64,000 nt of DNA, taken from NCBI RefSeq assembly GCF_013410665.1, contig NZ_JACCFM010000001.1, positions 2,108,001 to 2,172,000 of the forward strand, in the 5' to 3' direction. This DNA comes from Leifsonia psychrotolerans (lineage in GTDB: Bacteria > Actinomycetota > Actinomycetes > Actinomycetales > Microbacteriaceae). Within the stretch, counting starts at the first letter, position 1, and the number at the start of each line of letters is the position of its first letter. Below, piece after piece: positions 1 to 64,000 of the stretch. The notes below the pieces were generated by a model, which was not told the origin of the DNA, made no database searches, and saw only the letters and a program-made list of their open reading frames with translations. The position numbers were made by a program, and so were the translations under genes.

Positions 1-2646
<2,646 letters not shown>

Positions 2647-2761
2647 GGATGCACTCCACTAGTCGTCACGGCGCATGCATACGCCTGCCGTCTGGTCGAC
2701 GCCACGTTCTGGCGCCGACCAGCGCGCCGACAGAGCCGGCAACTCTAGCAATGCTACTTGG

Positions 2762-3460
2762 TCAACGACCCCGTCCGACTGCAGCTTCCCTCAGTTCGAC
2801 CAGTTCAGTGACCTCACCCAGCTCGATCACACCGTAGTCCCAGCCTTTGCGGCGGTAGACCACGCTGGGGCGAAGCGATTGCGCGTCTTGGAACAGGTAA
2901 AAATCATGGCCGACGAGCTCCATGAAGTAGAGTGCGTCGTCGACGGTCATGGGCGCAGAATCGAACACCTTCCGGCGGATCACCACGGGGCTGTATTCTT
3001 CCTCGACGTCTTCACCGACGGTCTCGTCGTTCAGAATCGGAATGGCACCGGTCCGCACGCGTTCCATGGTTTCGCTGCTCGCCGGGGTGATATCGACCAC
3101 GCGGAAGCCATCCGACGACGCCTCCTGCAGTGACGTGGGGCGGTGAGCGCCCCCACGGTGCACCTTTTTACGATCTTTGGCACGGCGGACACGTTCCATC
3201 AGCCGCCCCAAGGCCACATCGAACGCGGCGTACTTGTCTGAGCCGTCTGCTTCGGCCCGCACGACCGGGCCCTTGCCGATCAGGGTGAGTTCTACCCGAT
3301 CCGGCCCGGTTGCCCCGTTCTTCTCGCCGTGCCTGCTCACCTTGATTTCAAGGGCAAGAGCTTTCTCGGCCAGACTCTCGACCTTTTCGGCTTTCTCTGT
3401 TGCGTAATCGCGAAAGCGATCAGTGATCCCTAGATTTCGTCCGACGATGTTTGTTTCCAT
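2762..3460 (-). CDS. hpf: Long-form ribosome hibernation promoting factor
   Basis: 232-residue HPF/RaiA family protein that binds the 30S decoding region; long forms dimerise 70S ribosomes into inactive 100S particles. Start ATG at 3460 is decided by a strong GGAGGT 7 nt upstream; an open extension to 3640 has no such signal. The N-terminal domain (about 1-105, METNIVGRNLGITDRFRDY) is basic, with RRAKDRKKVHRG at its end. A linker of about 60 residues follows, then the C-terminal dimerisation domain (about 170-225, VIRRKVFDSAPMTVDDALYFM). Position between secA and comF is the usual actinobacterial order. A strong hairpin lies in the leader (separate entry). Confidence 0.95.
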   Translation of the reverse strand: METNIVGRNLGITDRFRDYATEKAEKVESLAEKALALEIKVSRHGEKNGATGPDRVELTLIGKGPVVRAEADGSDKYAAFDVALGRLMERVRRAKDRKKVHRGGAHRPTSLQEASSDGFRVVDITPASSETMERVRTGAIPILNDETVGEDVEEEYSPVVIRRKVFDSAPMTVDDALYFMELVGHDFYLFQDAQSLRPSVVYRRKGWDYGVIELGEVTELVELREAAVGRGR

Positions 3461-3476
3461 GACGACCTCCAGATCT

Positions 3477-3511
3477 GGCGAAACGCCCTTCTCTGGGCGA
3501 TGTTTCGCGCC
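3477..3511 (-). promoter_or_regulatory. Hairpin in the hpf 5' leader
   Basis: Plus-strand arms GGCGAAACGCCC and GGGCGATGTTTCGCGCC flank a 6-nt loop, 16 nt upstream of the hpf start codon and just before its Shine-Dalgarno sequence. If transcribed it would form a stable stem. It lacks a T-run, so it looks more like an mRNA-structure element than a terminator. Function is inferred from position only. Confidence 0.45.
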
Positions 3512-3545
3512 TTTAGATCCACCGTAGCGGGGCCAGGCGCAGAAG

Positions 3546-4238
3546 TCACAGCATTTGCTGATCAGTTTGCTGGGAGTGCCGATGATCGGGGTAAAGCCGC
3601 TGGGTTTGAGCCAAAGTGGCGATACCAACGACCTCGCCACCCGCCTCGATCACGGCGCGTCGCGCCTCCCGAACTGTGGCCCCGGTCGTGAGAATGTCGT
3701 CGATGATGACGAAGCGGCGTCCGGCGAGAGAGCGGGGAGCATGGAGCGTTCCGCGCTTATTTCTGCTGCGCGCTTCGCGTCCGAGCCCGACCTGATCACG
3801 GATCATCCCGTGTTGTCTCAGCACGCGACTCGGCCGCAGCGCCGCCCGTTTCAGCAGGAGATTGACGGGGTGGTAGCCCCGACCCCGCCAGGCAGCGCGC
3901 GTGGAAGGAACCGTCACCAGTTCGATTCCGGGGCCGCCGGCGACGGCGGCGTTAATCGTCGCCCGGAGAGCTTCGCGGAGTGCCTCGGCCAGCGGCGAGG
4001 CGACATCGGTGCGCCCTCCCTCCTTGTACGCGCCGATCACCCGGCGCACGACCCCGTCATAGTTCAGGGCCGACCACACAGCGATGCCGTCGCGGTGGGT
4101 ACGTTGGACCGCTGGAAGGAGTGCGGCACGGCAGTCAGCGCAGAGCGCTCGATCGGGCGCTTCGCAGCCCGGGCAACTCGTCGGCAGCAGTACAGCCCAC
4201 GCGTCACGCAGCGCTGAAAGCAATCGACTCGGAATCAC
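3546..4238 (-). CDS. comF: ComF-family phosphoribosyltransferase-like protein
   Basis: About 230 residues. N-terminal zinc-finger-like CPGCEAPDRALCADC, then a type I phosphoribosyltransferase domain with the PRPP loop VIIDDILTTGATVRE near the C-terminus. The family includes ComFC of natural transformation; the biochemical substrate is not established here. Start is uncertain: a GTG at 4238 (VIPSRLLSALRDAW) fits the family N-terminus but has no clear ribosome binding site, and a TTG at 4331 would overlap lpqB by 26 bp. Its stop is 85 bp upstream of the hpf start. It probably belongs to the lpqB transcript. Confidence 0.85.
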   Translation of the reverse strand: MIPSRLLSALRDAWAVLLPTSCPGCEAPDRALCADCRAALLPAVQRTHRDGIAVWSALNYDGVVRRVIGAYKEGGRTDVASPLAEALREALRATINAAVAGGPGIELVTVPSTRAAWRGRGYHPVNLLLKRAALRPSRVLRQHGMIRDQVGLGREARSRNKRGTLHAPRSLAGRRFVIIDDILTTGATVREARRAVIEAGGEVVGIATLAQTQRLYPDHRHSQQTDQQML

Positions 4239-4305
4239 AAACGTAAGTCTGCACGTCGGCGCTGCGCCCGACCATGTCGGGGCGGCATCCGTGCACAACT
4301 TCGCT

Positions 4306-5997
4306 CTAGCGCGTGCCCTGCTGAGTCGCAATCAATCGCACCGAATCGATTCGTTCCTGCCACCCGCTTCCCCACTGAACCTGAAGTCCCGAGTCGACCG
4401 AGAGAGAGCGCAGATCACGCAGTATGTTGCCTCCGGTGATCGACACGCTCTCCGGTGCAGGCTCAAGCGGTGCGCTCATCCCACCGATCGTCTGAGCGAT
4501 GATCTGCTCGGTTCCACTCGGCGTCGCACTCAGCGACGCGACCGTGAGGTTGTTGACCCAGGTGGCCCCCAAGGGCATGCTTCCGCTCGAAGCGAGGCTG
4601 AGCGGGTCGCCGAGGCTGACCGGAGCCAGCTTCTCCCGGTGGATCGCGGCCACAACAAAACGCAGATCGGTTCCGGTGCGCAGCAGCGCAACCAACCGGG
4701 TGCCGTCACGAGAGAGAACCAGTGACTGAATCGATGAAGCCTCCGGCCAGGAGGTGTGAACTGCGATCGCCTCACCCGTTGGCCCGTAGGCAAACAATTC
4801 GCCCGGCCGGTCCGCAGGAACCGACCAGACGTAGTCGAAGGGATCGACGGATGGTGCGATCAATCCGCCCCGAGGATCGAGCAGGTTGGCTTGCGCATCG
4901 GCGGCCACGCCGTAGACGCCCCCGGGGGCGAGCACAGCGGCAAAACGTTGACCAGCAGCGAGGGTTACTGCGGTGGGGTCCAGCGCAGCAATCGTCGTCG
5001 AGAGACCCTCGACCGGGGTGAGCGTGTCGTCGCTGGCTCCCAGAAACCCGAACTCTCCGTCGCGCAGAATCAACGCTCGAGCGTCGCCACGAGGATCGAC
5101 AAGAGGCGCAGCGGCCCCCAACTCGCCGATATCCTGCGAGTTGTGGTTGATGGTAATTGTGACGCCCAGACCCGCGGGCAGGCTGTTCGTGAGCTGTGAC
5201 TTCATCCGCTGCAGGGTGAGCCGATCGGCGTTCAACGCCTCAGAGTTCAAGTCAACCTGGGCTTCACGCGAGACCACCTGCACCGCATCGGCCGTGAGCT
5301 TGGTGCCTTCGGGGAAGGCCGTCGTCACTGCTTCGCTGAGCCAGGCGCTGGGGCCGGCCAGTACCGCGTTCACAATCTTGGTGGGCGCCGACGCACCACG
5401 GGGGAACCAACGCAGGTCGGGAACCAGGTACCGAAAGCTAGGGTCGAAGAAGTAAAGAGCCTGCTGGCTGAAAACGTCACCAAATGTACTCTGGTCGATC
5501 ACGATCCCATTCGGCGGTTGGCTGATCCGCCACTGGCCGTCGACCTTCACAAAGTGGAACAGCAGAGTGACCGGTGCGGAGGAGACTACCTCGCGATACT
5601 CACCATCTCCGTTGACTTCGGCAACGGGTCTGACCGACAACTGCATCGCCTCGTCGTCGACGACGGTGACGATGCGGTTCGATCCATCGTCGATGGTGAC
5701 GCCGGCATCCGGATCCCACGAAGTGTCGGCTGCCGGATCCAGAAACTCCCGCGCAATTTGGTAGCTGTTTTCGGGGCTCGACGATGCGTCGATGAAGCCG
5801 CGCAGGATGGCATCCTGGCTCGCGCCCTTCTCGGGACCCGACGGGAGAAAGATCGGGGCCGGCGAATCGCTCTGCACGACGGTCCGGCCGGCCTCCACGG
5901 GGCCGGTACGCGGAATTCCCGAACATCCGCTGAGCACGAGCCCGGCGGTGACGATCAACACAACCACGTTCCATCGATTCCGTCGCGCGCTACCCAT
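4306..5997 (-). CDS. lpqB: Lipoprotein LpqB
   Basis: 563-residue secreted lipoprotein that in mycobacteria interacts with the sensor kinase MtrB and modulates MtrA signalling. Seen: hydrophobic signal sequence with lipobox LSGC (Cys about 25), then a GerMN-like domain (about 170-300) and a C-terminal beta-propeller-like region with repeated strand/turn segments. Start ATG at 5997 is supported by AGGAGG 5-6 nt upstream; a longer open frame to 6036 is not needed. It overlaps the end of mtrB by 8 bp, so translation is probably coupled. Same order as the conserved mtrA-mtrB-lpqB operon. Confidence 0.95.
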   Translation of the reverse strand: MGSARRNRWNVVVLIVTAGLVLSGCSGIPRTGPVEAGRTVVQSDSPAPIFLPSGPEKGASQDAILRGFIDASSSPENSYQIAREFLDPAADTSWDPDAGVTIDDGSNRIVTVVDDEAMQLSVRPVAEVNGDGEYREVVSSAPVTLLFHFVKVDGQWRISQPPNGIVIDQSTFGDVFSQQALYFFDPSFRYLVPDLRWFPRGASAPTKIVNAVLAGPSAWLSEAVTTAFPEGTKLTADAVQVVSREAQVDLNSEALNADRLTLQRMKSQLTNSLPAGLGVTITINHNSQDIGELGAAAPLVDPRGDARALILRDGEFGFLGASDDTLTPVEGLSTTIAALDPTAVTLAAGQRFAAVLAPGGVYGVAADAQANLLDPRGGLIAPSVDPFDYVWSVPADRPGELFAYGPTGEAIAVHTSWPEASSIQSLVLSRDGTRLVALLRTGTDLRFVVAAIHREKLAPVSLGDPLSLASSGSMPLGATWVNNLTVASLSATPSGTEQIIAQTIGGMSAPLEPAPESVSITGGNILRDLRSLSVDSGLQVQWGSGWQERIDSVRLIATQQGTR

Positions 5998-7630
5998 GGT
6001 TTCCTCCTGAATCCTGGTCGCCGATCGGATTCTCATAGTCGGCTGCTCCCGCGTCGTCGGGCGGCAACGGAATCGGTGAATCGGTGAACGGCTCGCCGGC
6101 TCGCCGCGGCAGCGTCAGCCGAAAACTCGATCCCTGCCCTTCGCCCGACCACACCTCTAACACCCCCCCGTGCACCGTTGCGTCCTCGAGCGAAATCGCC
6201 AGACCGAGCCCGGTGCCTCCGATCGTGCGTTGTCGGGAGGGGTCGGCACGCCAGAACCGGTCAAAGACATGCTCAACATCGGTTTTGCTCATTCCAAGCC
6301 CGTAATCCCGTACGGACAGGGCCACTGCGTTTGCATTGCTATCGACCGCCACGACCACTGGTTTACCCTCTCCGTGCTCGATGGCATTGCCGATGAGATT
6401 GTGCAGAATTCGACGGATGCGACGTGGGTCCACATCAGCGTTCAGGTGGCCGCCAGGAGCGACGAGGTGGAGCTCGCTCCCCTTCGATTCAGCGAGCGAA
6501 CGCATGCTGTCGATGGCGTCCTCGGCGAGGTGAACCAGGTTGGTGGGCTCTGCCTCGACCTGCACGGAGCCCGCGTCATAGCGGCTGATCTCGAGCAGGT
6601 CCCCGAGTAGAAGTTCAAAGCGCTCGACCTGGGTGTGCAGGAGCTCGGCCGTGCGCGCCGTCGCGGGCGCGAAACCGGCACGCTGGTCGTACAGCACGTC
6701 GCCGGCCAGCCGGATGGTGGTGAGCGGAGTGCGCAGCTCATGGGAGACATCCGAGACAAACCGTTGCTGAACTTCGGAGAGGTCGGCCAGCTCTTTGATC
6801 TGGCTCTGCAACGCATTCGCCATGCCGTTGAAGGAGCGCGCGAGCGTCGCGATGACGTCTTCGCCCTTTTCTGGAATGCGCACTTCAAGTTCGCCCGCCG
6901 CCAGCCGCTGGCTCATCTCCGCAGCCACACGAATCGGCGTCACCACGAAACGAACAACGATCCAGGTCACCGCCCCGATCAACAGCATCAGGGCAAGTGC
7001 TGCGATGCCGAGCGTGCCCTGCACGAACAGCAACGTCGCCTCTGCGTCCTGCAGGCTGTAGCCGATGTAGAGCTCATACCGTCCAGCCACCGGCACCGAC
7101 AGCTGCGAGCCGACGACGATACCCGGGTACTGCTCACCGTCATCGTTCGAGAGCGTCACCGACTGCCAAAACTGCTCACCCGTATTTTCACGTACTGCGG
7201 CTCGGAGCTGGTCAGAGATCACGTCGGTCGACGCACCAAAAGTCGATGAGTCCTGCGGAACGACGCTGGACCCCTCCTGACCGGGCACTCGCAGTACGGC
7301 AATCAGCCGGCTCGACGAGGTCGCTGAAATTAACGTGCGTGCCGAACCCATCAGCGCCTGAACCTGAACGCGATCTGCAGCATCCGATGAATCGAGAACA
7401 CCCTGGGCGGCATTCGTCGCCCGGTTTGAGTCGAGGAGCACCTGATTCAGCCGGGATTGGAAGAGATCGTTACCGATGCTGACCGACATGTAGACGCCGA
7501 CGAGCAGAATCGCCAGCCCCGAAAGCACAACAGTGATACCGACCGTGCGAAATTGCAGTGATGAGCGCCACAATACTGCGACCCGGTGCAGCAGAGTCCG
7601 CCCGCCGTAGGAGACGGGGCGAGCTGCCAC
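5990..7630 (-). CDS. mtrB: Sensor histidine kinase MtrB
   Basis: 546-residue membrane sensor kinase, partner of MtrA, acting in cell-wall and division control. Seen: TM1 near residues 30-50, an extracytoplasmic sensor region of about 150 residues, TM2 (about 207-230), HAMP, the phospho-acceptor box SDVSHELRTPL with His about 297, N box NLIGNAIEHG, and GTGLGLAI in the ATPase domain. The preferred start is GTG 7630, 4 bp after the mtrA stop with GGTGGGA upstream; a GTG at 7669 would overlap mtrA by 35 bp. Its 3' end overlaps lpqB by 8 bp. Confidence 0.94.
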   Translation of the reverse strand: MAARPVSYGGRTLLHRVAVLWRSSLQFRTVGITVVLSGLAILLVGVYMSVSIGNDLFQSRLNQVLLDSNRATNAAQGVLDSSDAADRVQVQALMGSARTLISATSSSRLIAVLRVPGQEGSSVVPQDSSTFGASTDVISDQLRAAVRENTGEQFWQSVTLSNDDGEQYPGIVVGSQLSVPVAGRYELYIGYSLQDAEATLLFVQGTLGIAALALMLLIGAVTWIVVRFVVTPIRVAAEMSQRLAAGELEVRIPEKGEDVIATLARSFNGMANALQSQIKELADLSEVQQRFVSDVSHELRTPLTTIRLAGDVLYDQRAGFAPATARTAELLHTQVERFELLLGDLLEISRYDAGSVQVEAEPTNLVHLAEDAIDSMRSLAESKGSELHLVAPGGHLNADVDPRRIRRILHNLIGNAIEHGEGKPVVVAVDSNANAVALSVRDYGLGMSKTDVEHVFDRFWRADPSRQRTIGGTGLGLAISLEDATVHGGVLEVWSGEGQGSSFRLTLPRRAGEPFTDSPIPLPPDDAGAADYENPIGDQDSGGNHG

Positions 7631-7634
7631 CGTT

Positions 7635-8315
7635 CTATCCCACCGCGCCGGCCCGGTAGCCGACGCCACGCACCGTCATCACAATGCGTGGATTATCCGG
7701 GTCGTCCTCGACCTTGGCTCGCAAGCGCTGCACATGCACGTTCACGAGGCGAGTGTCCGCTTTGTAGTGGTAACCCCACACCTGCTCGAGAAGCATTTCT
7801 CGAGTGAAAACCTGCTGCGGTTTTGAGGCCAGCGCGAGAAGCAGATCGAATTCGAGCGGGGTCAGGTTGATACGTCGGTCGCCACGCTTCACCTCGTGCC
7901 CTGCGGCGTCCACCACCAGATCACCGATCTGCAGCCGCCCGGACATCGCTGCCGGCGACGGGCGCAGCCGAGTCTTGATGCGGGCGACGAGTTCCTTCGG
8001 ATTGAACGGTTTGACCATGTAGTCGTCCGCCCCCGACTCCAGCCCTTTGACGACATCGGTCGTGTCTGACTTCGCCGTCAGCATGATTATGGGCGTGCCG
8101 GATTCGGCACGAATCAACCGGCACACCTCGATGCCGTCGAGGCCGGGCAGCATGAGATCGAGAAGGACCAGGTCGGGTTTGGTCTCGTGGAATGATCCGA
8201 GCGCCTGTGCTCCGTCCGCACAGAAGTCCGTCTCGAACCCTTCGCTGTTCAACACAATTCCGATCATTTCCGCCAGGGCGGGATCGTCATCGACCACCAA
8301 AATGCGTGCGCTCAT
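7635..8315 (-). CDS. mtrA: Response regulator MtrA
   Basis: 226-residue OmpR/PhoB-type response regulator, first gene of the mtrA-mtrB-lpqB operon. Receiver domain 1-120 with acidic DDD near the N-terminus, phospho-acceptor Asp53 (LVLLDLMLPG) and Lys102 (DYMVKPFNP); winged-helix DNA-binding domain about 130-222 ending TVRGVGYRAG. In actinobacteria MtrA controls wall hydrolases, division and development genes. It is divergent from the 8446 gene and shares a 130-bp control region. Confidence 0.97.
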   Translation of the reverse strand: MSARILVVDDDPALAEMIGIVLNSEGFETDFCADGAQALGSFHETKPDLVLLDLMLPGLDGIEVCRLIRAESGTPIIMLTAKSDTTDVVKGLESGADDYMVKPFNPKELVARIKTRLRPSPAAMSGRLQIGDLVVDAAGHEVKRGDRRINLTPLEFDLLLALASKPQQVFTREMLLEQVWGYHYKADTRLVNVHVQRLRAKVEDDPDNPRIVMTVRGVGYRAGAVG

Positions 8316-8445
8316 TCATCCATTTTTCGCTTGGGGCACGCCAATCGGGCGGCGGCGGCTGCAATCTCTGGCCCCAGACTAGCCGAGTAGGCCGGTCGAA
8401 CGCCTGAGATCCTCATTCTGGGTCATCGTATGCCAGCATTGAGAC
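8316..8445. promoter_or_regulatory. Divergent control region between mtrA and the 8446 operon
   Basis: 130 bp between divergent starts. For mtrA (minus) a -10-like TAGTCT lies at 8376-8381, with no good -35 at normal spacing. For the rightward operon, TATGCC lies about 17 nt before the GTG start, so its leader would be very short. Assignments are by eye. Confidence 0.35.
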
Positions 8446-9747
8446 GTGACTGACCCGCAAAACTGGCCTGTGCCCATGCCTCCCCCCGGCCAGCCCACGA
8501 ATCCGACAGACGGCCAACCCCCCGGCCATCCGGCGGTCCCGCCCGTCGTCCCACCCGTGGTCCCACCCCTGACGACTCCCGTTGCTCCCCACTACGGGCA
8601 GCAGACCGCACCACCTCCCTCCCACGCAGCGTCGGCACAGCCGGGGCCGTACCCGGGGCAGCAGCCCGGCCAGTACCCGGGCCAGTACCCCGGCCAGTAC
8701 CCACAAGCGTCACAAGGCTGGGCCCCGCCGCCGAAGCCTGGGCTCATTCCGCTGCGTCCGCTCAGCTTCGGAGCTCTCCTCGGCGCGCCTTTTCAGGTCG
8801 TGAAGCGCAACCCGAAGGCCACATTCGGCAGTGCATTGCTCATTCAGTCTGTGAGTGCCGTCGTGACGCTGCTGGTTGTCGGCGCCGCCGGTTTCTTCGC
8901 GGTTGGCCGCATCGAGTCTGCACCGATCGGCGAGCGTGATGCCGTGGCCGCTGGGTCGTTAACCCTCGTCGCATTATCGGCGCTCGTCCCCCTGGTGCTG
9001 ACGATCATCGCTTCGGCTCTGCTACAAGGTGTCATCGTGCTCGAGGTAGCTCGAGCGACACTGGGCGAAAAATTGACGCTTTCTGCTCTCTGGCGCTCCG
9101 TCGGACGCCGGCTCTGGCCACTCGTGCTGTGGACTCTGCTGCTCGGGGCCGCGGGCCTGCTCGCGGTTGCTCTGGTCGCCGGTCTGGTGACCGTGCTGGT
9201 TCTGCTCGGGGGTGCCTGGATCGCTCTGGCCGTCGTCACCGGCATCATCGGCGGTCTCGCGCTCGTTGCCGGCGGCGTCTGGTTGGTTACCCGCACGTCG
9301 CTCGTGCCGAGCCTCATCGTTCTCGAACGTCTCAGCATCCGTCGCGCCGTACGACGATCATGGTCGCTCACAATCGGCTATTTCTGGCGCACACTCGGCG
9401 TGCAGTTTCTTGTGGCCGCGATCGTCAGCATCGTCACCCAGATCATCACGACCCCGATCAGCCTGCTCTTTTCAGTGACGACCTCGGTGCTTGACCCGAC
9501 CGGTTCATTCGACACGCTCGTACCGGCGATCATTCTCTATCTGGTCCTTCTGCTCGTCTCGCTGGTTCTCGGAGCGATCGCCGCCGTCATCCAATCGGCG
9601 ACCACTGCGTTGATTTACATCGATCTGCGCATGCGCACCGAGGGCCTCGATCTTGAATTGCAGCGTTTCGTCGAAGCGGCGAGCGCTGCTGCACAGTTCG
9701 GATCCGCGCCGCTACCCGATCCCTACCTGACCCGCGCTCAGGCATGA
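8446..9747 (+). CDS. Proline-rich multi-pass membrane protein (GPDPase-membrane/DUF7847-like)
   Basis: 433 residues. The first 95 or so are Pro/Gln/Gly-rich and low complexity, with repeated GQYPGQYPGQYP, probably a disordered cytoplasmic tail. The rest holds about six hydrophobic segments and resembles the membrane domain found with glycerophosphodiester phosphodiesterases, without a catalytic domain. GTG start at 8446. The stop overlaps the next start as ATGA, opening a coupled chain of membrane/ATPase genes next to mtrAB. Function unknown. Confidence 0.8.
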   Translation: MTDPQNWPVPMPPPGQPTNPTDGQPPGHPAVPPVVPPVVPPLTTPVAPHYGQQTAPPPSHAASAQPGPYPGQQPGQYPGQYPGQYPQASQGWAPPPKPGLIPLRPLSFGALLGAPFQVVKRNPKATFGSALLIQSVSAVVTLLVVGAAGFFAVGRIESAPIGERDAVAAGSLTLVALSALVPLVLTIIASALLQGVIVLEVARATLGEKLTLSALWRSVGRRLWPLVLWTLLLGAAGLLAVALVAGLVTVLVLLGGAWIALAVVTGIIGGLALVAGGVWLVTRTSLVPSLIVLERLSIRRAVRRSWSLTIGYFWRTLGVQFLVAAIVSIVTQIITTPISLLFSVTTSVLDPTGSFDTLVPAIILYLVLLLVSLVLGAIAAVIQSATTALIYIDLRMRTEGLDLELQRFVEAASAAAQFGSAPLPDPYLTRAQA

Positions 9748-10427
9748 GAGTAATCGGCACCATCCCCGTCGACCCCGATGCGCCAGACGCTCGACAACTG
9801 CTGCGCGACGAATTGGGGAAGGCGCCCTATCAGGCGGCCAAACCCACTTGGTTTGATGAGGCGTCCAAGGCATTCTTCGACTGGCTCGGTTCGTTGGTCG
9901 CGCCGAGCGGCGACGGATTCGAGCCGTGGATTCCCCTCATCCTCACCGTGATTGTCGCGGTGGCGTGTGTGGTCTGTTTCCTTGTGTTCGGGGTGCCGAG
10001 GCTGAATCGCCGCAGCGATCTGCGCCACTCGATGTTTGGTGACAGCGACGAGCGAAGTGCGGATGCCATGCGTCACGCCGCCCGCACCGCCGCGGCGGCC
10101 GGCACCTGGGATCTCGCCTGCGAAGAAGCGTTCCGCGCCATCGCCCGCAGCCTGTTTGAGCGCACGATCCTGGCGCCAAGCCCCGGCACGACGGCGACCG
10201 ATTTCGCGCGGCGTGCCGCTGGTGCTTTCCCCGCACACAGCAACGCCCTCGTCGCAGCCGCGCGAACATTCGATCAGATCCGCTATCTCGGCAGCCCCGG
10301 CACCGATGCAGACTACCGCGCTCTTGTCACGCTTGATGGCGTGCTGCGCGACGCCCGGCCCTCGCTGGATACCTCATCGGACACCTCGGTCGACCTATCC
10401 TCGGCCTCCGGGGAGCGACACTCATGA
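9744..10427 (+). CDS. DUF4129 domain membrane protein
   Basis: 227 residues with one central TM helix (about 72-92, PLILTVIVAVACVVCFLVF). The cytosolic C-terminal part has a helical DUF4129-type domain (DLACEEAFRAIARSLFER, DFARRAAGAFP). DUF4129 domains accompany transglutaminase, MoxR and DUF58 genes across actinobacteria. Joined to both neighbours by ATGA overlaps, so products are likely made in matched amounts. Function not established. Confidence 0.85.
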   Translation: MRVIGTIPVDPDAPDARQLLRDELGKAPYQAAKPTWFDEASKAFFDWLGSLVAPSGDGFEPWIPLILTVIVAVACVVCFLVFGVPRLNRRSDLRHSMFGDSDERSADAMRHAARTAAAAGTWDLACEEAFRAIARSLFERTILAPSPGTTATDFARRAAGAFPAHSNALVAAARTFDQIRYLGSPGTDADYRALVTLDGVLRDARPSLDTSSDTSVDLSSASGERHS

Positions 10428-11698
10428 CGGTCGCTGGCCACAACCCCGTCGCTGTGAACGACGCTGGCCCTCCGCCATTTGACGCGCCGTCATCAACACC
10501 GACCCTGCGCGCTGCTGCGCGGCGAGCCGGCTTTTGGGTGGCTGCCGGTGTCGGTGCGCTTCTTGTCGCCATCGTTGGAACGGTGATCGCTGGCGGCGGC
10601 CAACCGGGTGGTCCCCCGCTTGGCGCCGACAATCCAACGCCGGGTGGCAGTAGGGCCCTCGTCGAGGTTCTCCGCCAGCACGGTGTGAGAGTGACGGCGG
10701 CCCCCACGCTTGAGGTCGCACGGGCCACAATCGCCACGCATCCGCAGTCCACGCTCTTCCTCGCTGACGAAGGCGGCTATCTCAACGGTGACCAGATCAC
10801 GGAGGTCCTGAACCTCGCCCCACGCACCGTCGTCGCGAACCCCGATTTTCTTGTTCTTGACCAGTTCGACTCCGCAATCGGCTTCGGTGGGGTCTCCGCC
10901 GCGAAGACGCTCAGCGCCGACTGCGCCGTGCCTGCAGCTCGCCACGCCGCGACACTCTCCCCTGGCGGGCGCACGCTGCGCCTGATCACCCCGGGTGCCC
11001 CCGGCCTCACCGGCTGTTTCCCAAGCGGCGACAACACCTTCTCGGTGATCGAACAGGTCAGCGACGGAGGCGTCGTGACGCTTGTCGCCCCGAACGCGGT
11101 GTTCAGCAACGACGAAATTGCCACGTTCGGGAATGCGGCGCTTGCCCTTAACCTGCTCGGGGCATCCGACTCTGTGATCTGGTATGTCCCCACGCTGGCG
11201 GATGTCGCACGGTCCGGACCGCCCTCACTCGGCCAGCTCGCTCCTGGCTGGGTCACCCCTGTACTTCTGCTTCTCGTTCTGACGGCCTTAGCCGCCATGG
11301 TGTGGCGGGGGCGCCGTTTCGGGCCGCTGGTCGGCGAGAATCTTCCCGTCATCGTCAGAGCCAGCGAGACGATGGAGGGTCGCGCCCGGCTCTATGCCCG
11401 CACCTCAGCTCGATTACGAGCCATCGACGCCGTGCGCATCGGCACACTGCAGCGGCTCGTCGACATGACCGGCCTCCCGCGCACAGCCAGCGTGACAGAG
11501 ATCGCCCAGGCCGTCGCAGCCCTCACGAGACGGCCTGTCACCGAGGTGCTGGCCATTGTGCGCGACAGTCTGCCGCGCAGCGATCGAGATCTCCTTCGAC
11601 TCTCCGACCAACTCGCCCAGCTGGAGCAGACAACCGCTCGCGCGACGGGCAGCGCCACCACTCACCCTGCTCCCCCCAACAGAAGAATGGACCAATGA
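10424..11698 (+). CDS. DUF4350 domain membrane protein
   Basis: 424 residues: N-terminal TM (about 39-62), an extracytoplasmic region of about 210 residues starting GADNPTPGGSRALVEVLRQH (DUF4350, a GATase-like fold family), a second TM (about 272-290), then a helical cytosolic tail (ARLYARTSARLRAIDAVRIG). This is the usual partner of DUF4129, MoxR and DUF58 proteins. ATGA overlaps at both ends. Confidence 0.85.
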   Translation: MTVAGHNPVAVNDAGPPPFDAPSSTPTLRAAARRAGFWVAAGVGALLVAIVGTVIAGGGQPGGPPLGADNPTPGGSRALVEVLRQHGVRVTAAPTLEVARATIATHPQSTLFLADEGGYLNGDQITEVLNLAPRTVVANPDFLVLDQFDSAIGFGGVSAAKTLSADCAVPAARHAATLSPGGRTLRLITPGAPGLTGCFPSGDNTFSVIEQVSDGGVVTLVAPNAVFSNDEIATFGNAALALNLLGASDSVIWYVPTLADVARSGPPSLGQLAPGWVTPVLLLLVLTALAAMVWRGRRFGPLVGENLPVIVRASETMEGRARLYARTSARLRAIDAVRIGTLQRLVDMTGLPRTASVTEIAQAVAALTRRPVTEVLAIVRDSLPRSDRDLLRLSDQLAQLEQTTARATGSATTHPAPPNRRMDQ

Positions 11699-12666
11699 CG
11701 ACTACAGCCCAGACCAGCGATACCCTTCGCCAGTCGCTCGCCCAGGTTCGAGCCGAGGTCGGCAAAGCGGTTGTCGGCCAAGACGGCGCCGTCACCGGCC
11801 TGCTCATCGCCCTGCTCGCGCGCGGCCATGTACTGCTCGAGGGGGTGCCCGGTGTGGCCAAGACCCTCCTGGTCCGGTCGCTCAGTCATGCGCTCAGTCT
11901 CGACACGAAGCGAGTCCAGTTCACGCCGGATCTCATGCCGGGCGACGTCACCGGCTCGTTGATCTACGATGCGAACTCAGGCGAATTCGAGTTTCGGCGC
12001 GGGCCGGTGTTTACGAATATCATGCTCGCCGATGAGATCAACCGAACTCCGCCCAAGACCCAGTCCGCGCTTCTCGAAGCGATGGAGGAACGTCAAGTCA
12101 GCGTCGACGGCACGACGCTGCCGCTCCCCGTTCCGTTCATTGTGGCTGCGACGATGAACCCTATCGAATACGAGGGTACGTACACGCTGCCCGAGGCCCA
12201 GCTCGACCGTTTCCTGGTCAAACTGGTGCTCGATCTTCCTGACCGCGAGACCGAGGTCGAAGTGCTGCGTCGGCACGCCACCGGTTTCAACCCTCGTGAT
12301 CTCGCCGCGGCAGGTGTCACGCCGGTTCTGGGCGCAGACGACTTGGCTGCGGCACAAGCATCCGTCGCGGCCGTTGGAGCAAGCGCCGATGTGCTCGCCT
12401 ACCTCGTGGATCTTGCCCGCGCTACCCGTCACAGCCCGTCTGTCAGGCTCGGAGTCAGTCCCCGCGGATCCACGGCTCTGCTGGCGGCCGCGAAGGCGTG
12501 GGCCTGGCTGAACGGCTACGACTCGATCACCCCCGACCACCTGCAGGCCATGGTCTTGCCGGTGTGGCGCCACCGAATTCAGTTGCGACCGGAAGCGGAG
12601 CTCGAAGGCGTCGACGTCGACGCCATCCTGCGTTCGATCGTGCAGCAGGTTCAGGTCCCGATCTAG
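11695..12666 (+). CDS. MoxR-family AAA ATPase
   Basis: 323-residue AAA+ ATPase of the MoxR chaperone family. Seen: Walker A GVPGVAKTLLVRSL, Walker B IMLADEINRTPPKTQSALLE, sensor I ATMNPIEYEGTYTLPEAQLDRF, and C-terminal lid with SPRGSTALL. Start ATG 11695 overlaps the DUF4350 stop as ATGA; the same frame is open upstream but that part is shadow of DUF4350. MoxR proteins usually act on a VWA or DUF58 partner, which is the next gene. Confidence 0.95.
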   Translation: MTTTAQTSDTLRQSLAQVRAEVGKAVVGQDGAVTGLLIALLARGHVLLEGVPGVAKTLLVRSLSHALSLDTKRVQFTPDLMPGDVTGSLIYDANSGEFEFRRGPVFTNIMLADEINRTPPKTQSALLEAMEERQVSVDGTTLPLPVPFIVAATMNPIEYEGTYTLPEAQLDRFLVKLVLDLPDRETEVEVLRRHATGFNPRDLAAAGVTPVLGADDLAAAQASVAAVGASADVLAYLVDLARATRHSPSVRLGVSPRGSTALLAAAKAWAWLNGYDSITPDHLQAMVLPVWRHRIQLRPEAELEGVDVDAILRSIVQQVQVPI

Positions 12667-12675
12667 GCCACCGCG

Positions 12676-13983
12676 ATGACACTCACCGGACGCTTCGTAT
12701 TTTTGGTCGCCCTCGGCGTTCTCCCTCTCGTGCTGTTGGGTGGGGAGCCGGGCGCCGCATTCGGCGTGCTCGGATTGTGGCTGCTCTTCGTGCTGGTGCT
12801 CGGCCTGTCCGACCTGATGCTCGCCGCTTCGCCCCGCACGGTGGCGCTCAGCCGTGCGCTTCCGAGCCGAGTGCGGCTGGGTGAATCGGTCACGAGTGAG
12901 TTGTATCTCACCAATACAGGCACGCATCGCCTGCATGCCATTGTGCGGGATGCGTGGCAGCCGTCGGCGGGAGCGGGTAACAACCGCACCCGCGTGCTGA
13001 TACCAGCGGGCGAACGTCGCCTGGTGAGCCTCCGGCTCACTCCGGTGCGTCGCGGGGAACGCCGAGTGGCGCACGTGACCGTGCGCTCCTTCGGTCCGTT
13101 GGGTCTCTGGGCACGGCAGGCGACACTCGACGCGCCCGGGCTGATCCGTGTGCTGCCCCCGTTCCACTCGCGCAAACATCTGCCCTCACGATTGTCTCGT
13201 TTGAAAGAACTCGACGGGCGCACCAGCGTGATGATGCGCGGGCAGGGCACGGAGTTCGATTCGCTCCGCGAGTATGTACGGGGCGACGATGTGCGCTCGA
13301 TTGACTGGCGTGCGACAGCACGACGCAACGATGTCATGGTGCGCACCTGGCGCCCGGAACGCGATCGTCGGATCGTGATCGTGCTCGACACCGGGCGCAC
13401 CTCTGCCGCACGAGTCGAAGATGAGCCGCGGCTCGACACCGCATTCGAGGCGTCGCTGTTGTTGGCAGCGCTGGCGTCCCGCGCGGGCGACCGCGTCGAC
13501 TTCCTCGCCTATGACCGGCGCAGTCGAGGCCGAGTACAGGGGGCGCACGGTGCCGAACTTCTCTCACGCATGGTCGACACGATGGCTCTCATCGAACCTG
13601 AACTGATTGAGATGGACTGGTCGGCGGTTCCCGCGCAGGTGCGTCAGATCACCAGCCAGCGGGCTCTGGTCGTACTCATCACAGCCGTCGACGCAGCGGG
13701 TTCGTCATCCGGGCTGCTCTCGATCCTGCCGCAGCTCACGCGACGCCACACCGTTCTCGTCGCATCCGTGACCGACCCTCTGGCCCTGACAACGAGAGAG
13801 ATTCGAGCGTCGCGCGACGAGGTCTACCTCGCCGCCGCCGCCGAACGAGCTCTTCTCGACGTGGCACGCGTTACTGCCGCCATCCGGCAGCTCGGGGCGG
13901 ATGTCGTCGCCGCTTCACCCGCTGAGCTCCCGCCGACTCTGGCCGACCGCTACATCGCTCTCAAGGCTGCGGGGCGACTCTAG
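12676..13983 (+). CDS. DUF58 domain protein
   Basis: 435 residues. Two N-terminal TM helices (about 5-45), a beta-rich extracytoplasmic section, then the DUF58 signature with LREYVRGDDVRSIDWRATAR (about residues 198-217), followed by a VWA-like domain starting RRIVIVLDTGRTS. It lies 9 bp after moxR, the normal MoxR-DUF58 pairing. Converges with the SpoIIM-like gene, leaving only 8 bp between stops and no visible terminator. Confidence 0.92.
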   Translation: MTLTGRFVFLVALGVLPLVLLGGEPGAAFGVLGLWLLFVLVLGLSDLMLAASPRTVALSRALPSRVRLGESVTSELYLTNTGTHRLHAIVRDAWQPSAGAGNNRTRVLIPAGERRLVSLRLTPVRRGERRVAHVTVRSFGPLGLWARQATLDAPGLIRVLPPFHSRKHLPSRLSRLKELDGRTSVMMRGQGTEFDSLREYVRGDDVRSIDWRATARRNDVMVRTWRPERDRRIVIVLDTGRTSAARVEDEPRLDTAFEASLLLAALASRAGDRVDFLAYDRRSRGRVQGAHGAELLSRMVDTMALIEPELIEMDWSAVPAQVRQITSQRALVVLITAVDAAGSSSGLLSILPQLTRRHTVLVASVTDPLALTTREIRASRDEVYLAAAAERALLDVARVTAAIRQLGADVVAASPAELPPTLADRYIALKAAGRL

Positions 13984-13991
13984 CGAAACCG

Positions 13992-14987
13992 TCAGCCGGC
14001 GTAGATTCTCCGGGCGCCGGCCTCGAACTCAGTCAGGTCGCCCGTCTCACCCGCCCGGCTTGCCCGCCGACCCAGAATCAGCATGTAGGCGAGGAACGCG
14101 GCCAAAGCGCAAGCTCCGATTCCAATCTTGACCGGCCATGGCCAGGGTGCCGGCGTGACGAAACCCTCGATGACCCCCGAGACAAGCAGCACGAAGACCA
14201 GGCCGATCGCCACCGTGAACAGCGCGCGAGCGTCTTCCGCGAGGGCCTGGCCTCGGGTGCGCGCTCCGGGCACGATCCAGGCCCAGAAGATGCGCAGGCC
14301 GCCGGCGGCCGCAACGAAGATAGCGGTCAGCTCGAGCAGACCGTGCGGGAGGATATAGAGGAAGAAGGTGTCGCCCTGATCGTGGGCGAACAACACTGCG
14401 GCGCTGACGCCGATGTTCTGCGCATTTTGCAGAATGACATACGGCACGTACACACCGACAATTCCAAATGCGATGCACTGGGCGGCGACCCAGGCGTTGT
14501 TCGTCCACACCTGGCTGGCGAACGACGCAGCCGGATTCTCGGAGTAGTAGTCGACGAAGTCGTGGTTGGCGAGCTGAGCCAGGTCGGCGTCGGAGCCGAA
14601 ATTAGCCAGCACCTGCGGATTGCCCAACGCCCAGGCTGCGTAGAGGGATGCAACCACGATGGTGACAACAGCGACAGCCAGCGTGAGCCAGCGCAGGCGG
14701 TACAGCGCAGCGGGAAGCTGATGCACGAAGAATCGAGGTACCCGTGACAGAACGTTGGTGCCGGCACCGGTGAAGCGGAGGCGCGCGCGCGCGAGCAACA
14801 CCGAGAGCCGATCACCGTGAACGGTGGAACCGGCGGTGGTCTTCACCGCTGAAAGGTGGGTGGCTCCGGCCTGATACAGGCCAATCAGTTCGTCGGCCTG
14901 GGCGCCAGAAAGAGACCGCTGCGCACCCAAATCGGCGAGGCGGTCCCACTCGGCGCGGTGCGCAGCTGTGTAGGCGTCAAGATCCAT
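13992..14987 (-). CDS. Stage II sporulation protein M-like membrane protein
   Basis: 331-residue SpoIIM-family integral membrane protein: a cytosolic helical N-terminus (about 1-95), then roughly six TM helices, with FFLYILPHGLLELTAIF a family-typical segment. The family is widespread in non-sporulating actinobacteria next to RDD and MoxR genes; its role there is unknown. Start ATG 14987 is preferred over a TTG at 14996. No ribosome binding site fits in front of it, and a -10-like TACTAT sits 8 nt upstream, suggesting a leaderless mRNA. Confidence 0.88.
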   Translation of the reverse strand: MDLDAYTAAHRAEWDRLADLGAQRSLSGAQADELIGLYQAGATHLSAVKTTAGSTVHGDRLSVLLARARLRFTGAGTNVLSRVPRFFVHQLPAALYRLRWLTLAVAVVTIVVASLYAAWALGNPQVLANFGSDADLAQLANHDFVDYYSENPAASFASQVWTNNAWVAAQCIAFGIVGVYVPYVILQNAQNIGVSAAVLFAHDQGDTFFLYILPHGLLELTAIFVAAAGGLRIFWAWIVPGARTRGQALAEDARALFTVAIGLVFVLLVSGVIEGFVTPAPWPWPVKIGIGACALAAFLAYMLILGRRASRAGETGDLTEFEAGARRIYAG

Positions 14988-15004
14988 CTGGTTCAATAGT
15001 AGAC
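14988..15004. promoter_or_regulatory. 17-bp divergent start region of the spoIIM-like and RDD genes
   Basis: The two start codons are separated by 17 bp. On the minus strand TACTAT (14996-15001) lies 8 nt from the SpoIIM-like ATG, the spacing expected of a leaderless transcript. On the plus strand only a poor TTCAAT is seen. Any -35 elements must lie inside the opposite coding regions. Confidence 0.45.
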
Positions 15005-15859
15005 ATGGCGAAGCCCCCGCGGTCTGACGTTCACGAAAACAGTGCCCAGAACGAGTTCGAACTCATCACGGGCGAAGCCGTGGCGCTCGACGTTCGGCCC
15101 GCCGGAATTGTCCTGCGCGGCGCGGGAACAATCATCGACTGGGTTGCCTATCTGCTGTTCTATTTGTTGACTCTCCTCCTGATCTTCACGGTCTTCTCCG
15201 ATGTCCTCGACGAAGCCCTCGGCCAGGCTTTGGCCGTCTCGGCGCTTGTCTTCTCAATCCTGATCGTTCCGACACTTGTCGAAACGGTGACCCGGGGTCG
15301 CTCCCTCGGAAAACTTGCGGTCGGGGCCCGGATCGTCCGCGACGACGGCGGCGCGATTGGTCTGCGCCATGCGTTCATTCGTGCACTCGTCGGTGTGATC
15401 GAGATCTATATGACATTCGGGGGCCTCGCGGCCACCACCGCACTTCTCAACAGCCGTTCACAGCGTCTCGGCGATCTGCTGGCCGGAACCTACAGCCAGC
15501 ATGAGCGGGTGCCGAGACTCCCTGACCCTGCGCCCGGGCTGCCCGCCGAACTCACCGTGTGGGCGCAGACGGCCGACGTCGCACTCCTTCCCGACGCGCT
15601 CTCGCGCCGAATCGCGCAGTTCCTGCGTCAGGCTTCAGCGCTCACCCCCCTGTCTCGAGAACGGCTTGCGGCCTCCCTCTCCGCAGAAGCAGCACCGTAC
15701 GTGTCGCCGTTGCCCGCAGTGCCGGCAGAGGTCTTCCTGGCCGGCGTGCAGTCCATGCGACGGGACCGCGAGTACGCGGCCCTGCAGCGTCAGCAGGCGC
15801 AGCAGGCGCGTCTCGAGCCGGTGCTCCACGGCCTCCCCTACGACTTCCCGAACCGCTAA
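15005..15859 (+). CDS. RDD-family membrane protein
   Basis: 284 residues. The RDD domain (about 25-165) has the conserved Arg/Asp pattern RPAGIVLRGAGTIIDW, and RGRSLGKLAVGARIVRDDGG after TM2. The C-terminal 110 residues are cytosolic and helical, with a Gln/Arg-rich end. RDD proteins are of uncertain function (some are proposed ion carriers). Pairs divergently with the SpoIIM-like gene and converges on the rRNA operon across the repeat array. Confidence 0.9.
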   Translation: MAKPPRSDVHENSAQNEFELITGEAVALDVRPAGIVLRGAGTIIDWVAYLLFYLLTLLLIFTVFSDVLDEALGQALAVSALVFSILIVPTLVETVTRGRSLGKLAVGARIVRDDGGAIGLRHAFIRALVGVIEIYMTFGGLAATTALLNSRSQRLGDLLAGTYSQHERVPRLPDPAPGLPAELTVWAQTADVALLPDALSRRIAQFLRQASALTPLSRERLAASLSAEAAPYVSPLPAVPAEVFLAGVQSMRRDREYAALQRQQAQQARLEPVLHGLPYDFPNR

Positions 15860-15904
15860 CCAGCGCGCCCGCCGCTGGCCCAGGCCCGCACGGCATAAAC
15901 GCTG

Positions 15905-16475
15905 CCCGGTCGAGTCTGTGGAGACCCGGTGAGCCATCCCCGAGACACGGTCACGCGATCTCGACACGCTCGATCAACGACGCCCATTCCGTTGGTCGAC
16001 GCCCCTTCCGCTGGTCGACGCCCCTTCCGCTGGTCGAGCTCGTCGAGACCCGGCGAGCCGCCCCCGAGACGCACTCACGCGATCTCGACAGGCTCGATCA
16101 ACGGTTTGGGTCGATCGACGCCCCTTCCGCTGGTCGAGCTCGTCGAGACCCGGCGACCCACCCCCGAGACGCACTCAAGCGATCTCGACAGGCTCGATCA
16201 ACGGTTTGGGTCGATCGACGCCCCTTCCGCTGGTCGAGCTCGTCGAGACCCGGCGACCCATCCCCGAGACGCACTCACGCGATCTCGACAGGCTCGATCA
16301 ACGGTGGGATCGATCAACGGTGGGATCGATCAACGACCCCTTTCCGCTGGTCGAGCTTGTCGAGACCCGGCGAGCCGCCCCGAGACACGGTCACGAGATC
16401 TCGACACGCTCGATCAACGTGGGCTCGATCAACGGTGGGTCGATCGGTGGGCGGGGTCGATCGGCGGGCGGCGCG
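15905..16475. repeat. Palindromic repeat array, roughly 100-bp period
   Basis: No convincing gene in this stretch. Left arms beginning CCGCTGGTCGAGC recur at 16027, 16127, 16227 and 16344, so successive units are 100, 100 and 117 bp apart. Each is followed about 33 nt later by a right arm TCTCGACAGGCTCGATCAACG that is a partial inverted copy, so each unit can fold into a long stem. Degenerate copies lie at 15909-16020 and 16390-16475 (short GATCGATCAACGG units). Open frames through the array are a by-product of the repeats. It lies between convergent RDD and rRNA transcripts. Confidence 0.85.
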
Positions 16476-16481
16476 TTAACG

Positions 16482-16515
16482 CAAGAAAGCCACCCCCGAA
16501 GGGATGGCTTTCTTG
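16482..16515 (-). terminator. rRNA operon terminator hairpin
   Basis: Perfect 11-bp stem CAAGAAAGCCA / TGGCTTTCTTG with a 12-nt inner part that can add C-G pairs (CCC/GGG around CGAA). It lies 17 bp beyond the 5S 3' end. The arm is T-rich but no long T-run follows on the minus strand; the hairpin is nearly symmetrical and might also stop transcription from the RDD side. Confidence 0.75.
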
Positions 16516-16531
16516 TGTGTTTCTAAGTTAA

Positions 16532-16650
16532 GTCCGGCGGTGTCCTACTCTCCCACAGGGTCCCCCCTGCAGTACCATCGGCGCTGAGAGCCTTAGCTTC
16601 CGGGTTCGGAATGTGACCGGGCGTTTCCCTCTCGCTATAGCCGCCGAAAC
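16532..16650 (-). rRNA. rrf: 5S ribosomal RNA
   Basis: Minus-strand sequence starts GTTTCGGCGGCTATAGCGAG, contains the conserved ACGCCCGGTCACATTCCGAA and ends near GGACACCGCCGGA. The terminal helix (CGGCGG with CCGCCG) closes. Ends are estimated to within a few bases. Confidence 0.95.
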
Positions 16651-16773
16651 ATCTTGTGATGAACCACCAGGGTGGTCGTCAAGTCGTTTCAACATCTTGC
16701 GTGTACCGACTCGAAAGACGGCACTATTCAATTGTTGTTTGCCTATGAAGGCGGTTGTTCTCGACCGTACATC

Positions 16774-16792
16774 GAGAACCACATAGTGGACG
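16774..16792 (-). other. 23S processing stem, 3' strand
   Basis: Plus-strand GAGAACCACATAGTGGACG in the 23S-5S spacer is nearly identical to the reverse complement of 20088-20106 in the 16S-23S spacer (17 of 19 identical; the two differences give one G.U wobble and one A.C mismatch in RNA). The two would pair around the 23S rRNA as the usual RNase III-type processing stem. Confidence 0.65.
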
Positions 16793-16814
16793 CATAGCAG
16801 CTTATTCAAACTGA

Positions 16815-21940
<5,126 letters not shown>

Positions 21941-22230
21941 ATGTTTGATTGCCAAGCCACCGAAGCGACCGGCACATCTAGTGTGTTCCACCACCGGAAT
22001 AGGCGGGAAGAACACAAGTTTGAAACTGACAGAACAAATCATTACTGACTTGCTTTGTTGTTATAAATGTTTTCCAAAGGAATCTCCTACGCGGTACCCC
22101 CTAGAAAGGGACCCTACGTACGAGGTTTTTGGCATTTGACATTGTGCACGCTGTTGAGTTCTCAAGGATCGGACGCACCCGGTTTCAGGCCATACTGACT
22201 AGCAGTTCTTGGCTTTCGCTCCGAGGCAAC
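21941..22230 (-). promoter_or_regulatory. 16S leader
   Basis: About 290 nt of transcribed leader between promoter P1 and the 16S 5' end. It contains the box CTTGAGAACTCAACAGCGTG (minus strand, about 22150-22169), which resembles the GAGAACT box of the 16S-23S spacer and is typical of actinobacterial rRNA leaders, where such boxes serve processing or antitermination. Overlapping ORFs are not supported. Confidence 0.6.
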
Positions 22231-22236
22231 TTCTCT

Positions 22237-22265
22237 AATTTAGACCCTCGCGATCCGCCTGTCAA
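22237..22265 (-). promoter_or_regulatory. rRNA operon promoter P1
   Basis: Minus strand: TTGACA at 22265-22260, 17-bp spacer, TAAATT at 22242-22237. This is a near-consensus housekeeping sigma promoter pointing to 16S, with a start expected near 22230. Confidence 0.8.
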
Positions 22266-22355
22266 ATCGAGTGTTTCGAGCGTTTCGCCGGCACTGATGT
22301 ACACGACAAATCACGCGACTCGACCTGAATAATCAGCTCTGCGAGTGGACTTTCC

Positions 22356-22384
22356 ATCCTAAGTGACGATCATGGTTCCTACAA
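22356..22384 (-). promoter_or_regulatory. Candidate upstream rRNA promoter P2
   Basis: Minus strand: TTGTAG at 22384-22379, 17-bp spacer, TAGGAT at 22361-22356. Weaker than P1. Tandem promoters are common before rRNA operons. A further TTGATA lies just upstream near 22400. Confidence 0.5.
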
Positions 22385-22515
22385 GAGAAACGTGAATGAT
22401 TATCAACTCTGGATGATGGTCCCGCTTGAGGCCGGAAGCTCTGCGGCTTTTCCGAACCTGTGGGGTGACAAGGGAAAACAATACGTGGATCGCCAGCACC
22501 TCGCAAATTCACGAT

Positions 22516-22785
22516 TCATCCCGGGCGCGTCACCCTCGACTCCCCCGTGAAACCGGGATTGTTGTGGGTAGGACGTTCGCTGAATACCCGGTGGCGAATG
22601 ATCTGCCACCCCTGAGGAGCAGAGGTACGGTCTGCATGGCGTCGGCAGAGATCGTAACAGTGAGGTTCCGGCGTATCGGAGAGCGGTCCGAGCACGGCCA
22701 TGGAGTCTGCGTACACGTACGTCAACGTCGCCACGGCCGGGTCGGCGCAGCTGATTCGGGAACACGGTCTCTGGGACATCGCCAT
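22516..22785 (-). CDS. DUF3499 family small zinc-ribbon-like protein
   Basis: 89 residues, start ATG 22785 (MAMSQRPCSR) with GAGGG 8 nt upstream. Seen: CSRISCADPAVATLTYVYAD, AVLGPLSDTPEPHCYDLC and a following HADRTSAPQGW, the pattern of DUF3499 with paired Cys and His that may bind a metal. It is divergent from the metallopeptidase-like gene, as are Rv3258c and Rv3259 in Mycobacterium tuberculosis, which supports it as real although overlapping frames are longer. Cellular role unknown. Confidence 0.85.
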   Translation of the reverse strand: MAMSQRPCSRISCADPAVATLTYVYADSMAVLGPLSDTPEPHCYDLCRRHADRTSAPQGWQIIRHRVFSERPTHNNPGFTGESRVTRPG

Positions 22786-22824
22786 TCAGATTACCCTCAC
22801 CCGACTCAGAAGTAGGATGTGACG

Positions 22825-23277
22825 ATGGCCAGGTCGCAGAGTTCTACTGACCCTTTTCCCGCACCGACACGGCGCGGGCGGGGTCGAGATCGTCACGGCC
22901 GCGGCATCCGCAGCTCGGCCACGGGCCCCTACCTGCCGCCGCTGCGCACCCGCATCGGCATGTTCGACATGACGATCGCCGCGACAGTGGACTATCTACG
23001 CGGTGTGTGGCCGGCCGAGCTTTCTTCGGTGAGGTTCGAAGTGGCGCCGGGGCCCGATTCCGCTATGTCTGTCGGCGGCGTCGAACGCTGGTCGGTTGAC
23101 TCCGTGGCACGGAGAGTGGTCTTCTACCGCCTGCCGATCCAGCGGCTGTCCCGCCTGCACCGAAACGACGAATTCCACCAGCGCATGATCATCGAAAGCT
23201 GCGTCTTCCGTGCCGTCGCCGAATACCTCGGCAAAGATCCGTGGGACCTCGCCCCCGAACACTTTCGGCACTTCTAG
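22825..23277 (+). CDS. Metallopeptidase-fold family protein (Rv3259-like)
   Basis: 150 residues. Basic N-terminus (RRGRGRDRHGRG), a proline segment YLPPLRTR, then a compact domain ending IESCVFRAVAEYLGKDPWDL. Position and ending match the actinobacterial metallopeptidase family protein next to DUF3499. The HExxH region is not intact: the first His appears as Ile in IIESCVFRAVAEYL, so zinc-peptidase activity is doubtful. ATG 22825 has AGTAGGA 7 nt upstream; a GTG at 22819 is also possible. Confidence 0.8.
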   Translation: MARSQSSTDPFPAPTRRGRGRDRHGRGIRSSATGPYLPPLRTRIGMFDMTIAATVDYLRGVWPAELSSVRFEVAPGPDSAMSVGGVERWSVDSVARRVVFYRLPIQRLSRLHRNDEFHQRMIIESCVFRAVAEYLGKDPWDLAPEHFRHF

Positions 23278-23296
23278 ACGTGGACGCTTGCTGCGA

Positions 23297-24754
23297 TCAA
23301 CGCAGATAGACCGCAATCGGTGCAGCCGACGGGCCTGCGGGCTGGATCGCGAATGAGGCCAGCTGGCCCGCGCCGCTATAGCCCACGGAGGCCACGGTCT
23401 GTGTGCCCCCGCTGACGAACACTGTACCGGTGGTCGAAAGCGGTGTCGCTTGTGCTTGTCCGGCCAACAGATTCACCGTAGTTTCAACGCCCGACTCCAG
23501 CGCGACGGTGAGCACCTCATCGGCCGAACCGGTGTTCACCAGGTGGAGCGTCGGCGATGGTCCTGCCGCCGCAGTCACGAGAAATTCACCCCGCAGTGGA
23601 GCCGACGCTGCAAACCAGGCGAAGTCCTTGCCCGACGCTCCGGCGACCGACGCCGTCGCGGCCGTGACGATGGGCTGATCCGAATTGAGTTGCACGGCAT
23701 AGGCGCCTACCGCGAGATCACGAAGCGGAACCTCAGTAGCGATTCCCGGCTGCACCTGCACCTCAATTGACAGGCCAGAGCTTTTCGCGCTTTCGGCAAC
23801 GACACCAATCTGAACCGTCGCCGTCGTGCTTCCCGTCGCGAGAATGCGCACGCTTGTCGCACCGTCTTGAAGTTCATCGGCTTCGCCGGCGGGGCTGGGG
23901 GAACCCGGCGCCGTCACAATCAAGCCCGCGATGTTCTGCACGAGGGCCGGCCCGTTCGTCGCCCCGAGCAGGTCGACTCCGCCCGGCTGGATGCCACGAA
24001 TCACGCTCTGCTGCAGCGAGGCGAGCACCTGCCCACCCTGGCTCGTCACGTGCACAACCGGCGACTTGAGGTTCGGCGCAAGCCCAGCGAGGGAGATGAT
24101 GCGCTGCGAGTTCGGCTGAACCAGAATCCCCGTTGAACCAGGGGAATCGACCAGGCCCGTTTCTCCGTACACGCTCAAGGCGACGGTAGCCACAACGGTC
24201 GTCGGGTTTGAGAGCAGCACGAGAGAGGTACGTCCGATATCGGTCGATCCGCCCACTAACCAGGAGTCACTCGAAGCCTCACCGCACGCTGTAGCGGCAA
24301 AGCCGGCAAGTGATTCTGTGGCTGCCTCTTGGCTCTGGCTTCCCGCAACCAGTGGAGCAACGGTCGTTCCCGGTGCGCTCGGAATCCGGGCGAGCAGCGG
24401 CGCACTGTCGGGACCGCCAAGAGTGTTATCAGGCGCGTCGAGGCGCGACGTGTCAGGCGTGATCACTGTCGCGCCGGTGCCGGGCTCGGTCGCGGCCACT
24501 GCGGCAGTCGCTTCGCCGATCGACGCCGCGGCTTGAGCTTGGCTTGAATCGTCAGCCAATGACAGAAGCGGTCCGGGGCAGACTCTCATCTGCTCACTCG
24601 GCACCGGGATGACTGTTGTCGCTGCCGGGATCCGCTCAAAGACAGGCCATTGCACAAATGCCAGTGAACCGACGACCGCCGCGACGATGCCAGCCCCGAC
24701 GAGTCCACCGACGGCCCGGGCGCCGACCGCTGCGACGCTGCGCTTAGTGGGCAT
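23297..24754 (-). CDS. DUF5719 secreted/membrane-anchored protein
   Basis: 485 residues. An N-terminal TM or signal anchor (about 15-35) is followed by a Ser/Thr/Ala/Val-rich extracytoplasmic beta-domain region, matching the DUF5719 protein that follows the large glycosyltransferase in actinobacteria. No catalytic motif is seen. Its start overlaps the glycosyltransferase gene by 11 bp, so the two are probably translated together. It converges with the metallopeptidase-like gene 19 bp away. Confidence 0.82.
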   Translation of the reverse strand: MPTKRSVAAVGARAVGGLVGAGIVAAVVGSLAFVQWPVFERIPAATTVIPVPSEQMRVCPGPLLSLADDSSQAQAAASIGEATAAVAATEPGTGATVITPDTSRLDAPDNTLGGPDSAPLLARIPSAPGTTVAPLVAGSQSQEAATESLAGFAATACGEASSDSWLVGGSTDIGRTSLVLLSNPTTVVATVALSVYGETGLVDSPGSTGILVQPNSQRIISLAGLAPNLKSPVVHVTSQGGQVLASLQQSVIRGIQPGGVDLLGATNGPALVQNIAGLIVTAPGSPSPAGEADELQDGATSVRILATGSTTATVQIGVVAESAKSSGLSIEVQVQPGIATEVPLRDLAVGAYAVQLNSDQPIVTAATASVAGASGKDFAWFAASAPLRGEFLVTAAAGPSPTLHLVNTGSADEVLTVALESGVETTVNLLAGQAQATPLSTTGTVFVSGGTQTVASVGYSGAGQLASFAIQPAGPSAAPIAVYLR

Positions 24755-27700
24755 TGTCGTTCTCCATCAGGTTGGTGCGTTCGGATGAATCAGGATCAGG
24801 GTGAGCGGCCGAGTCAGGCGAATCGAGAGCAGGCCCGGGCTCGAGCGCCAGATCAGCGCCCTCGAGGGGGGTCGAGGGCACTGCGTCTGCGGGCACCGCG
24901 TCAGTCGGTACTGCGTCGGACGAAGCCGGCTGAGTCTGCACCGCTGCGGGCGCCTTATCGCGCTTCTGCCGCCTCGCCGCTTTGGCTGCTGCCTTCGCTT
25001 GACGGCGGATGGCATCGCGGTTGGCTTCCCGCACCGCCTCGCGACCGGCCCCCGTCGGGATCGACAAGAGCAGTGTCGCCCCGAACACGATGACGATGAC
25101 GAGTAGTGAGAGTTTACGAATCAGCGAGTCGCCCGGGTTGGCGACGGTCTCGTGAGCCGTCGCATCCGCCGCATCAGCCACCTGCCAGAGCTCACCAAAA
25201 TTGGTCGCGCCGACGGGAACCAATGCGGAATTTCCATCCAGAGAGGTCAACGCTCGTCGCTGCGTCTCGGCGGCAGGAGGAGTCGTCGGTTCAGTCGTTC
25301 CGGGCGCACCGGGTGCCACAGCTGCAGGCCGCAACAGCACAAAACGGATGCCGTGATCGATGAGAGGAGTCGCAGTGTCGAGCCCACTTCGCGAGGTGAG
25401 GTTTCCGACCAAAGTGGCGAACTCACGGTCCTCGGAACTGAGAGTGAGATCGGTGTTCGCCAGGGTTGATTGGCTGTCGAGAGTCACATCCGCACCGCGG
25501 ACGATGGTGGCGAACATGGCACCATCGGGTTGGGCAATAAGTTCGAGAGTGCTCACGCGCGGGTCGATTCCCGCCTCTGCTCCCACGAATGCGGGCAGTG
25601 TGCGTCCGATGCCCTTGGCCACCGCGCTTGTGCCAAGCGACTGCGCCGCCGCCAGCGGCACCGCAACAATTGCCAGAAGCAGTGTGAGCACAATCGCAGG
25701 GGCAAGGGCGAATCGGCCGAGCCCCCGGAGTGCGAAGACCGCTGCCCCGACGAGTCCGAGCCAGTACAGGCTAAGCCCGGAACCGCTCCACAGCGAGACC
25801 GGAATCTCCCCGGCGCTGGTCACAAAAACCTGGTTTGCGGCAACGGCAGTGCCGAGTCCGAGCAATGCCGTGAGCAGGGCAAAGCTCGCCCCGCGCGACC
25901 CACGCAGGAACAGCGCGACGATCGCCAGAACCGCAAGCGGCGCCAAGACGATCGGAACGATCAACTCGGCGTTCACGCCCGACAGACCAAGATCCTGCAG
26001 GATCGAGTTCCAGCCGCCGAATTCCCCGGAGGGAAAACCGAGCAGAAGCTGCCAAACCGAAGGGTTCAGGTGCGCAACCGGCGCGCCGGGATCGGCCAGA
26101 AGGCCCACCCAGTTCGCTCGCAGACCCTGATCCCAAATCAGCGGAGCCGCCAGCGCCAGGGCCGGCAGCGGAATTCCGATGAAGCGCATGATTCGACGGC
26201 CGCTGATCACGACGCAGATCAGCCATCCGATCAGCAGTGCGGGAGCGAGCGATGGGGCGCAGGCGACGATGGCCGCGAACAGCAACGCCGCCGATGCGGA
26301 TGCCGACCACGAACGCACTGCTCCGACCCCAGCAACCACGAGCCAGGGAAGCAGAAGGTGCACGATGATCGCGGCCGGACGCCCCTCGGCCAGTGCGGTG
26401 AGGAACGGCGGCGCCAGGAACCACAGCACCGCGGCGACGGCGCGCAGGCCGTTTCTCCGCGTGAGCCGCGCAGCGGCCGCCCATGCGCCGAGCGCAGCAG
26501 CGGGCAGCGCGATGAAATACAGAAGAACGAGAGCGAAGGACGGCGACCAGAACGTGAGGGAGCCCAGAACGGCGAGCACCGCGGTGAACGGATCGGCGGC
26601 CCCTACGAATCCGAGGCCGATATCACGCCAGCCATAGGCCACGTTGTTCCACAGCTCGCCGAGCGTTCCCGACAGCGGAAGCAGTCCCCCGCCAGCCAGT
26701 GTTTGAGCACCCAGAAGAGGAGAAAGGACCCCGAGCCCCACGCACGCCGCGATCACCACAACCCAGCCTCCGCCGCCCGAGAAGAAGTCAAGATCAGGCT
26801 TCTCACCGCGCGCTGCTGTGATGGTTGCCTCGCGCTTCAGCGCATGGCGCCGGCGCACCACTGCGGATGGCACCCGCAAGGAGGCAAGGGATGCCCATCC
26901 CACGGTGCGCGTCTCCGCCAGACGGCGGCGGGAATTGCCAAGACGCATCGGGGCGAATGCCGCGCCGAATGCTGCGGCGAACTCACCGATGATTGCCCCG
27001 GGTTCCTTCCGCAGGAGCTGGCCGATCGAGCGCAGAATCGCCAAGGGCACCAACGTGAGCCAGTGGAACGGAAGCGCCCAGGCGGGCGAGTAGACAAGTC
27101 GACGATGAAGTTGAGCGGACCGCTCGGCGCGCATCCGCCGGCGCCGCGGCTTTCCGCGTGAGGAGCCGTTGGGGCCGGCCACACCGTCTTCAGCCGTCGC
27201 CACGCGCGCCGTTGAGGCCACCGAAACGCGCCATCCAGCCAGTCGGACACGGATGCAGAAGTCAAGAGCATCGTCAACGACAGGCAGTGCGGGGTCGAAA
27301 CCACCAAGCTTTTCCCACACGGCGTGGCGCACAAGCATGCCACCGGCGCTCACGCCGAGGACATCGCTCATGCCGTCGTACTGCCCCTGATCCAACTCAT
27401 TCTCAACGAGTGTCACGGTAGCGCCGGAGGGGGTCACTGATTCGCCAAAATCGTGAATGTAGTCGTCGGCGACCCACTCCATGACCTTCGGTCCGGCGAC
27501 CGCAACCGAGGGAGCGATCTCGAGTTCACCGAGCAGCGCGGCCAACGCTTCGGGGTGCGGGGCACTGTCCTGAGCGAGGAACCAGAGCATCTCGTTATCG
27601 CTGGACGGAGACGGCGTCACCCGGACCGCAGCATTGATCGCCTCGCCGAACGTCAGATCTGTCTCGGCCGCCAGGAGATGGGTCGGGCCGAAGACCGCAA

Positions 27701-27848
27701 GAAGTTCGCCCGTGGCATCCGTTGAGCCGCAGTCGACGGTAATGATGACGTCGGGCTGTCTAGTCTGCTTCGTGAGCGCGTCAAGTGTGCGTTCGAGGTG
27801 TTTTTGGCCGTTGCGGGCAACGAGGATGGCGGTGACTCGGGGTTGCAT
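24744..27848 (-). CDS. Large membrane glycosyltransferase family 2 protein
   Basis: 1034 residues. GT2 domain 1-250: MQPRVTAILVARNGQKHLE, acidic VDCGSTDATG, and DDALDFCIRVRLAGW. Then a basic linker (SSRGKPRRRRMRAER) and about ten or more TM helices (about 350-730), an extracytoplasmic part of about 150 residues, a last TM near 900-920, and a charged Lys/Ala-rich tail (RRQAKAAAKAARRQKRDK) ending in a repeated DAVPTDAVPADAVP. Membrane-embedded envelope glycosyltransferase by architecture; acceptor unknown. Upstream is whiB. Confidence 0.88.
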   Translation of the reverse strand: MQPRVTAILVARNGQKHLERTLDALTKQTRQPDVIITVDCGSTDATGELLAVFGPTHLLAAETDLTFGEAINAAVRVTPSPSSDNEMLWFLAQDSAPHPEALAALLGELEIAPSVAVAGPKVMEWVADDYIHDFGESVTPSGATVTLVENELDQGQYDGMSDVLGVSAGGMLVRHAVWEKLGGFDPALPVVDDALDFCIRVRLAGWRVSVASTARVATAEDGVAGPNGSSRGKPRRRRMRAERSAQLHRRLVYSPAWALPFHWLTLVPLAILRSIGQLLRKEPGAIIGEFAAAFGAAFAPMRLGNSRRRLAETRTVGWASLASLRVPSAVVRRRHALKREATITAARGEKPDLDFFSGGGGWVVVIAACVGLGVLSPLLGAQTLAGGGLLPLSGTLGELWNNVAYGWRDIGLGFVGAADPFTAVLAVLGSLTFWSPSFALVLLYFIALPAAALGAWAAAARLTRRNGLRAVAAVLWFLAPPFLTALAEGRPAAIIVHLLLPWLVVAGVGAVRSWSASASAALLFAAIVACAPSLAPALLIGWLICVVISGRRIMRFIGIPLPALALAAPLIWDQGLRANWVGLLADPGAPVAHLNPSVWQLLLGFPSGEFGGWNSILQDLGLSGVNAELIVPIVLAPLAVLAIVALFLRGSRGASFALLTALLGLGTAVAANQVFVTSAGEIPVSLWSGSGLSLYWLGLVGAAVFALRGLGRFALAPAIVLTLLLAIVAVPLAAAQSLGTSAVAKGIGRTLPAFVGAEAGIDPRVSTLELIAQPDGAMFATIVRGADVTLDSQSTLANTDLTLSSEDREFATLVGNLTSRSGLDTATPLIDHGIRFVLLRPAAVAPGAPGTTEPTTPPAAETQRRALTSLDGNSALVPVGATNFGELWQVADAADATAHETVANPGDSLIRKLSLLVIVIVFGATLLLSIPTGAGREAVREANRDAIRRQAKAAAKAARRQKRDKAPAAVQTQPASSDAVPTDAVPADAVPSTPLEGADLALEPGPALDSPDSAAHPDPDSSERTNLMENDNAH

Positions 27849-27972
27849 ATCGCAATCAGCCTAGGTTGGGTTCTGGCCCCGGGCGACCGGGAGCCACGGC
27901 GCGCCTGAAATCAGTGTGAGCCAAACGATGGAAAGGCCTGACCGGATGCGTCCGGACGCCCCGGTCACCCCG

Positions 27973-28296
27973 CTAGCCCGCGCGCTTGCGCAGTTTGCGG
28001 CGTTCGCGCTCGGAGAGGCCCCCCCAAATGCCGAAGCGCTCATCATTCGACAGCGCGTATTCGAGGCATTGGGTCTTTACCTCACAGGAGGAGCAGATCT
28101 TCTTCGCGTCTCGAGTCGATCCACCCTTTTCGGGGAAGAATGCCTCGGGATCGGTCTGCGCACACAGGGAATCGGCTTGCCACGACAGAGGATTGTCGTC
28201 ACCGACCTTGACGGCGCGAACACCGGGCACGCCCAACTGAAGAGGATCGACGAACCAATCATCGGGCACCCCCGAACGATTCTCAGGTATTGCCAT
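27973..28296 (-). CDS. whiB2: WhiB-family transcription factor (WhiB2-like)
   Basis: 107 residues from ATG 28296 (MAIPENRSG). Four iron-sulfur cluster cysteines in the Wbl pattern: CAQTDPEAFFP, then ICSSCEVKTQC; followed by the G-W turn GIWGGLSERERRKLRKR for DNA/sigma contact. Wbl proteins bind the primary sigma factor; WhiB2 is linked to septation. The neighbourhood (DUF5719, GT2, metallopeptidase-like, DUF3499, manA) matches WhiB2 loci. A GTG at 28308 is an alternative start. Confidence 0.92.
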   Translation of the reverse strand: MAIPENRSGVPDDWFVDPLQLGVPGVRAVKVGDDNPLSWQADSLCAQTDPEAFFPEKGGSTRDAKKICSSCEVKTQCLEYALSNDERFGIWGGLSERERRKLRKRAG

Positions 28297-28345
28297 ACCA
28301 AATCCCACCCATCGTTCGAACGCCCATCGATTGAGCGACCCCCTA

Positions 28346-28375
28346 ATTACACCGGTGTAGTTCCCCGTTCGTCAA
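28346..28375 (-). promoter_or_regulatory. whiB promoter with overlapping perfect palindrome
   Basis: Minus strand: TTGACG (28375-28370), 18-bp spacer, TGTAAT (28351-28346), about 50 nt before the whiB start. A perfect 12-bp palindrome TACACCGGTGTA at 28348-28359 overlaps the -10, suggesting an operator. The binding protein is not known. Confidence 0.55.
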
Positions 28376-28440
28376 GTCGCAGATAGTAAACCCTCAATAT
28401 CGGCTGGAGAGTTGCGACGCGCCCAAGATTAATATTTCGT

Positions 28441-29421
28441 TCACTCGGAACGAGTTGAAGCCTGATTTCTAGCTGTCCATGCGCTTTGAACCATCTCTTC
28501 GAGGGTGTGTCGCATCTGCCATTTGAGGTCGCGGGCCGCATGGTCGCCTGAGGCAACGATACGGTCGGGATCCCCCGCACGGCGCGGCGCGAGAGTGGGT
28601 TCGAAGGCGATTCCAGTGACGGTTGCCACCGTCGACATGATTTGGCCAACGGAGACACCGTCACCGCTACCGAGGTTGTAGACCGCCTCAATCGGCTCGC
28701 CGGCTTCCATTCTCTGGGCCGCGGCGACATGCGAGATCGCCAGGTCGGCAACGTGGATGTAGTCCCGCACGCAGGTGCCGTCTGGTGTGTTGTAGTCATT
28801 TCCGTTGATGCGCGGCGTTCGCCCGTCGACGAGTGCGTCGAAGATAAGCGGAAAGAGGTTGTGGGGGCTGGTGTCGCGAAGTTCCGGGTCACCGGATCCC
28901 ACGACGTTGAAGTAGCGCAGACTCGTGTGTCGCAGTCCGGTGGCGATTCCTTGATCACGCAGCAACCATTCGCCGATCAGCTTGGTCTCGCCATAGGGCG
29001 ACTCAGGGCTCTTTGCCGTGCTCTCGGTCACGAGATCGGTGCTCGGGGTGCCGTAAACGGCGGCACTCGAGGAGAAGACGATGTTCTCGACGCCCGCCTC
29101 GTGCATGGCCTGCAACAGTGTGACGGTGGCCGATACGTTCTGCTCGTAGGTGTGCATCGGCCGCTGCACCGACACCCCCGCATACTTGAAACCCGCGACG
29201 TGCACGACACCGGTGATCGGCACGGAACTCTCGGCGAAGGTACGCCGCAGCAGCGCTGCGTCGAGAATACTACCCTGCACGAACGGCACGCCATCCGGCA
29301 CGAACGCCGCGTGGCCACTCGACAGATCGTCGATGACGACGACGTCGATGCCCTCGGCAAGAAATGCGCGTACGACGTGAGATCCGATGTAACCGGCTCC
29401 TCCTGTGACAAGCCAAGCCAT
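28441..29421 (-). CDS. galE: UDP-glucose 4-epimerase
   Basis: 326 residues. NAD-dependent SDR enzyme interconverting UDP-glucose and UDP-galactose (some members act on the N-acetyl forms). Seen: TGGAGYIGSH at the N-terminus, VIDDLSSGH, catalytic SSSAAVYG and YGETKLIGE (YxxxK). Length is normal. Start ATG 29421 has AGAGGA 8 nt upstream; the open extension to 29493 is not supported. Probably feeds the surface polysaccharide genes downstream. Confidence 0.93.
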   Translation of the reverse strand: MAWLVTGGAGYIGSHVVRAFLAEGIDVVVIDDLSSGHAAFVPDGVPFVQGSILDAALLRRTFAESSVPITGVVHVAGFKYAGVSVQRPMHTYEQNVSATVTLLQAMHEAGVENIVFSSSAAVYGTPSTDLVTESTAKSPESPYGETKLIGEWLLRDQGIATGLRHTSLRYFNVVGSGDPELRDTSPHNLFPLIFDALVDGRTPRINGNDYNTPDGTCVRDYIHVADLAISHVAAAQRMEAGEPIEAVYNLGSGDGVSVGQIMSTVATVTGIAFEPTLAPRRAGDPDRIVASGDHAARDLKWQMRHTLEEMVQSAWTARNQASTRSE

Positions 29422-29529
29422 CTGACAATCCTCTGTTTCAGCCGGAGGCCGCGCGCCGCCGAATACATTCAGGCTACCGGCACGGACGCGCACGGACGGA
29501 TGAAAAAGTGCGAAAAAGCAGGCGAGAGA

Positions 29530-30843
29530 CTAATTCCCGACCGTCGCAAGAAAAACCTCTCCGGCACCCGCAAAGGTGAGCGTGCCCTCGTCGGGCGTGA
29601 TGAAGACCGATTCGCCGCGCTTCAGCACGACGGATGAGGCGGCGCCGGCCACGAGAAATCCGCCGGCGGTGCAGAGCGCAATCGCAGGCCCGGTGAGAGC
29701 GAACTGACGCAGCGGTACCGGGAGCGCGGGAGCAGGAGCGGCCGGAGCCGCGGCGGCGAGCGCAGCATCCGTTCCCGCCTCGATCTGAATCAGTTCGAAG
29801 TCGGGTATCTCGGGCGCATACACCGTCACTCCCGGTGTCGAACGCGACGAGGGCATCAACAGGGGCACCGGACCCGGGGTGAAGTCGAGCACCGCAAGCA
29901 ACTCGTCGACGTCGACGTGTTTCGGGGTGAGACCGCCACGCAGAACATTGTCTGAGGCTGCCATCAATTCGATTCCGAGACCCGAAAGATATGCGTGGAT
30001 GTTGCCGGCCGGAAGGTAGAGCGCTTCTCCGCGCGTGAGGGAGATCCGGTTCAACAGGAGCGAGAGCACGATGCCCGGATCCCCCGGGTAGGACGCCGCC
30101 AGGCTACGCACGGTCTCAAACTCGACAGCGAAGCCGATGTGTGCACCACCCTCGGCCAGGTAGGCGGCGTGCTCGGCGAGCGCCACCACGCGTTCGACCA
30201 GCCACGCCACTTCACCGCTGTCGCCACCGCGCCCATCGCGTAACAACCAGTCGACGGCCGCCTGCACACCACCCACGCCGGCGAGACGCGATTCGAGCGC
30301 GTCGAGAGCCCCAACCTGTGGGGTGTCGGATGCCGCATCGAGGGCACGCAGTTCGGCCATAATCTGGGCCACCGAGTCCCGGGGTCGAAAGCCGCAGAGC
30401 GCCTCAAAGCGCTCGCTCAGCGCGACGATGAGCTCGGGCTTGTGAAATGCATCCCGATAGTTGCGCTCGGGGGCGTCGAGTGGAAGACCCGCAGCGTTCT
30501 CACGGTCAAAGCCGTCTCTGGCTTGTCGCATCGACGGATGCGCTTGCAACGAGAGCGGACCGGCCGCAGCGAGGATTTTGAGGAGAAATGGCAGACGCGC
30601 GCCGAATGACGCCACCGCGTTCGATCCGAGCGCCTGCTCGGGGTCGGCTGCGATCCAGTCCGCCAGGGTGAGCGCGCCCCCGACCTGGGCAGGATCGATG
30701 ATCGTGGCCGGCGCCCCGGCGTGCGCCCCGAGCCAGAGTTCGGCCTCGGGTTCCCCCGATGCCGGATACCCGAGCAGCCCCGCGATTGCGGTCGTCGAAC
30801 CCCACGCGTACGGACGCGGCGAATTAGTGATGCCCACAAACAT
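29530..30843 (-). CDS. manA: Mannose-6-phosphate isomerase, class I
   Basis: 437-residue zinc enzyme interconverting fructose-6-phosphate and mannose-6-phosphate, giving GDP-mannose precursors. Seen: N-terminal RPYAWGSTTAIAGLLG, QAHPSMRQA, HKPELIVAL, and the metal-site segment YLPAGNIHAYLSGLGIELM with NVLRGGLTPKHVD. ATG 30843 preceded by GGAG. Upstream of galE on the same strand, 108 bp apart; divergent from the acyl-CoA dehydrogenase gene. Confidence 0.93.
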   Translation of the reverse strand: MFVGITNSPRPYAWGSTTAIAGLLGYPASGEPEAELWLGAHAGAPATIIDPAQVGGALTLADWIAADPEQALGSNAVASFGARLPFLLKILAAAGPLSLQAHPSMRQARDGFDRENAAGLPLDAPERNYRDAFHKPELIVALSERFEALCGFRPRDSVAQIMAELRALDAASDTPQVGALDALESRLAGVGGVQAAVDWLLRDGRGGDSGEVAWLVERVVALAEHAAYLAEGGAHIGFAVEFETVRSLAASYPGDPGIVLSLLLNRISLTRGEALYLPAGNIHAYLSGLGIELMAASDNVLRGGLTPKHVDVDELLAVLDFTPGPVPLLMPSSRSTPGVTVYAPEIPDFELIQIEAGTDAALAAAAPAAPAPALPVPLRQFALTGPAIALCTAGGFLVAGAASSVVLKRGESVFITPDEGTLTFAGAGEVFLATVGN

Positions 30844-30977
30844 GGCGTTCTCCGCTCGTGAATCTTTGAGTCCAAGCTACCAACTACTTGGGAAGGCCCG
30901 GCGCGCCCGCCTATGCTGACGTCGACTTGACCGACGGCCGCGTTCCGAGTGGCTGCAGCATTCAACGGAGCACAGAC
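30844..30977 (+). promoter_or_regulatory. manA / acyl-CoA dehydrogenase intergenic region
   Basis: 134 bp between divergent genes. A plausible rightward promoter is TTGGGA, 18-bp spacer, TATGCT (30912-30917), about 60 nt before the dehydrogenase start. No clear leftward promoter was picked. Confidence 0.35.
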
Positions 30978-32156
30978 ATGACATTTGAGCTACTCGGCGG
31001 CGATTTCTATGGGTATGCGAACCTGCTGAGCGAGCAGGAAAAGACGGCGCTGTCTGACTTGCGTGACTACCTCGACACCGAGGTTCGGCCGATCGTGAAC
31101 GACTTTTGGAATCGTGGGGAGTTTCCCTTCGAAGTCGTGAAGCCTTTGGCCGCGCTCGGCGTCTATTCCTTTGGCTGGGATGAGACGAAGCCGTTCGAGA
31201 ACTCGGCCGTCTTCCGAGGCTTCGTGGCTCTCGAGCTCGCACGAATCGACGCCTCCGTTGCCACATTCCGTGGCGTGCAGGATGGCCTCGCCATGGGCTC
31301 GATCTCGGCCACGGGCTCTGTCGAGCAGCGCGCAGAATGGTTGCCGAAGATGGCGAGCGGAGAAATCGTGGGTGCCTTCGGACTCACCGAACCCCTCTCG
31401 GGTTCTGACGCGGCGAAGGGTCTGCGCACGACGGCCACGCGTGAGGGAGAGAACTGGACGCTGAATGGTTCTAAGCGGTGGATCGGCAACGCCACGTTCT
31501 CGGATGTGACGATCATCTGGGCGAAGGATGTCGCCGACGGTCAGGTCAAGGGTTTCATTGTGCCGACCGATACGGCCGGATATACCGCGACCAAAATCGA
31601 AGGAAAAATAAGCCTCCGTTCGGTACAGAACGCCGACATCGTGCTTGAGAACGTGGTCGTTCCCGAGCGCAATCGGCTCCAGAACGCCCACTCCTTCACC
31701 GACACCGCGCGCGTGTTGCGTCTAACGCGCGCTGACGTGTCCTGGGCCGCGGTCGGTATCGCGATGGGTGCCTACGAGGCAGCAGTCGCCTATTCGACCT
31801 CCCGGGTGCAGTTCGGCAAACCGATCGGCGGCCACCAGCTGGTGCAAGATCTGCTGGTGAAGAGCCTCGGAAACATCACCGCCAGCCTCGGCATGGTGGT
31901 GCGGGTATCACAGATGCTCGACGAGGGCACCCAGCGCGACGAGCACTCGGCCCTCGCCAAGTTGTACACGACGTCACGGATGCGCGAGACCGTGGCCTGG
32001 TGCCGCGAGCTCTTCGGCGGCAACGGCATCACCCTTGACCACGACGTCGCCCGGTTCTTCTCCGATGCAGAGGCCATCTACTCCTACGAAGGCACCCAGG
32101 AGATGAACACGCTCATTGTCGGACGGGCGATCACAGGTCAGGCCGCGTTCGTCTAA
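30978..32156 (+). CDS. Acyl-CoA dehydrogenase, glutaryl-CoA dehydrogenase-like
   Basis: 392 residues, FAD enzyme for alpha,beta-desaturation of acyl-CoA. Seen: AFGLTEPLSGSDA (FAD/substrate loop), NGSKRWIGNATFSDV, and the C-terminal YEGTQEMNTLIVGRAITGQA. The YEGT position is where glutaryl-CoA dehydrogenases place the catalytic Glu, which also fits overall length. Substrate cannot be fixed from sequence. Start ATG 30978 with CGGAG upstream; a longer frame to 30888 is unsupported. A monocistronic metabolic gene bordered by the repeat at 32.2 kb. Confidence 0.88.
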   Translation: MTFELLGGDFYGYANLLSEQEKTALSDLRDYLDTEVRPIVNDFWNRGEFPFEVVKPLAALGVYSFGWDETKPFENSAVFRGFVALELARIDASVATFRGVQDGLAMGSISATGSVEQRAEWLPKMASGEIVGAFGLTEPLSGSDAAKGLRTTATREGENWTLNGSKRWIGNATFSDVTIIWAKDVADGQVKGFIVPTDTAGYTATKIEGKISLRSVQNADIVLENVVVPERNRLQNAHSFTDTARVLRLTRADVSWAAVGIAMGAYEAAVAYSTSRVQFGKPIGGHQLVQDLLVKSLGNITASLGMVVRVSQMLDEGTQRDEHSALAKLYTTSRMRETVAWCRELFGGNGITLDHDVARFFSDAEAIYSYEGTQEMNTLIVGRAITGQAAFV

Positions 32157-32191
32157 GCGTTGCTCAAGCCGCTCCGCTGGTCGAACCCCTC

Positions 32192-32267
32192 CGCTGGTCG
32201 AGCGTGTCGAGACCCGGGGGCGCACACCCGACACTGCCTCACGTGGTCTCAACACGCTCGACCAGCG
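32192..32267. repeat. Inverted repeat, 23-bp arms (same family as 16 kb array)
   Basis: Left arm 32192-32214 (CGCTGGTCGAGCGTGTCGAG plus ACC) and right arm 32245-32267 are inverted copies with one mismatch, separated by a 30-nt loop. A partial copy CCGCTGGTCGAACCC precedes it at about 32173. It lies 36 bp after the dehydrogenase stop and before the ligase gene, where it could act as a terminator or 3' stabiliser. Confidence 0.85.
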
Positions 32268-32323
32268 AATACTGGCCCACCGGGGGCACGGATCGGCAAC
32301 CGGCCCCGCACTATCCTGAGAAG

Positions 32324-33628
32324 ATGCCCAACGCTCGCAGCCGATTCGCCGTTCGAACCTTTGCGGTGTTTGCGCTCTTCACCCTGCTGGCCGGCCAATT
32401 TTGGCGTAACCTTCTCGGCTGGTGGGGGTTCGGTGCCGTTGCGGCTTTCGTATTGATCGGCGCCGTTGTCTTTCTCGTTCGACTGAAGCCCGACTGGTCC
32501 TGGCGACGATTCCCGAAGTCGCTCATCGCGTTTCTCGCAGTGGCGGTTCTGTCGATCGCGTGGTCGTTTTACCCGGGGGCGTCGGCCATCGGTGTGACAC
32601 TGCAGCTGGCGACGACAGTCAGCGCCCTCTTCGTGGCGTTGTGCCTGACCTGGACTGAGTTCGTGCGCACGTTCTCGCTTGCCCTGCGTTGGGTTCTTGG
32701 CCTCTCCCTCTTCTTTGAGCTCATCGTCGCCGTGTTCGTGCGGCAACCCGTTCTGCCGTTCTTCGTCGAATATGATCTGCAGAAGATTCCGGATGCCTTC
32801 TATTGGTCACTGGGAAAGCTTTTCTCGGGCGGACCGATCGAGGGCATCGTGGCCAACCGAAACATTCTTGGTTTCATTGCGCTGTTAGGCGTGATCGTGT
32901 TCGCAGTGCAGCTGGCGGCCGGCACGGTGCGGCGCGGCTGGGGCATGGCCTGGCTGATTCTGGCCATCGGGATGCTCGCGCTCACCCGATCGGCAACCGT
33001 GACGATTGCGGCCCTGGTCGTTGCCCTCGTGCTGCTCTTCGCGCTCTGGGCGCGCCAGGTCGGCCCGCAGGGGCGTCGAGGGGTCTACCTGACGGCTAGC
33101 GCATCCGTGATCGTATTCGTGGCCGTGCTTGCGATCTTCTTCTCGAGAATTCTCAACCTGCTCGGCAAGAGTGACGACCTCACGGGCCGCTTCGATATTT
33201 GGCGCAGCGTCACAGATTTGGCGGTTCAACGTCCGGTCTTCGGGTGGGGTTGGGTGAGCTACTGGGCACCCTGGGTCGAACCGTTCGCTCACCTGGCCGA
33301 ACGGAAGGGCGTGGTCTACCTGCAGGCGCACAACGCCTGGCTTGACGTGTGGCTGCAACTGGGGATCGTCGGAGTGCTCGTTTTCGCGGCGCTGGTCGTG
33401 TCGACTCTCTGGCGGAGCTGGTTTCTCGCCGTCGACCGCCCGCGCGTTGGCGTCGCGGATACACAGCCCTACTCGGCCTCTTCCCTTCTGCCCCTTCTGC
33501 TCATGGCGGCATTACTGGCACAGAGCATGACTGAAAGCCGCATTCTGATCGAGTACGGCTGGGTTGTGCTCGTGGTGTTGGCCGTCGTCACAAAACGGGC
33601 GCAAGGGCGCACCGTGCCGATGCCCTGA
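32324..33628 (+). CDS. O-antigen ligase/polymerase-type membrane protein (paralog 1)
   Basis: 434 residues, about 10-12 TM helices. Wzy_C/WaaL-type signature: GRFDIWRSV, GWGWVSYW in the large extracytoplasmic loop, then QAHNAWLDVWLQLGIVG with the His that is essential in WaaL-type ligases. Likely a polymerase or ligase for a lipid-linked surface glycan. Start ATG 32324 has no strong ribosome binding site; TATCCT lies 6 nt upstream, possibly a leaderless start. The next gene is a paralog of identical length. Confidence 0.85.
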   Translation: MPNARSRFAVRTFAVFALFTLLAGQFWRNLLGWWGFGAVAAFVLIGAVVFLVRLKPDWSWRRFPKSLIAFLAVAVLSIAWSFYPGASAIGVTLQLATTVSALFVALCLTWTEFVRTFSLALRWVLGLSLFFELIVAVFVRQPVLPFFVEYDLQKIPDAFYWSLGKLFSGGPIEGIVANRNILGFIALLGVIVFAVQLAAGTVRRGWGMAWLILAIGMLALTRSATVTIAALVVALVLLFALWARQVGPQGRRGVYLTASASVIVFVAVLAIFFSRILNLLGKSDDLTGRFDIWRSVTDLAVQRPVFGWGWVSYWAPWVEPFAHLAERKGVVYLQAHNAWLDVWLQLGIVGVLVFAALVVSTLWRSWFLAVDRPRVGVADTQPYSASSLLPLLLMAALLAQSMTESRILIEYGWVVLVVLAVVTKRAQGRTVPMP

Positions 33629-33661
33629 ACCGACAGCGCGAGCCGGTAGCGTAGAACAGCA

Positions 33662-34966
33662 ATGAATCCCCGCGGAAGTTCCCCCACCATCACTGCGGTG
33701 CGCCACTCGCTCGAGTCACCTCAGCTGGCGTCGGTACTCACACAGTTGGCGTTGGGCGTCGCGTTTTCCGCCTCGCTGTTGCGCGACCTGATCGGTCTGC
33801 CCGGTCTGCGTGGGGCGGTGTTCGCGCTGGTCGTCATTGCGGCGCTCTCGCTGGTGGCGCGAAGACGAACGCTCGGGTGGCATGGCCTGCTTCCGCTGTC
33901 TATTCTCATCTTCGTAGCGTGGTGCGCTCTCTCGATCGCCTGGAGCGGATACACCGTTCTGTCACTGGTTGGAGTCGGCGCCCAACTCACCTGGGCCTTT
34001 CTCGCGATCTATATTGCGCTCGTGCGCGACACGATTCAGATTCTGCGGGCGACGGGCAACGTATTGCGTGTCCTGCTGGGCGTCTCGCTCGGTCTGGAGG
34101 TGCTCTCGGGGCTGCTGCTCGACATGCCGTTCCGCTTCCTGGGCATCGAAGGGAACATTGCTTCGCTCGGGCCAATTCAAGGAATCTTCGGCTCGCGCAA
34201 TGCGCTGGGCCTCATCGCGTTGGTCGCCGCCGTCACCTTTTCGATCGAGCTGCGTTCCCGATCGGTCACCCGCAACGTCGGAATCGCATCGCTCGTGCTG
34301 ACCGGCGTCATGTTGCTGCTCACCCGCTCTCCCGTGATTGTGGTCGTCGCACTCTTCGTCGCGATCGCGGCTCTTGCGCTGTACTGGTTGCGGCGTACGC
34401 GCGTCGAGATCCGGTGGAGACTTCAGCTCGGCCTGGCTGGCGCAACAGTCGTCGTGGGAGTCATCGCTCTTGTCGCCCGCTCGCGCATTCTCGCGCTCTT
34501 GAATGCCGGCAGTGAGTTTGAGGTGCGGTACACCCTGTGGCGAGAAATGTGGCGGCTGACCGGCCTGCATCCGCTCGAGGGCTGGGGCTGGGTGGGTACC
34601 TGGCCGCAGTCAGTCACACCATACGGCTGGCTCGATTTCGTCACGAAACACAACCAGACATCGGGGTTGAACGCGTTCATCGACGTCTATCTGCAGGTCG
34701 GCCTGGTGGGGTTCATTCTGTTCCTCGCGCTGGTCACGTTGGCTTTCGTCCGGTCGTGGTTGCTCGCGTCGAACAAGCGCCCTCTCGTCTATGTCTGGCC
34801 GGCGCTCATCGTGGTGATCCTGCTCGTCATCTCGACCGCCGAGAGCACGGTATTGACCGGCTTTGGCTGGATGCTGTTGGTCGTGTGCGCGGTCAAGGCC
34901 GCGCAGGGCATGAGTTGGCGCACCGCCTTGGCCCGGCATCCTCATCAGAACCACGACCACGACTGA
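33662..34966 (+). CDS. O-antigen ligase/polymerase-type membrane protein (paralog 2)
   Basis: 434 residues, same topology as the preceding gene. Shared features: YTLWREMW, GWGWVGTW and NAFIDVYLQVGLVG. At the position of the paralog 1 His (HNAW) this copy has Leu (LNAF), while KHNQ occurs five residues earlier. It may have a shifted active site or a different role. Separated from paralog 1 by 33 bp, probably one transcript and an old tandem duplication. Converges with the LCP gene. Confidence 0.85.
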   Translation: MNPRGSSPTITAVRHSLESPQLASVLTQLALGVAFSASLLRDLIGLPGLRGAVFALVVIAALSLVARRRTLGWHGLLPLSILIFVAWCALSIAWSGYTVLSLVGVGAQLTWAFLAIYIALVRDTIQILRATGNVLRVLLGVSLGLEVLSGLLLDMPFRFLGIEGNIASLGPIQGIFGSRNALGLIALVAAVTFSIELRSRSVTRNVGIASLVLTGVMLLLTRSPVIVVVALFVAIAALALYWLRRTRVEIRWRLQLGLAGATVVVGVIALVARSRILALLNAGSEFEVRYTLWREMWRLTGLHPLEGWGWVGTWPQSVTPYGWLDFVTKHNQTSGLNAFIDVYLQVGLVGFILFLALVTLAFVRSWLLASNKRPLVYVWPALIVVILLVISTAESTVLTGFGWMLLVVCAVKAAQGMSWRTALARHPHQNHDHD

Positions 34967-34987
34967 GCAGACCCAGACACGGCTGCG

Positions 34988-36016
34988 TCACTGCATCGTC
35001 TGCCGTTCAGGTTGGAAATCTTGGAGCGTGTCGTTCTGAAAGTCATGCTGCACCGTGGAGAGCGTTGCCCAGTCGACATTGACGATGGATTGACCATCGC
35101 TTGAGGTTCCGGTCCCCTGCGTCGGCATCGTGAAGAAGCGCACGCTCTGTGTGTCACGGAGTTCAAGCCCGAGCCCGGCGAGATATTCTGCGGTCAGCCC
35201 CTCGTCAACGGCGACGTATGACGTGACCGCGGTGAACAGCGCACTCAGTTTGGGCAGGCTGGTCAGGGTGTCGGCGCTCATGATCTTGTTTGCAATGGCC
35301 GTGATCACCAGTTGCTGGTTGCGCACTCGTTGAAAGTCGCCGTCGGCGAAGGCGTAGCGTTCGCGCACGAAGGCGAGCGCCTGCACACCTGTGAGATGCA
35401 CCGGGCCCTTGGTGAAGTGCTGCCCCTTCAGGTGAATGGGGTCAAAGGCGATTGGATTGTCGACGGTGATACCACCCACGGCATTCGTGAGGGTCTGAAA
35501 ACCGGCGAAGTCGACGACGGCGACATGATCGATGCGCGTGCCCAACAGGCTCTCGACGGTCTGCACGGCAAGCGGCACTCCCCCCCACGACAGCGCGGCG
35601 TTGATCTTGGCTTCGCCGTGACCGGGGATCGGGACCCAACTGTCGCGCATGATCGACATGACATTGACCTCGCTACGATCGGCCGATACATGCACGACCA
35701 TGATGGTGTCGGAGCGTTGACCCTTCAGATTGTTGATCGTGTCGCCGATCGATCCTCGGGTGTCGGAGCCGAGGAGGAGAATGTTCTGCGGGGTGCCGCC
35801 GTTCTGTGCCGTCACAGACGGTGCCACGGTTGGCCGTAGCGACGGAGCCGGGAATGCCGAGGGAATCTTCACCAGTTGGGCATCTGCCACACGGCTGATT
35901 GTCCAGCCCGCGAAGGCCGCGCCACCGACGATGACCACAAGAACGACACCGGTCAGGATGAAGAAGAGGCGCCAGGGGCGCCGAATGCGGCGTAGCGGAA
36001 GAGGAGACAGAGGCAT
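34988..36016 (-). CDS. LytR-CpsA-Psr (LCP) family wall polymer transferase
   Basis: 342 residues: short basic cytosolic N-terminus, TM about 17-38, then an extracytoplasmic LCP domain with GSDTRG, GQRSDTIMVVHV, SIMRDSWV, GEAKINAA and DHVAVVDFAGF. The Arg and Asp residues in these motifs bind the polyprenyl pyrophosphate head group in the family. LCP enzymes attach teichoic acids, arabinogalactan or capsule to peptidoglycan. ATG 36016 with AAAGG upstream. Adjacent to the ligase-type proteins and the sugar-nucleotide genes, so a role in anchoring their product is likely. Confidence 0.92.
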   Translation of the reverse strand: MPLSPLPLRRIRRPWRLFFILTGVVLVVIVGGAAFAGWTISRVADAQLVKIPSAFPAPSLRPTVAPSVTAQNGGTPQNILLLGSDTRGSIGDTINNLKGQRSDTIMVVHVSADRSEVNVMSIMRDSWVPIPGHGEAKINAALSWGGVPLAVQTVESLLGTRIDHVAVVDFAGFQTLTNAVGGITVDNPIAFDPIHLKGQHFTKGPVHLTGVQALAFVRERYAFADGDFQRVRNQQLVITAIANKIMSADTLTSLPKLSALFTAVTSYVAVDEGLTAEYLAGLGLELRDTQSVRFFTMPTQGTGTSSDGQSIVNVDWATLSTVQHDFQNDTLQDFQPERQTMQ

Positions 36017-36098
36017 CGGGTAGCCTTTCTGAGCATTGCTCGGGTAGCAACCCCCTCACCCTAACGCTCACCACGCCCCGCGGGGAACGCCGCCGCCA

Positions 36099-36115
36099 AC
36101 CCCCATTCGGGGGCC
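36099..36115 (-). promoter_or_regulatory. GAATGGGGG motif upstream of the LCP gene
   Basis: Minus strand GGCCCCCGAATGGGGGT, 36 nt before a TAGGGT -10-like sequence and about 83 nt before the LCP start. It is a short GC hairpin and nearly identical to motifs upstream of the CWB2/metzincin genes (57518-57530) and the second metzincin gene (61511-61524). It also lies downstream of the acyltransferase stop, where it might serve as a terminator. Confidence 0.4.
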
Positions 36116-36156
36116 ATCACTCGAGGGCGGCCTGCTCGTTCGACTGCACGAGCGAA

Positions 36157-36855
36157 TTAGCGATCGACGTGACGCTCCCAAGCCACGAGCGAGCTTTCGA
36201 ACCCAGGTATCGTTCTCAAAATCCCTTCGGCTGCACGGGGAGCAGTCCGAAATGCGTCGACCGCTAACGCGATCGATTCAGCCGAGAAACCCGCTCGCTC
36301 CATCGCGATTGAGTTACACCCCCGAACGTGCGCCGGATTACCAAATGCCTTTGCGAATGGGAGCACGTTGCGCGTGACGACCGATCCCATGCCCACCATC
36401 GATCCTTCCCCCACATATCGACGCTGGTGCACAGAGGCTCCCATTCCCAGATTCGCTCCGGCACCGATGACGACGTGACCGGCGAGCAGCACGCTCGAGG
36501 CGAGTGTCGCCCCGTCCTCAATAGTGCAATCGTGCGCGACGTAGCTCTGATTCATGAGAAAGATATTGTCTCCCAGTCGGGTAGTGCCTTGCCACCCCTG
36601 GTGGATCTGCACATACTCACGCACGACGTTGCCGCTGCCGATGACAATTCCGTTACCCGAGCTCAGCCGTGACGCTTCCTTCGGGTGCTCCCAACCCCGA
36701 ACCTCGGGCGGGGCGCCGATAATTGTCCCCGTTCCGAACCAGTTATCGTTCCCTACCGTTACAGGACCGATGATCACTGCGAGCGGGCCAATAGTGTTGC
36801 CGCTCCCCAGCACGACGTCGCCGATGAGCTGCGCGGAAGGATGTACTGAGTTCAC
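36157..36855 (-). CDS. LpxA-like left-handed beta-helix acyltransferase
   Basis: 232 residues, start GTG 36855 with AGGGA upstream. Hexapeptide repeats fill 1-175. It resembles LpxA rather than simple acetyltransferases: HPSAQLIGDV at the N-terminus, VAHDC (His108, at the position of the LpxA catalytic His), LLAGHVVIG, ASVHQR, GNPAHVRGCN and a C-terminal helical part with ERAGFSAESI. LpxA transfers acyl groups from acyl-ACP to UDP-GlcNAc in lipid A synthesis, which is not expected in a Gram-positive. Divergent from the DegT/Gfo-Idh pair, which suggests N-acylation of a 3-amino sugar nucleotide. Acyl donor unknown. Confidence 0.85.
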   Translation of the reverse strand: MNSVHPSAQLIGDVVLGSGNTIGPLAVIIGPVTVGNDNWFGTGTIIGAPPEVRGWEHPKEASRLSSGNGIVIGSGNVVREYVQIHQGWQGTTRLGDNIFLMNQSYVAHDCTIEDGATLASSVLLAGHVVIGAGANLGMGASVHQRRYVGEGSMVGMGSVVTRNVLPFAKAFGNPAHVRGCNSIAMERAGFSAESIALAVDAFRTAPRAAEGILRTIPGFESSLVAWERHVDR

Positions 36856-36967
36856 TGTGTCCCTACTGATACTTGGCGCGCTTCGTCGCAAGGCACTCGC
36901 ACCATCGGGTAAGTTGGATGCGCGCGCCGTCAAGACTGGCTCCCTAAAATCTAGCTCACGAGGTCGA

Positions 36968-38068
36968 ATGATTCCCATTACAACCGTCAAGTTTGGCCAC
37001 GAAGAAGAACAGCTCGTTCTAGAGGTTCTTCGATCGGGCTCGATCGCACAAGGCCCCAAGGTTGCGCAGCTTGAGAAGCGATTCGCTGAGTTGTTCAACG
37101 TACCTCATGCGATCGCAGTCAATAATGGCACAACGGCCCTTGTCGCTGCGCTGCAGGTTCTTGACTTGAAGCCCGGCGACGAAGTGATAACCAGCCCGTT
37201 CACGTTTGTAGCGACACTGAATGCGATTCTGGAAGCCGGAGCTACCGCAACGTTTGCCGACATTCGGGACGACGACTTCAACATCGACCCTCAGTCAGTC
37301 GCGGAGCGCATTACTGACCGCACGAAGGTCCTCTTGCCTGTGCACTTGTATGGCCAAATGGCCGACATGACCCCACTCGCCGGCCTCGCTGCAACGCACG
37401 ACCTCCGGATCCTTGAAGACGCTGCGCAGTCTCATGGCGCCACCTATGACGGACGCCATGCGGGGAGCTACGGTCTCGGTACTTTCTCTCTCTATGCGAC
37501 AAAAAACATCACGACGGGTGAAGGTGGTCTCATCACCACTGATGACGCGGTGCTCGCCGATCGCCTACGTGTTCTTCGCAACCAAGGCATGCGCGCCCGC
37601 TACGTCTATGAGATGGCTGGTAACAACTACCGTCTGACAGATCTCCAGGCCGCGATTGGCATTCCGCAGTTGGAGCGTTATGAGTCGATTGTTACGGCAC
37701 GACGCCGGAATGCCGACAGGTTGATTGAGGGCCTGTCCGACGTTCCGGGCATCGTTGTTCCTCGCGAACTTGAAGGCCGCGGCCATGTGTGGCACCAGTT
37801 CACGATTCGTGTGACAGAGGAAGCCGGGATTTCACGCGACACGTTGGTTGAGGAACTCACCGCCCGTGGGATCGGCTCAGGAATCTACTACCCGAAGCTG
37901 GTCTTCGACTACGACGCGTACCGCACGCATCCTCGCGTTGCCATCTCCGACGTGCCAGTCGCCGCACGAATCGTCACTGAGGTTGTGTCGTTGCCTGTTC
38001 ACACCGCTCTGTCCGATTCCGACCTGACTGAAATCATCTCTGCAGTTCGTACAGCGGCAGGGGCCTAG
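36968..38068 (+). CDS. DegT/DnrJ/EryC1/StrS sugar aminotransferase (GnnB/WbpE-like)
   Basis: 366 residues, PLP enzyme aminating a keto-sugar nucleotide. Start ATG 36968 with GAGGT upstream; a much longer open frame is shadow of the acyltransferase gene. Seen: NNGTTALVAAL (PLP phosphate), SPFTFVATLNAI, EDAAQSHGA, and PLP Lys179 in SLYATKNITTGEGG. It is 3 bp upstream of the Gfo/Idh gene. The likely substrate is the 3-keto sugar made by that oxidoreductase, by analogy with GnnA/GnnB or WbpB/WbpE. Confidence 0.92.
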   Translation: MIPITTVKFGHEEEQLVLEVLRSGSIAQGPKVAQLEKRFAELFNVPHAIAVNNGTTALVAALQVLDLKPGDEVITSPFTFVATLNAILEAGATATFADIRDDDFNIDPQSVAERITDRTKVLLPVHLYGQMADMTPLAGLAATHDLRILEDAAQSHGATYDGRHAGSYGLGTFSLYATKNITTGEGGLITTDDAVLADRLRVLRNQGMRARYVYEMAGNNYRLTDLQAAIGIPQLERYESIVTARRRNADRLIEGLSDVPGIVVPRELEGRGHVWHQFTIRVTEEAGISRDTLVEELTARGIGSGIYYPKLVFDYDAYRTHPRVAISDVPVAARIVTEVVSLPVHTALSDSDLTEIISAVRTAAGA

Positions 38069-38071
38069 GCA

Positions 38072-39034
38072 ATGACCAGTCGTACACGAGTTGTCCTTGT
38101 TGGCGCCGGCAATATGGGCACCAATCATGCTCGGGTTATATCTCAGTCAGACCGGGCTGAACTCGCTTTTCTCGTTGACCCACGCGAAGATGTCGGTCGC
38201 GCAGCTGCCGCACGCTTCGGAACGACATGGGTTCCGGAACTCCCCGATCTGGCCGACTGCGACGCCGTTGTCGTTGCCGCGGCGACTGAGGCCCACCATG
38301 ACCTCGCTATGCGAGTACTTTCTCAGAATCGCCCGCTGCTCATCGAAAAGCCAGTCGCTGACAGCCTGCTGCGCACACGGGAGATTCTCGATGAGGCAGA
38401 TGCACGCGATCTCCCGCTCATGTGCGGTCTTCTCGAAAGATATAACCCCGCTGTGATGACGGCGCGCTCAGTACTCGACAACCCGATGCATGTGGTCGCC
38501 ACGCGTCACTCACCGTACGCTCCTCGCATTCGCACCGGAGTTGCATGGGATCTACTCGTACATGATGTCGACCTCGCGATCAACATCATCGGCTCGGCCC
38601 CGACCCAAGTCCATGCGCAGCTTGGCTTCTTTCATCGTGACTCGGCCCCGTTCGCCGAGGATGTCGCGGAAACAGTGCTCGGCTTCGAGAACGGTGCAAT
38701 CGCTAGCGTGTCGGCTAGCCGAATTGGCCAGCGCAAGATTCGCCAGCTTTCAATCTATGAGGCTGACCGACTTATCGAAGTAGACCTTCTTCGACGAGAC
38801 GTGGTGATATATCGCCACATCTCCGAGAATTCCGTTGACGACGGTCGCGGGTATCGCCAGCAAACCGTCATCGAGATTCCTGAACTACTGACCGCTCAGG
38901 AACCGCTCACGTCACAGTTCTCGCGGTTCCTCGACATTATCGACGGCGCTGTTGATGCGGCGGCCGAGCGCGCGACCATTGCTCCGTCTCATGAAGTGAT
39001 CGATCAAGTTATCTCACGGAAGTCAGTCGCCTGA
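38072..39034 (+). CDS. Gfo/Idh/MocA family sugar oxidoreductase (GnnA/WbpB-like)
   Basis: 320 residues. Rossmann fold VVLVGAGNMGTNHARVI at the N-terminus, LLIEKPVADS with the conserved EKP, then the C-terminal alpha/beta domain with WDLLVHDVDLAINII. Likely oxidises C3 of a UDP-HexNAc using NAD(H). It follows the aminotransferase and precedes the GtrA gene by 1 bp, so all belong to one operon. Confidence 0.9.
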   Translation: MTSRTRVVLVGAGNMGTNHARVISQSDRAELAFLVDPREDVGRAAAARFGTTWVPELPDLADCDAVVVAAATEAHHDLAMRVLSQNRPLLIEKPVADSLLRTREILDEADARDLPLMCGLLERYNPAVMTARSVLDNPMHVVATRHSPYAPRIRTGVAWDLLVHDVDLAINIIGSAPTQVHAQLGFFHRDSAPFAEDVAETVLGFENGAIASVSASRIGQRKIRQLSIYEADRLIEVDLLRRDVVIYRHISENSVDDGRGYRQQTVIEIPELLTAQEPLTSQFSRFLDIIDGAVDAAAERATIAPSHEVIDQVISRKSVA

Positions 39035-39035
39035 C

Positions 39036-39488
39036 GTGCTAACGTCCGGCGATGCCAGTAGAAAAAGGACAGTGCGTCCGACTCGGCTCGGAAAGTTTCT
39101 GCAGCACTCTTCGATTCGGTATCTCATCGCCGGAGGGGTCGCCTTCCTTTTCGACATCGGCTTGCTCGCCCTCTTCAAGAACGTGTTTGATTGGCCGCTG
39201 TGGCTCGCAACCGGACTTGCCTTTCTGGCGAGCTTTTTCTTCACCTATACGATCCAACGCTTCTTCTCTTTTGAGTCGAGTGCTCCGCACGGAGCTGCTC
39301 TCGTCAAATACGCGGCACTCGTCGCGATCAACACCCTTGCAACTGTGGCAGTTGTAACGTGGATCAGCCCAACGGCACTCGGGTGGATCGGTGGCAAAGT
39401 CGTTGCGACCGGGGCGTCAACGGTGTGGAACTACTTCGCCTATCGTTACTGGGTGTTCAATTCAACTTACTCAAGCAAGAAGGACTAG
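39036..39488 (+). CDS. GtrA-like four-TM membrane protein
   Basis: 150 residues from GTG 39036. Four hydrophobic helices (about 28-48, 56-76, 90-110, 120-140) with SIRYLIAGGVAFLFDIG and the C-terminal TVWNYFAYRYWVF typical of GtrA. Members are thought to flip polyprenyl-phosphate-linked sugars across the membrane. The next gene is a matching GT2 enzyme, a GtrA-GtrB style pair. Confidence 0.9.
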   Translation: MLTSGDASRKRTVRPTRLGKFLQHSSIRYLIAGGVAFLFDIGLLALFKNVFDWPLWLATGLAFLASFFFTYTIQRFFSFESSAPHGAALVKYAALVAINTLATVAVVTWISPTALGWIGGKVVATGASTVWNYFAYRYWVFNSTYSSKKD

Positions 39489-39490
39489 AC

Positions 39491-40450
39491 GTGTACCGAG
39501 GCGCTCGCATTGCGGCAGTCGTACCAGCATATAAAGAAGAGAAAATGATCGCCACGGTCATTGAGACAATGCCTGAGTATGTGGATCACATCATCATTGT
39601 TGACGATTGCAGCCCGGACGACACGAGCGATGCCGTCAGGCGGACTACCGACGACCGAGTCACGCTCATTCGGCATCAGGTCAATCAAGGCGTCGGAGGG
39701 GCAATCGTCACCGGACACAAGGCCGCCATGGAGCTCGGCGCCGACGTGAACGTGATCATGGCTGGAGACGCTCAGATGGATCCGAAGCATCTGCCGCCGC
39801 TCCTCGACAGGGTGACTCGCGATGGTTATGGCTTCGCGAAGGCGAACCGGTTTTTCGCACCAGAGTCGTTTGAGGGTATGCCCAAATACCGCATTTTTGG
39901 GAACATTGTCCTCTCCTTTATGACCAAGCTTGCCTCCGGCTATTGGAACCTCTTCGACCCGCAGAACGGTTATACCGCAGTTCGCACCGAGGTTCTGCGC
40001 AGAGTCCCTCTGGACCGAGTGTCACGACGCTATAGCTTCGAGAACGATCTGCTCATTCATCTGAACATCTTGCAGGTTGGCGCTGTTGATGTCCCGATTC
40101 CGGCTGTGTACGGAACAGAAGTTTCCAGCATCCGGCTGGGCAAGGTCATTCCTGAACTCCTCGATCTACTTTTTCGAGGCTTCTGGCGCCGCATTTGGTA
40201 CCGCTACGTACTGTGGTCGTTCTCGCCCATCGCTCTTCTGCTTCTGCTCGGCATGGTTTTGTTCGGTGTCGGCCTCGGTATCGCAATTTGGGTGTGCTTC
40301 CAACTTGCGAGCTCGGTTGTTGCTACAGCAGCAACTGTCATGTTGGCGGCGCTCCCCCTCATGCTCGGAAGTCAACTCCTGATCAGCGCGCTTCAATTGG
40401 ACATCCAAGCGAGCCCTACTGAACCCACGTTTGCGCCGTTTGAGGTTTAA
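39491..40450 (+). CDS. Polyprenyl-phosphate-type GT2 glycosyltransferase
   Basis: 319 residues, start GTG 39491 with GAAGGA upstream. The GT-A domain resembles dolichol-phosphate-mannose/GtrB-type enzymes: VVPAYKEEKMIATVIETMP, VDDCSPDDTSDA, MAGDAQMDP and RYSFENDLLIHLN, followed by two C-terminal TM helices (about 225-285). Probably loads a sugar onto polyprenyl phosphate for transfer outside the cell. Paired with the GtrA gene 2 bp upstream. Confidence 0.9.
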   Translation: MYRGARIAAVVPAYKEEKMIATVIETMPEYVDHIIIVDDCSPDDTSDAVRRTTDDRVTLIRHQVNQGVGGAIVTGHKAAMELGADVNVIMAGDAQMDPKHLPPLLDRVTRDGYGFAKANRFFAPESFEGMPKYRIFGNIVLSFMTKLASGYWNLFDPQNGYTAVRTEVLRRVPLDRVSRRYSFENDLLIHLNILQVGAVDVPIPAVYGTEVSSIRLGKVIPELLDLLFRGFWRRIWYRYVLWSFSPIALLLLLGMVLFGVGLGIAIWVCFQLASSVVATAATVMLAALPLMLGSQLLISALQLDIQASPTEPTFAPFEV

Positions 40451-40534
40451 CGCAGGAAGCCGGCTCTTGATGGCCGGCGAAGGGCATTCTTCACTCTGCG
40501 CGGAGCGCACATCAACAAAAGGAATAACGAGAGA

Positions 40535-40636
40535 ATGAACATCGCGCCCCTCGCGCCGCTCGAAAGCGAACTTCCGCGTGCACGGAACGAACAACTCGCC
40601 ACCGCGGCGAGCGACGGGTTAGGACGTCAGGAATGA
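40535..40636 (+). CDS. Candidate 33-residue ORF coupled to the DUF2142 gene
   Basis: ATG 40535 to TGA 40634-40636, ending in an ATGA overlap with the next start. Reading MNIAPLAPLESELPRARN and onward, with codons mostly G/C at the third position as in neighbouring genes. A weak purine-rich site AACGAGAG is upstream. No family is recognised; it could be a leader peptide that couples translation, or chance. A short GCCGGC stem at about 40461-40481 precedes it. Confidence 0.4.
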   Translation: MNIAPLAPLESELPRARNEQLATAASDGLGRQE

Positions 40637-42153
40637 AGTCGCTTGCTCGTGTAATTCGTGAACGAATCTTCCTGACTTTCGTGGTCATCTGGGCCGGAAT
40701 TTCGATGGCCTCAGTCGCGTGGGCCATGGCGACGCCGATGGGCGCCAGCCCCGACGAACCGGCACACATCGTCAAGGCGGCCTCCGTCGTGCGAGGCCAG
40801 TTCATCGGTGATTCGACGGATCAACCTGCCGTCACCACGGTGATGGTCCCGGAGGGCTTGGCGGATTCCCGGGCCTGGGCCTGCTATGCGTTCCAAGCAA
40901 ATCAAACAGCGGGGTGCCAGCCTCCGTTCGTGTCAAACGACAAATTGGTCCCGGCTCGGACATCCGCCGGCATGTACAACCCTGTCTACTACGCCGTTGT
41001 CGGGTGGCCGTCGGTACTGACAGACAATCCGCGTGTAGCTGTCTATGGGATGCGCACTATCAGCGCGATCCTCAGCTCATTCTTTTTCGCAGTCGCAATG
41101 ACTGCGATGTTGGCGTTTCGACGGCCGCTCATCGCTGGCTTTGCGACGATCGCGATCATCACACCCATGGTGCTCTTCCTCATGGGATCGGTGAACCCAA
41201 ACGCACTTGAGATTTCGGCTGGCGCCGCGCTCCTTTCGCTCCTTCTGCTTCTTGTCAGGGGCCCGCGAATTCGGCATCAACGACTTGCGCTGGTCAGTCT
41301 GAGTGCTGCCGGTGTTCTCCTCGCCAGCTCACGAGGGCTGTCCCCGGCGTGGATGTTGATGATTGCCGTCGTGGCGATCATCGCAGCGCCCTGGCCCCGA
41401 CTGCGCGAACTACTCCGACTCCCTCGAGTGTGGGCCTCACTTGCGACGATGGGGGCAGGTGTTCTCTTCGCGACATGGTGGATTCTTCAGACAAGCACGT
41501 TGTCAAAGATGGGCTCATTTGCTGGTTCCGAAATATCGCCGGCCAAAGCCTTCGTCACAATGCTGGTCGATAGATCGTTCGATCCGGGTTTGATCGGTGT
41601 CTTCGGTTGGCTCGACACGTTGTCGCCCACCGTGGTCTATGCAATTTGGTCGTTCCTTGCAGTCTCGATAGTGGTGGCTGCATTCATTGTTGGCCGGGGG
41701 CGCCCGCTCGTCGCTCTCGCTGTCAGCTTCGCTGGCTTCATGCTGCTTCCTGCCGCATTCCAAGCGGTATCAATCTCGAACTCCGGCTACATCTGGCAGG
41801 GTCGCTACACGTTGATCGCGTACGCCTGCGCCATAGTGATGGCATTCGTCACGCTGGCGGCAGCGCCGTCGAATATGGTTGTTCTGCCGCGACAGAATGC
41901 CATGCGTGGCACCCTCATTGTCGGAGGCTTGGCGATTGCCGCGCACGCATTCGCCCTCGTGTGGGTCATCAAACGATACGCAGTCGGGGTCGGTGGCTCG
42001 TGGGGGTCCTTTATCAAGATTCCGCAGTGGGCCCCACCGGGTGGCACGGTACCGTGGCTCCTCGCCGTGACAGTCGGGATGGCACTCGTTGTCTTCGTGT
42101 GGAGCGCGTGGAGCGTGCGTTCGCCTGAGAAGGTTCCAGCGCTGACGAACTGA
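40633..42153 (+). CDS. DUF2142 family polytopic membrane protein
   Basis: 506 residues, about 11 TM helices. The first extracytoplasmic loop has SPDEPAHIVKA, the family's acidic motif resembling GT-C glycosyltransferases, then ACYAFQANQTAGCQ with two Cys and MYNPVYYAVVG. DUF2142 proteins occur in polysaccharide loci and are possibly lipid-linked-sugar glycosyltransferases; this is unproven. Start ATG 40633 overlaps the small ORF stop. Last gene of the rightward 36968-42153 operon. Confidence 0.88.
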   Translation: MKSLARVIRERIFLTFVVIWAGISMASVAWAMATPMGASPDEPAHIVKAASVVRGQFIGDSTDQPAVTTVMVPEGLADSRAWACYAFQANQTAGCQPPFVSNDKLVPARTSAGMYNPVYYAVVGWPSVLTDNPRVAVYGMRTISAILSSFFFAVAMTAMLAFRRPLIAGFATIAIITPMVLFLMGSVNPNALEISAGAALLSLLLLLVRGPRIRHQRLALVSLSAAGVLLASSRGLSPAWMLMIAVVAIIAAPWPRLRELLRLPRVWASLATMGAGVLFATWWILQTSTLSKMGSFAGSEISPAKAFVTMLVDRSFDPGLIGVFGWLDTLSPTVVYAIWSFLAVSIVVAAFIVGRGRPLVALAVSFAGFMLLPAAFQAVSISNSGYIWQGRYTLIAYACAIVMAFVTLAAAPSNMVVLPRQNAMRGTLIVGGLAIAAHAFALVWVIKRYAVGVGGSWGSFIKIPQWAPPGGTVPWLLAVTVGMALVVFVWSAWSVRSPEKVPALTN

Positions 42154-42352
42154 TCCGAGCGTTTCTGAAGCATTCTTCGTTCGATGATGGCCCGCACCGC
42201 CGCATTATGAAACGCCCCCGTGTTGCGCGGCAGTAATAGCGTGCCGCGTTCGGCTCGCGCACCCGCAACGGCCTAGTTGTGTTCCTGGTGCCCCTTCGAG
42301 CGCAATTCTTCGGGTGCGTTGACCTGCGTAGACCCCAGACGAACGCTCGCGC
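42154..42352. other. Intergenic stretch between convergent genes
   Basis: 199 bp between the DUF2142 gene and the minus-strand GT2. I see no gene, RNA or convincing terminator. Short open frames here have no start signals. Confidence 0.5.
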
Positions 42353-43351
42353 TCAGGCGGGCTGAAGCAGGTCGCGCAGAACATCGGTGCTGCCCTGGCT
42401 CGCGAAGCGCGTGTAGTCGCCGGTCGTCGCGCGCTTCAGCACGGGAAGAAGGCGACGGATGCGCGCACCGGGCAATTCTGCACGGAACCTCTCGAATGCA
42501 GCCTTGCCCCGCGCCGCCTGCACGAGGTCATCGTCAAGCTGCAACTCTTCGAAGCGCTGCTGCAGAACCCGTGAGCGCACAGCGAGAAGGCGGTTGCGAT
42601 CACCCCGTGGCATGAGCACCCGTTTGACCTTGTTGGCCAGGCTCGGTTCACGCACACCGATCTCGTTGTTACCGTGTTGCCGGTAGTCAATCACCTCGCG
42701 GTCGATCAGATCGACGCCGTTCGTCGCGGCGGCGATAACGGCAAGCCACTCATCGTGGATCCACTCGGTCGGAAACGGTAGCGCGCGCTTCAGGAGGCTG
42801 CGTCGGAACAATACCGTCGCGCCCGTGACGACGTTGCGGCGCAGTAATACGTCGAATGCGTGGCCCTGATGCACGGCCGCGCGCGTCGTCTCGTCGAACT
42901 CGAGGGTCTCGAACAGACTCGAGCCCAGCGGAGCGCCGTGCTCGTCAACCAGCCGGGCGTCACCGAACAGCAGCGTCAGATCGCTGCGGCTGTCGAACTC
43001 GGCCAGTTGCACTGCCAAACGATCGGCATGCCAGAGATCATCCTGGTCGCTCAGAGCGATGAGATCCTGTGTGCACGCCGCCACCGCACGCTCAAAGTTC
43101 TTTGTGACACCGTTGCCGCCAGGGCCCTCAAGGATTCTAATGTCGACGGAATCACCCTGCGAACGGATCTCGGCAGCGATGGCTCGCACGATGTCAACGG
43201 TGGCATCTGCCGACCCATCATCGGCGACGACGATCTCGGCGATTCGCGCGCTTTGCGCCAAAATGCTGCGCAACTGGGCTGCGATGAACCGCGCACCGTT
43301 GAAGGTGCAGAGTGCGACCGACACCTGTGAAGTCGGGACAGGGTTCTGCAT
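42353..43351 (-). CDS. GT2 glycosyltransferase, rhamnosyltransferase-like
   Basis: 332 residues. GT-A domain with VSVALCTFNGARFIAAQL, VVADDGSADATVD, SDQDDLWHADRL (DxD region) and WIHDEWLAVIAAA, close to the WfgS/rhamnosyltransferase group that acts on O-antigen-like chains. Acceptor and donor not determinable. Its ATG overlaps the stop of the upstream GT2-GT4 gene by 1 nt (TAATG), so it is translationally coupled. Confidence 0.9.
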   Translation of the reverse strand: MQNPVPTSQVSVALCTFNGARFIAAQLRSILAQSARIAEIVVADDGSADATVDIVRAIAAEIRSQGDSVDIRILEGPGGNGVTKNFERAVAACTQDLIALSDQDDLWHADRLAVQLAEFDSRSDLTLLFGDARLVDEHGAPLGSSLFETLEFDETTRAAVHQGHAFDVLLRRNVVTGATVLFRRSLLKRALPFPTEWIHDEWLAVIAAATNGVDLIDREVIDYRQHGNNEIGVREPSLANKVKRVLMPRGDRNRLLAVRSRVLQQRFEELQLDDDLVQAARGKAAFERFRAELPGARIRRLLPVLKRATTGDYTRFASQGSTDVLRDLLQPA

Positions 43352-45837
43352 TACCGCAGGCGCCTGATGCGGCTCTGCACCTTCTTGATAACCACCTTCG
43401 GGCCACCATTCTTGAGATAGTGCACCAAGAGGCCGGCATCATGGCGAAGGCCATGCTTTTTGCGACGTGCGATCGGGCGACGTGCGCCGCCGGTCGAACC
43501 TGCCGTCACGGCGCCGCTTTCGATCAGGTCGGCGGCGTGCTGGGGGTCGGCGACGAAGTCGACCAGCGGAGCCAACACCGTGTTCCAGGCATAGTCCGTG
43601 CGCACCCGTTTGATGTTCTTGCGCGTTGTCCGTGCGAACTTCTCGTCAAAAAGCACCTTTTCGAGCGCCGCAGTCAACGCCACGACATCGGTCGGCGGAA
43701 CGACAATGCCGAGCTTCTCTGTGGCGATGAGTTCGGCGAAGTGGTCGCCCTCTGTCACCACCATCGGCAGTTCAGCCCAGAGGTAGTCGAGGATGCGGGT
43801 GCGGAACGAGAACGTGGTCTCAACGTGGGCAAAGTGCGTACTCACACCGGCATCTGCCTCACCCAGGTAGTTGTGGCGGTCGGCGTAGTCGACCCAGGAG
43901 GAGTTGAAGAAGACCGAACGATCGAGCACACCGAGTTCTTGGGCCAAGGCGCGGGACTCGGCGACGATGCCCATTTCAGGTACGCCGGGGTGCGGGTGTT
44001 TGGTGCCTTGGAAGAACAGACGCACGTTGTCGTGGCTCTCAGACAGCCGGGCCACCGCACGGATGAGGGTCTTGGGGTCGAACCAGTTGTACAGGCCGCC
44101 ACTCCACAACAGCACCTTGTCGTCGGCCGAGATTCCCGGCAGCACGCCCTTCAAAGCGGGCTTCGAGGAGTCGGGGAAGTCGGGGTTCAGCCCGAACGGG
44201 ACGACACTGATGAGTCCGGTCAGGTCGGGATCCGTCGCGTAGTTGGCCGGATTGACTCGGCCCAGAGCCGCCAGCTGGCCGAGGTAGAAGTGGCGTTGGC
44301 GTTCCGACGCGCAGAGAAAGTAATCCCCGCGCAGGAGCTGCTCGTTGAGAACCTCTGTCGCGTCGACAACCTGCTTGTTCCACTGCGCAGCGCCCTGTTC
44401 ACGACCCTGCTCGAGCTGCTCAAGGTGCATCGGGTCGTAAATGTCGGCGACGATGATCTTGTCTGAGCGGCGGATGCTGTCAAACAATGCCATGGCCAAG
44501 CCCTGGAACACGATGACATCGGTCTCACGCTCAAGCCTGCTCATGGCCCGGTCGTCGCCCGGGTGCACGTGCACGATGTCGAACGGTGCTGAGATCGGCT
44601 CCGTGCCCGCCAGCGTGACCAGGGTGACCTCGTTGTCGACAGAGAGTGCCTCGGCCATGTTCCAGGCTCGAATCGCTGGACCGGCCATCTTCGCACCGAT
44701 CGGATCACCCGTAATGACGAGTACCCGTGTCACGGCCGGAGTTTCAGTCACACCAAATGCTGTGGCGATTTTGTCGTATCCCTCGAGGTAGTGCTCCGAT
44801 TGGTACGACGGAGCATCGGTTTCACCGAACAGGCTCCACAGTCGATTGTCCGAAATGATGCGGGTGGACTGGATCTCATTGCGTGAAGCGAGCAATGACG
44901 GCAGGTGCTCGACGAACTGGTCGATAGCATACACACCTGCCAGGGTGTCTTTTGCAACCTCCATGGTCGGGCCGTTGTCGGCGCCCTTGCGCAGGTCGAA
45001 CTCGGTGGAGTCAAGCTTCCCCCGGGCGACAGCACGCCGCACTGTGAGGGCGAGCGTGGCCGGCAGCGCCTGCGCGAGCGCTTCGTCGCCGAGGTTCTTA
45101 TATTGGGTGAAGAGTGCGTTGCGCTCGAGCAGGTAGCTTTCTTTGAACGCACCGAATGAGCTCATCGACGCGTGATGCTTGTGGAACGCCAGCGAGGCTG
45201 GCTCATAGACATAGCGCCAGCCGCGGAGGTTGAGCCGCCAGCCGAGATCGACGTCCTCGAAGAACATGAAAAAGCGCTCGTCAAAGCCGCCGAGCGCGTC
45301 GTACACCGAGCGGCGAACGAACATGGCCGAGCCGGTTCCGAAGAGAACGTCGTGCACGCGGTCGGGCTCCGACGGGACAGGCTGTGCCGTGAGCGGCTTG
45401 TAGCCTTGCCCGAACCAGGTCATAGCCGAACCGATGTAGTCCACGAGGTTGCCATCCCAATCGAGAACACGGCTCGCCACCGCGCCGATGGCCGGACTCT
45501 CGGCGAAGCGTTCGACGGCCGCGCGCACCCAGGCGGCATCCGGCTTGGCATCGTTGTTCAGGAAGGCGATGAACTCGCCCGACGAGGCCTTGACTCCGAG
45601 ATTGCAGCCGCCGGCGAAGCCAAGGTTCTTCTTCGATTCGATCAGTCGAACGTGCGGGGCAGCGGCACGGATTCGGTCAGCGCTATCGTCACCAGAAGCG
45701 TTCTCGACGACCACGATTTCAAGCAAGTCGACCGGCCAGTCAAGCTTGCCGAGTTTGTCGATGGCTTCGATGGTGTCGTCGGTCCCCCGGAAGTTCACGA
45801 GTACAACGGAGACGACACCAGGACGGAGCTGAGGCAT
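43351..45837 (-). CDS. Two-domain GT2-GT4 glycosyltransferase fusion
   Basis: 828 residues. GT2 domain about 1-280 (VVSVVLVNFRG, VVENASGDDS, FLNNDAKPDAAW, FFEDVDLGWRL), a helical linker, then a GT4-type domain about 365-750 (MAGPAIRAWNMAEALS, IVADIYDPMHLEQLEQG, VLLWSGGLYNWFDPKTL, RTRILDYLWAELPMV) and a basic tail. The same two modules occur as separate neighbouring genes at 53021-53866 and 53863-55239, with matching motifs. Probably adds two successive sugars to the growing glycan. First gene of a two-gene leftward operon. Confidence 0.92.
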   Translation of the reverse strand: MPQLRPGVVSVVLVNFRGTDDTIEAIDKLGKLDWPVDLLEIVVVENASGDDSADRIRAAAPHVRLIESKKNLGFAGGCNLGVKASSGEFIAFLNNDAKPDAAWVRAAVERFAESPAIGAVASRVLDWDGNLVDYIGSAMTWFGQGYKPLTAQPVPSEPDRVHDVLFGTGSAMFVRRSVYDALGGFDERFFMFFEDVDLGWRLNLRGWRYVYEPASLAFHKHHASMSSFGAFKESYLLERNALFTQYKNLGDEALAQALPATLALTVRRAVARGKLDSTEFDLRKGADNGPTMEVAKDTLAGVYAIDQFVEHLPSLLASRNEIQSTRIISDNRLWSLFGETDAPSYQSEHYLEGYDKIATAFGVTETPAVTRVLVITGDPIGAKMAGPAIRAWNMAEALSVDNEVTLVTLAGTEPISAPFDIVHVHPGDDRAMSRLERETDVIVFQGLAMALFDSIRRSDKIIVADIYDPMHLEQLEQGREQGAAQWNKQVVDATEVLNEQLLRGDYFLCASERQRHFYLGQLAALGRVNPANYATDPDLTGLISVVPFGLNPDFPDSSKPALKGVLPGISADDKVLLWSGGLYNWFDPKTLIRAVARLSESHDNVRLFFQGTKHPHPGVPEMGIVAESRALAQELGVLDRSVFFNSSWVDYADRHNYLGEADAGVSTHFAHVETTFSFRTRILDYLWAELPMVVTEGDHFAELIATEKLGIVVPPTDVVALTAALEKVLFDEKFARTTRKNIKRVRTDYAWNTVLAPLVDFVADPQHAADLIESGAVTAGSTGGARRPIARRKKHGLRHDAGLLVHYLKNGGPKVVIKKVQSRIRRLR

Positions 45838-45945
45838 GCGAGCCTTTCTATCGGAAACGGCACCTTCAAGCCTACCAACCCCAATCCCTCAGAACCTGCG
45901 TGGTGCGGGTCGGCCGTGGGCTGTCAGCGCAACGCTCTCGCCGAC

Positions 45946-46385
45946 TCAGAAGTCACGTGCAGCCGCCGCCAATGCACAGACCGCTCCCGTTGCGAGAACG
46001 ACGGCGTCCCGCCGCGGCGAGCGCCCCGCACACACGATCGCGATGCTGGTGATGAACCCCGGCAGTAAAGGCAGCCCCTAACGCTCGGTCAGCGGAACCT
46101 AGTATCCGGCCACTTTCGTCGTCGCGATGGCCAGCGCTGGACCGAGCCCGCTCAGCACGGCGGACACGAACGGCTTGGCTAGAACCCAGGTCACCGCGAA
46201 AGAGGCGGGCGTGTAGATGTTTGCTCCCGTGTAGCCCTGATCGGGGAACGAAGCGTCGGGACGTTGGCCAGATCGTCGATGGAGACTCCCCAAGCACAGA
46301 AATCGGCTTGTGCGCGGACGTGCTCGCAAGCTGTGAAGCCTCTGAATGCCCACCGAAATAGCGGGGCTATCATCGACAAGTACAT
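45946..46385 (-). pseudogene. Decayed membrane-protein remnant
   Basis: In the 570-bp gap, minus-strand conceptual translation gives one protein broken by a frameshift and two TAG stops. From ATG 46385: ACEHVRAQADFCAWGVSIDD; after a shift near 46260: YTGANIYTPASFAVTWVLAK and ALAIATTKVAGY, stop, VPLTER, stop, then GLPLLPGFITSIAIVCAGRS to a TGA at 45946. Hydrophobic runs and paired Cys faintly recall the DUF2142 loop (ACYAFQANQTAGC..NPVYY). The N-terminal motif of that family is missing. The identification is tentative; decay is clearer than family. Confidence 0.5.
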
Positions 46386-46407
46386 CCACAGAGATAGATC
46401 GGTTCAC

Positions 46408-46680
46408 ATGTCGATAGGCACCCCTCCGCCACCAAAGCTGGAAGACGAAGCGACATTGGCCTCCGAACTCCACGAAGCCAAGCTCGAGATTCGGGCGCTG
46501 CGCGCTCAACTTGCACGCACCGCACCAACAATAGACGACCTCCAGCGCCAGCTCGTCGCAGCACGCAAGCAGGGCGAACGCTACCGCCAACAGGTTGCTG
46601 CGCTGCGCCAATCCTCCTCCTGGAAAATCACCAAACCCTTGCGAGCGATTCGCCGCAGAGAAGCAAATGGCACGAACTAA
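46408..46680 (+). CDS. Small coiled-coil protein with SSSW tail
   Basis: 90 residues from ATG 46408 (MSIGTPPPPKLEDE). Predicted coiled coil about 12-68 (ATLASELHEAKLEIRALRAQ, ARKQGERYRQQVAALRQ), then SSSWKITKPLRAIRRRE. That SSSW-x-x-T-x-x-LR type ending is seen at the C-terminus of many surface-glycan glycosyltransferases, including the 55239-ending GT4 here (SSSSWRSTAWLRAL). It could be a free scaffold or a detached glycosyltransferase tail. Overlaps the RgpF gene by 14 bp. Start is uncertain as the frame is open to 46264. Confidence 0.6.
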   Translation: MSIGTPPPPKLEDEATLASELHEAKLEIRALRAQLARTAPTIDDLQRQLVAARKQGERYRQQVAALRQSSSWKITKPLRAIRRREANGTN

Positions 46681-47503
46681 GAAGAGCACAGCCAAGGCGC
46701 AACGGGTGCTCCCTCTTGCGATGTCGTCCGTCTGGTTTGAACGGGGGTCGAGATCCCTCCCCGAGACCGAGCGAGTCGCGATCATCGCTAGCTTTGCGCC
46801 CGACAACACGGTTTCTCGTTCCCTCGCCACGTTGACTCGCGAGCTGGAAAAGCACTCGTACACCGTCATCATCGTGCGGGCATCAGACACTACTGATCCT
46901 TTGATCTGGCCGGAGGACTATCCCGTACGTGCGACGATCGTGCGGAAATCAAATATTGGCTACGACTTCGGTTCGTGGGCTGTCGGACTCAAGCTTTTTC
47001 CGAGTGTTCGCCGCAAGAAGTTCGTCATTTTGGCTAACGACAGCCTGGTTGGGCCGTTCGGCGATCTCGACCAGCTGATCACGAGCTTTGAGAGCGCCAC
47101 GACCAATGTGTGGGCGGCGACGAACACCGCCCAGATTCGCCCTCATGTGCAGAGTTTCTTCGTCGGCTACCGCGACGGTATCCTGAACGACCGATCGCTC
47201 CGTCAATTCTGGTCGAACGTTGCCGTAGAACCAGACAAGCAGCAAATCATCCAACGCTACGAGCTCGGCCTCAGCCAGCTACTTCTCGCCGAAGGACTCA
47301 CGACTTCCGCCTGTTTCGAATCCGAACGTGTAGTGTCACAAGCTGAGAATCCAACGGTGGAGGGGTGGCGAAATTTGGTCAAGATTGGTTTCCCCTTCGT
47401 GAAACGCGAACTCATCACAAACTCATCCGTAGTCCCCGACGGCCAAGACGTCCCGGATGTCGTCCTCGAGCGCTTCGGCACCGACCCCCGCACGTGGCTC
47501 TAG
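46667..47503 (+). CDS. RgpF-type rhamnan synthesis protein
   Basis: 278 residues, start ATG 46667 (MARTKKSTAKAQR). The domain resembles RgpF (rhamnan synthesis F): VAIIASFAPDNTVSRSL, KSNIGYDFGSWAVGL, FVILANDSLVGPFG, and WAATNTAQIRPHVQSFFVG. RgpF-type enzymes add or extend rhamnose-containing chains. Start overlaps the small coiled-coil gene. The next gene carries a second RgpF-type domain. Confidence 0.82.
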   Translation: MARTKKSTAKAQRVLPLAMSSVWFERGSRSLPETERVAIIASFAPDNTVSRSLATLTRELEKHSYTVIIVRASDTTDPLIWPEDYPVRATIVRKSNIGYDFGSWAVGLKLFPSVRRKKFVILANDSLVGPFGDLDQLITSFESATTNVWAATNTAQIRPHVQSFFVGYRDGILNDRSLRQFWSNVAVEPDKQQIIQRYELGLSQLLLAEGLTTSACFESERVVSQAENPTVEGWRNLVKIGFPFVKRELITNSSVVPDGQDVPDVVLERFGTDPRTWL

Positions 47504-47528
47504 GCCAGCGCCCAAGGAATACGAGACA

Positions 47529-49565
47529 ATGACGATTACCCCACTTGGTCGAACAAGGAGCGTTCTCAGCCGCGGATTTGGCGTGCTCTCTCGCCTCCTG
47601 GCAAACCCGACACCTCCAGTGACAGAAACGGCGCATCCCGCGACATTCGATGCCTGGACCGCCCGCCGATCAAGCAAGTTGCGCCCGAGCGTCCCGCCCC
47701 AATGGCTGAATTCTCTTCGTGTGCCGGACTCACCCGCGCGGATTGCTGTCGTTCTACATGTCTTCTACACCGACCTGATCGGCGAGATTCTGGATGAGCT
47801 TCGGCACATTCCGGTGCCGTTCGACGTGATTGTCACGAACGCCAGCGGAACAGACCTGGAACTCGACACGACTCACCTTGAACTCATGTCGCACCTGACG
47901 GTGCTTGACGTCGCAAACCATGGCCGCGACATCCTGCCTCTCATTTCCGTGGCGAACGCCGATCTGCTTGAACCGTACGATCTTGTTCTGAAGATCCACA
48001 CAAAGAAGAGCGAGTGGCGCGAGAATCACTCTGATCTCGGCGGGAGCGGCACCGAATGGCGCCGTGGTTTTCTCTCGGGGTTGTTGGGATCCCGCGCAAC
48101 CGTCGAGAAGATTCTCGGCGAGTTTGCGTCGGATCCCAGCCTCGGCTTGCTCACGACCGACGGCAACGTACTCGGTCCGGAGTTCTGGGGAGGGGATCGT
48201 ACGCTTGCCCGCGAGATTCTTCTTCGTCTCCAGCTCGAACTCGACGAAGAGTCTCTTCGTTTCGCAGCCGGATCAATCTATTGGGTGCGCGGATTCGTGC
48301 TTCAAGGATTGCGTGCCTTGAACCTTGACTCTGACGACTTCGACGCTGAAGCCGGGCAAGTCGACGGGACTACCGCTCATGCTGTCGAGCGGATTATCGG
48401 GATTCTCACGCTCGAGGCCGGCTATGAAACGCGCCAGATCTCCCAGCTGGCGCCCTCCGCACCAGATGCCTGGCGTCGCTATGAGACCACCCACCCGGTT
48501 CGTCCGCGCGCCCGCGTTGTTCCGTTCTACCTGCCCCAGTTCCACACCTTCCCCGAAAACGAGGCCTGGTGGGGTGCGGGTTTCACCGAGTGGTCGAATG
48601 TCGCGTCGGCCCAGCCGGTCTTCCGCGGTCATAATCAGCCGTTCCTGCCGGCCGAACTCGGGTTCTATGATTTGTCGAACGAAAACGTGCGCACCCGCCA
48701 GTACGAGCTTGCATCCACCGCGGGCATCGAAGGCTTCATGTACTACTACTACTGGTTTGCCGGTACGAAGCTGATGAACATGCCGGTCGACGACCTCTCG
48801 TTGGGCGACAATCACGAGCCGTTCTGCATCATGTGGGCAAATGAGAATTGGACTAGGCGCTGGGACGGGGGATCCGAGAACGTGCTGATCGCTCAGGACT
48901 ACGACGAAGTTCCAGCGACCCAGTTCATTCACGACATCCTCCCGTTGATCACCGACCCCCGTTACATCCGCGTCGACAACAAGCCGCTCGTGTCCGTGTA
49001 TCGGATTACCCAAATTCCCGACTACACAACTGTTCTGGCCTATTGGCGCCAAGTCGCTGTGGATGCCGGCCTCGACGGCCTTCACCTGGTCACCGTCGAT
49101 GTGGGCCGGAGCATGGACGGCATCGACACAGATTTGTCCGCACACGGGCTCGATGCGTTTCTCGAGTTTGCTCCGCACAACCGCAAGTGGACTCCTCAAG
49201 ATCGAGACGACCTCGGTGTCGACACACGATTCGAAGGCAACATCTTGAGCTACGCGGCCATGGCCGGCGGCTCAGAGCTGCAGTTGCTGGAGCCGATCGA
49301 CGTGCAACGCTACCCCGGCGTCATGGTGAACTTCGACAACACGGCGCGACGCCAATGGCAGCCTGACCTCTGGTACGGCGCCAACCCATTCACATTCCGT
49401 CGCTGGTTGAACTCAGCGGTTTCCGCCGTGTCAGACCGCGATTTCGATCATCGTCTGGTTTTCATCAATGCCTGGAACGAATGGGCCGAAGGCGCGGTGC
49501 TCGAACCCTCGCAGCGTTTCGGTCGAACGTATCTGCTTGCAGTTCACGATGTTCTCTTTCGCTAA
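47529..49565 (+). CDS. RgpF-WbsX two-domain glycan protein
   Basis: 678 residues from ATG 47529. The N-terminal RgpF-like part (about 55-310) has VLHVFYTDLIGEIL, HLTVLDVANHGRDILPL, KIHTKKSEWRE and GTEWRRGF. The C-terminal WbsX/GH99-like part (about 335-665) has VVPFYLPQFHTFPENEAWWG, FTEWSNVASAQP, YYYYWFAGTKLM, MWANENWTRRWDG and FINAWNEWAEGA. WbsX is a domain of O-antigen clusters whose fold matches glycoside hydrolase family 99; whether it synthesises or trims is unsettled. It probably acts on the same polymer as its neighbours. Confidence 0.88.
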   Translation: MTITPLGRTRSVLSRGFGVLSRLLANPTPPVTETAHPATFDAWTARRSSKLRPSVPPQWLNSLRVPDSPARIAVVLHVFYTDLIGEILDELRHIPVPFDVIVTNASGTDLELDTTHLELMSHLTVLDVANHGRDILPLISVANADLLEPYDLVLKIHTKKSEWRENHSDLGGSGTEWRRGFLSGLLGSRATVEKILGEFASDPSLGLLTTDGNVLGPEFWGGDRTLAREILLRLQLELDEESLRFAAGSIYWVRGFVLQGLRALNLDSDDFDAEAGQVDGTTAHAVERIIGILTLEAGYETRQISQLAPSAPDAWRRYETTHPVRPRARVVPFYLPQFHTFPENEAWWGAGFTEWSNVASAQPVFRGHNQPFLPAELGFYDLSNENVRTRQYELASTAGIEGFMYYYYWFAGTKLMNMPVDDLSLGDNHEPFCIMWANENWTRRWDGGSENVLIAQDYDEVPATQFIHDILPLITDPRYIRVDNKPLVSVYRITQIPDYTTVLAYWRQVAVDAGLDGLHLVTVDVGRSMDGIDTDLSAHGLDAFLEFAPHNRKWTPQDRDDLGVDTRFEGNILSYAAMAGGSELQLLEPIDVQRYPGVMVNFDNTARRQWQPDLWYGANPFTFRRWLNSAVSAVSDRDFDHRLVFINAWNEWAEGAVLEPSQRFGRTYLLAVHDVLFR

Positions 49566-49640
49566 GCTCGGTCAACCCGCGTTGCCTGACCTCCTGCCCG
49601 CCAGTCGGCGCGCGTCATCTTTCAGAAAGTGCTGCATTCC

Positions 49641-50753
49641 ATGAAACTTGCTATGACGCTGATGGTCCGCGATGAAGCCGACATCATTGCGTCCATGATC
49701 GAGCACCACCTGAATCAGGGCGTTGACATCATCATCGCCACTGACAATGGGTCGGCTGACGGTACGACTGAGATTCTTGAGCGGTACGCCGCTCACGGAG
49801 TAGTCGATCTGCGGCACGATCCAGTGCACCGTAAACAGCAGGGCGTCGTCGTGACGCAGATGGCCAGGGACGCCGCGACCATCCACGGGGCCGACTGGGT
49901 GATCAACGCCGACGCCGACGAATTCTGGATGCCGGTCAACCCAGCTTTGACGCTGCGTGAGGCCTTCGGAGGAATCGACCGCGGCATCCAATCGTTCACC
50001 GTTGATGTGATCGATATGACGGGCCCCCCGGCCATGGCTGGAACCGGGCTCCAACGCTTGATCTACCGCGACCAGCGCAGCATTGCAGAGCTCAACGCTG
50101 TGGGATTGCACGCCCATTCGACACACGATGCCGCTCATATCGGAGATCCTGAGATCACCGTCATTCAAGGAAACCACTTCGTGAGCCTGGCGAGCCTGGG
50201 GGCACCGGCCCCTGAGTTCGCGCTCGAAGTGCTGCATTTTCCGTGGCGCTCGTGGGCACAGTTCAGCCACAAGGTTGAGAACGCCGGCAAGGCGTACCTG
50301 AGTTCTCCGGATCTCAAACCGAGCCCCAATCACCACGGCATGCGTGATTTCAAGCGCCTTCAGAACGACACCCTGTTCCCTTCCTACTATTACAGGCACC
50401 CGTCCGACGACGAACTGCGCGACGGCACTGAATCGGGTTCGTTCGTTATCGATCGGCGGGTCGCCGATGCTCTGATCGGTTCGGTTCCTGATGTTGCAGT
50501 CGACGCCGCGCAGCATGAACGTGCGCTGGCCTACGGAAAGGTCATCATCGATCTGGAGAGTCGGGTGAAAGACCTGGAAGCTCAGGCCGTCACACAGGCA
50601 GAACGGGTCGGAAATTTGAGCACACAACTTGTGCACAGCCGTGAACTCGAAGCAGCAGTCAGCACCGAACTCGCGCGCTTCCGCAACCGAAAAGTTGTCC
50701 GCGTCATCGACAAAATTTCGCACGCGATGGTGCGAGGTAAGAGTTCGGAATAG
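49641..50753 (+). CDS. GT2/GT92-like glycosyltransferase with coiled-coil tail
   Basis: 370 residues from ATG 49641 (MKLAMTLMVRDEADII); a GTG at 49629 is less likely. GT-A features: DNGSADGTTEILERYA, WVINADADEFWMP (DxD) and GNHFVSLASLG; resembles PF13704-type transferases. Residues about 290-350 form a coiled coil (YGKVIIDLESRVKDLEAQAV), then RNRKVVRVIDKISHAM, likely for membrane or complex contact. Follows the RgpF-WbsX gene on the same strand. Confidence 0.85.
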   Translation: MKLAMTLMVRDEADIIASMIEHHLNQGVDIIIATDNGSADGTTEILERYAAHGVVDLRHDPVHRKQQGVVVTQMARDAATIHGADWVINADADEFWMPVNPALTLREAFGGIDRGIQSFTVDVIDMTGPPAMAGTGLQRLIYRDQRSIAELNAVGLHAHSTHDAAHIGDPEITVIQGNHFVSLASLGAPAPEFALEVLHFPWRSWAQFSHKVENAGKAYLSSPDLKPSPNHHGMRDFKRLQNDTLFPSYYYRHPSDDELRDGTESGSFVIDRRVADALIGSVPDVAVDAAQHERALAYGKVIIDLESRVKDLEAQAVTQAERVGNLSTQLVHSRELEAAVSTELARFRNRKVVRVIDKISHAMVRGKSSE

Positions 50754-50811
50754 CTGAGTTCCTGGTCTCGTCGTACCTCGCACACTCAGGGAGTCGACAC
50801 AGCCCAACGAC

Positions 50812-50817
50812 TATACT
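50812..50817 (+). promoter_or_regulatory. Candidate promoter of the ABC exporter operon
   Basis: TATACT -10 at 50812-50817, 35 nt before the permease ATG. No good -35 hexamer is seen at 16-18 bp, so it may need an activator or the operon may be read through from upstream. Confidence 0.4.
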
Positions 50818-50852
50818 TGCGAAGTCCACACCCCCGGAATGAAGTGAAATTT

Positions 50853-51755
50853 ATGTCTGCAGAAGAGCGTTTCACCGCCCTCGCACAGCAAAAAATGGTG
50901 ACCGTCGGAGCGGGCCCGAGTTCAGATCGCGGACTCATCAAGTCGGTGCGTGAAGTCTTCGCCCACCGCGAGATGCTCTCGTTACTCGTTCGACGTGACC
51001 TCAAGTCCCGGTACAAAGACAGCGCACTCGGCTTTGTATGGAGCCTGATCCGGCCGCTAACTCAGCTCTTCATCTATTACGTCGTGATCGGTAAATTCCT
51101 CGGCGCTGAGCGCGGTATTCCCGAGTTCGCGATTTACGTGTACACAGGGCTGACCGCTTACGGCTTGCTCGGCGAAATCATCGGCAGCTCAACTTCGTCC
51201 ATTGTCGGCAACAGCGGCTTGATCAAGAAGATCTACCTCCCGCGCGAAGTCTTCCCACTGGCCAGCACCGGCTCTGCCCTGTTCAATTTCGGGATCCAGC
51301 TGACGATCCTGCTTCTTGCAACCCTTGCCCTCGGCTCGTTCCCTCTCACCCCGGATCTCATCTACTTGATCCCCGCCTTCCTCGTTCTTCTCGTGTATGG
51401 GATGGCAGTCGGCTTTCTGCTCGCAGCGGTGAACGTGTACCTGCGCGACACCCAGTACCTTGTCGAGGTATTGCTCATGCTCGCCCTGTGGGCCTCCCCC
51501 GTTGTCTACTCCTGGTCAATGGTCAAGGGCATTCTCGGCGATGGAATCGCGTTGGCCATCTATACCAACAACCCGATCACGCTCGGAGTGCTCGGCTTCC
51601 AGCGAGCCCTCTGGACCGCGGGTGGCGCGACCGCAGAGTATCCCGACAATCTCATGCTCAGTCTGGGCGTCGCATTCGCGATCGGAGTCGCGTTGCTCGC
51701 GGTCTTCCACCGCGTCTTTGTGAAGCTCCAGGGCAACTTCGCGCAGGCACTCTGA
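50853..51755 (+). CDS. ABC-2 type polysaccharide export permease (Wzm-like)
   Basis: 300 residues, about six TM helices after an amphipathic N-terminus. Typical of Wzm/TagG: LLVRRDLKSRYKDSALGFVWSLIRPLTQ, then NSGLIKKIYLPREVFPLAST. Exports undecaprenyl-linked glycan in partnership with the next gene's ATPase, 21 bp downstream. Start ATG 50853 (MSAEERFTALA) with GAAGTGA upstream. Confidence 0.93.
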   Translation: MSAEERFTALAQQKMVTVGAGPSSDRGLIKSVREVFAHREMLSLLVRRDLKSRYKDSALGFVWSLIRPLTQLFIYYVVIGKFLGAERGIPEFAIYVYTGLTAYGLLGEIIGSSTSSIVGNSGLIKKIYLPREVFPLASTGSALFNFGIQLTILLLATLALGSFPLTPDLIYLIPAFLVLLVYGMAVGFLLAAVNVYLRDTQYLVEVLLMLALWASPVVYSWSMVKGILGDGIALAIYTNNPITLGVLGFQRALWTAGGATAEYPDNLMLSLGVAFAIGVALLAVFHRVFVKLQGNFAQAL

Positions 51756-51776
51756 TCTGGCACGGTGAAAGAAGCA

Positions 51777-53015
51777 ATGACCACGGTAGCAATTGACAGC
51801 GCGGCGTCGACCATAAACTCCCCCGATGTTGTACACGTCGAGAACGTCTCGAAGCGTTTCGTTTTGCGCAAGGACAACTCACTCAAAGAGCGTCTCGTCA
51901 CATTCGGCCGGAGTGGACGTCGCCACAGCGAAGAGTTCTGGGCGCTCAAAGACGTCAACATCACGATTCAGGCCGGGCATACCGTTGCGCTGATCGGTCA
52001 TAACGGATCGGGCAAAAGCACACTGCTCAAAGTGATCGGTGGCATCATCGATCCGACCTCCGGGAATGTCGCCCGCCGAGGCCGCATCGCCGCGCTGCTC
52101 GAACTCGGCGCCGGCTTTCACCCCGATCTGACCGGTCGCGAGAACGTCTTTCTGAACGCATCCATCATGGGTATGAGCCGCGCTGAAACAGAGTTGCAAT
52201 TCGACGACATTCTCGGCTTCTCCGGCATCGGCGATTTCATCGACACCCAGGTCAAGTTCTACTCGTCTGGCATGTATGTGCGTCTCGCCTTCGCGGTGGC
52301 CGTTCACACCAACCCGGATCTCTTGCTCGTCGACGAAGTACTTGCCGTCGGTGACGAGGCATTCCAGCGCAAATGCCTCGACAAGATCCGTTCCTTCCAG
52401 GAGGAAGGCCGCACGATCGTTCTCGTCACCCACTCGCTCGGCCAGGTGACCGAGCTGTGCGACCGTGCGATTCTCATGAACAAGGGTGAGGTCGTTTTCG
52501 ACGGCGACCCGCGTGACGCTGTCGCCGAGTTCCGCGACATCTTGGAAGATCGCCGCGTCGCCGAGGAAGCGGCAGCTCCCCACCCCGAATCGTTCGCTCC
52601 CCGCGAGGCCAAAATTCTCGCTGCCACAGCTCGCCCGAAATCTGGCGCGGTCGGCGAGAGCGTTAAGAACGGTGATGACATCGTGATCACCGTCGACCTT
52701 GATTTTCTCGCCGGGCCCGAAAGCTGGCTGTGTGGACTCCAGATCGATAACACACTCGGTCAGGTGGCGTACGGAACGACGACGAAGCGAATGGGCGTCG
52801 AGTTGGGCCGGATGTCCGGACCTCAAACAATCGAATTCACTCTGAAGGACACGGCGTTCGGCACCGGAAAGTACTTCGTCAATATCTCGTTGATCGATGA
52901 CGCTGGGCGACATTTCGCCGACGTGCCACAGGCCTGCTCATTCGACGTAGCCACGAACCCGCTGGCGGTAGGAATGACCTACGCCGAACCGTCGTTCGCA
53001 CTCGTGGAGCGCTAA
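51777..53015 (+). CDS. ABC transporter ATPase with C-terminal glycan-binding domain (Wzt-like)
   Basis: 412 residues from ATG 51777. ATPase domain: Walker A LIGHNGSGKSTLLK, signature YSSGMYVRLAFAVAV, Walker B LLLVDEVLAVGDE, H-loop VLVTHSLGQV. A C-terminal beta-sandwich (about 275-405, GDDIVITVDLDFLAG, GTGKYFVNISLIDDAG) matches the Wzt C-terminal domain, which recognises the non-reducing end of the exported chain. This indicates ABC-dependent export with terminal-residue selection. Confidence 0.94.
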   Translation: MTTVAIDSAASTINSPDVVHVENVSKRFVLRKDNSLKERLVTFGRSGRRHSEEFWALKDVNITIQAGHTVALIGHNGSGKSTLLKVIGGIIDPTSGNVARRGRIAALLELGAGFHPDLTGRENVFLNASIMGMSRAETELQFDDILGFSGIGDFIDTQVKFYSSGMYVRLAFAVAVHTNPDLLLVDEVLAVGDEAFQRKCLDKIRSFQEEGRTIVLVTHSLGQVTELCDRAILMNKGEVVFDGDPRDAVAEFRDILEDRRVAEEAAAPHPESFAPREAKILAATARPKSGAVGESVKNGDDIVITVDLDFLAGPESWLCGLQIDNTLGQVAYGTTTKRMGVELGRMSGPQTIEFTLKDTAFGTGKYFVNISLIDDAGRHFADVPQACSFDVATNPLAVGMTYAEPSFALVER

Positions 53016-53020
53016 ACCCG

Positions 53021-53866
53021 ATGGCTCATTCGCTACTCGTCGTCACAGTGACCTACAACACGGGCGAGACGCTTCGCGCGTTCCTTGACTCGCTCGCGCA
53101 CGCCACCGAAACGACACCCGATGTCATCGTCGTCGACAACGCGTCGAAGGATCTCACTTTGGAGCGCAAGCTCACCGGCGAGCACGGCGCCCGACTCATC
53201 GAGCTGACCGAGAATCTGGGGTACGGCGCCGGTATCACTGCCGGAGTGAACGCTGCGGGCACCGACCACGACCTGCTCCTCATCACGAACCCCGACGTCA
53301 CGTTCGCACCGGGCTCACTCGACCGGCTGATCGAGGCCGCGGCCCGCGTGCCCGCGGCCGGCTCACTCGGCCCGCGCATCTTGGACGCCGAGGGCGCGGT
53401 GTACCCGTCGGCACGCAACCTTCCGTCGCTGCGCACCGGCATCGGCCACTCCCTTTTCGGCCGCGTCTGGCCAAGCAACCCGTGGTCGCGCAGCTATCGG
53501 GCTGAACATGACTACGGCACGGACCAGCGCGACGCCGGCTGGCTGTCAGGCGCGTGCCTGATGCTGCGCCGCACGGCCTACGACGCCGTGGGCGGCTTCG
53601 ACCCCAGCTACTTCATGTATTTCGAAGATGTCGACCTGGGCGCGCGCCTCGCTCAGTCCGGCTGGCGGAACGTCTATGTGCCGGCATCCGTTGTCACGCA
53701 CACCGGTGCCCATTCGACGTCGAACAGCGCCAAGCGCATGGAACGCGTGCACCACGACAGTGCCTACCTCTACCTTTCACGCAAGTATTCAGGCTGGTAC
53801 CTGGCCCCGGTGCGCCTCGCGCTGCGACTCTCGCTGTTCACACGCCAGTGGTGGGTGACCCGATGA
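53021..53866 (+). CDS. GT2 glycosyltransferase, WbbL-like
   Basis: 281 residues: VVTVTYNTGETLRAFLDSLA, IVVDNASKD, NLGYGAGITAGVNAA, LLITNPDVTFAPGSL, MYFEDVDLGARLAQSG. The pattern is that of rhamnosyltransferase-type GT2 enzymes such as WbbL. Starts 5 bp after the Wzt-like gene and its stop overlaps the next gene as ATGA. Counterpart of the GT2 half of the 828-residue fusion. Confidence 0.9.
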   Translation: MAHSLLVVTVTYNTGETLRAFLDSLAHATETTPDVIVVDNASKDLTLERKLTGEHGARLIELTENLGYGAGITAGVNAAGTDHDLLLITNPDVTFAPGSLDRLIEAAARVPAAGSLGPRILDAEGAVYPSARNLPSLRTGIGHSLFGRVWPSNPWSRSYRAEHDYGTDQRDAGWLSGACLMLRRTAYDAVGGFDPSYFMYFEDVDLGARLAQSGWRNVYVPASVVTHTGAHSTSNSAKRMERVHHDSAYLYLSRKYSGWYLAPVRLALRLSLFTRQWWVTR

Positions 53867-55239
53867 CCGCATCCGCCGAAATCGATTCCGCCCACAAATA
53901 CTCGATCTTGATTGTGACGCCCGACACTGTTGGCGAGCGGATGGCCGGCCCCGCGATTCGCGCGTGGGAGATTGCCCGGGCGCTCTCCTCGACAGCGCAC
54001 GTTCGTCTGGCTTCAACCGTCGGCGCCACGATCACCCATCCTGATTTTGAGGTGTACCACGCGGGCAAGGACGCTTTGCGGCCGCACGCCCTGTGGGCCG
54101 ACGTCATCATCACGCAGGGGCATATCCTGCGCAGCCACCCGTGGCTGAAAGATCTCGACACGATCATCGTCGCCGACATCTACGACCCGCTACATCTTGA
54201 ACAGTTGGAGCAGGGTAAGGACCTTCCAGAGGCCGACCGCTACGCGGTGGCTCTGGACGCGGTCGAGGTCATGAACGACCAGATGGAACGCGCGGACTTC
54301 ATGCTCTGCGCCTCCGAGAAGCAGCGAGATTTCTGGCTCGGACAGTTGGCCGCTCTCGCACGCATCAACCCGTCGACATACGACCAAGATCCAAGTCTGC
54401 GCTCGCTGCTCGACATCGCCCCGTTCGGCATCGAAGACAACCCGCCGGTTCAGACGACCCACGGCATCCGTGGCGTGGTCGACGGCATTGGACACGACGA
54501 CAAGGTGATCATTTGGGGCGGTGGAATCTATAACTGGTTCGACCCGATCTCACTGATCAAGGCCGTCAACATTGTCGCGGTCGCCCACCCCAACCTGCGG
54601 CTCTTCTTCTTGGGTGTCAAACACCCGAACCCGGATGTGCCGACCATGGCGATGGAGCTGCGCACGCGGGTGCTCGCCGACGAGCTGGGTCTGACCAACA
54701 CGGTTGTCTTCTTCAACGAAACCTGGGTGCCCTATCGCGAGCGCGCTAATTTCTTGCTGGATGCCGACCTCGGCGTCAGCACCCACCTTGACCATGTTGA
54801 GACGGCATACAGTTTTCGCACCCGCATTCTCGACTATCTGTGGGCGTCGCTCCCGATCATCGCGACCGACGGCGACACCTTCGCCCCGATCATTCGTGAC
54901 AACGGCTTGGGCGAGATCGTTCCTGCCGAAGATGTCGACGCGCTTGCCGCGGCGATCGAACGCCTCCTTTTCGATGAGGAACTCCTCGCCGCCACTTCGG
55001 CACGTGTGAAAACGTATGCCGTCGACCACACCTGGTCACGCATGCTCGACCCCCTCATCGCGTTCTGCGCCAACCCGCACAAGGCCGCCGACCGCGAGCG
55101 CGGTGTGATCTCGCAGCGCAACCAGATCGTCGCCGATCTGAACAAACGCATCGCGGGAATCGAATCAAGCTCGTCCTGGCGGTCGACCGCCTGGCTCCGG
55201 GCTCTGAGCGAGGGCGTGTCACAACTGAGGAAGCGCTAA
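53863..55239 (+). CDS. GT4-type glycosyltransferase
   Basis: 458 residues from ATG 53863 (ATGA overlap). GT-B fold, resembling the second half of the 43351-45837 fusion: VTPDTVGERMAGPAIRAWEI, IVADIYDPLHLEQLEQG, VIIWGGGIYNWFDPISLI, RTRILDYLWASLPII. The C-terminal RNQIVADLNKRIAGIE then SSSSWRSTAWLRAL is a coiled-coil/SSSW tail. A larger open frame to 53554 overlaps the GT2 gene and is not used. Stop overlaps the next ATG by 1 nt. Confidence 0.9.
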   Translation: MTASAEIDSAHKYSILIVTPDTVGERMAGPAIRAWEIARALSSTAHVRLASTVGATITHPDFEVYHAGKDALRPHALWADVIITQGHILRSHPWLKDLDTIIVADIYDPLHLEQLEQGKDLPEADRYAVALDAVEVMNDQMERADFMLCASEKQRDFWLGQLAALARINPSTYDQDPSLRSLLDIAPFGIEDNPPVQTTHGIRGVVDGIGHDDKVIIWGGGIYNWFDPISLIKAVNIVAVAHPNLRLFFLGVKHPNPDVPTMAMELRTRVLADELGLTNTVVFFNETWVPYRERANFLLDADLGVSTHLDHVETAYSFRTRILDYLWASLPIIATDGDTFAPIIRDNGLGEIVPAEDVDALAAAIERLLFDEELLAATSARVKTYAVDHTWSRMLDPLIAFCANPHKAADRERGVISQRNQIVADLNKRIAGIESSSSWRSTAWLRALSEGVSQLRKR

Positions 55240-56021
55240 TGCCGCTGAAAGCCGCCGTCTGGCGGCAGTGCTTCCGCTTGTTTTCGCGCGGTTATTTTCG
55301 GCTCGAGCGTCGTATCGGCACCCCACTGTCCGACGCCGTTCCCCTTGTCATCTGCCTGTGGAACAGGCCGGAACGCCTTGCCGCCATTCTGGCCGAGCTC
55401 GGTGCCCAGGATGCCGCGGTTCCGTTGCGTGTGATCCTGTGGAACAATCAGCGCCGTGACCACGCGCGCTACCGGCGCGAGCTGCGAGAACTCGCGCCGA
55501 GCGTTGACCATGACCGGATGAGTGTCGAATTCGTCGGCTCCCCCGTCAACATGGGTGGTGTCGCACGCTTTTTCGTCGCGGCGATGGTGCGGCACGCGGG
55601 CTATCGTGGCCCGTTCATCATGCTCGATGACGACGAAGTGGTGCCCACCGACTTCGTCTCGCGGCTGCTCGCCGTCGCCGGCCCCCGCATCGTCGCCGGT
55701 TTTTGGTCGTTTCGTCTCGACGGATCGTATTGGAACAGGGAGATGTTGTCTGACGGCGAGCGCGCCGACTATGTCGGCACGGGCGGAAGCGTCTGTGACA
55801 TCGACATTGTCGCTGAGCGCGACTTCTTTTCGACGCTGCCCACCCCTTATGCCTTCATGGAAGACCAATGGATGAGCCACTACGCCCAGTCACGCGGCTG
55901 GTCGCTCTCGAAGGTCGACGTCGACATCGAGTTCGTGCTCGATGAGACGAACCAGGCGCACGGCCTGGTGCATCTGAAAGAGGAGTTCTACACCTACCTG
56001 CACCGCGACGACGTGCGCTGA
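55239..56021 (+). CDS. GT-A fold glycosyltransferase-like protein
   Basis: 260 residues, start ATG 55239 in TAATG overlap. VPLVICLWNRPERLAAILAE, FIMLDDDEVVPTDFVSRLL (acidic DDDE), and VGTGGSVCDIDIVAERDFF suggest a GT-A glycosyltransferase. The basic N-terminus (WRQCFRLFSRGYFRLERR) may touch the membrane. Family not pinned down. Last gene of the rightward exporter operon; converges with the CWB2 gene 29 bp away. Confidence 0.8.
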   Translation: MPLKAAVWRQCFRLFSRGYFRLERRIGTPLSDAVPLVICLWNRPERLAAILAELGAQDAAVPLRVILWNNQRRDHARYRRELRELAPSVDHDRMSVEFVGSPVNMGGVARFFVAAMVRHAGYRGPFIMLDDDEVVPTDFVSRLLAVAGPRIVAGFWSFRLDGSYWNREMLSDGERADYVGTGGSVCDIDIVAERDFFSTLPTPYAFMEDQWMSHYAQSRGWSLSKVDVDIEFVLDETNQAHGLVHLKEEFYTYLHRDDVR

Positions 56022-56050
56022 ACCCCGCGCCACCGAGCGGCAGCCGTTCT

Positions 56051-57397
56051 TCAGGCGCGGGCGCAGTCGTAGTAGTGGATTGTGTAGCCCCGTACGATGT
56101 AGGTCCAGTACGCCTTGCGGGAGGCGTACTGCGCGTCCATAGTGTCGGTGATGCTTCCCCCGCCAAACCCCGGCCCATGCGAGCTGGAGTACGACACGCT
56201 TGAGCACCGACCGTAGGGGATATAACGGGTCATTTTGCCGAGGACTCGCGGCGGGCTCTCGGGGGGACGGGTGCCGCACTGGGTGAGGTTCATCACATCG
56301 GGGCCGAGCGTTTTCACCCCACCGACAATGCTGTACTTCGTCGCGGGACCACCTGACATCAGCATTGTCGACCAGATATCGAGGCAACTCGGGTGTGAGA
56401 GGTACAGGCTGGCTCCCCGCCGCCCCGCGATCACTCCGGCCGCCAGTGCATCCGGAAAATTGTAGGCAGTGACGACGAAACCCTCTGCCGCATTCGACGG
56501 CCCGTTCGACATCGCCGCCTGCGTGGCGAACCGGTCCTCTCCCGCATATCGCTCGATACTCCAGGGATTCGGGAGGGTGAGCACCTGCTTCTCGATGCCC
56601 TTACTCACCGCGTTCACGCCACCGACGATGTCGATACTGCTCGCAATAGTTGCGGCATAGGCCATAGTCGCTGCCGGGAGTGCGTCTTGTTTTCCGTCGA
56701 CGACAAGCACCGGCGCGCCCCACTCTGCAGCCCTCGGGCCAATCAGGATGGCGTCTGCGAAGTCTCTGCCGGTGGCGATGAATGCCGATTCTGCCCCGGG
56801 AAAGAACCGCTTCGCGACTGCCAGCGACGTCTCATAGCGCGAACTGCCGCTGATGCGTTCCACCCGAGCGAGCTTCGTCAGGTCGGTCTCGACCTGGGCC
56901 GAGACGGCTGATCGTCCCCCGACGATGACTATATTCTTCGGTGCAAGACGCACAATCTCAGCACGTGTCACGGCCGGCAAGGCGTCCTTCTCGGTCATCA
57001 GAATGGGGCCGCCGAGCTTTGCCGCGGCGGGAACGGCCGAGAGGGCATCCGGAAAATCCCGCCCCGAGGTGATGACCACGATCGGGGTTCCCGGAGCGAA
57101 CTCTGACTGGGAGAGCTTCACCGCGGTGGCGTGGCGATCAACACCCTCGACACGCGTGGTGCCCGCCCACTTCTTGCCGGCGTAGCGAAACGTCTCTTCT
57201 TCGCCGGGGACAGCGGCGGCTTGGGCGGGCCTCCCCGCCTCGACATTCTCTCGGGACTCTGGCTCGGCGGTCGTGGCCGTGCTGTCGCTCGTTCGCACCT
57301 CGACGCGATCCGAATCGGTGCCGGTGGAAGCGAAGCTCGGCTGCACGAACGAACAGCTCAGTGCGACGACGACGAGAACGATGAGCGAACGCAACAT
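56051..57397 (-). CDS. Secreted protein with three CWB2 cell-wall-binding repeats
   Basis: 448 residues from ATG 57397 with AGGGGG upstream. Signal peptide 1-24 (ending PSFAS), a variable linker, then three CWB2 repeats (about 80-345) with the pattern RVEGVDRHATAVKLS..FPDALSAVPAAA, RISGSSRYETSLAVA..FADAILIGPRA, and RYAGEDRFATQAAMS..FPDALAAGVIAG. CWB2 binds anionic secondary wall polymers. The C-terminal 75 residues are an unfamiliar aromatic/Ser/Gly-rich domain with two Cys. Divergent from the metzincin gene. Confidence 0.88.
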   Translation of the reverse strand: MLRSLIVLVVVALSCSFVQPSFASTGTDSDRVEVRTSDSTATTAEPESRENVEAGRPAQAAAVPGEEETFRYAGKKWAGTTRVEGVDRHATAVKLSQSEFAPGTPIVVITSGRDFPDALSAVPAAAKLGGPILMTEKDALPAVTRAEIVRLAPKNIVIVGGRSAVSAQVETDLTKLARVERISGSSRYETSLAVAKRFFPGAESAFIATGRDFADAILIGPRAAEWGAPVLVVDGKQDALPAATMAYAATIASSIDIVGGVNAVSKGIEKQVLTLPNPWSIERYAGEDRFATQAAMSNGPSNAAEGFVVTAYNFPDALAAGVIAGRRGASLYLSHPSCLDIWSTMLMSGGPATKYSIVGGVKTLGPDVMNLTQCGTRPPESPPRVLGKMTRYIPYGRCSSVSYSSSHGPGFGGGSITDTMDAQYASRKAYWTYIVRGYTIHYYDCARA

Positions 57398-57624
57398 TGA
57401 AAACCCCCTGTGCCCGGCGAGGAGGATCTCGCCCGACGTGACGCTGTGTCGACACGCTCAGCCGACGGGCCATATCCCCCTGGCCCTCGAAAAGGGTACC
57501 AGGCCGTGTTCCCTCAGCCCGAATGGGGGTCACCGCGTGGGCCGGGACACGCGCAATTGTCAGTAGATTTGGAATTTCATACCGCGTCTGCCGTGGTGCG
57601 ACCGCCCGAGATACGGAGAATTCC
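57398..57624. promoter_or_regulatory. Divergent control region of CWB2 and metzincin genes
   Basis: 227 bp. Plus strand: CCCGAATGGGGGT at 57518-57530, followed 34 nt later by TAGATT (57564-57569) as a candidate -10 for the metzincin gene. No good -35 is seen. The same motif occurs upstream of the LCP gene and, with one extra base, upstream of the second metzincin gene. Confidence 0.4.
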
Positions 57625-60600
57625 TTGCGACGACCCGACCGACGCGCGCCCCGCCCCATACCGCGGCTTGCACGAAGCATCGTCGCGGGGGCGCTCGGTA
57701 CGCTGCTGCTGGTCGGCGCGTTCACCTCACCGGCCCTCGCCGAGGTGAGGCAACCGGCAGCGGGTGCGGGTGCGGGTGCGGGTGCGGGTGCTCCCAGCCT
57801 GACGACCGAACGCCTCGCCGCCTCGACAGTTGTGCAGGTTGCGGGCACCATCGTCGTCTACTCCGGCCAGGATGCGCTGCCCGGCGTCACCGAAACGACG
57901 ATGCTTCCCGACGAGATTCGTCTCGTCACGGATGCCGGCGAATCGGTAGCGATCACCGGCGACGAAGCCGAGGGGCTCGCCACGGGCACCGAGGTCACCG
58001 GAACACTCAGTATTCCCGCTGCCGTGCTGGATTCACTCGCAGATCATTCCCCTGAGCTTCTCGACAGCCGCACCCAGAGAACGTCATCGAACTCGGTCGA
58101 CGGCGATTCTGCGCTCGGGCAGCAGATTCTCGCTGCGGCGAACACACTTGCGGAGCCGCTTGAGCTCTCCGATCTGACGGCGACGGCCCCCACCGTCGCA
58201 GCCGCCGCCCCGGTCATGGCGCACACGTTTGACGTCGTCGTGGTGACTCTTCCCAGCGACCCGACCGCGAGCGTGCTCGATGACCCCGGAATCGACACGC
58301 TGGTGCAGGCCCTCAGCACTTTCTGGCAGTCGCAATCGGGCGGACAGATCAGTGGTATCTCCCGGCCGAATGCAATCCAACGGATTGTGTCGGCGGCGGC
58401 GTGCGACCCTCAAACGTTCTGGACCGAAGCGGCGACGAAATTCGGCGCGACACCAATTTCTTACTGGAACAGCCGCGAGGGCCGCCACCTCGTGGTGCTT
58501 GCGCCGCAGTCCTGCGGGGGCGGCAGCGGCCTGGGCAGCGTGGGGTCGTCACCGTTCGGCTCCCCGATCCACCAGGGCGGAGTGGGCTGGTCAAGCTACA
58601 ACTCCACGGTCGGCCTGCAGACCGTCGCCCACGAGTTCGGTCACAACCTGGGCCTGCAGCACTCGAACACGCTCACCTGTCGCAATCCCCTGGTCACGAG
58701 TGAGATCAGCCTTAGTGGCTCTCTGATCGACCCCTGCGTGGTCAATCCGTACCGGGACTACTACGACCTAATGGGCGCGGGTCTCAGCGTCAACGGCCAG
58801 TCAAATGCACAGTTGACGGCACTGAACGTGACTCACAAGTACAGACTTGACCTGCTCAACCCCAGCGAGCTCATCCCTGTCGGCTTCTCGGCGGCATCCG
58901 CCGGCACGCAGTCACGCACCATATCCATGGCTTCCGCGGCCTCCGGACCCCGCGGGCTTGCGATCACGGACCCCCGAACCGAGGCGAAGTACTTCGTGGA
59001 ATACCGCTCGGGTACCGGCATTGACAGCGGCGCAACCTATACCTTTGGCTTTTCCAGTCTGTACGCACCCGGCGTGCGGGTTCTCGCGCTTCAGCGCGAC
59101 AACAGCTCGATTGTACTTGCGAAGCCGAGCTCTGACCCCACCACAACTGACATTCCAACGGACCGCCCGTTCTATCTCACGGCTGGCGAAACGCTTACTC
59201 TTCTGCCCGGACTCAGCGTACGCGTCACGTCGATCGCCGGAGGCAGCGCAACGATTGCCGTCGACTACACCCCCGAACCGCTGTCGGTCCGAAGCTCGGC
59301 TCCGTACATCGAGGGGCTTGCTGAAGTCGGTCAGGAACTCAGTGCCGCGCTCGAACGCGGCCGATGGGCTCCCTTTGATGTCTCACTCGCCTACAGCTGG
59401 TTGCGTGATGGCACGGCGATCCCCGGTGCGAACTCGTCGCTTTATACGCCGACCGCGAGCGACCTTAACGCTCGTTTGTCAGTTACCGTGACCGGAACTC
59501 GCACGGGATATGCCAGCGTGAGCCGCACCTCCGAGCCCACCGGTGCCGTTTCATCCGAACTTCTGGAGCTCAGCCCGGCACCCGTCTCACTGACCGGAAT
59601 CTTGAGAGTCGGAGAAGTGCTGACGGCAGAGCACGCCGCATGGGCGCCCGCCCCAGTGGACCTGACCTACGCCTGGTTTTCGAACAGCGAGCAGATTCCT
59701 GGTGCCACGGGCCAGAGCTACACCCTGACGACGGCCGATATTGACACATGGATTCTGGTGAAGGTCACCGGCGTGAAGCCTGGATACCGCTCGATCTGGC
59801 GCGGGAATTCTGCGGGACCAATTCTTCCGATCCCTCTGCTCCAGATCACCCCCGCGACCCCGAGCATCACCGGGACCACCACCGAGGGTGCTGTTCTCAC
59901 GGCGAACCGCGGCCAGTGGCTACCGACATCCGTCAATCTGACGCAGCACTGGCTTCGAAATGGAACTGAAGTCGCCGGCGCCACGTCGACCACCTACACG
60001 CTGACAGCGGCGGATGTCGGCCGCCGTATCAGCGTGGCCGTCACTGGCTCGTTGGTTGGCTATGCAACGGAGACGACGACGTCGAGACAGACCAGTGTCA
60101 TTTCCGCCAAGGCCGTCACGCCCACACCCACACCCACACCCACACCCACACCCACACCGACGACGACGCCCACACCAAAGCCAACGCCCACACCTACGCC
60201 AACGCCGCCGGTCGGCTGGAAGCCGAGCGTCGATCGCATCTCCGGCTCCGACCGTTACTCCACATCGGTTGCGATCTCGAAGGCTGGATTCACCCGCACC
60301 GCCCCGGTCGTCTACATCGCGACCGGCACTAACTACCCGGATGCTCTCGGTGCGGCCCCAGCCGCAACGAAAGAGGGTGGGCCCCTGCTTCTCACGATGT
60401 CGTCCGCGCTGCCGCCGGTCGTCAAGGTCGAAATCCAACGGCTGAAACCGAAGAAGATTGTCGTCGTCGGCGGCGCATCCGCTGTGTCGGCCGACGTGCT
60501 AGTCGAACTCAAGAAGCTCTCGAGCACCGTCATTCGCATTGCCGGCGCCGATCGGTTTGAGACAGCCCGCAAGGTCGTCAGCCAGGCGTTCGGCGACGGC

Positions 60601-61119
60601 GCGTCCGGGGCCTTCGTCGCCACGGGACTGAACTACCCCGACGCGCTGTCAGCGTCGGCCGCGGCCGGAGCGAAGGGCATTCCCGTCGTGCTCGTCAATG
60701 GAAGTGCCAGCACCGCAGACGCCGCCACACAAGCCTTGCTTGCACGACTTGGGGTGACCTCGATCAGCATCATCGGCGGGGACCGAGCCGTCTCCCCCGG
60801 CATCGCCCAGGCGCTGGCCCGCACCGGAAACGTCACCCGCATTTCCGGCAGCGATCGCTTTGAGACCTCTCAACAGGTCAACAGAGCGGCGTTCACGAAG
60901 GTGCAACGCGCCTACTTCGCAACCGGATTCCAGTTTCCTGACGCCCTAGCTGGCGCAGCCCTGGCCGGCTCGAAGGGCGCACCGCTCTACGTCGTGCAAC
61001 CAGGTTGTGTCCCGGCCGGAATCCACGCCGACCTCACGGGTTTCGCCCCCTCTCGCCTGACCCTGATCGGCGGGGCCTCCGCGCTGAACGAAAAGGTGGC
61101 TGCCCTTAAGCGCTGCTGA
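57625..61119 (+). CDS. Secreted metzincin metalloprotease with Ig-like and CWB2 repeats
   Basis: 1164 residues, TTG start at 57625 (LRRPDRRAPRP) supported by CGGAG 7 nt upstream. Signal peptide cut near ALA-EV (about 40), then a five-fold Ala-Gly linker. The protease domain has zinc motif VAHEFGHNLGLQH (about 335-347) and a Met-turn YYDLMGAG (about 379), resembling gametolysin/M11-type enzymes. Three Ig-like repeats follow (about 560-825; AYSWLRDGTAIPGAN, TYAWFSNSEQIPGAT, HWLRNGTEVAGAT), a Thr-Pro linker, and three CWB2 repeats (about 866-1160) for wall anchoring. A paralog of the next gene. Confidence 0.9.
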   Translation: MRRPDRRAPRPIPRLARSIVAGALGTLLLVGAFTSPALAEVRQPAAGAGAGAGAGAPSLTTERLAASTVVQVAGTIVVYSGQDALPGVTETTMLPDEIRLVTDAGESVAITGDEAEGLATGTEVTGTLSIPAAVLDSLADHSPELLDSRTQRTSSNSVDGDSALGQQILAAANTLAEPLELSDLTATAPTVAAAAPVMAHTFDVVVVTLPSDPTASVLDDPGIDTLVQALSTFWQSQSGGQISGISRPNAIQRIVSAAACDPQTFWTEAATKFGATPISYWNSREGRHLVVLAPQSCGGGSGLGSVGSSPFGSPIHQGGVGWSSYNSTVGLQTVAHEFGHNLGLQHSNTLTCRNPLVTSEISLSGSLIDPCVVNPYRDYYDLMGAGLSVNGQSNAQLTALNVTHKYRLDLLNPSELIPVGFSAASAGTQSRTISMASAASGPRGLAITDPRTEAKYFVEYRSGTGIDSGATYTFGFSSLYAPGVRVLALQRDNSSIVLAKPSSDPTTTDIPTDRPFYLTAGETLTLLPGLSVRVTSIAGGSATIAVDYTPEPLSVRSSAPYIEGLAEVGQELSAALERGRWAPFDVSLAYSWLRDGTAIPGANSSLYTPTASDLNARLSVTVTGTRTGYASVSRTSEPTGAVSSELLELSPAPVSLTGILRVGEVLTAEHAAWAPAPVDLTYAWFSNSEQIPGATGQSYTLTTADIDTWILVKVTGVKPGYRSIWRGNSAGPILPIPLLQITPATPSITGTTTEGAVLTANRGQWLPTSVNLTQHWLRNGTEVAGATSTTYTLTAADVGRRISVAVTGSLVGYATETTTSRQTSVISAKAVTPTPTPTPTPTPTPTTTPTPKPTPTPTPTPPVGWKPSVDRISGSDRYSTSVAISKAGFTRTAPVVYIATGTNYPDALGAAPAATKEGGPLLLTMSSALPPVVKVEIQRLKPKKIVVVGGASAVSADVLVELKKLSSTVIRIAGADRFETARKVVSQAFGDGASGAFVATGLNYPDALSASAAAGAKGIPVVLVNGSASTADAATQALLARLGVTSISIIGGDRAVSPGIAQALARTGNVTRISGSDRFETSQQVNRAAFTKVQRAYFATGFQFPDALAGAALAGSKGAPLYVVQPGCVPAGIHADLTGFAPSRLTLIGGASALNEKVAALKRC

Positions 61120-61135
61120 CCCGCGAGTGAGAACC

Positions 61136-61461
61136 CGTTGATCGAGCGAGATCCGTTGATCGAGCGAGACCCGTTGATCGAGCTCGTCGAGATCCTGGGG
61201 GCACGTCCCGACTCTGGGGCACTGGGTCTCGACAGGCTCGACCAACGGACGAGTCGAAGCCCGAGAACAGGACGCCGGGTCTCGACAGGCTCGACCAACG
61301 GACGAGTCGAAGCCCGAGAGCAGGACGCCGGGTCTCGACAGGCTCGACCAACGGACGAGGCGAAGCCCGAGAGCAGGACGCCGGGTCTCGACAGGCTCGA
61401 CCAACGGGAGAGGAGAGTCCCGAGAGCGGGGCACTGGGTCTCGACAGGCTCGACCAGCGAG
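61136..61461. repeat. Tandem 53-bp palindrome-family repeats
   Basis: Five GGTCTCGACAGGCTCGACCA units begin at 61225, 61278, 61331, 61384 and 61437, exactly 53 bp apart. The intervening 28-30 bp are also repeated (GCCCGAGAGCAGGACG). Before them are an 18-bp direct repeat (CGTTGATCGAGCGAG at 61136 and 61154) and one left arm CCGTTGATCGAGCTCGTCGA at 61171. No gene. Same family as the 16 kb and 32 kb elements, here mostly right arms. Lies between the two metzincin genes. Confidence 0.9.
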
Positions 61462-61704
61462 AGAGGCAGGTTCCAACGGCGGATTGCGTGAAAGGCACAA
61501 AATTACACGCTCGAATTGGGGGGCATGTTGTTCAATAGGTCGCCTGTGCCGCCGACTCAGTTCGGTAGACTTCTGGGAATACCGGGGGGAATCATGACAC
61601 GCATGGTGCAGTTGCCCGTTCGACGCATCGATGGTGTCGACAGCATTTGCCACTCTGCTCCCCTCGCCGGCTTCCCACACGCCCCCCGAGAAGAGAGCAT
61701 TCGT
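61462..61704 (+). promoter_or_regulatory. Upstream region of second metzincin gene
   Basis: Contains TCGAATTGGGGGGC (61511-61524), related to the GAATGGGGG motif, and TAGACT (61566-61571) as a -10 candidate 43 nt later. The reading frame is also open from ATG 61594 with GGGGGAATC before it, adding 37 residues in front of the signal peptide; this is either a long leader or an alternative start. Confidence 0.4.
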
Positions 61705-64000
61705 ATGCCAAAACCCGGCCGCAAGGCTTTAACCGCGCTCCTGACGACCGTCATGGTCCTCGGAGCCTCAGCAATGCCGGTTCACGCCGTCGAATCGACG
61801 CCGGAACCCGCCCGTGACATTCCGACCGCGGCCGACGCCGCGCTGGGTGCCACCGCCGAGGAGCTCGACGAGAGCTTTACCGAGGCTCCCGTCGAGACCG
61901 AGCCGTCACCGGATGCCGCGGTGCCGGTCGACGCTGCCGCCACCGTTCCCGTCATCGTCGAACCCACGCCGGGAGCATTCGTTGACGCCACCACGGCCGT
62001 GCACGTCGAGGGAACCCTCACAGTCGCGTCGGGCCTGGTCGAGGTCGCCGATGAGGCTCGCACCGAATCTGCTGACGCCGTCATCCTGCGCACGAATTCC
62101 GGTCTCTTCATCGAGGTCACCGGCGCGCTCGTCGAAGACGCAGTCTCGGGAACCGCCTTCTCGGGCACCGTTGCCGTTCCGGCCGAGTCGGCGGCGGCCG
62201 TAAACCTGGCCGTCGCAGCGTCGTTCGGCACCGCTCGCGTTCTGGGGGCATCGCCCCTGTCGGCCACCGACCTGGCCGATGCAGTGATCGGCGCCAGCGC
62301 CGAGACGAACACCGTGCTCACCGTCGTTGCGGCCACGATGGCCCTTCCGGAGGTCGCTGCAGCGAAGGCTCCGAAGGCGCACACGGCCGACGTCGCAATC
62401 ATCACTAAGGCGGCCACAACCCCCACCTCGTCGAAGCCCCTCACCGATTCCGGCGTCACAACGATGATCTCGAAGCTCAGCACTTACTGGCAGACGCAGT
62501 CCGGTGGACAGATCACCAGTCTGACGCAGCCAGGCGCGGTCAAGCGCTTCACGATGACTGACCCGTGTGCCTACGTCAAGACCTGGGAAGAGTCTTTCAA
62601 ACGCTTCGGAGATGCCTCGGGCAAGAAGTACTTCAACGGTTCCGGCCGTCACCTGATCGTGCTCGTTGCCACCGAATCCGGAACCTCGTGCTCCGACGGC
62701 ACCGGCTGGGGAACCGTCGGCGGACAGGTTCACGAGGGCGGGGTCACCTGGGTTCCGTTCGGGACCAAGTTCGGTCAGCACGCCCAGACCCACGAGATCG
62801 GCCACAACCTCGGCCTCAACCACTCCCAGTCGCACACCTGCACGGGTGCAGTTGTCGAAGGTAAGGAAGGTAAGTACAACAGCTTCACCCCAGACACTTG
62901 CATCGATAGGGTCTACGCCGACGCCTACGACGTCATGGGCGGCAGCACCTCCGTGCAAGGCTCGGGCAGCACCGTCTACCTCAACGCTCAGGTTCCGGCG
63001 CTGAACGTGGCGCAGAAGTCTCTGCTCGGCGCGATCAGCTCCGCCGATGTGCCCACGGTGAAGCGCACGGTCACGCTCGGTACGACTACGAAGAGCTACA
63101 CCCTGAACCCGATCTCGGCCAATTCCGGTGTTCGGGGCCTGAAAGTGATCGACCCCGACACCAACGAGAGCTACTACATTGAGTACCGCTCGGGAACCGG
63201 AATCGACACCGGCGCGCTGTATACGCAGGACCTGACCTGGAACTGGGCTCCCGGAGTGCGCGTTCTTCGCATCCGTGCCGATGAGACCACGGCCGTGCTG
63301 ACGAAGCCAGAACCCGTGGACGACGACCGTCGCGCACTGGCATTGGCCACCGGCCAGTCCCTCACCGGCCGCTCGGGCAAGCTCACCGTCAAGACCACGG
63401 CGATGAACAGCACCTCCGCGACCGTCAGCATTTCGCTCGGTAGCGGTGCCCCGGCACCGTCGGTCAGCCGCATTTCGGGTGACGACCGCTACACGACATC
63501 CGTGGCGATCTCGAAGGCCGGCTTCCCGACATCGGCCAATGTCGTCTACGTGGCGACCGGCACGAATTACCCGGATGCGCTCGGCGCGGCTCCCGCCGCG
63601 ACCAAGGAGGGTGGGCCGCTGCTGCTCACGCCACCGAACGCGCTGCCGCGCGCAGTCGAGCTCGAGATCAATCGACTGAAGCCGACGAAGATCGTCGTCG
63701 TTGGTGGAACATCCGCCGTGTCCAACACGGTGTTCAACAAACTCAAGACGCTGGCGAAAACCACGGTTCGGTTGGCCGGATCCGACCGCTTCGACACGTC
63801 GCGCAAGGTGATCGCTCACGCGTTCACGACCACGACCCCGTCGGCGTATGTCGCAACCGGTTTGAACTACCCTGACGCGCTGTCGGCCTCTGCTGCCGCT
63901 GGCGCCAAGGGTTTGCCGGTATTCCTCGTGAACGGTGGCGCCGCCTCAGTCGACGCTGCCACCACCAAGATGCTCAAGGACAAGAAGGTGACCCAGCTCA
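61705..64000 (+). CDS. Second metzincin metalloprotease with CWB2 repeats (cut by window)
   Basis: 765 residues visible, frame open to the window end. ATG 61705 starts a typical signal peptide (MPKPGRKALTALLTTVMVLG), which argues against the longer ATG 61594. The protease domain has zinc motif THEIGHNLGLNH (about 362-373) and Met-turn AYDVMGGS (about 410). Unlike its neighbour it has no Ig-like repeats: CWB2 repeats begin right after the protease domain (SRISGDDRYTTSVAISKAGF, about 590). GTNYPDALGAAPAATKEGGP is identical in the two proteins. Confidence 0.9.
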   Translation, partial: MPKPGRKALTALLTTVMVLGASAMPVHAVESTPEPARDIPTAADAALGATAEELDESFTEAPVETEPSPDAAVPVDAAATVPVIVEPTPGAFVDATTAVHVEGTLTVASGLVEVADEARTESADAVILRTNSGLFIEVTGALVEDAVSGTAFSGTVAVPAESAAAVNLAVAASFGTARVLGASPLSATDLADAVIGASAETNTVLTVVAATMALPEVAAAKAPKAHTADVAIITKAATTPTSSKPLTDSGVTTMISKLSTYWQTQSGGQITSLTQPGAVKRFTMTDPCAYVKTWEESFKRFGDASGKKYFNGSGRHLIVLVATESGTSCSDGTGWGTVGGQVHEGGVTWVPFGTKFGQHAQTHEIGHNLGLNHSQSHTCTGAVVEGKEGKYNSFTPDTCIDRVYADAYDVMGGSTSVQGSGSTVYLNAQVPALNVAQKSLLGAISSADVPTVKRTVTLGTTTKSYTLNPISANSGVRGLKVIDPDTNESYYIEYRSGTGIDTGALYTQDLTWNWAPGVRVLRIRADETTAVLTKPEPVDDDRRALALATGQSLTGRSGKLTVKTTAMNSTSATVSISLGSGAPAPSVSRISGDDRYTTSVAISKAGFPTSANVVYVATGTNYPDALGAAPAATKEGGPLLLTPPNALPRAVELEINRLKPTKIVVVGGTSAVSNTVFNKLKTLAKTTVRLAGSDRFDTSRKVIAHAFTTTTPSAYVATGLNYPDALSASAAAGAKGLPVFLVNGGAASVDAATTKMLKDKKVTQL

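Follow-up and report, generated by a model that had tools for sequence, protein, structure and literature searches.

In Acidithiobacillus and Leptospira, LpxA uses acyl-ACP to put a (3-hydroxy)fatty acyl group on UDP-GlcNAc3N. In A. ferrooxidans, the oxidoreductase GnnA and the transaminase GnnB act on UDP-GlcNAc toward GlcN3N (PMC8036547). Two further papers describe the WbpB/WbpE/WbpD route (PMC10622841) and the acetyltransferase MMP0350, linked to GlcNAc3NAcA in archaeal glycans (PMC2952790). Genes for Kdo2-lipid A are recorded in none of the seven Gram-positive bacteria examined in PMC3087551. PMC3485146 presents PpgS as a polyprenyl-phosphate-sugar synthase and Rv3632 as a small membrane protein. 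The passages retrieved on LpxA together with Actinobacteria hold no account of actinobacterial LpxA-like proteins, and literature searches joining LpxA, WbpD and hexapeptide enzymes, for diacetamido sugars in Microbacteriaceae, and for structure 8E62 returned nothing.

A locus with relatives of LpxA and GnnA is found in Leifsonia psychrotolerans, in the 64,000-nucleotide stretch of DNA that was analysed as a whole (the window). The original prediction had described a 232-residue LpxA-like frame with His108 in VAHDC and the motifs LLAGHVVIG, ASVHQR, GNPAHVRGCN and GFSAESI, divergent from DegT and Gfo/Idh genes in a Gram-positive genome. Translation recovers the frame and its motifs, the coordinates confirm the divergent arrangement and Pfam scores the gene families, and the named close homologues belong to Cryobacterium, Rathayibacter, Leifsonia, Agromyces, Microbacterium and similar genera. 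Gene identities and gene order, both observed directly, are as follows.

36157..36855, minus strand: LpxA-like hexapeptide acyltransferase of 232 aa that starts with GTG (from translation, Pfam, NCBIfam, tree and residues); predicted UDP-GlcNAc3N 3-N-acyltransferase, probably acetyl
36856..36967: intergenic region of 112 bp between the two outward-facing start codons, presumably with promoter functions for both sides
36968..38068, plus strand: DegT/DnrJ/EryC1/StrS aminotransferase, 366 aa, ATG start at 36968; predicted to aminate UDP-3-keto-GlcNAc (GnnB-like role)
38072..39034, plus strand: Gfo/Idh/MocA oxidoreductase, 320 aa; predicted UDP-GlcNAc 3-dehydrogenase (GnnA-like)
39036..39488, plus strand: GtrA-family small membrane protein (PF04138)
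39491..40450, plus strand: GT2 glycosyltransferase similar to polyprenyl-phosphate sugar synthases; its GTG start was picked by eye
40633..42153, plus strand: DUF2142 membrane protein, possibly a GT-C-type transferase
36157..42153: six-gene block from the LpxA-like gene to the DUF2142 gene, with the lowest mean GC3

The name "LpxA-like", already used in the original prediction, is well founded. Two NCBIfam LpxA models match the protein much better than chance would allow (E 9e-46 and 4.5e-41), and PF13720, the C-terminal LpxA domain 2, scores 31.9 bits over a cut-off of 24.5, the match spanning only profile positions 2–42 of 82. Both scores lie below the LpxA equivalog cut-offs (156.1 vs 226 and 140.8 vs 231 bits; the E. 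coli LpxA control gives 403 and 375), so that "LpxA-like" is the right name and "LpxA" is not. The true LpxA label is ruled out by these cut-offs together with the tree, the loss of Lys76 and the absence of LpxB and LpxC, all described below. Against the PDB, phmmer returns 8e62 first (102 bits), effectively tied with Burkholderia LpxA (99 bits); with a 57-row family profile, several true LpxAs equal or outscore 8e62. The title of this entry is "UDP-N-acetylglucosamine acyltransferase", and it is presumably the 3-N-acetyltransferase with which Psychrobacter cryohalolentis makes GlcNAc3NAcA. The tie, the profile ranking, an unsettled position in the tree and the presumptive nature of its function and organism led us to reject its closeness as proof of acetyl transfer. 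A WbpD-type enzyme is also ruled out on sequence, as 3mqg, presumably WlbB, reaches only E 1.5e-4 and 24.8 bits against the 102 bits of 8e62. The score on a NeuD-family model (106 bits, vs 80 for E. coli LpxA) amounts to no more than a weak hint.

The predicted structure of the LpxA-like protein (pLDDT 79, pTM 0.72) probably has a solenoid of the wrong hand, and for this reason no acyl groove was read from it. Superposition places 219 model residues on P. aeruginosa LpxA with an rmsd of 11.4 and 30% identity, and the residue register looks right. Foldseek returned no match at E <= 0.001 for this probably wrong-handed model, and the absence of 8e62 from the lists of structural comparisons carries no information.

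Family placement and residue differences were observed directly. In an unrooted tree of 46 rows built by maximum likelihood, a branch with 100/98 support separates the 17 LpxA rows (14 from Bacteroidota and those of E. coli, P. aeruginosa and Leptospira), together with the actinobacterial protein L057, from the others, and all the other actinobacterial proteins, including that of the window, fall outside the LpxA branch. Two Bacteroidota LpxA-like rows (L032 and L063) join the LpxA side (96/71) and not the actinobacterial rows. One Sphingobacteriales genome has both types: its protein L059 groups with true LpxA, and a second, LpxA-like protein is encoded beside Gfo/Idh and DegT genes. Nine of the 46 rows sit on long end branches, and the placement of 8e62 lacks firm support. 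Residues were surveyed in 24 rows of actinobacterial proteins, of which 22 are distinct and from which L057 is left out, using E. coli LpxA numbering, at positions that we take to serve catalysis, the uridine site and the acyl-length ruler. The equivalents of His125, Asp126, His160, Gln161, Asn198 and Arg204 are conserved in 24/24 and that of His144 in 23/24. Lys76 of the Q73-D74-x-K76 loop is present in 0/24, whereas all the 17 LpxA rows except that of Leptospira (16) have it. All 24 rows carry Glu for Gln73 and Met for Gly173, and 21 carry Tyr for His122; Met is likewise found in 8e62 and P. aeruginosa LpxA, and Tyr in 8e62.

The C-terminal domain also differs in charge, measured as the net charge of the first 30 residues past Asn198. 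The close family (57 rows, window included) averages -1.9 with a range of -5 to +2, the upper end being held by a close relative, P0018 (+2), that runs against the acidic trend, and two further groups from Actinobacteria, of 5 and 7 rows, average -1.8 and -2.0. The 14 Bacteroidota LpxAs average +3.1 (range +1 to +5) and E. coli LpxA has +6. Shorter fragments give -3 for 8e62 (21 residues), +2 for Leptospira LpxA (16) and +5 for P. aeruginosa LpxA (27). An enzyme that binds ACP should present a basic patch, so the acidic domain would speak for a CoA donor.

Which acyl group, then, does the enzyme transfer? The original prediction had raised a fatty acyl group, moved by an LpxA-type reaction, as a possibility. 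In that case the protein would move a (3-hydroxy)fatty acyl chain from acyl-ACP onto UDP-GlcNAc3N, and the product would be a glycolipid or a glycan with lipid attached. The LpxA model scores of 141–156 bits, a PF13720 domain above its cut-off and the retained catalytic and uridine-site residues are consistent with such an activity, as is the segment NSIAMERAGFS, which resembles NSVGMKRAGFS of Leptospira LpxA, a protein that also lacks Lys76. Furthermore, Met at position 173 occurs in the C10-using LpxA of P. aeruginosa, solved with a 3-hydroxydecanoyl product according to the title of 5dg3, and Met alone is thus compatible with a C10 chain. However, the protein lies outside the LpxA branch, its C-terminal domain is acidic, and neither LpxB nor LpxC has a match in the genome, in searches that were positive in control genomes including E. 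coli. The single PF13720 match in the genome is the LpxA-like gene itself. We consider the fatty acyl reading unlikely, and a shade more doubtful still lipid A-type chemistry in an actinobacterium devoid of an outer membrane, with an LpxA-family enzyme placing a (3-hydroxy)fatty acyl group on UDP-GlcNAc3N for an acylated amino-sugar glycan or glycolipid. If true, the fatty acyl reading would be a surprise.

A position outside the LpxA branch, the lack of Lys76, Met in place of Gly173 and the acidic C-terminal domain together favour a short acyl group over a fatty one, and the group is probably acetyl, judging from the sequence comparisons. Hexapeptide transferases use various acyl-CoA donors, and this general property, with family evidence identical to that for acetyl, would also suit the transfer of another short group to this 3-amino sugar nucleotide, formyl or 3-hydroxybutyryl for instance. 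A special acyl-donor gene was not recognised among the neighbours scanned with Pfam, which cover part of the genes in the window, and a short group other than acetyl seems rather improbable.

The partner genes point to the nature of the acceptor. Pfam assigns both with confidence (DegT, E 8.3e-119; Gfo/Idh, E 2.2e-19). The predicted GnnA-like dehydrogenase is supported, as the best solved match of the Gfo/Idh protein is GnnA of A. ferrooxidans itself, although one comparison ties it with PmdC. Its best NCBIfam model is the UDP-GlcNAc 3-dehydrogenase NF040723, a model marked as archaeal by its name (142 vs a cut-off of 450). The DegT protein is closest to perosamine synthase, at 244 bits; WbpE reaches 180 and NtdA is also among the matches, which do not warrant the name GnnB for it. 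Could the pair act on some other sugar, through kanosamine-type chemistry or on an NDP-6-deoxysugar, with the LpxA-like enzyme acylating that product? The DegT matches would allow for it, and none of the three proteins reaches any NCBIfam equivalog cut-off. The closeness of Gfo/Idh to GnnA and the conserved UDP-HexNAc site residues of LpxA argue against it, making this the least probable of the alternatives, and very unlikely in our estimate. That the trio makes UDP-3-acylamido-GlcNAc for a surface glycan is very likely. A route to a uronic acid was judged less likely because the sole UDP-sugar 6-dehydrogenase above cut-off in the genome lies ~190 kb beyond the window.

The trio is conserved as a unit. 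A survey of other Microbacteriaceae, proposed along with the original prediction, finds the divergent arrangement in 12 of 13 close loci (at least 53% identity, window included), with 93–135 bp between the aligned divergent ends in those 12. GtrA and GT2 genes are contiguous with the trio in 7 of the 13; among the others, L037 stops at a contig edge. A relative at E <= 1e-30 is present in 30 of 398 family genomes and 16 of 85 genera, in one of nine other listed genomes of the same genus and, at 1e-20, in 5 of 396 genomes of the phylum, the window's own being one of the 5. A single-sequence scan of contigs found one locus and is no measure of distribution. Neighbourhoods were compared for 30 family loci, 4 other phylum loci and one Sphingobacteriales locus, calling neighbours by tblastn at no less than 45 bits in stretches of 11–20 kb, some of them ended by contig edges. 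Of the family loci, 28 have DegT no farther than 10.5 kb away and 24 have both DegT and Gfo/Idh in that range. Tblastn of the surrounding stretches detected neither partner at L108 and L121 and no Gfo/Idh gene around L044, L115, L116 and L120; at the last three a DUF6541 protein is encoded upstream. Three of the 4 other phylum loci have both partners, the fourth (L057) being a 3.3 kb contig. In a second group of loci, a Wzm/Wzt-like pair and a gene for a distant Gfo/Idh protein adjoin the LpxA-like gene; the only such Gfo/Idh protein checked (L039) also has the UDP-GlcNAc 3-dehydrogenase as its best NCBIfam model, at 230 bits.

The neighbouring gene families recognised by Pfam support the surface-glycan setting that had been proposed. 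The GtrA, GT2 and DUF2142 genes follow the DegT and Gfo/Idh pair on the same strand, and the flank on the LpxA-like side holds one LytR-CpsA-Psr (LCP) gene and two genes with Wzy_C domains. Farther right lie further glycosyltransferases, an RgpF/WbsX protein, an ABC transporter with a Wzt C-terminal domain and CWB2 proteins. Judged from gene content, this reads as a surface-polysaccharide region. PpgS is the best NCBIfam model for the GT2 protein, at 59 bits. GC3 was computed for 37 hand-chosen genes, a set without the stretch 16.5–23.3 kb and several small or overlapping ORFs. The mean of the six-gene block (0.648) is the lowest among the 32 runs of six, and the remaining 31 genes average 0.739; one gene outside the block (15559–16479) is as low as its members, at 0.619. 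The low GC3 and the patchy distribution suggest that the six genes arrived together, and the GC3 fits acquisition of the block in one piece.

A pathway can be proposed; all its substrates, the donor of the acyl group and the later use of the product are inferred. The Gfo/Idh enzyme would oxidize C3 of UDP-GlcNAc to give UDP-3-keto-GlcNAc, and the DegT enzyme would place an amino group on C3, yielding UDP-GlcNAc3N. The LpxA-like enzyme, with His108 (His125 in E. coli LpxA) as the general base, would then acylate the 3-amine with a short group, most likely acetyl taken from acetyl-CoA, to form UDP-2-acetamido-3-acylamido-2,3-dideoxyglucose. The adjacent GT2/GtrA pair may load the sugar onto polyprenyl phosphate and flip it, and the DUF2142 protein may transfer it to a cell-surface polysaccharide. 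Taken as a whole, from the trio to delivery through GT2, GtrA and DUF2142, this pathway is reasonably probable. It retains the 3-acylamido sugar for a surface glycan of the original prediction, strengthened by the GnnA-like enzyme, the trio and the setting, and drops the fatty acyl group as the leading option.

The evidence suggests a distinct LpxA-related group that acts on a 3-amino sugar for surface polysaccharide. It offers a testable route by which Microbacteriaceae would make a 3-acylamido sugar, and an example in which to study the switch of the LpxA fold between acyl-ACP and acyl-CoA. Many Gram-positive relatives are labelled in databases as "UDP-N-acetylglucosamine acyltransferase" or "acyl-ACP--UDP-N-acetylglucosamine O-acyltransferase". 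Such labels imply lipid A chemistry, in a genome that here shows neither LpxB nor LpxC.

How does this locus compare with the known systems? The WbpB/WbpE/WbpD (WlbA/WlbC/WlbB) pathway to UDP-GlcNAc3NAcA is alike in combining a 3-dehydrogenase, a DegT aminotransferase and a hexapeptide N-acetyltransferase. The protein of 8e62 shares the equivalents of Glu73, Tyr122, Arg162 and Met173 and the acidic end with the LpxA-like protein; it differs in length (189 vs 232 aa), and its close homologue P0244 is listed without PF13720. The GlcNAc3NAcA pathway of Methanococcus maripaludis, with the acetyltransferase MMP0350, likewise builds a surface glycan with a 3-acylated amino sugar, and its UDP-GlcNAc 3-dehydrogenase is the type of model that best fits the Gfo/Idh protein of the window. 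It differs in serving an archaeal protein glycan with a uronic acid. For the downstream genes, the mycobacterial PpgS/Rv3632/Rv3779 set, which carries polyprenyl-P-GalNAc to arabinogalactan, similarly joins a GT2 enzyme, a small membrane protein and a further transferase, although the window GT2 falls far under the PpgS cut-off of 370. The GnnA/GnnB and LpxA system of A. ferrooxidans shares the three-step logic, the GnnA-type dehydrogenase and an LpxA-fold acyltransferase with His125, and Leptospira LpxA shares the lack of Lys76. Differently to both, the present protein lies apart from the LpxA branch, has an acidic C-terminal domain and is accompanied by no detectable LpxB or LpxC, and its genes sit in a polysaccharide region of a Gram-positive bacterium.

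The six genes at 36157-42153, which encode the LpxA-like acyltransferase, DegT, Gfo/Idh, GtrA, GT2 and DUF2142 proteins, have the lowest GC3 of the gene runs compared, while the polysaccharide genes on either side of them show an ordinary composition. The block looks like a single imported piece. The window also carries the following genes:

32204-34966, tandem pair of adjacent Wzy_C (O-antigen ligase-like) genes
43351-45837, fused glycosyltransferase, GT2 and group-1 GT in one protein of 828 aa
47457-49565, fused RgpF and WbsX protein of 702 aa
56051-63998, three CWB2-repeat proteins, two with reprolysin-like metallopeptidase matches

Both Wzy_C genes are also neighbours of the LpxA-like gene in several relatives (loci L034, L037, L107, L108, L110 and L113). 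Relatives show a second arrangement as well, described here for locus L039:

L039:3495-12443, a distant Gfo/Idh gene, the LpxA-like gene and a Wzm/Wzt-like pair on the same strand, with the DegT gene divergent

A similar gene order is found in L040, L041, L045, L046, L114 and L118, and a scan of L039, L115, L116 and L120 for a DUF6541 protein showed one encoded upstream in all four.

The L057 protein (L057:251-769) groups with true LpxA and retains Asp74 and Lys76 (E. coli LpxA numbering); its source is a 3.3 kb contig of a 79% complete Actinomycetota genome, and this contig may be contamination. Finally, a Sphingobacteriales cluster (L032:7119-10681) combines Gfo/Idh, DegT and LpxA-like genes; the same genome also encodes L059, which belongs to the true LpxA branch.
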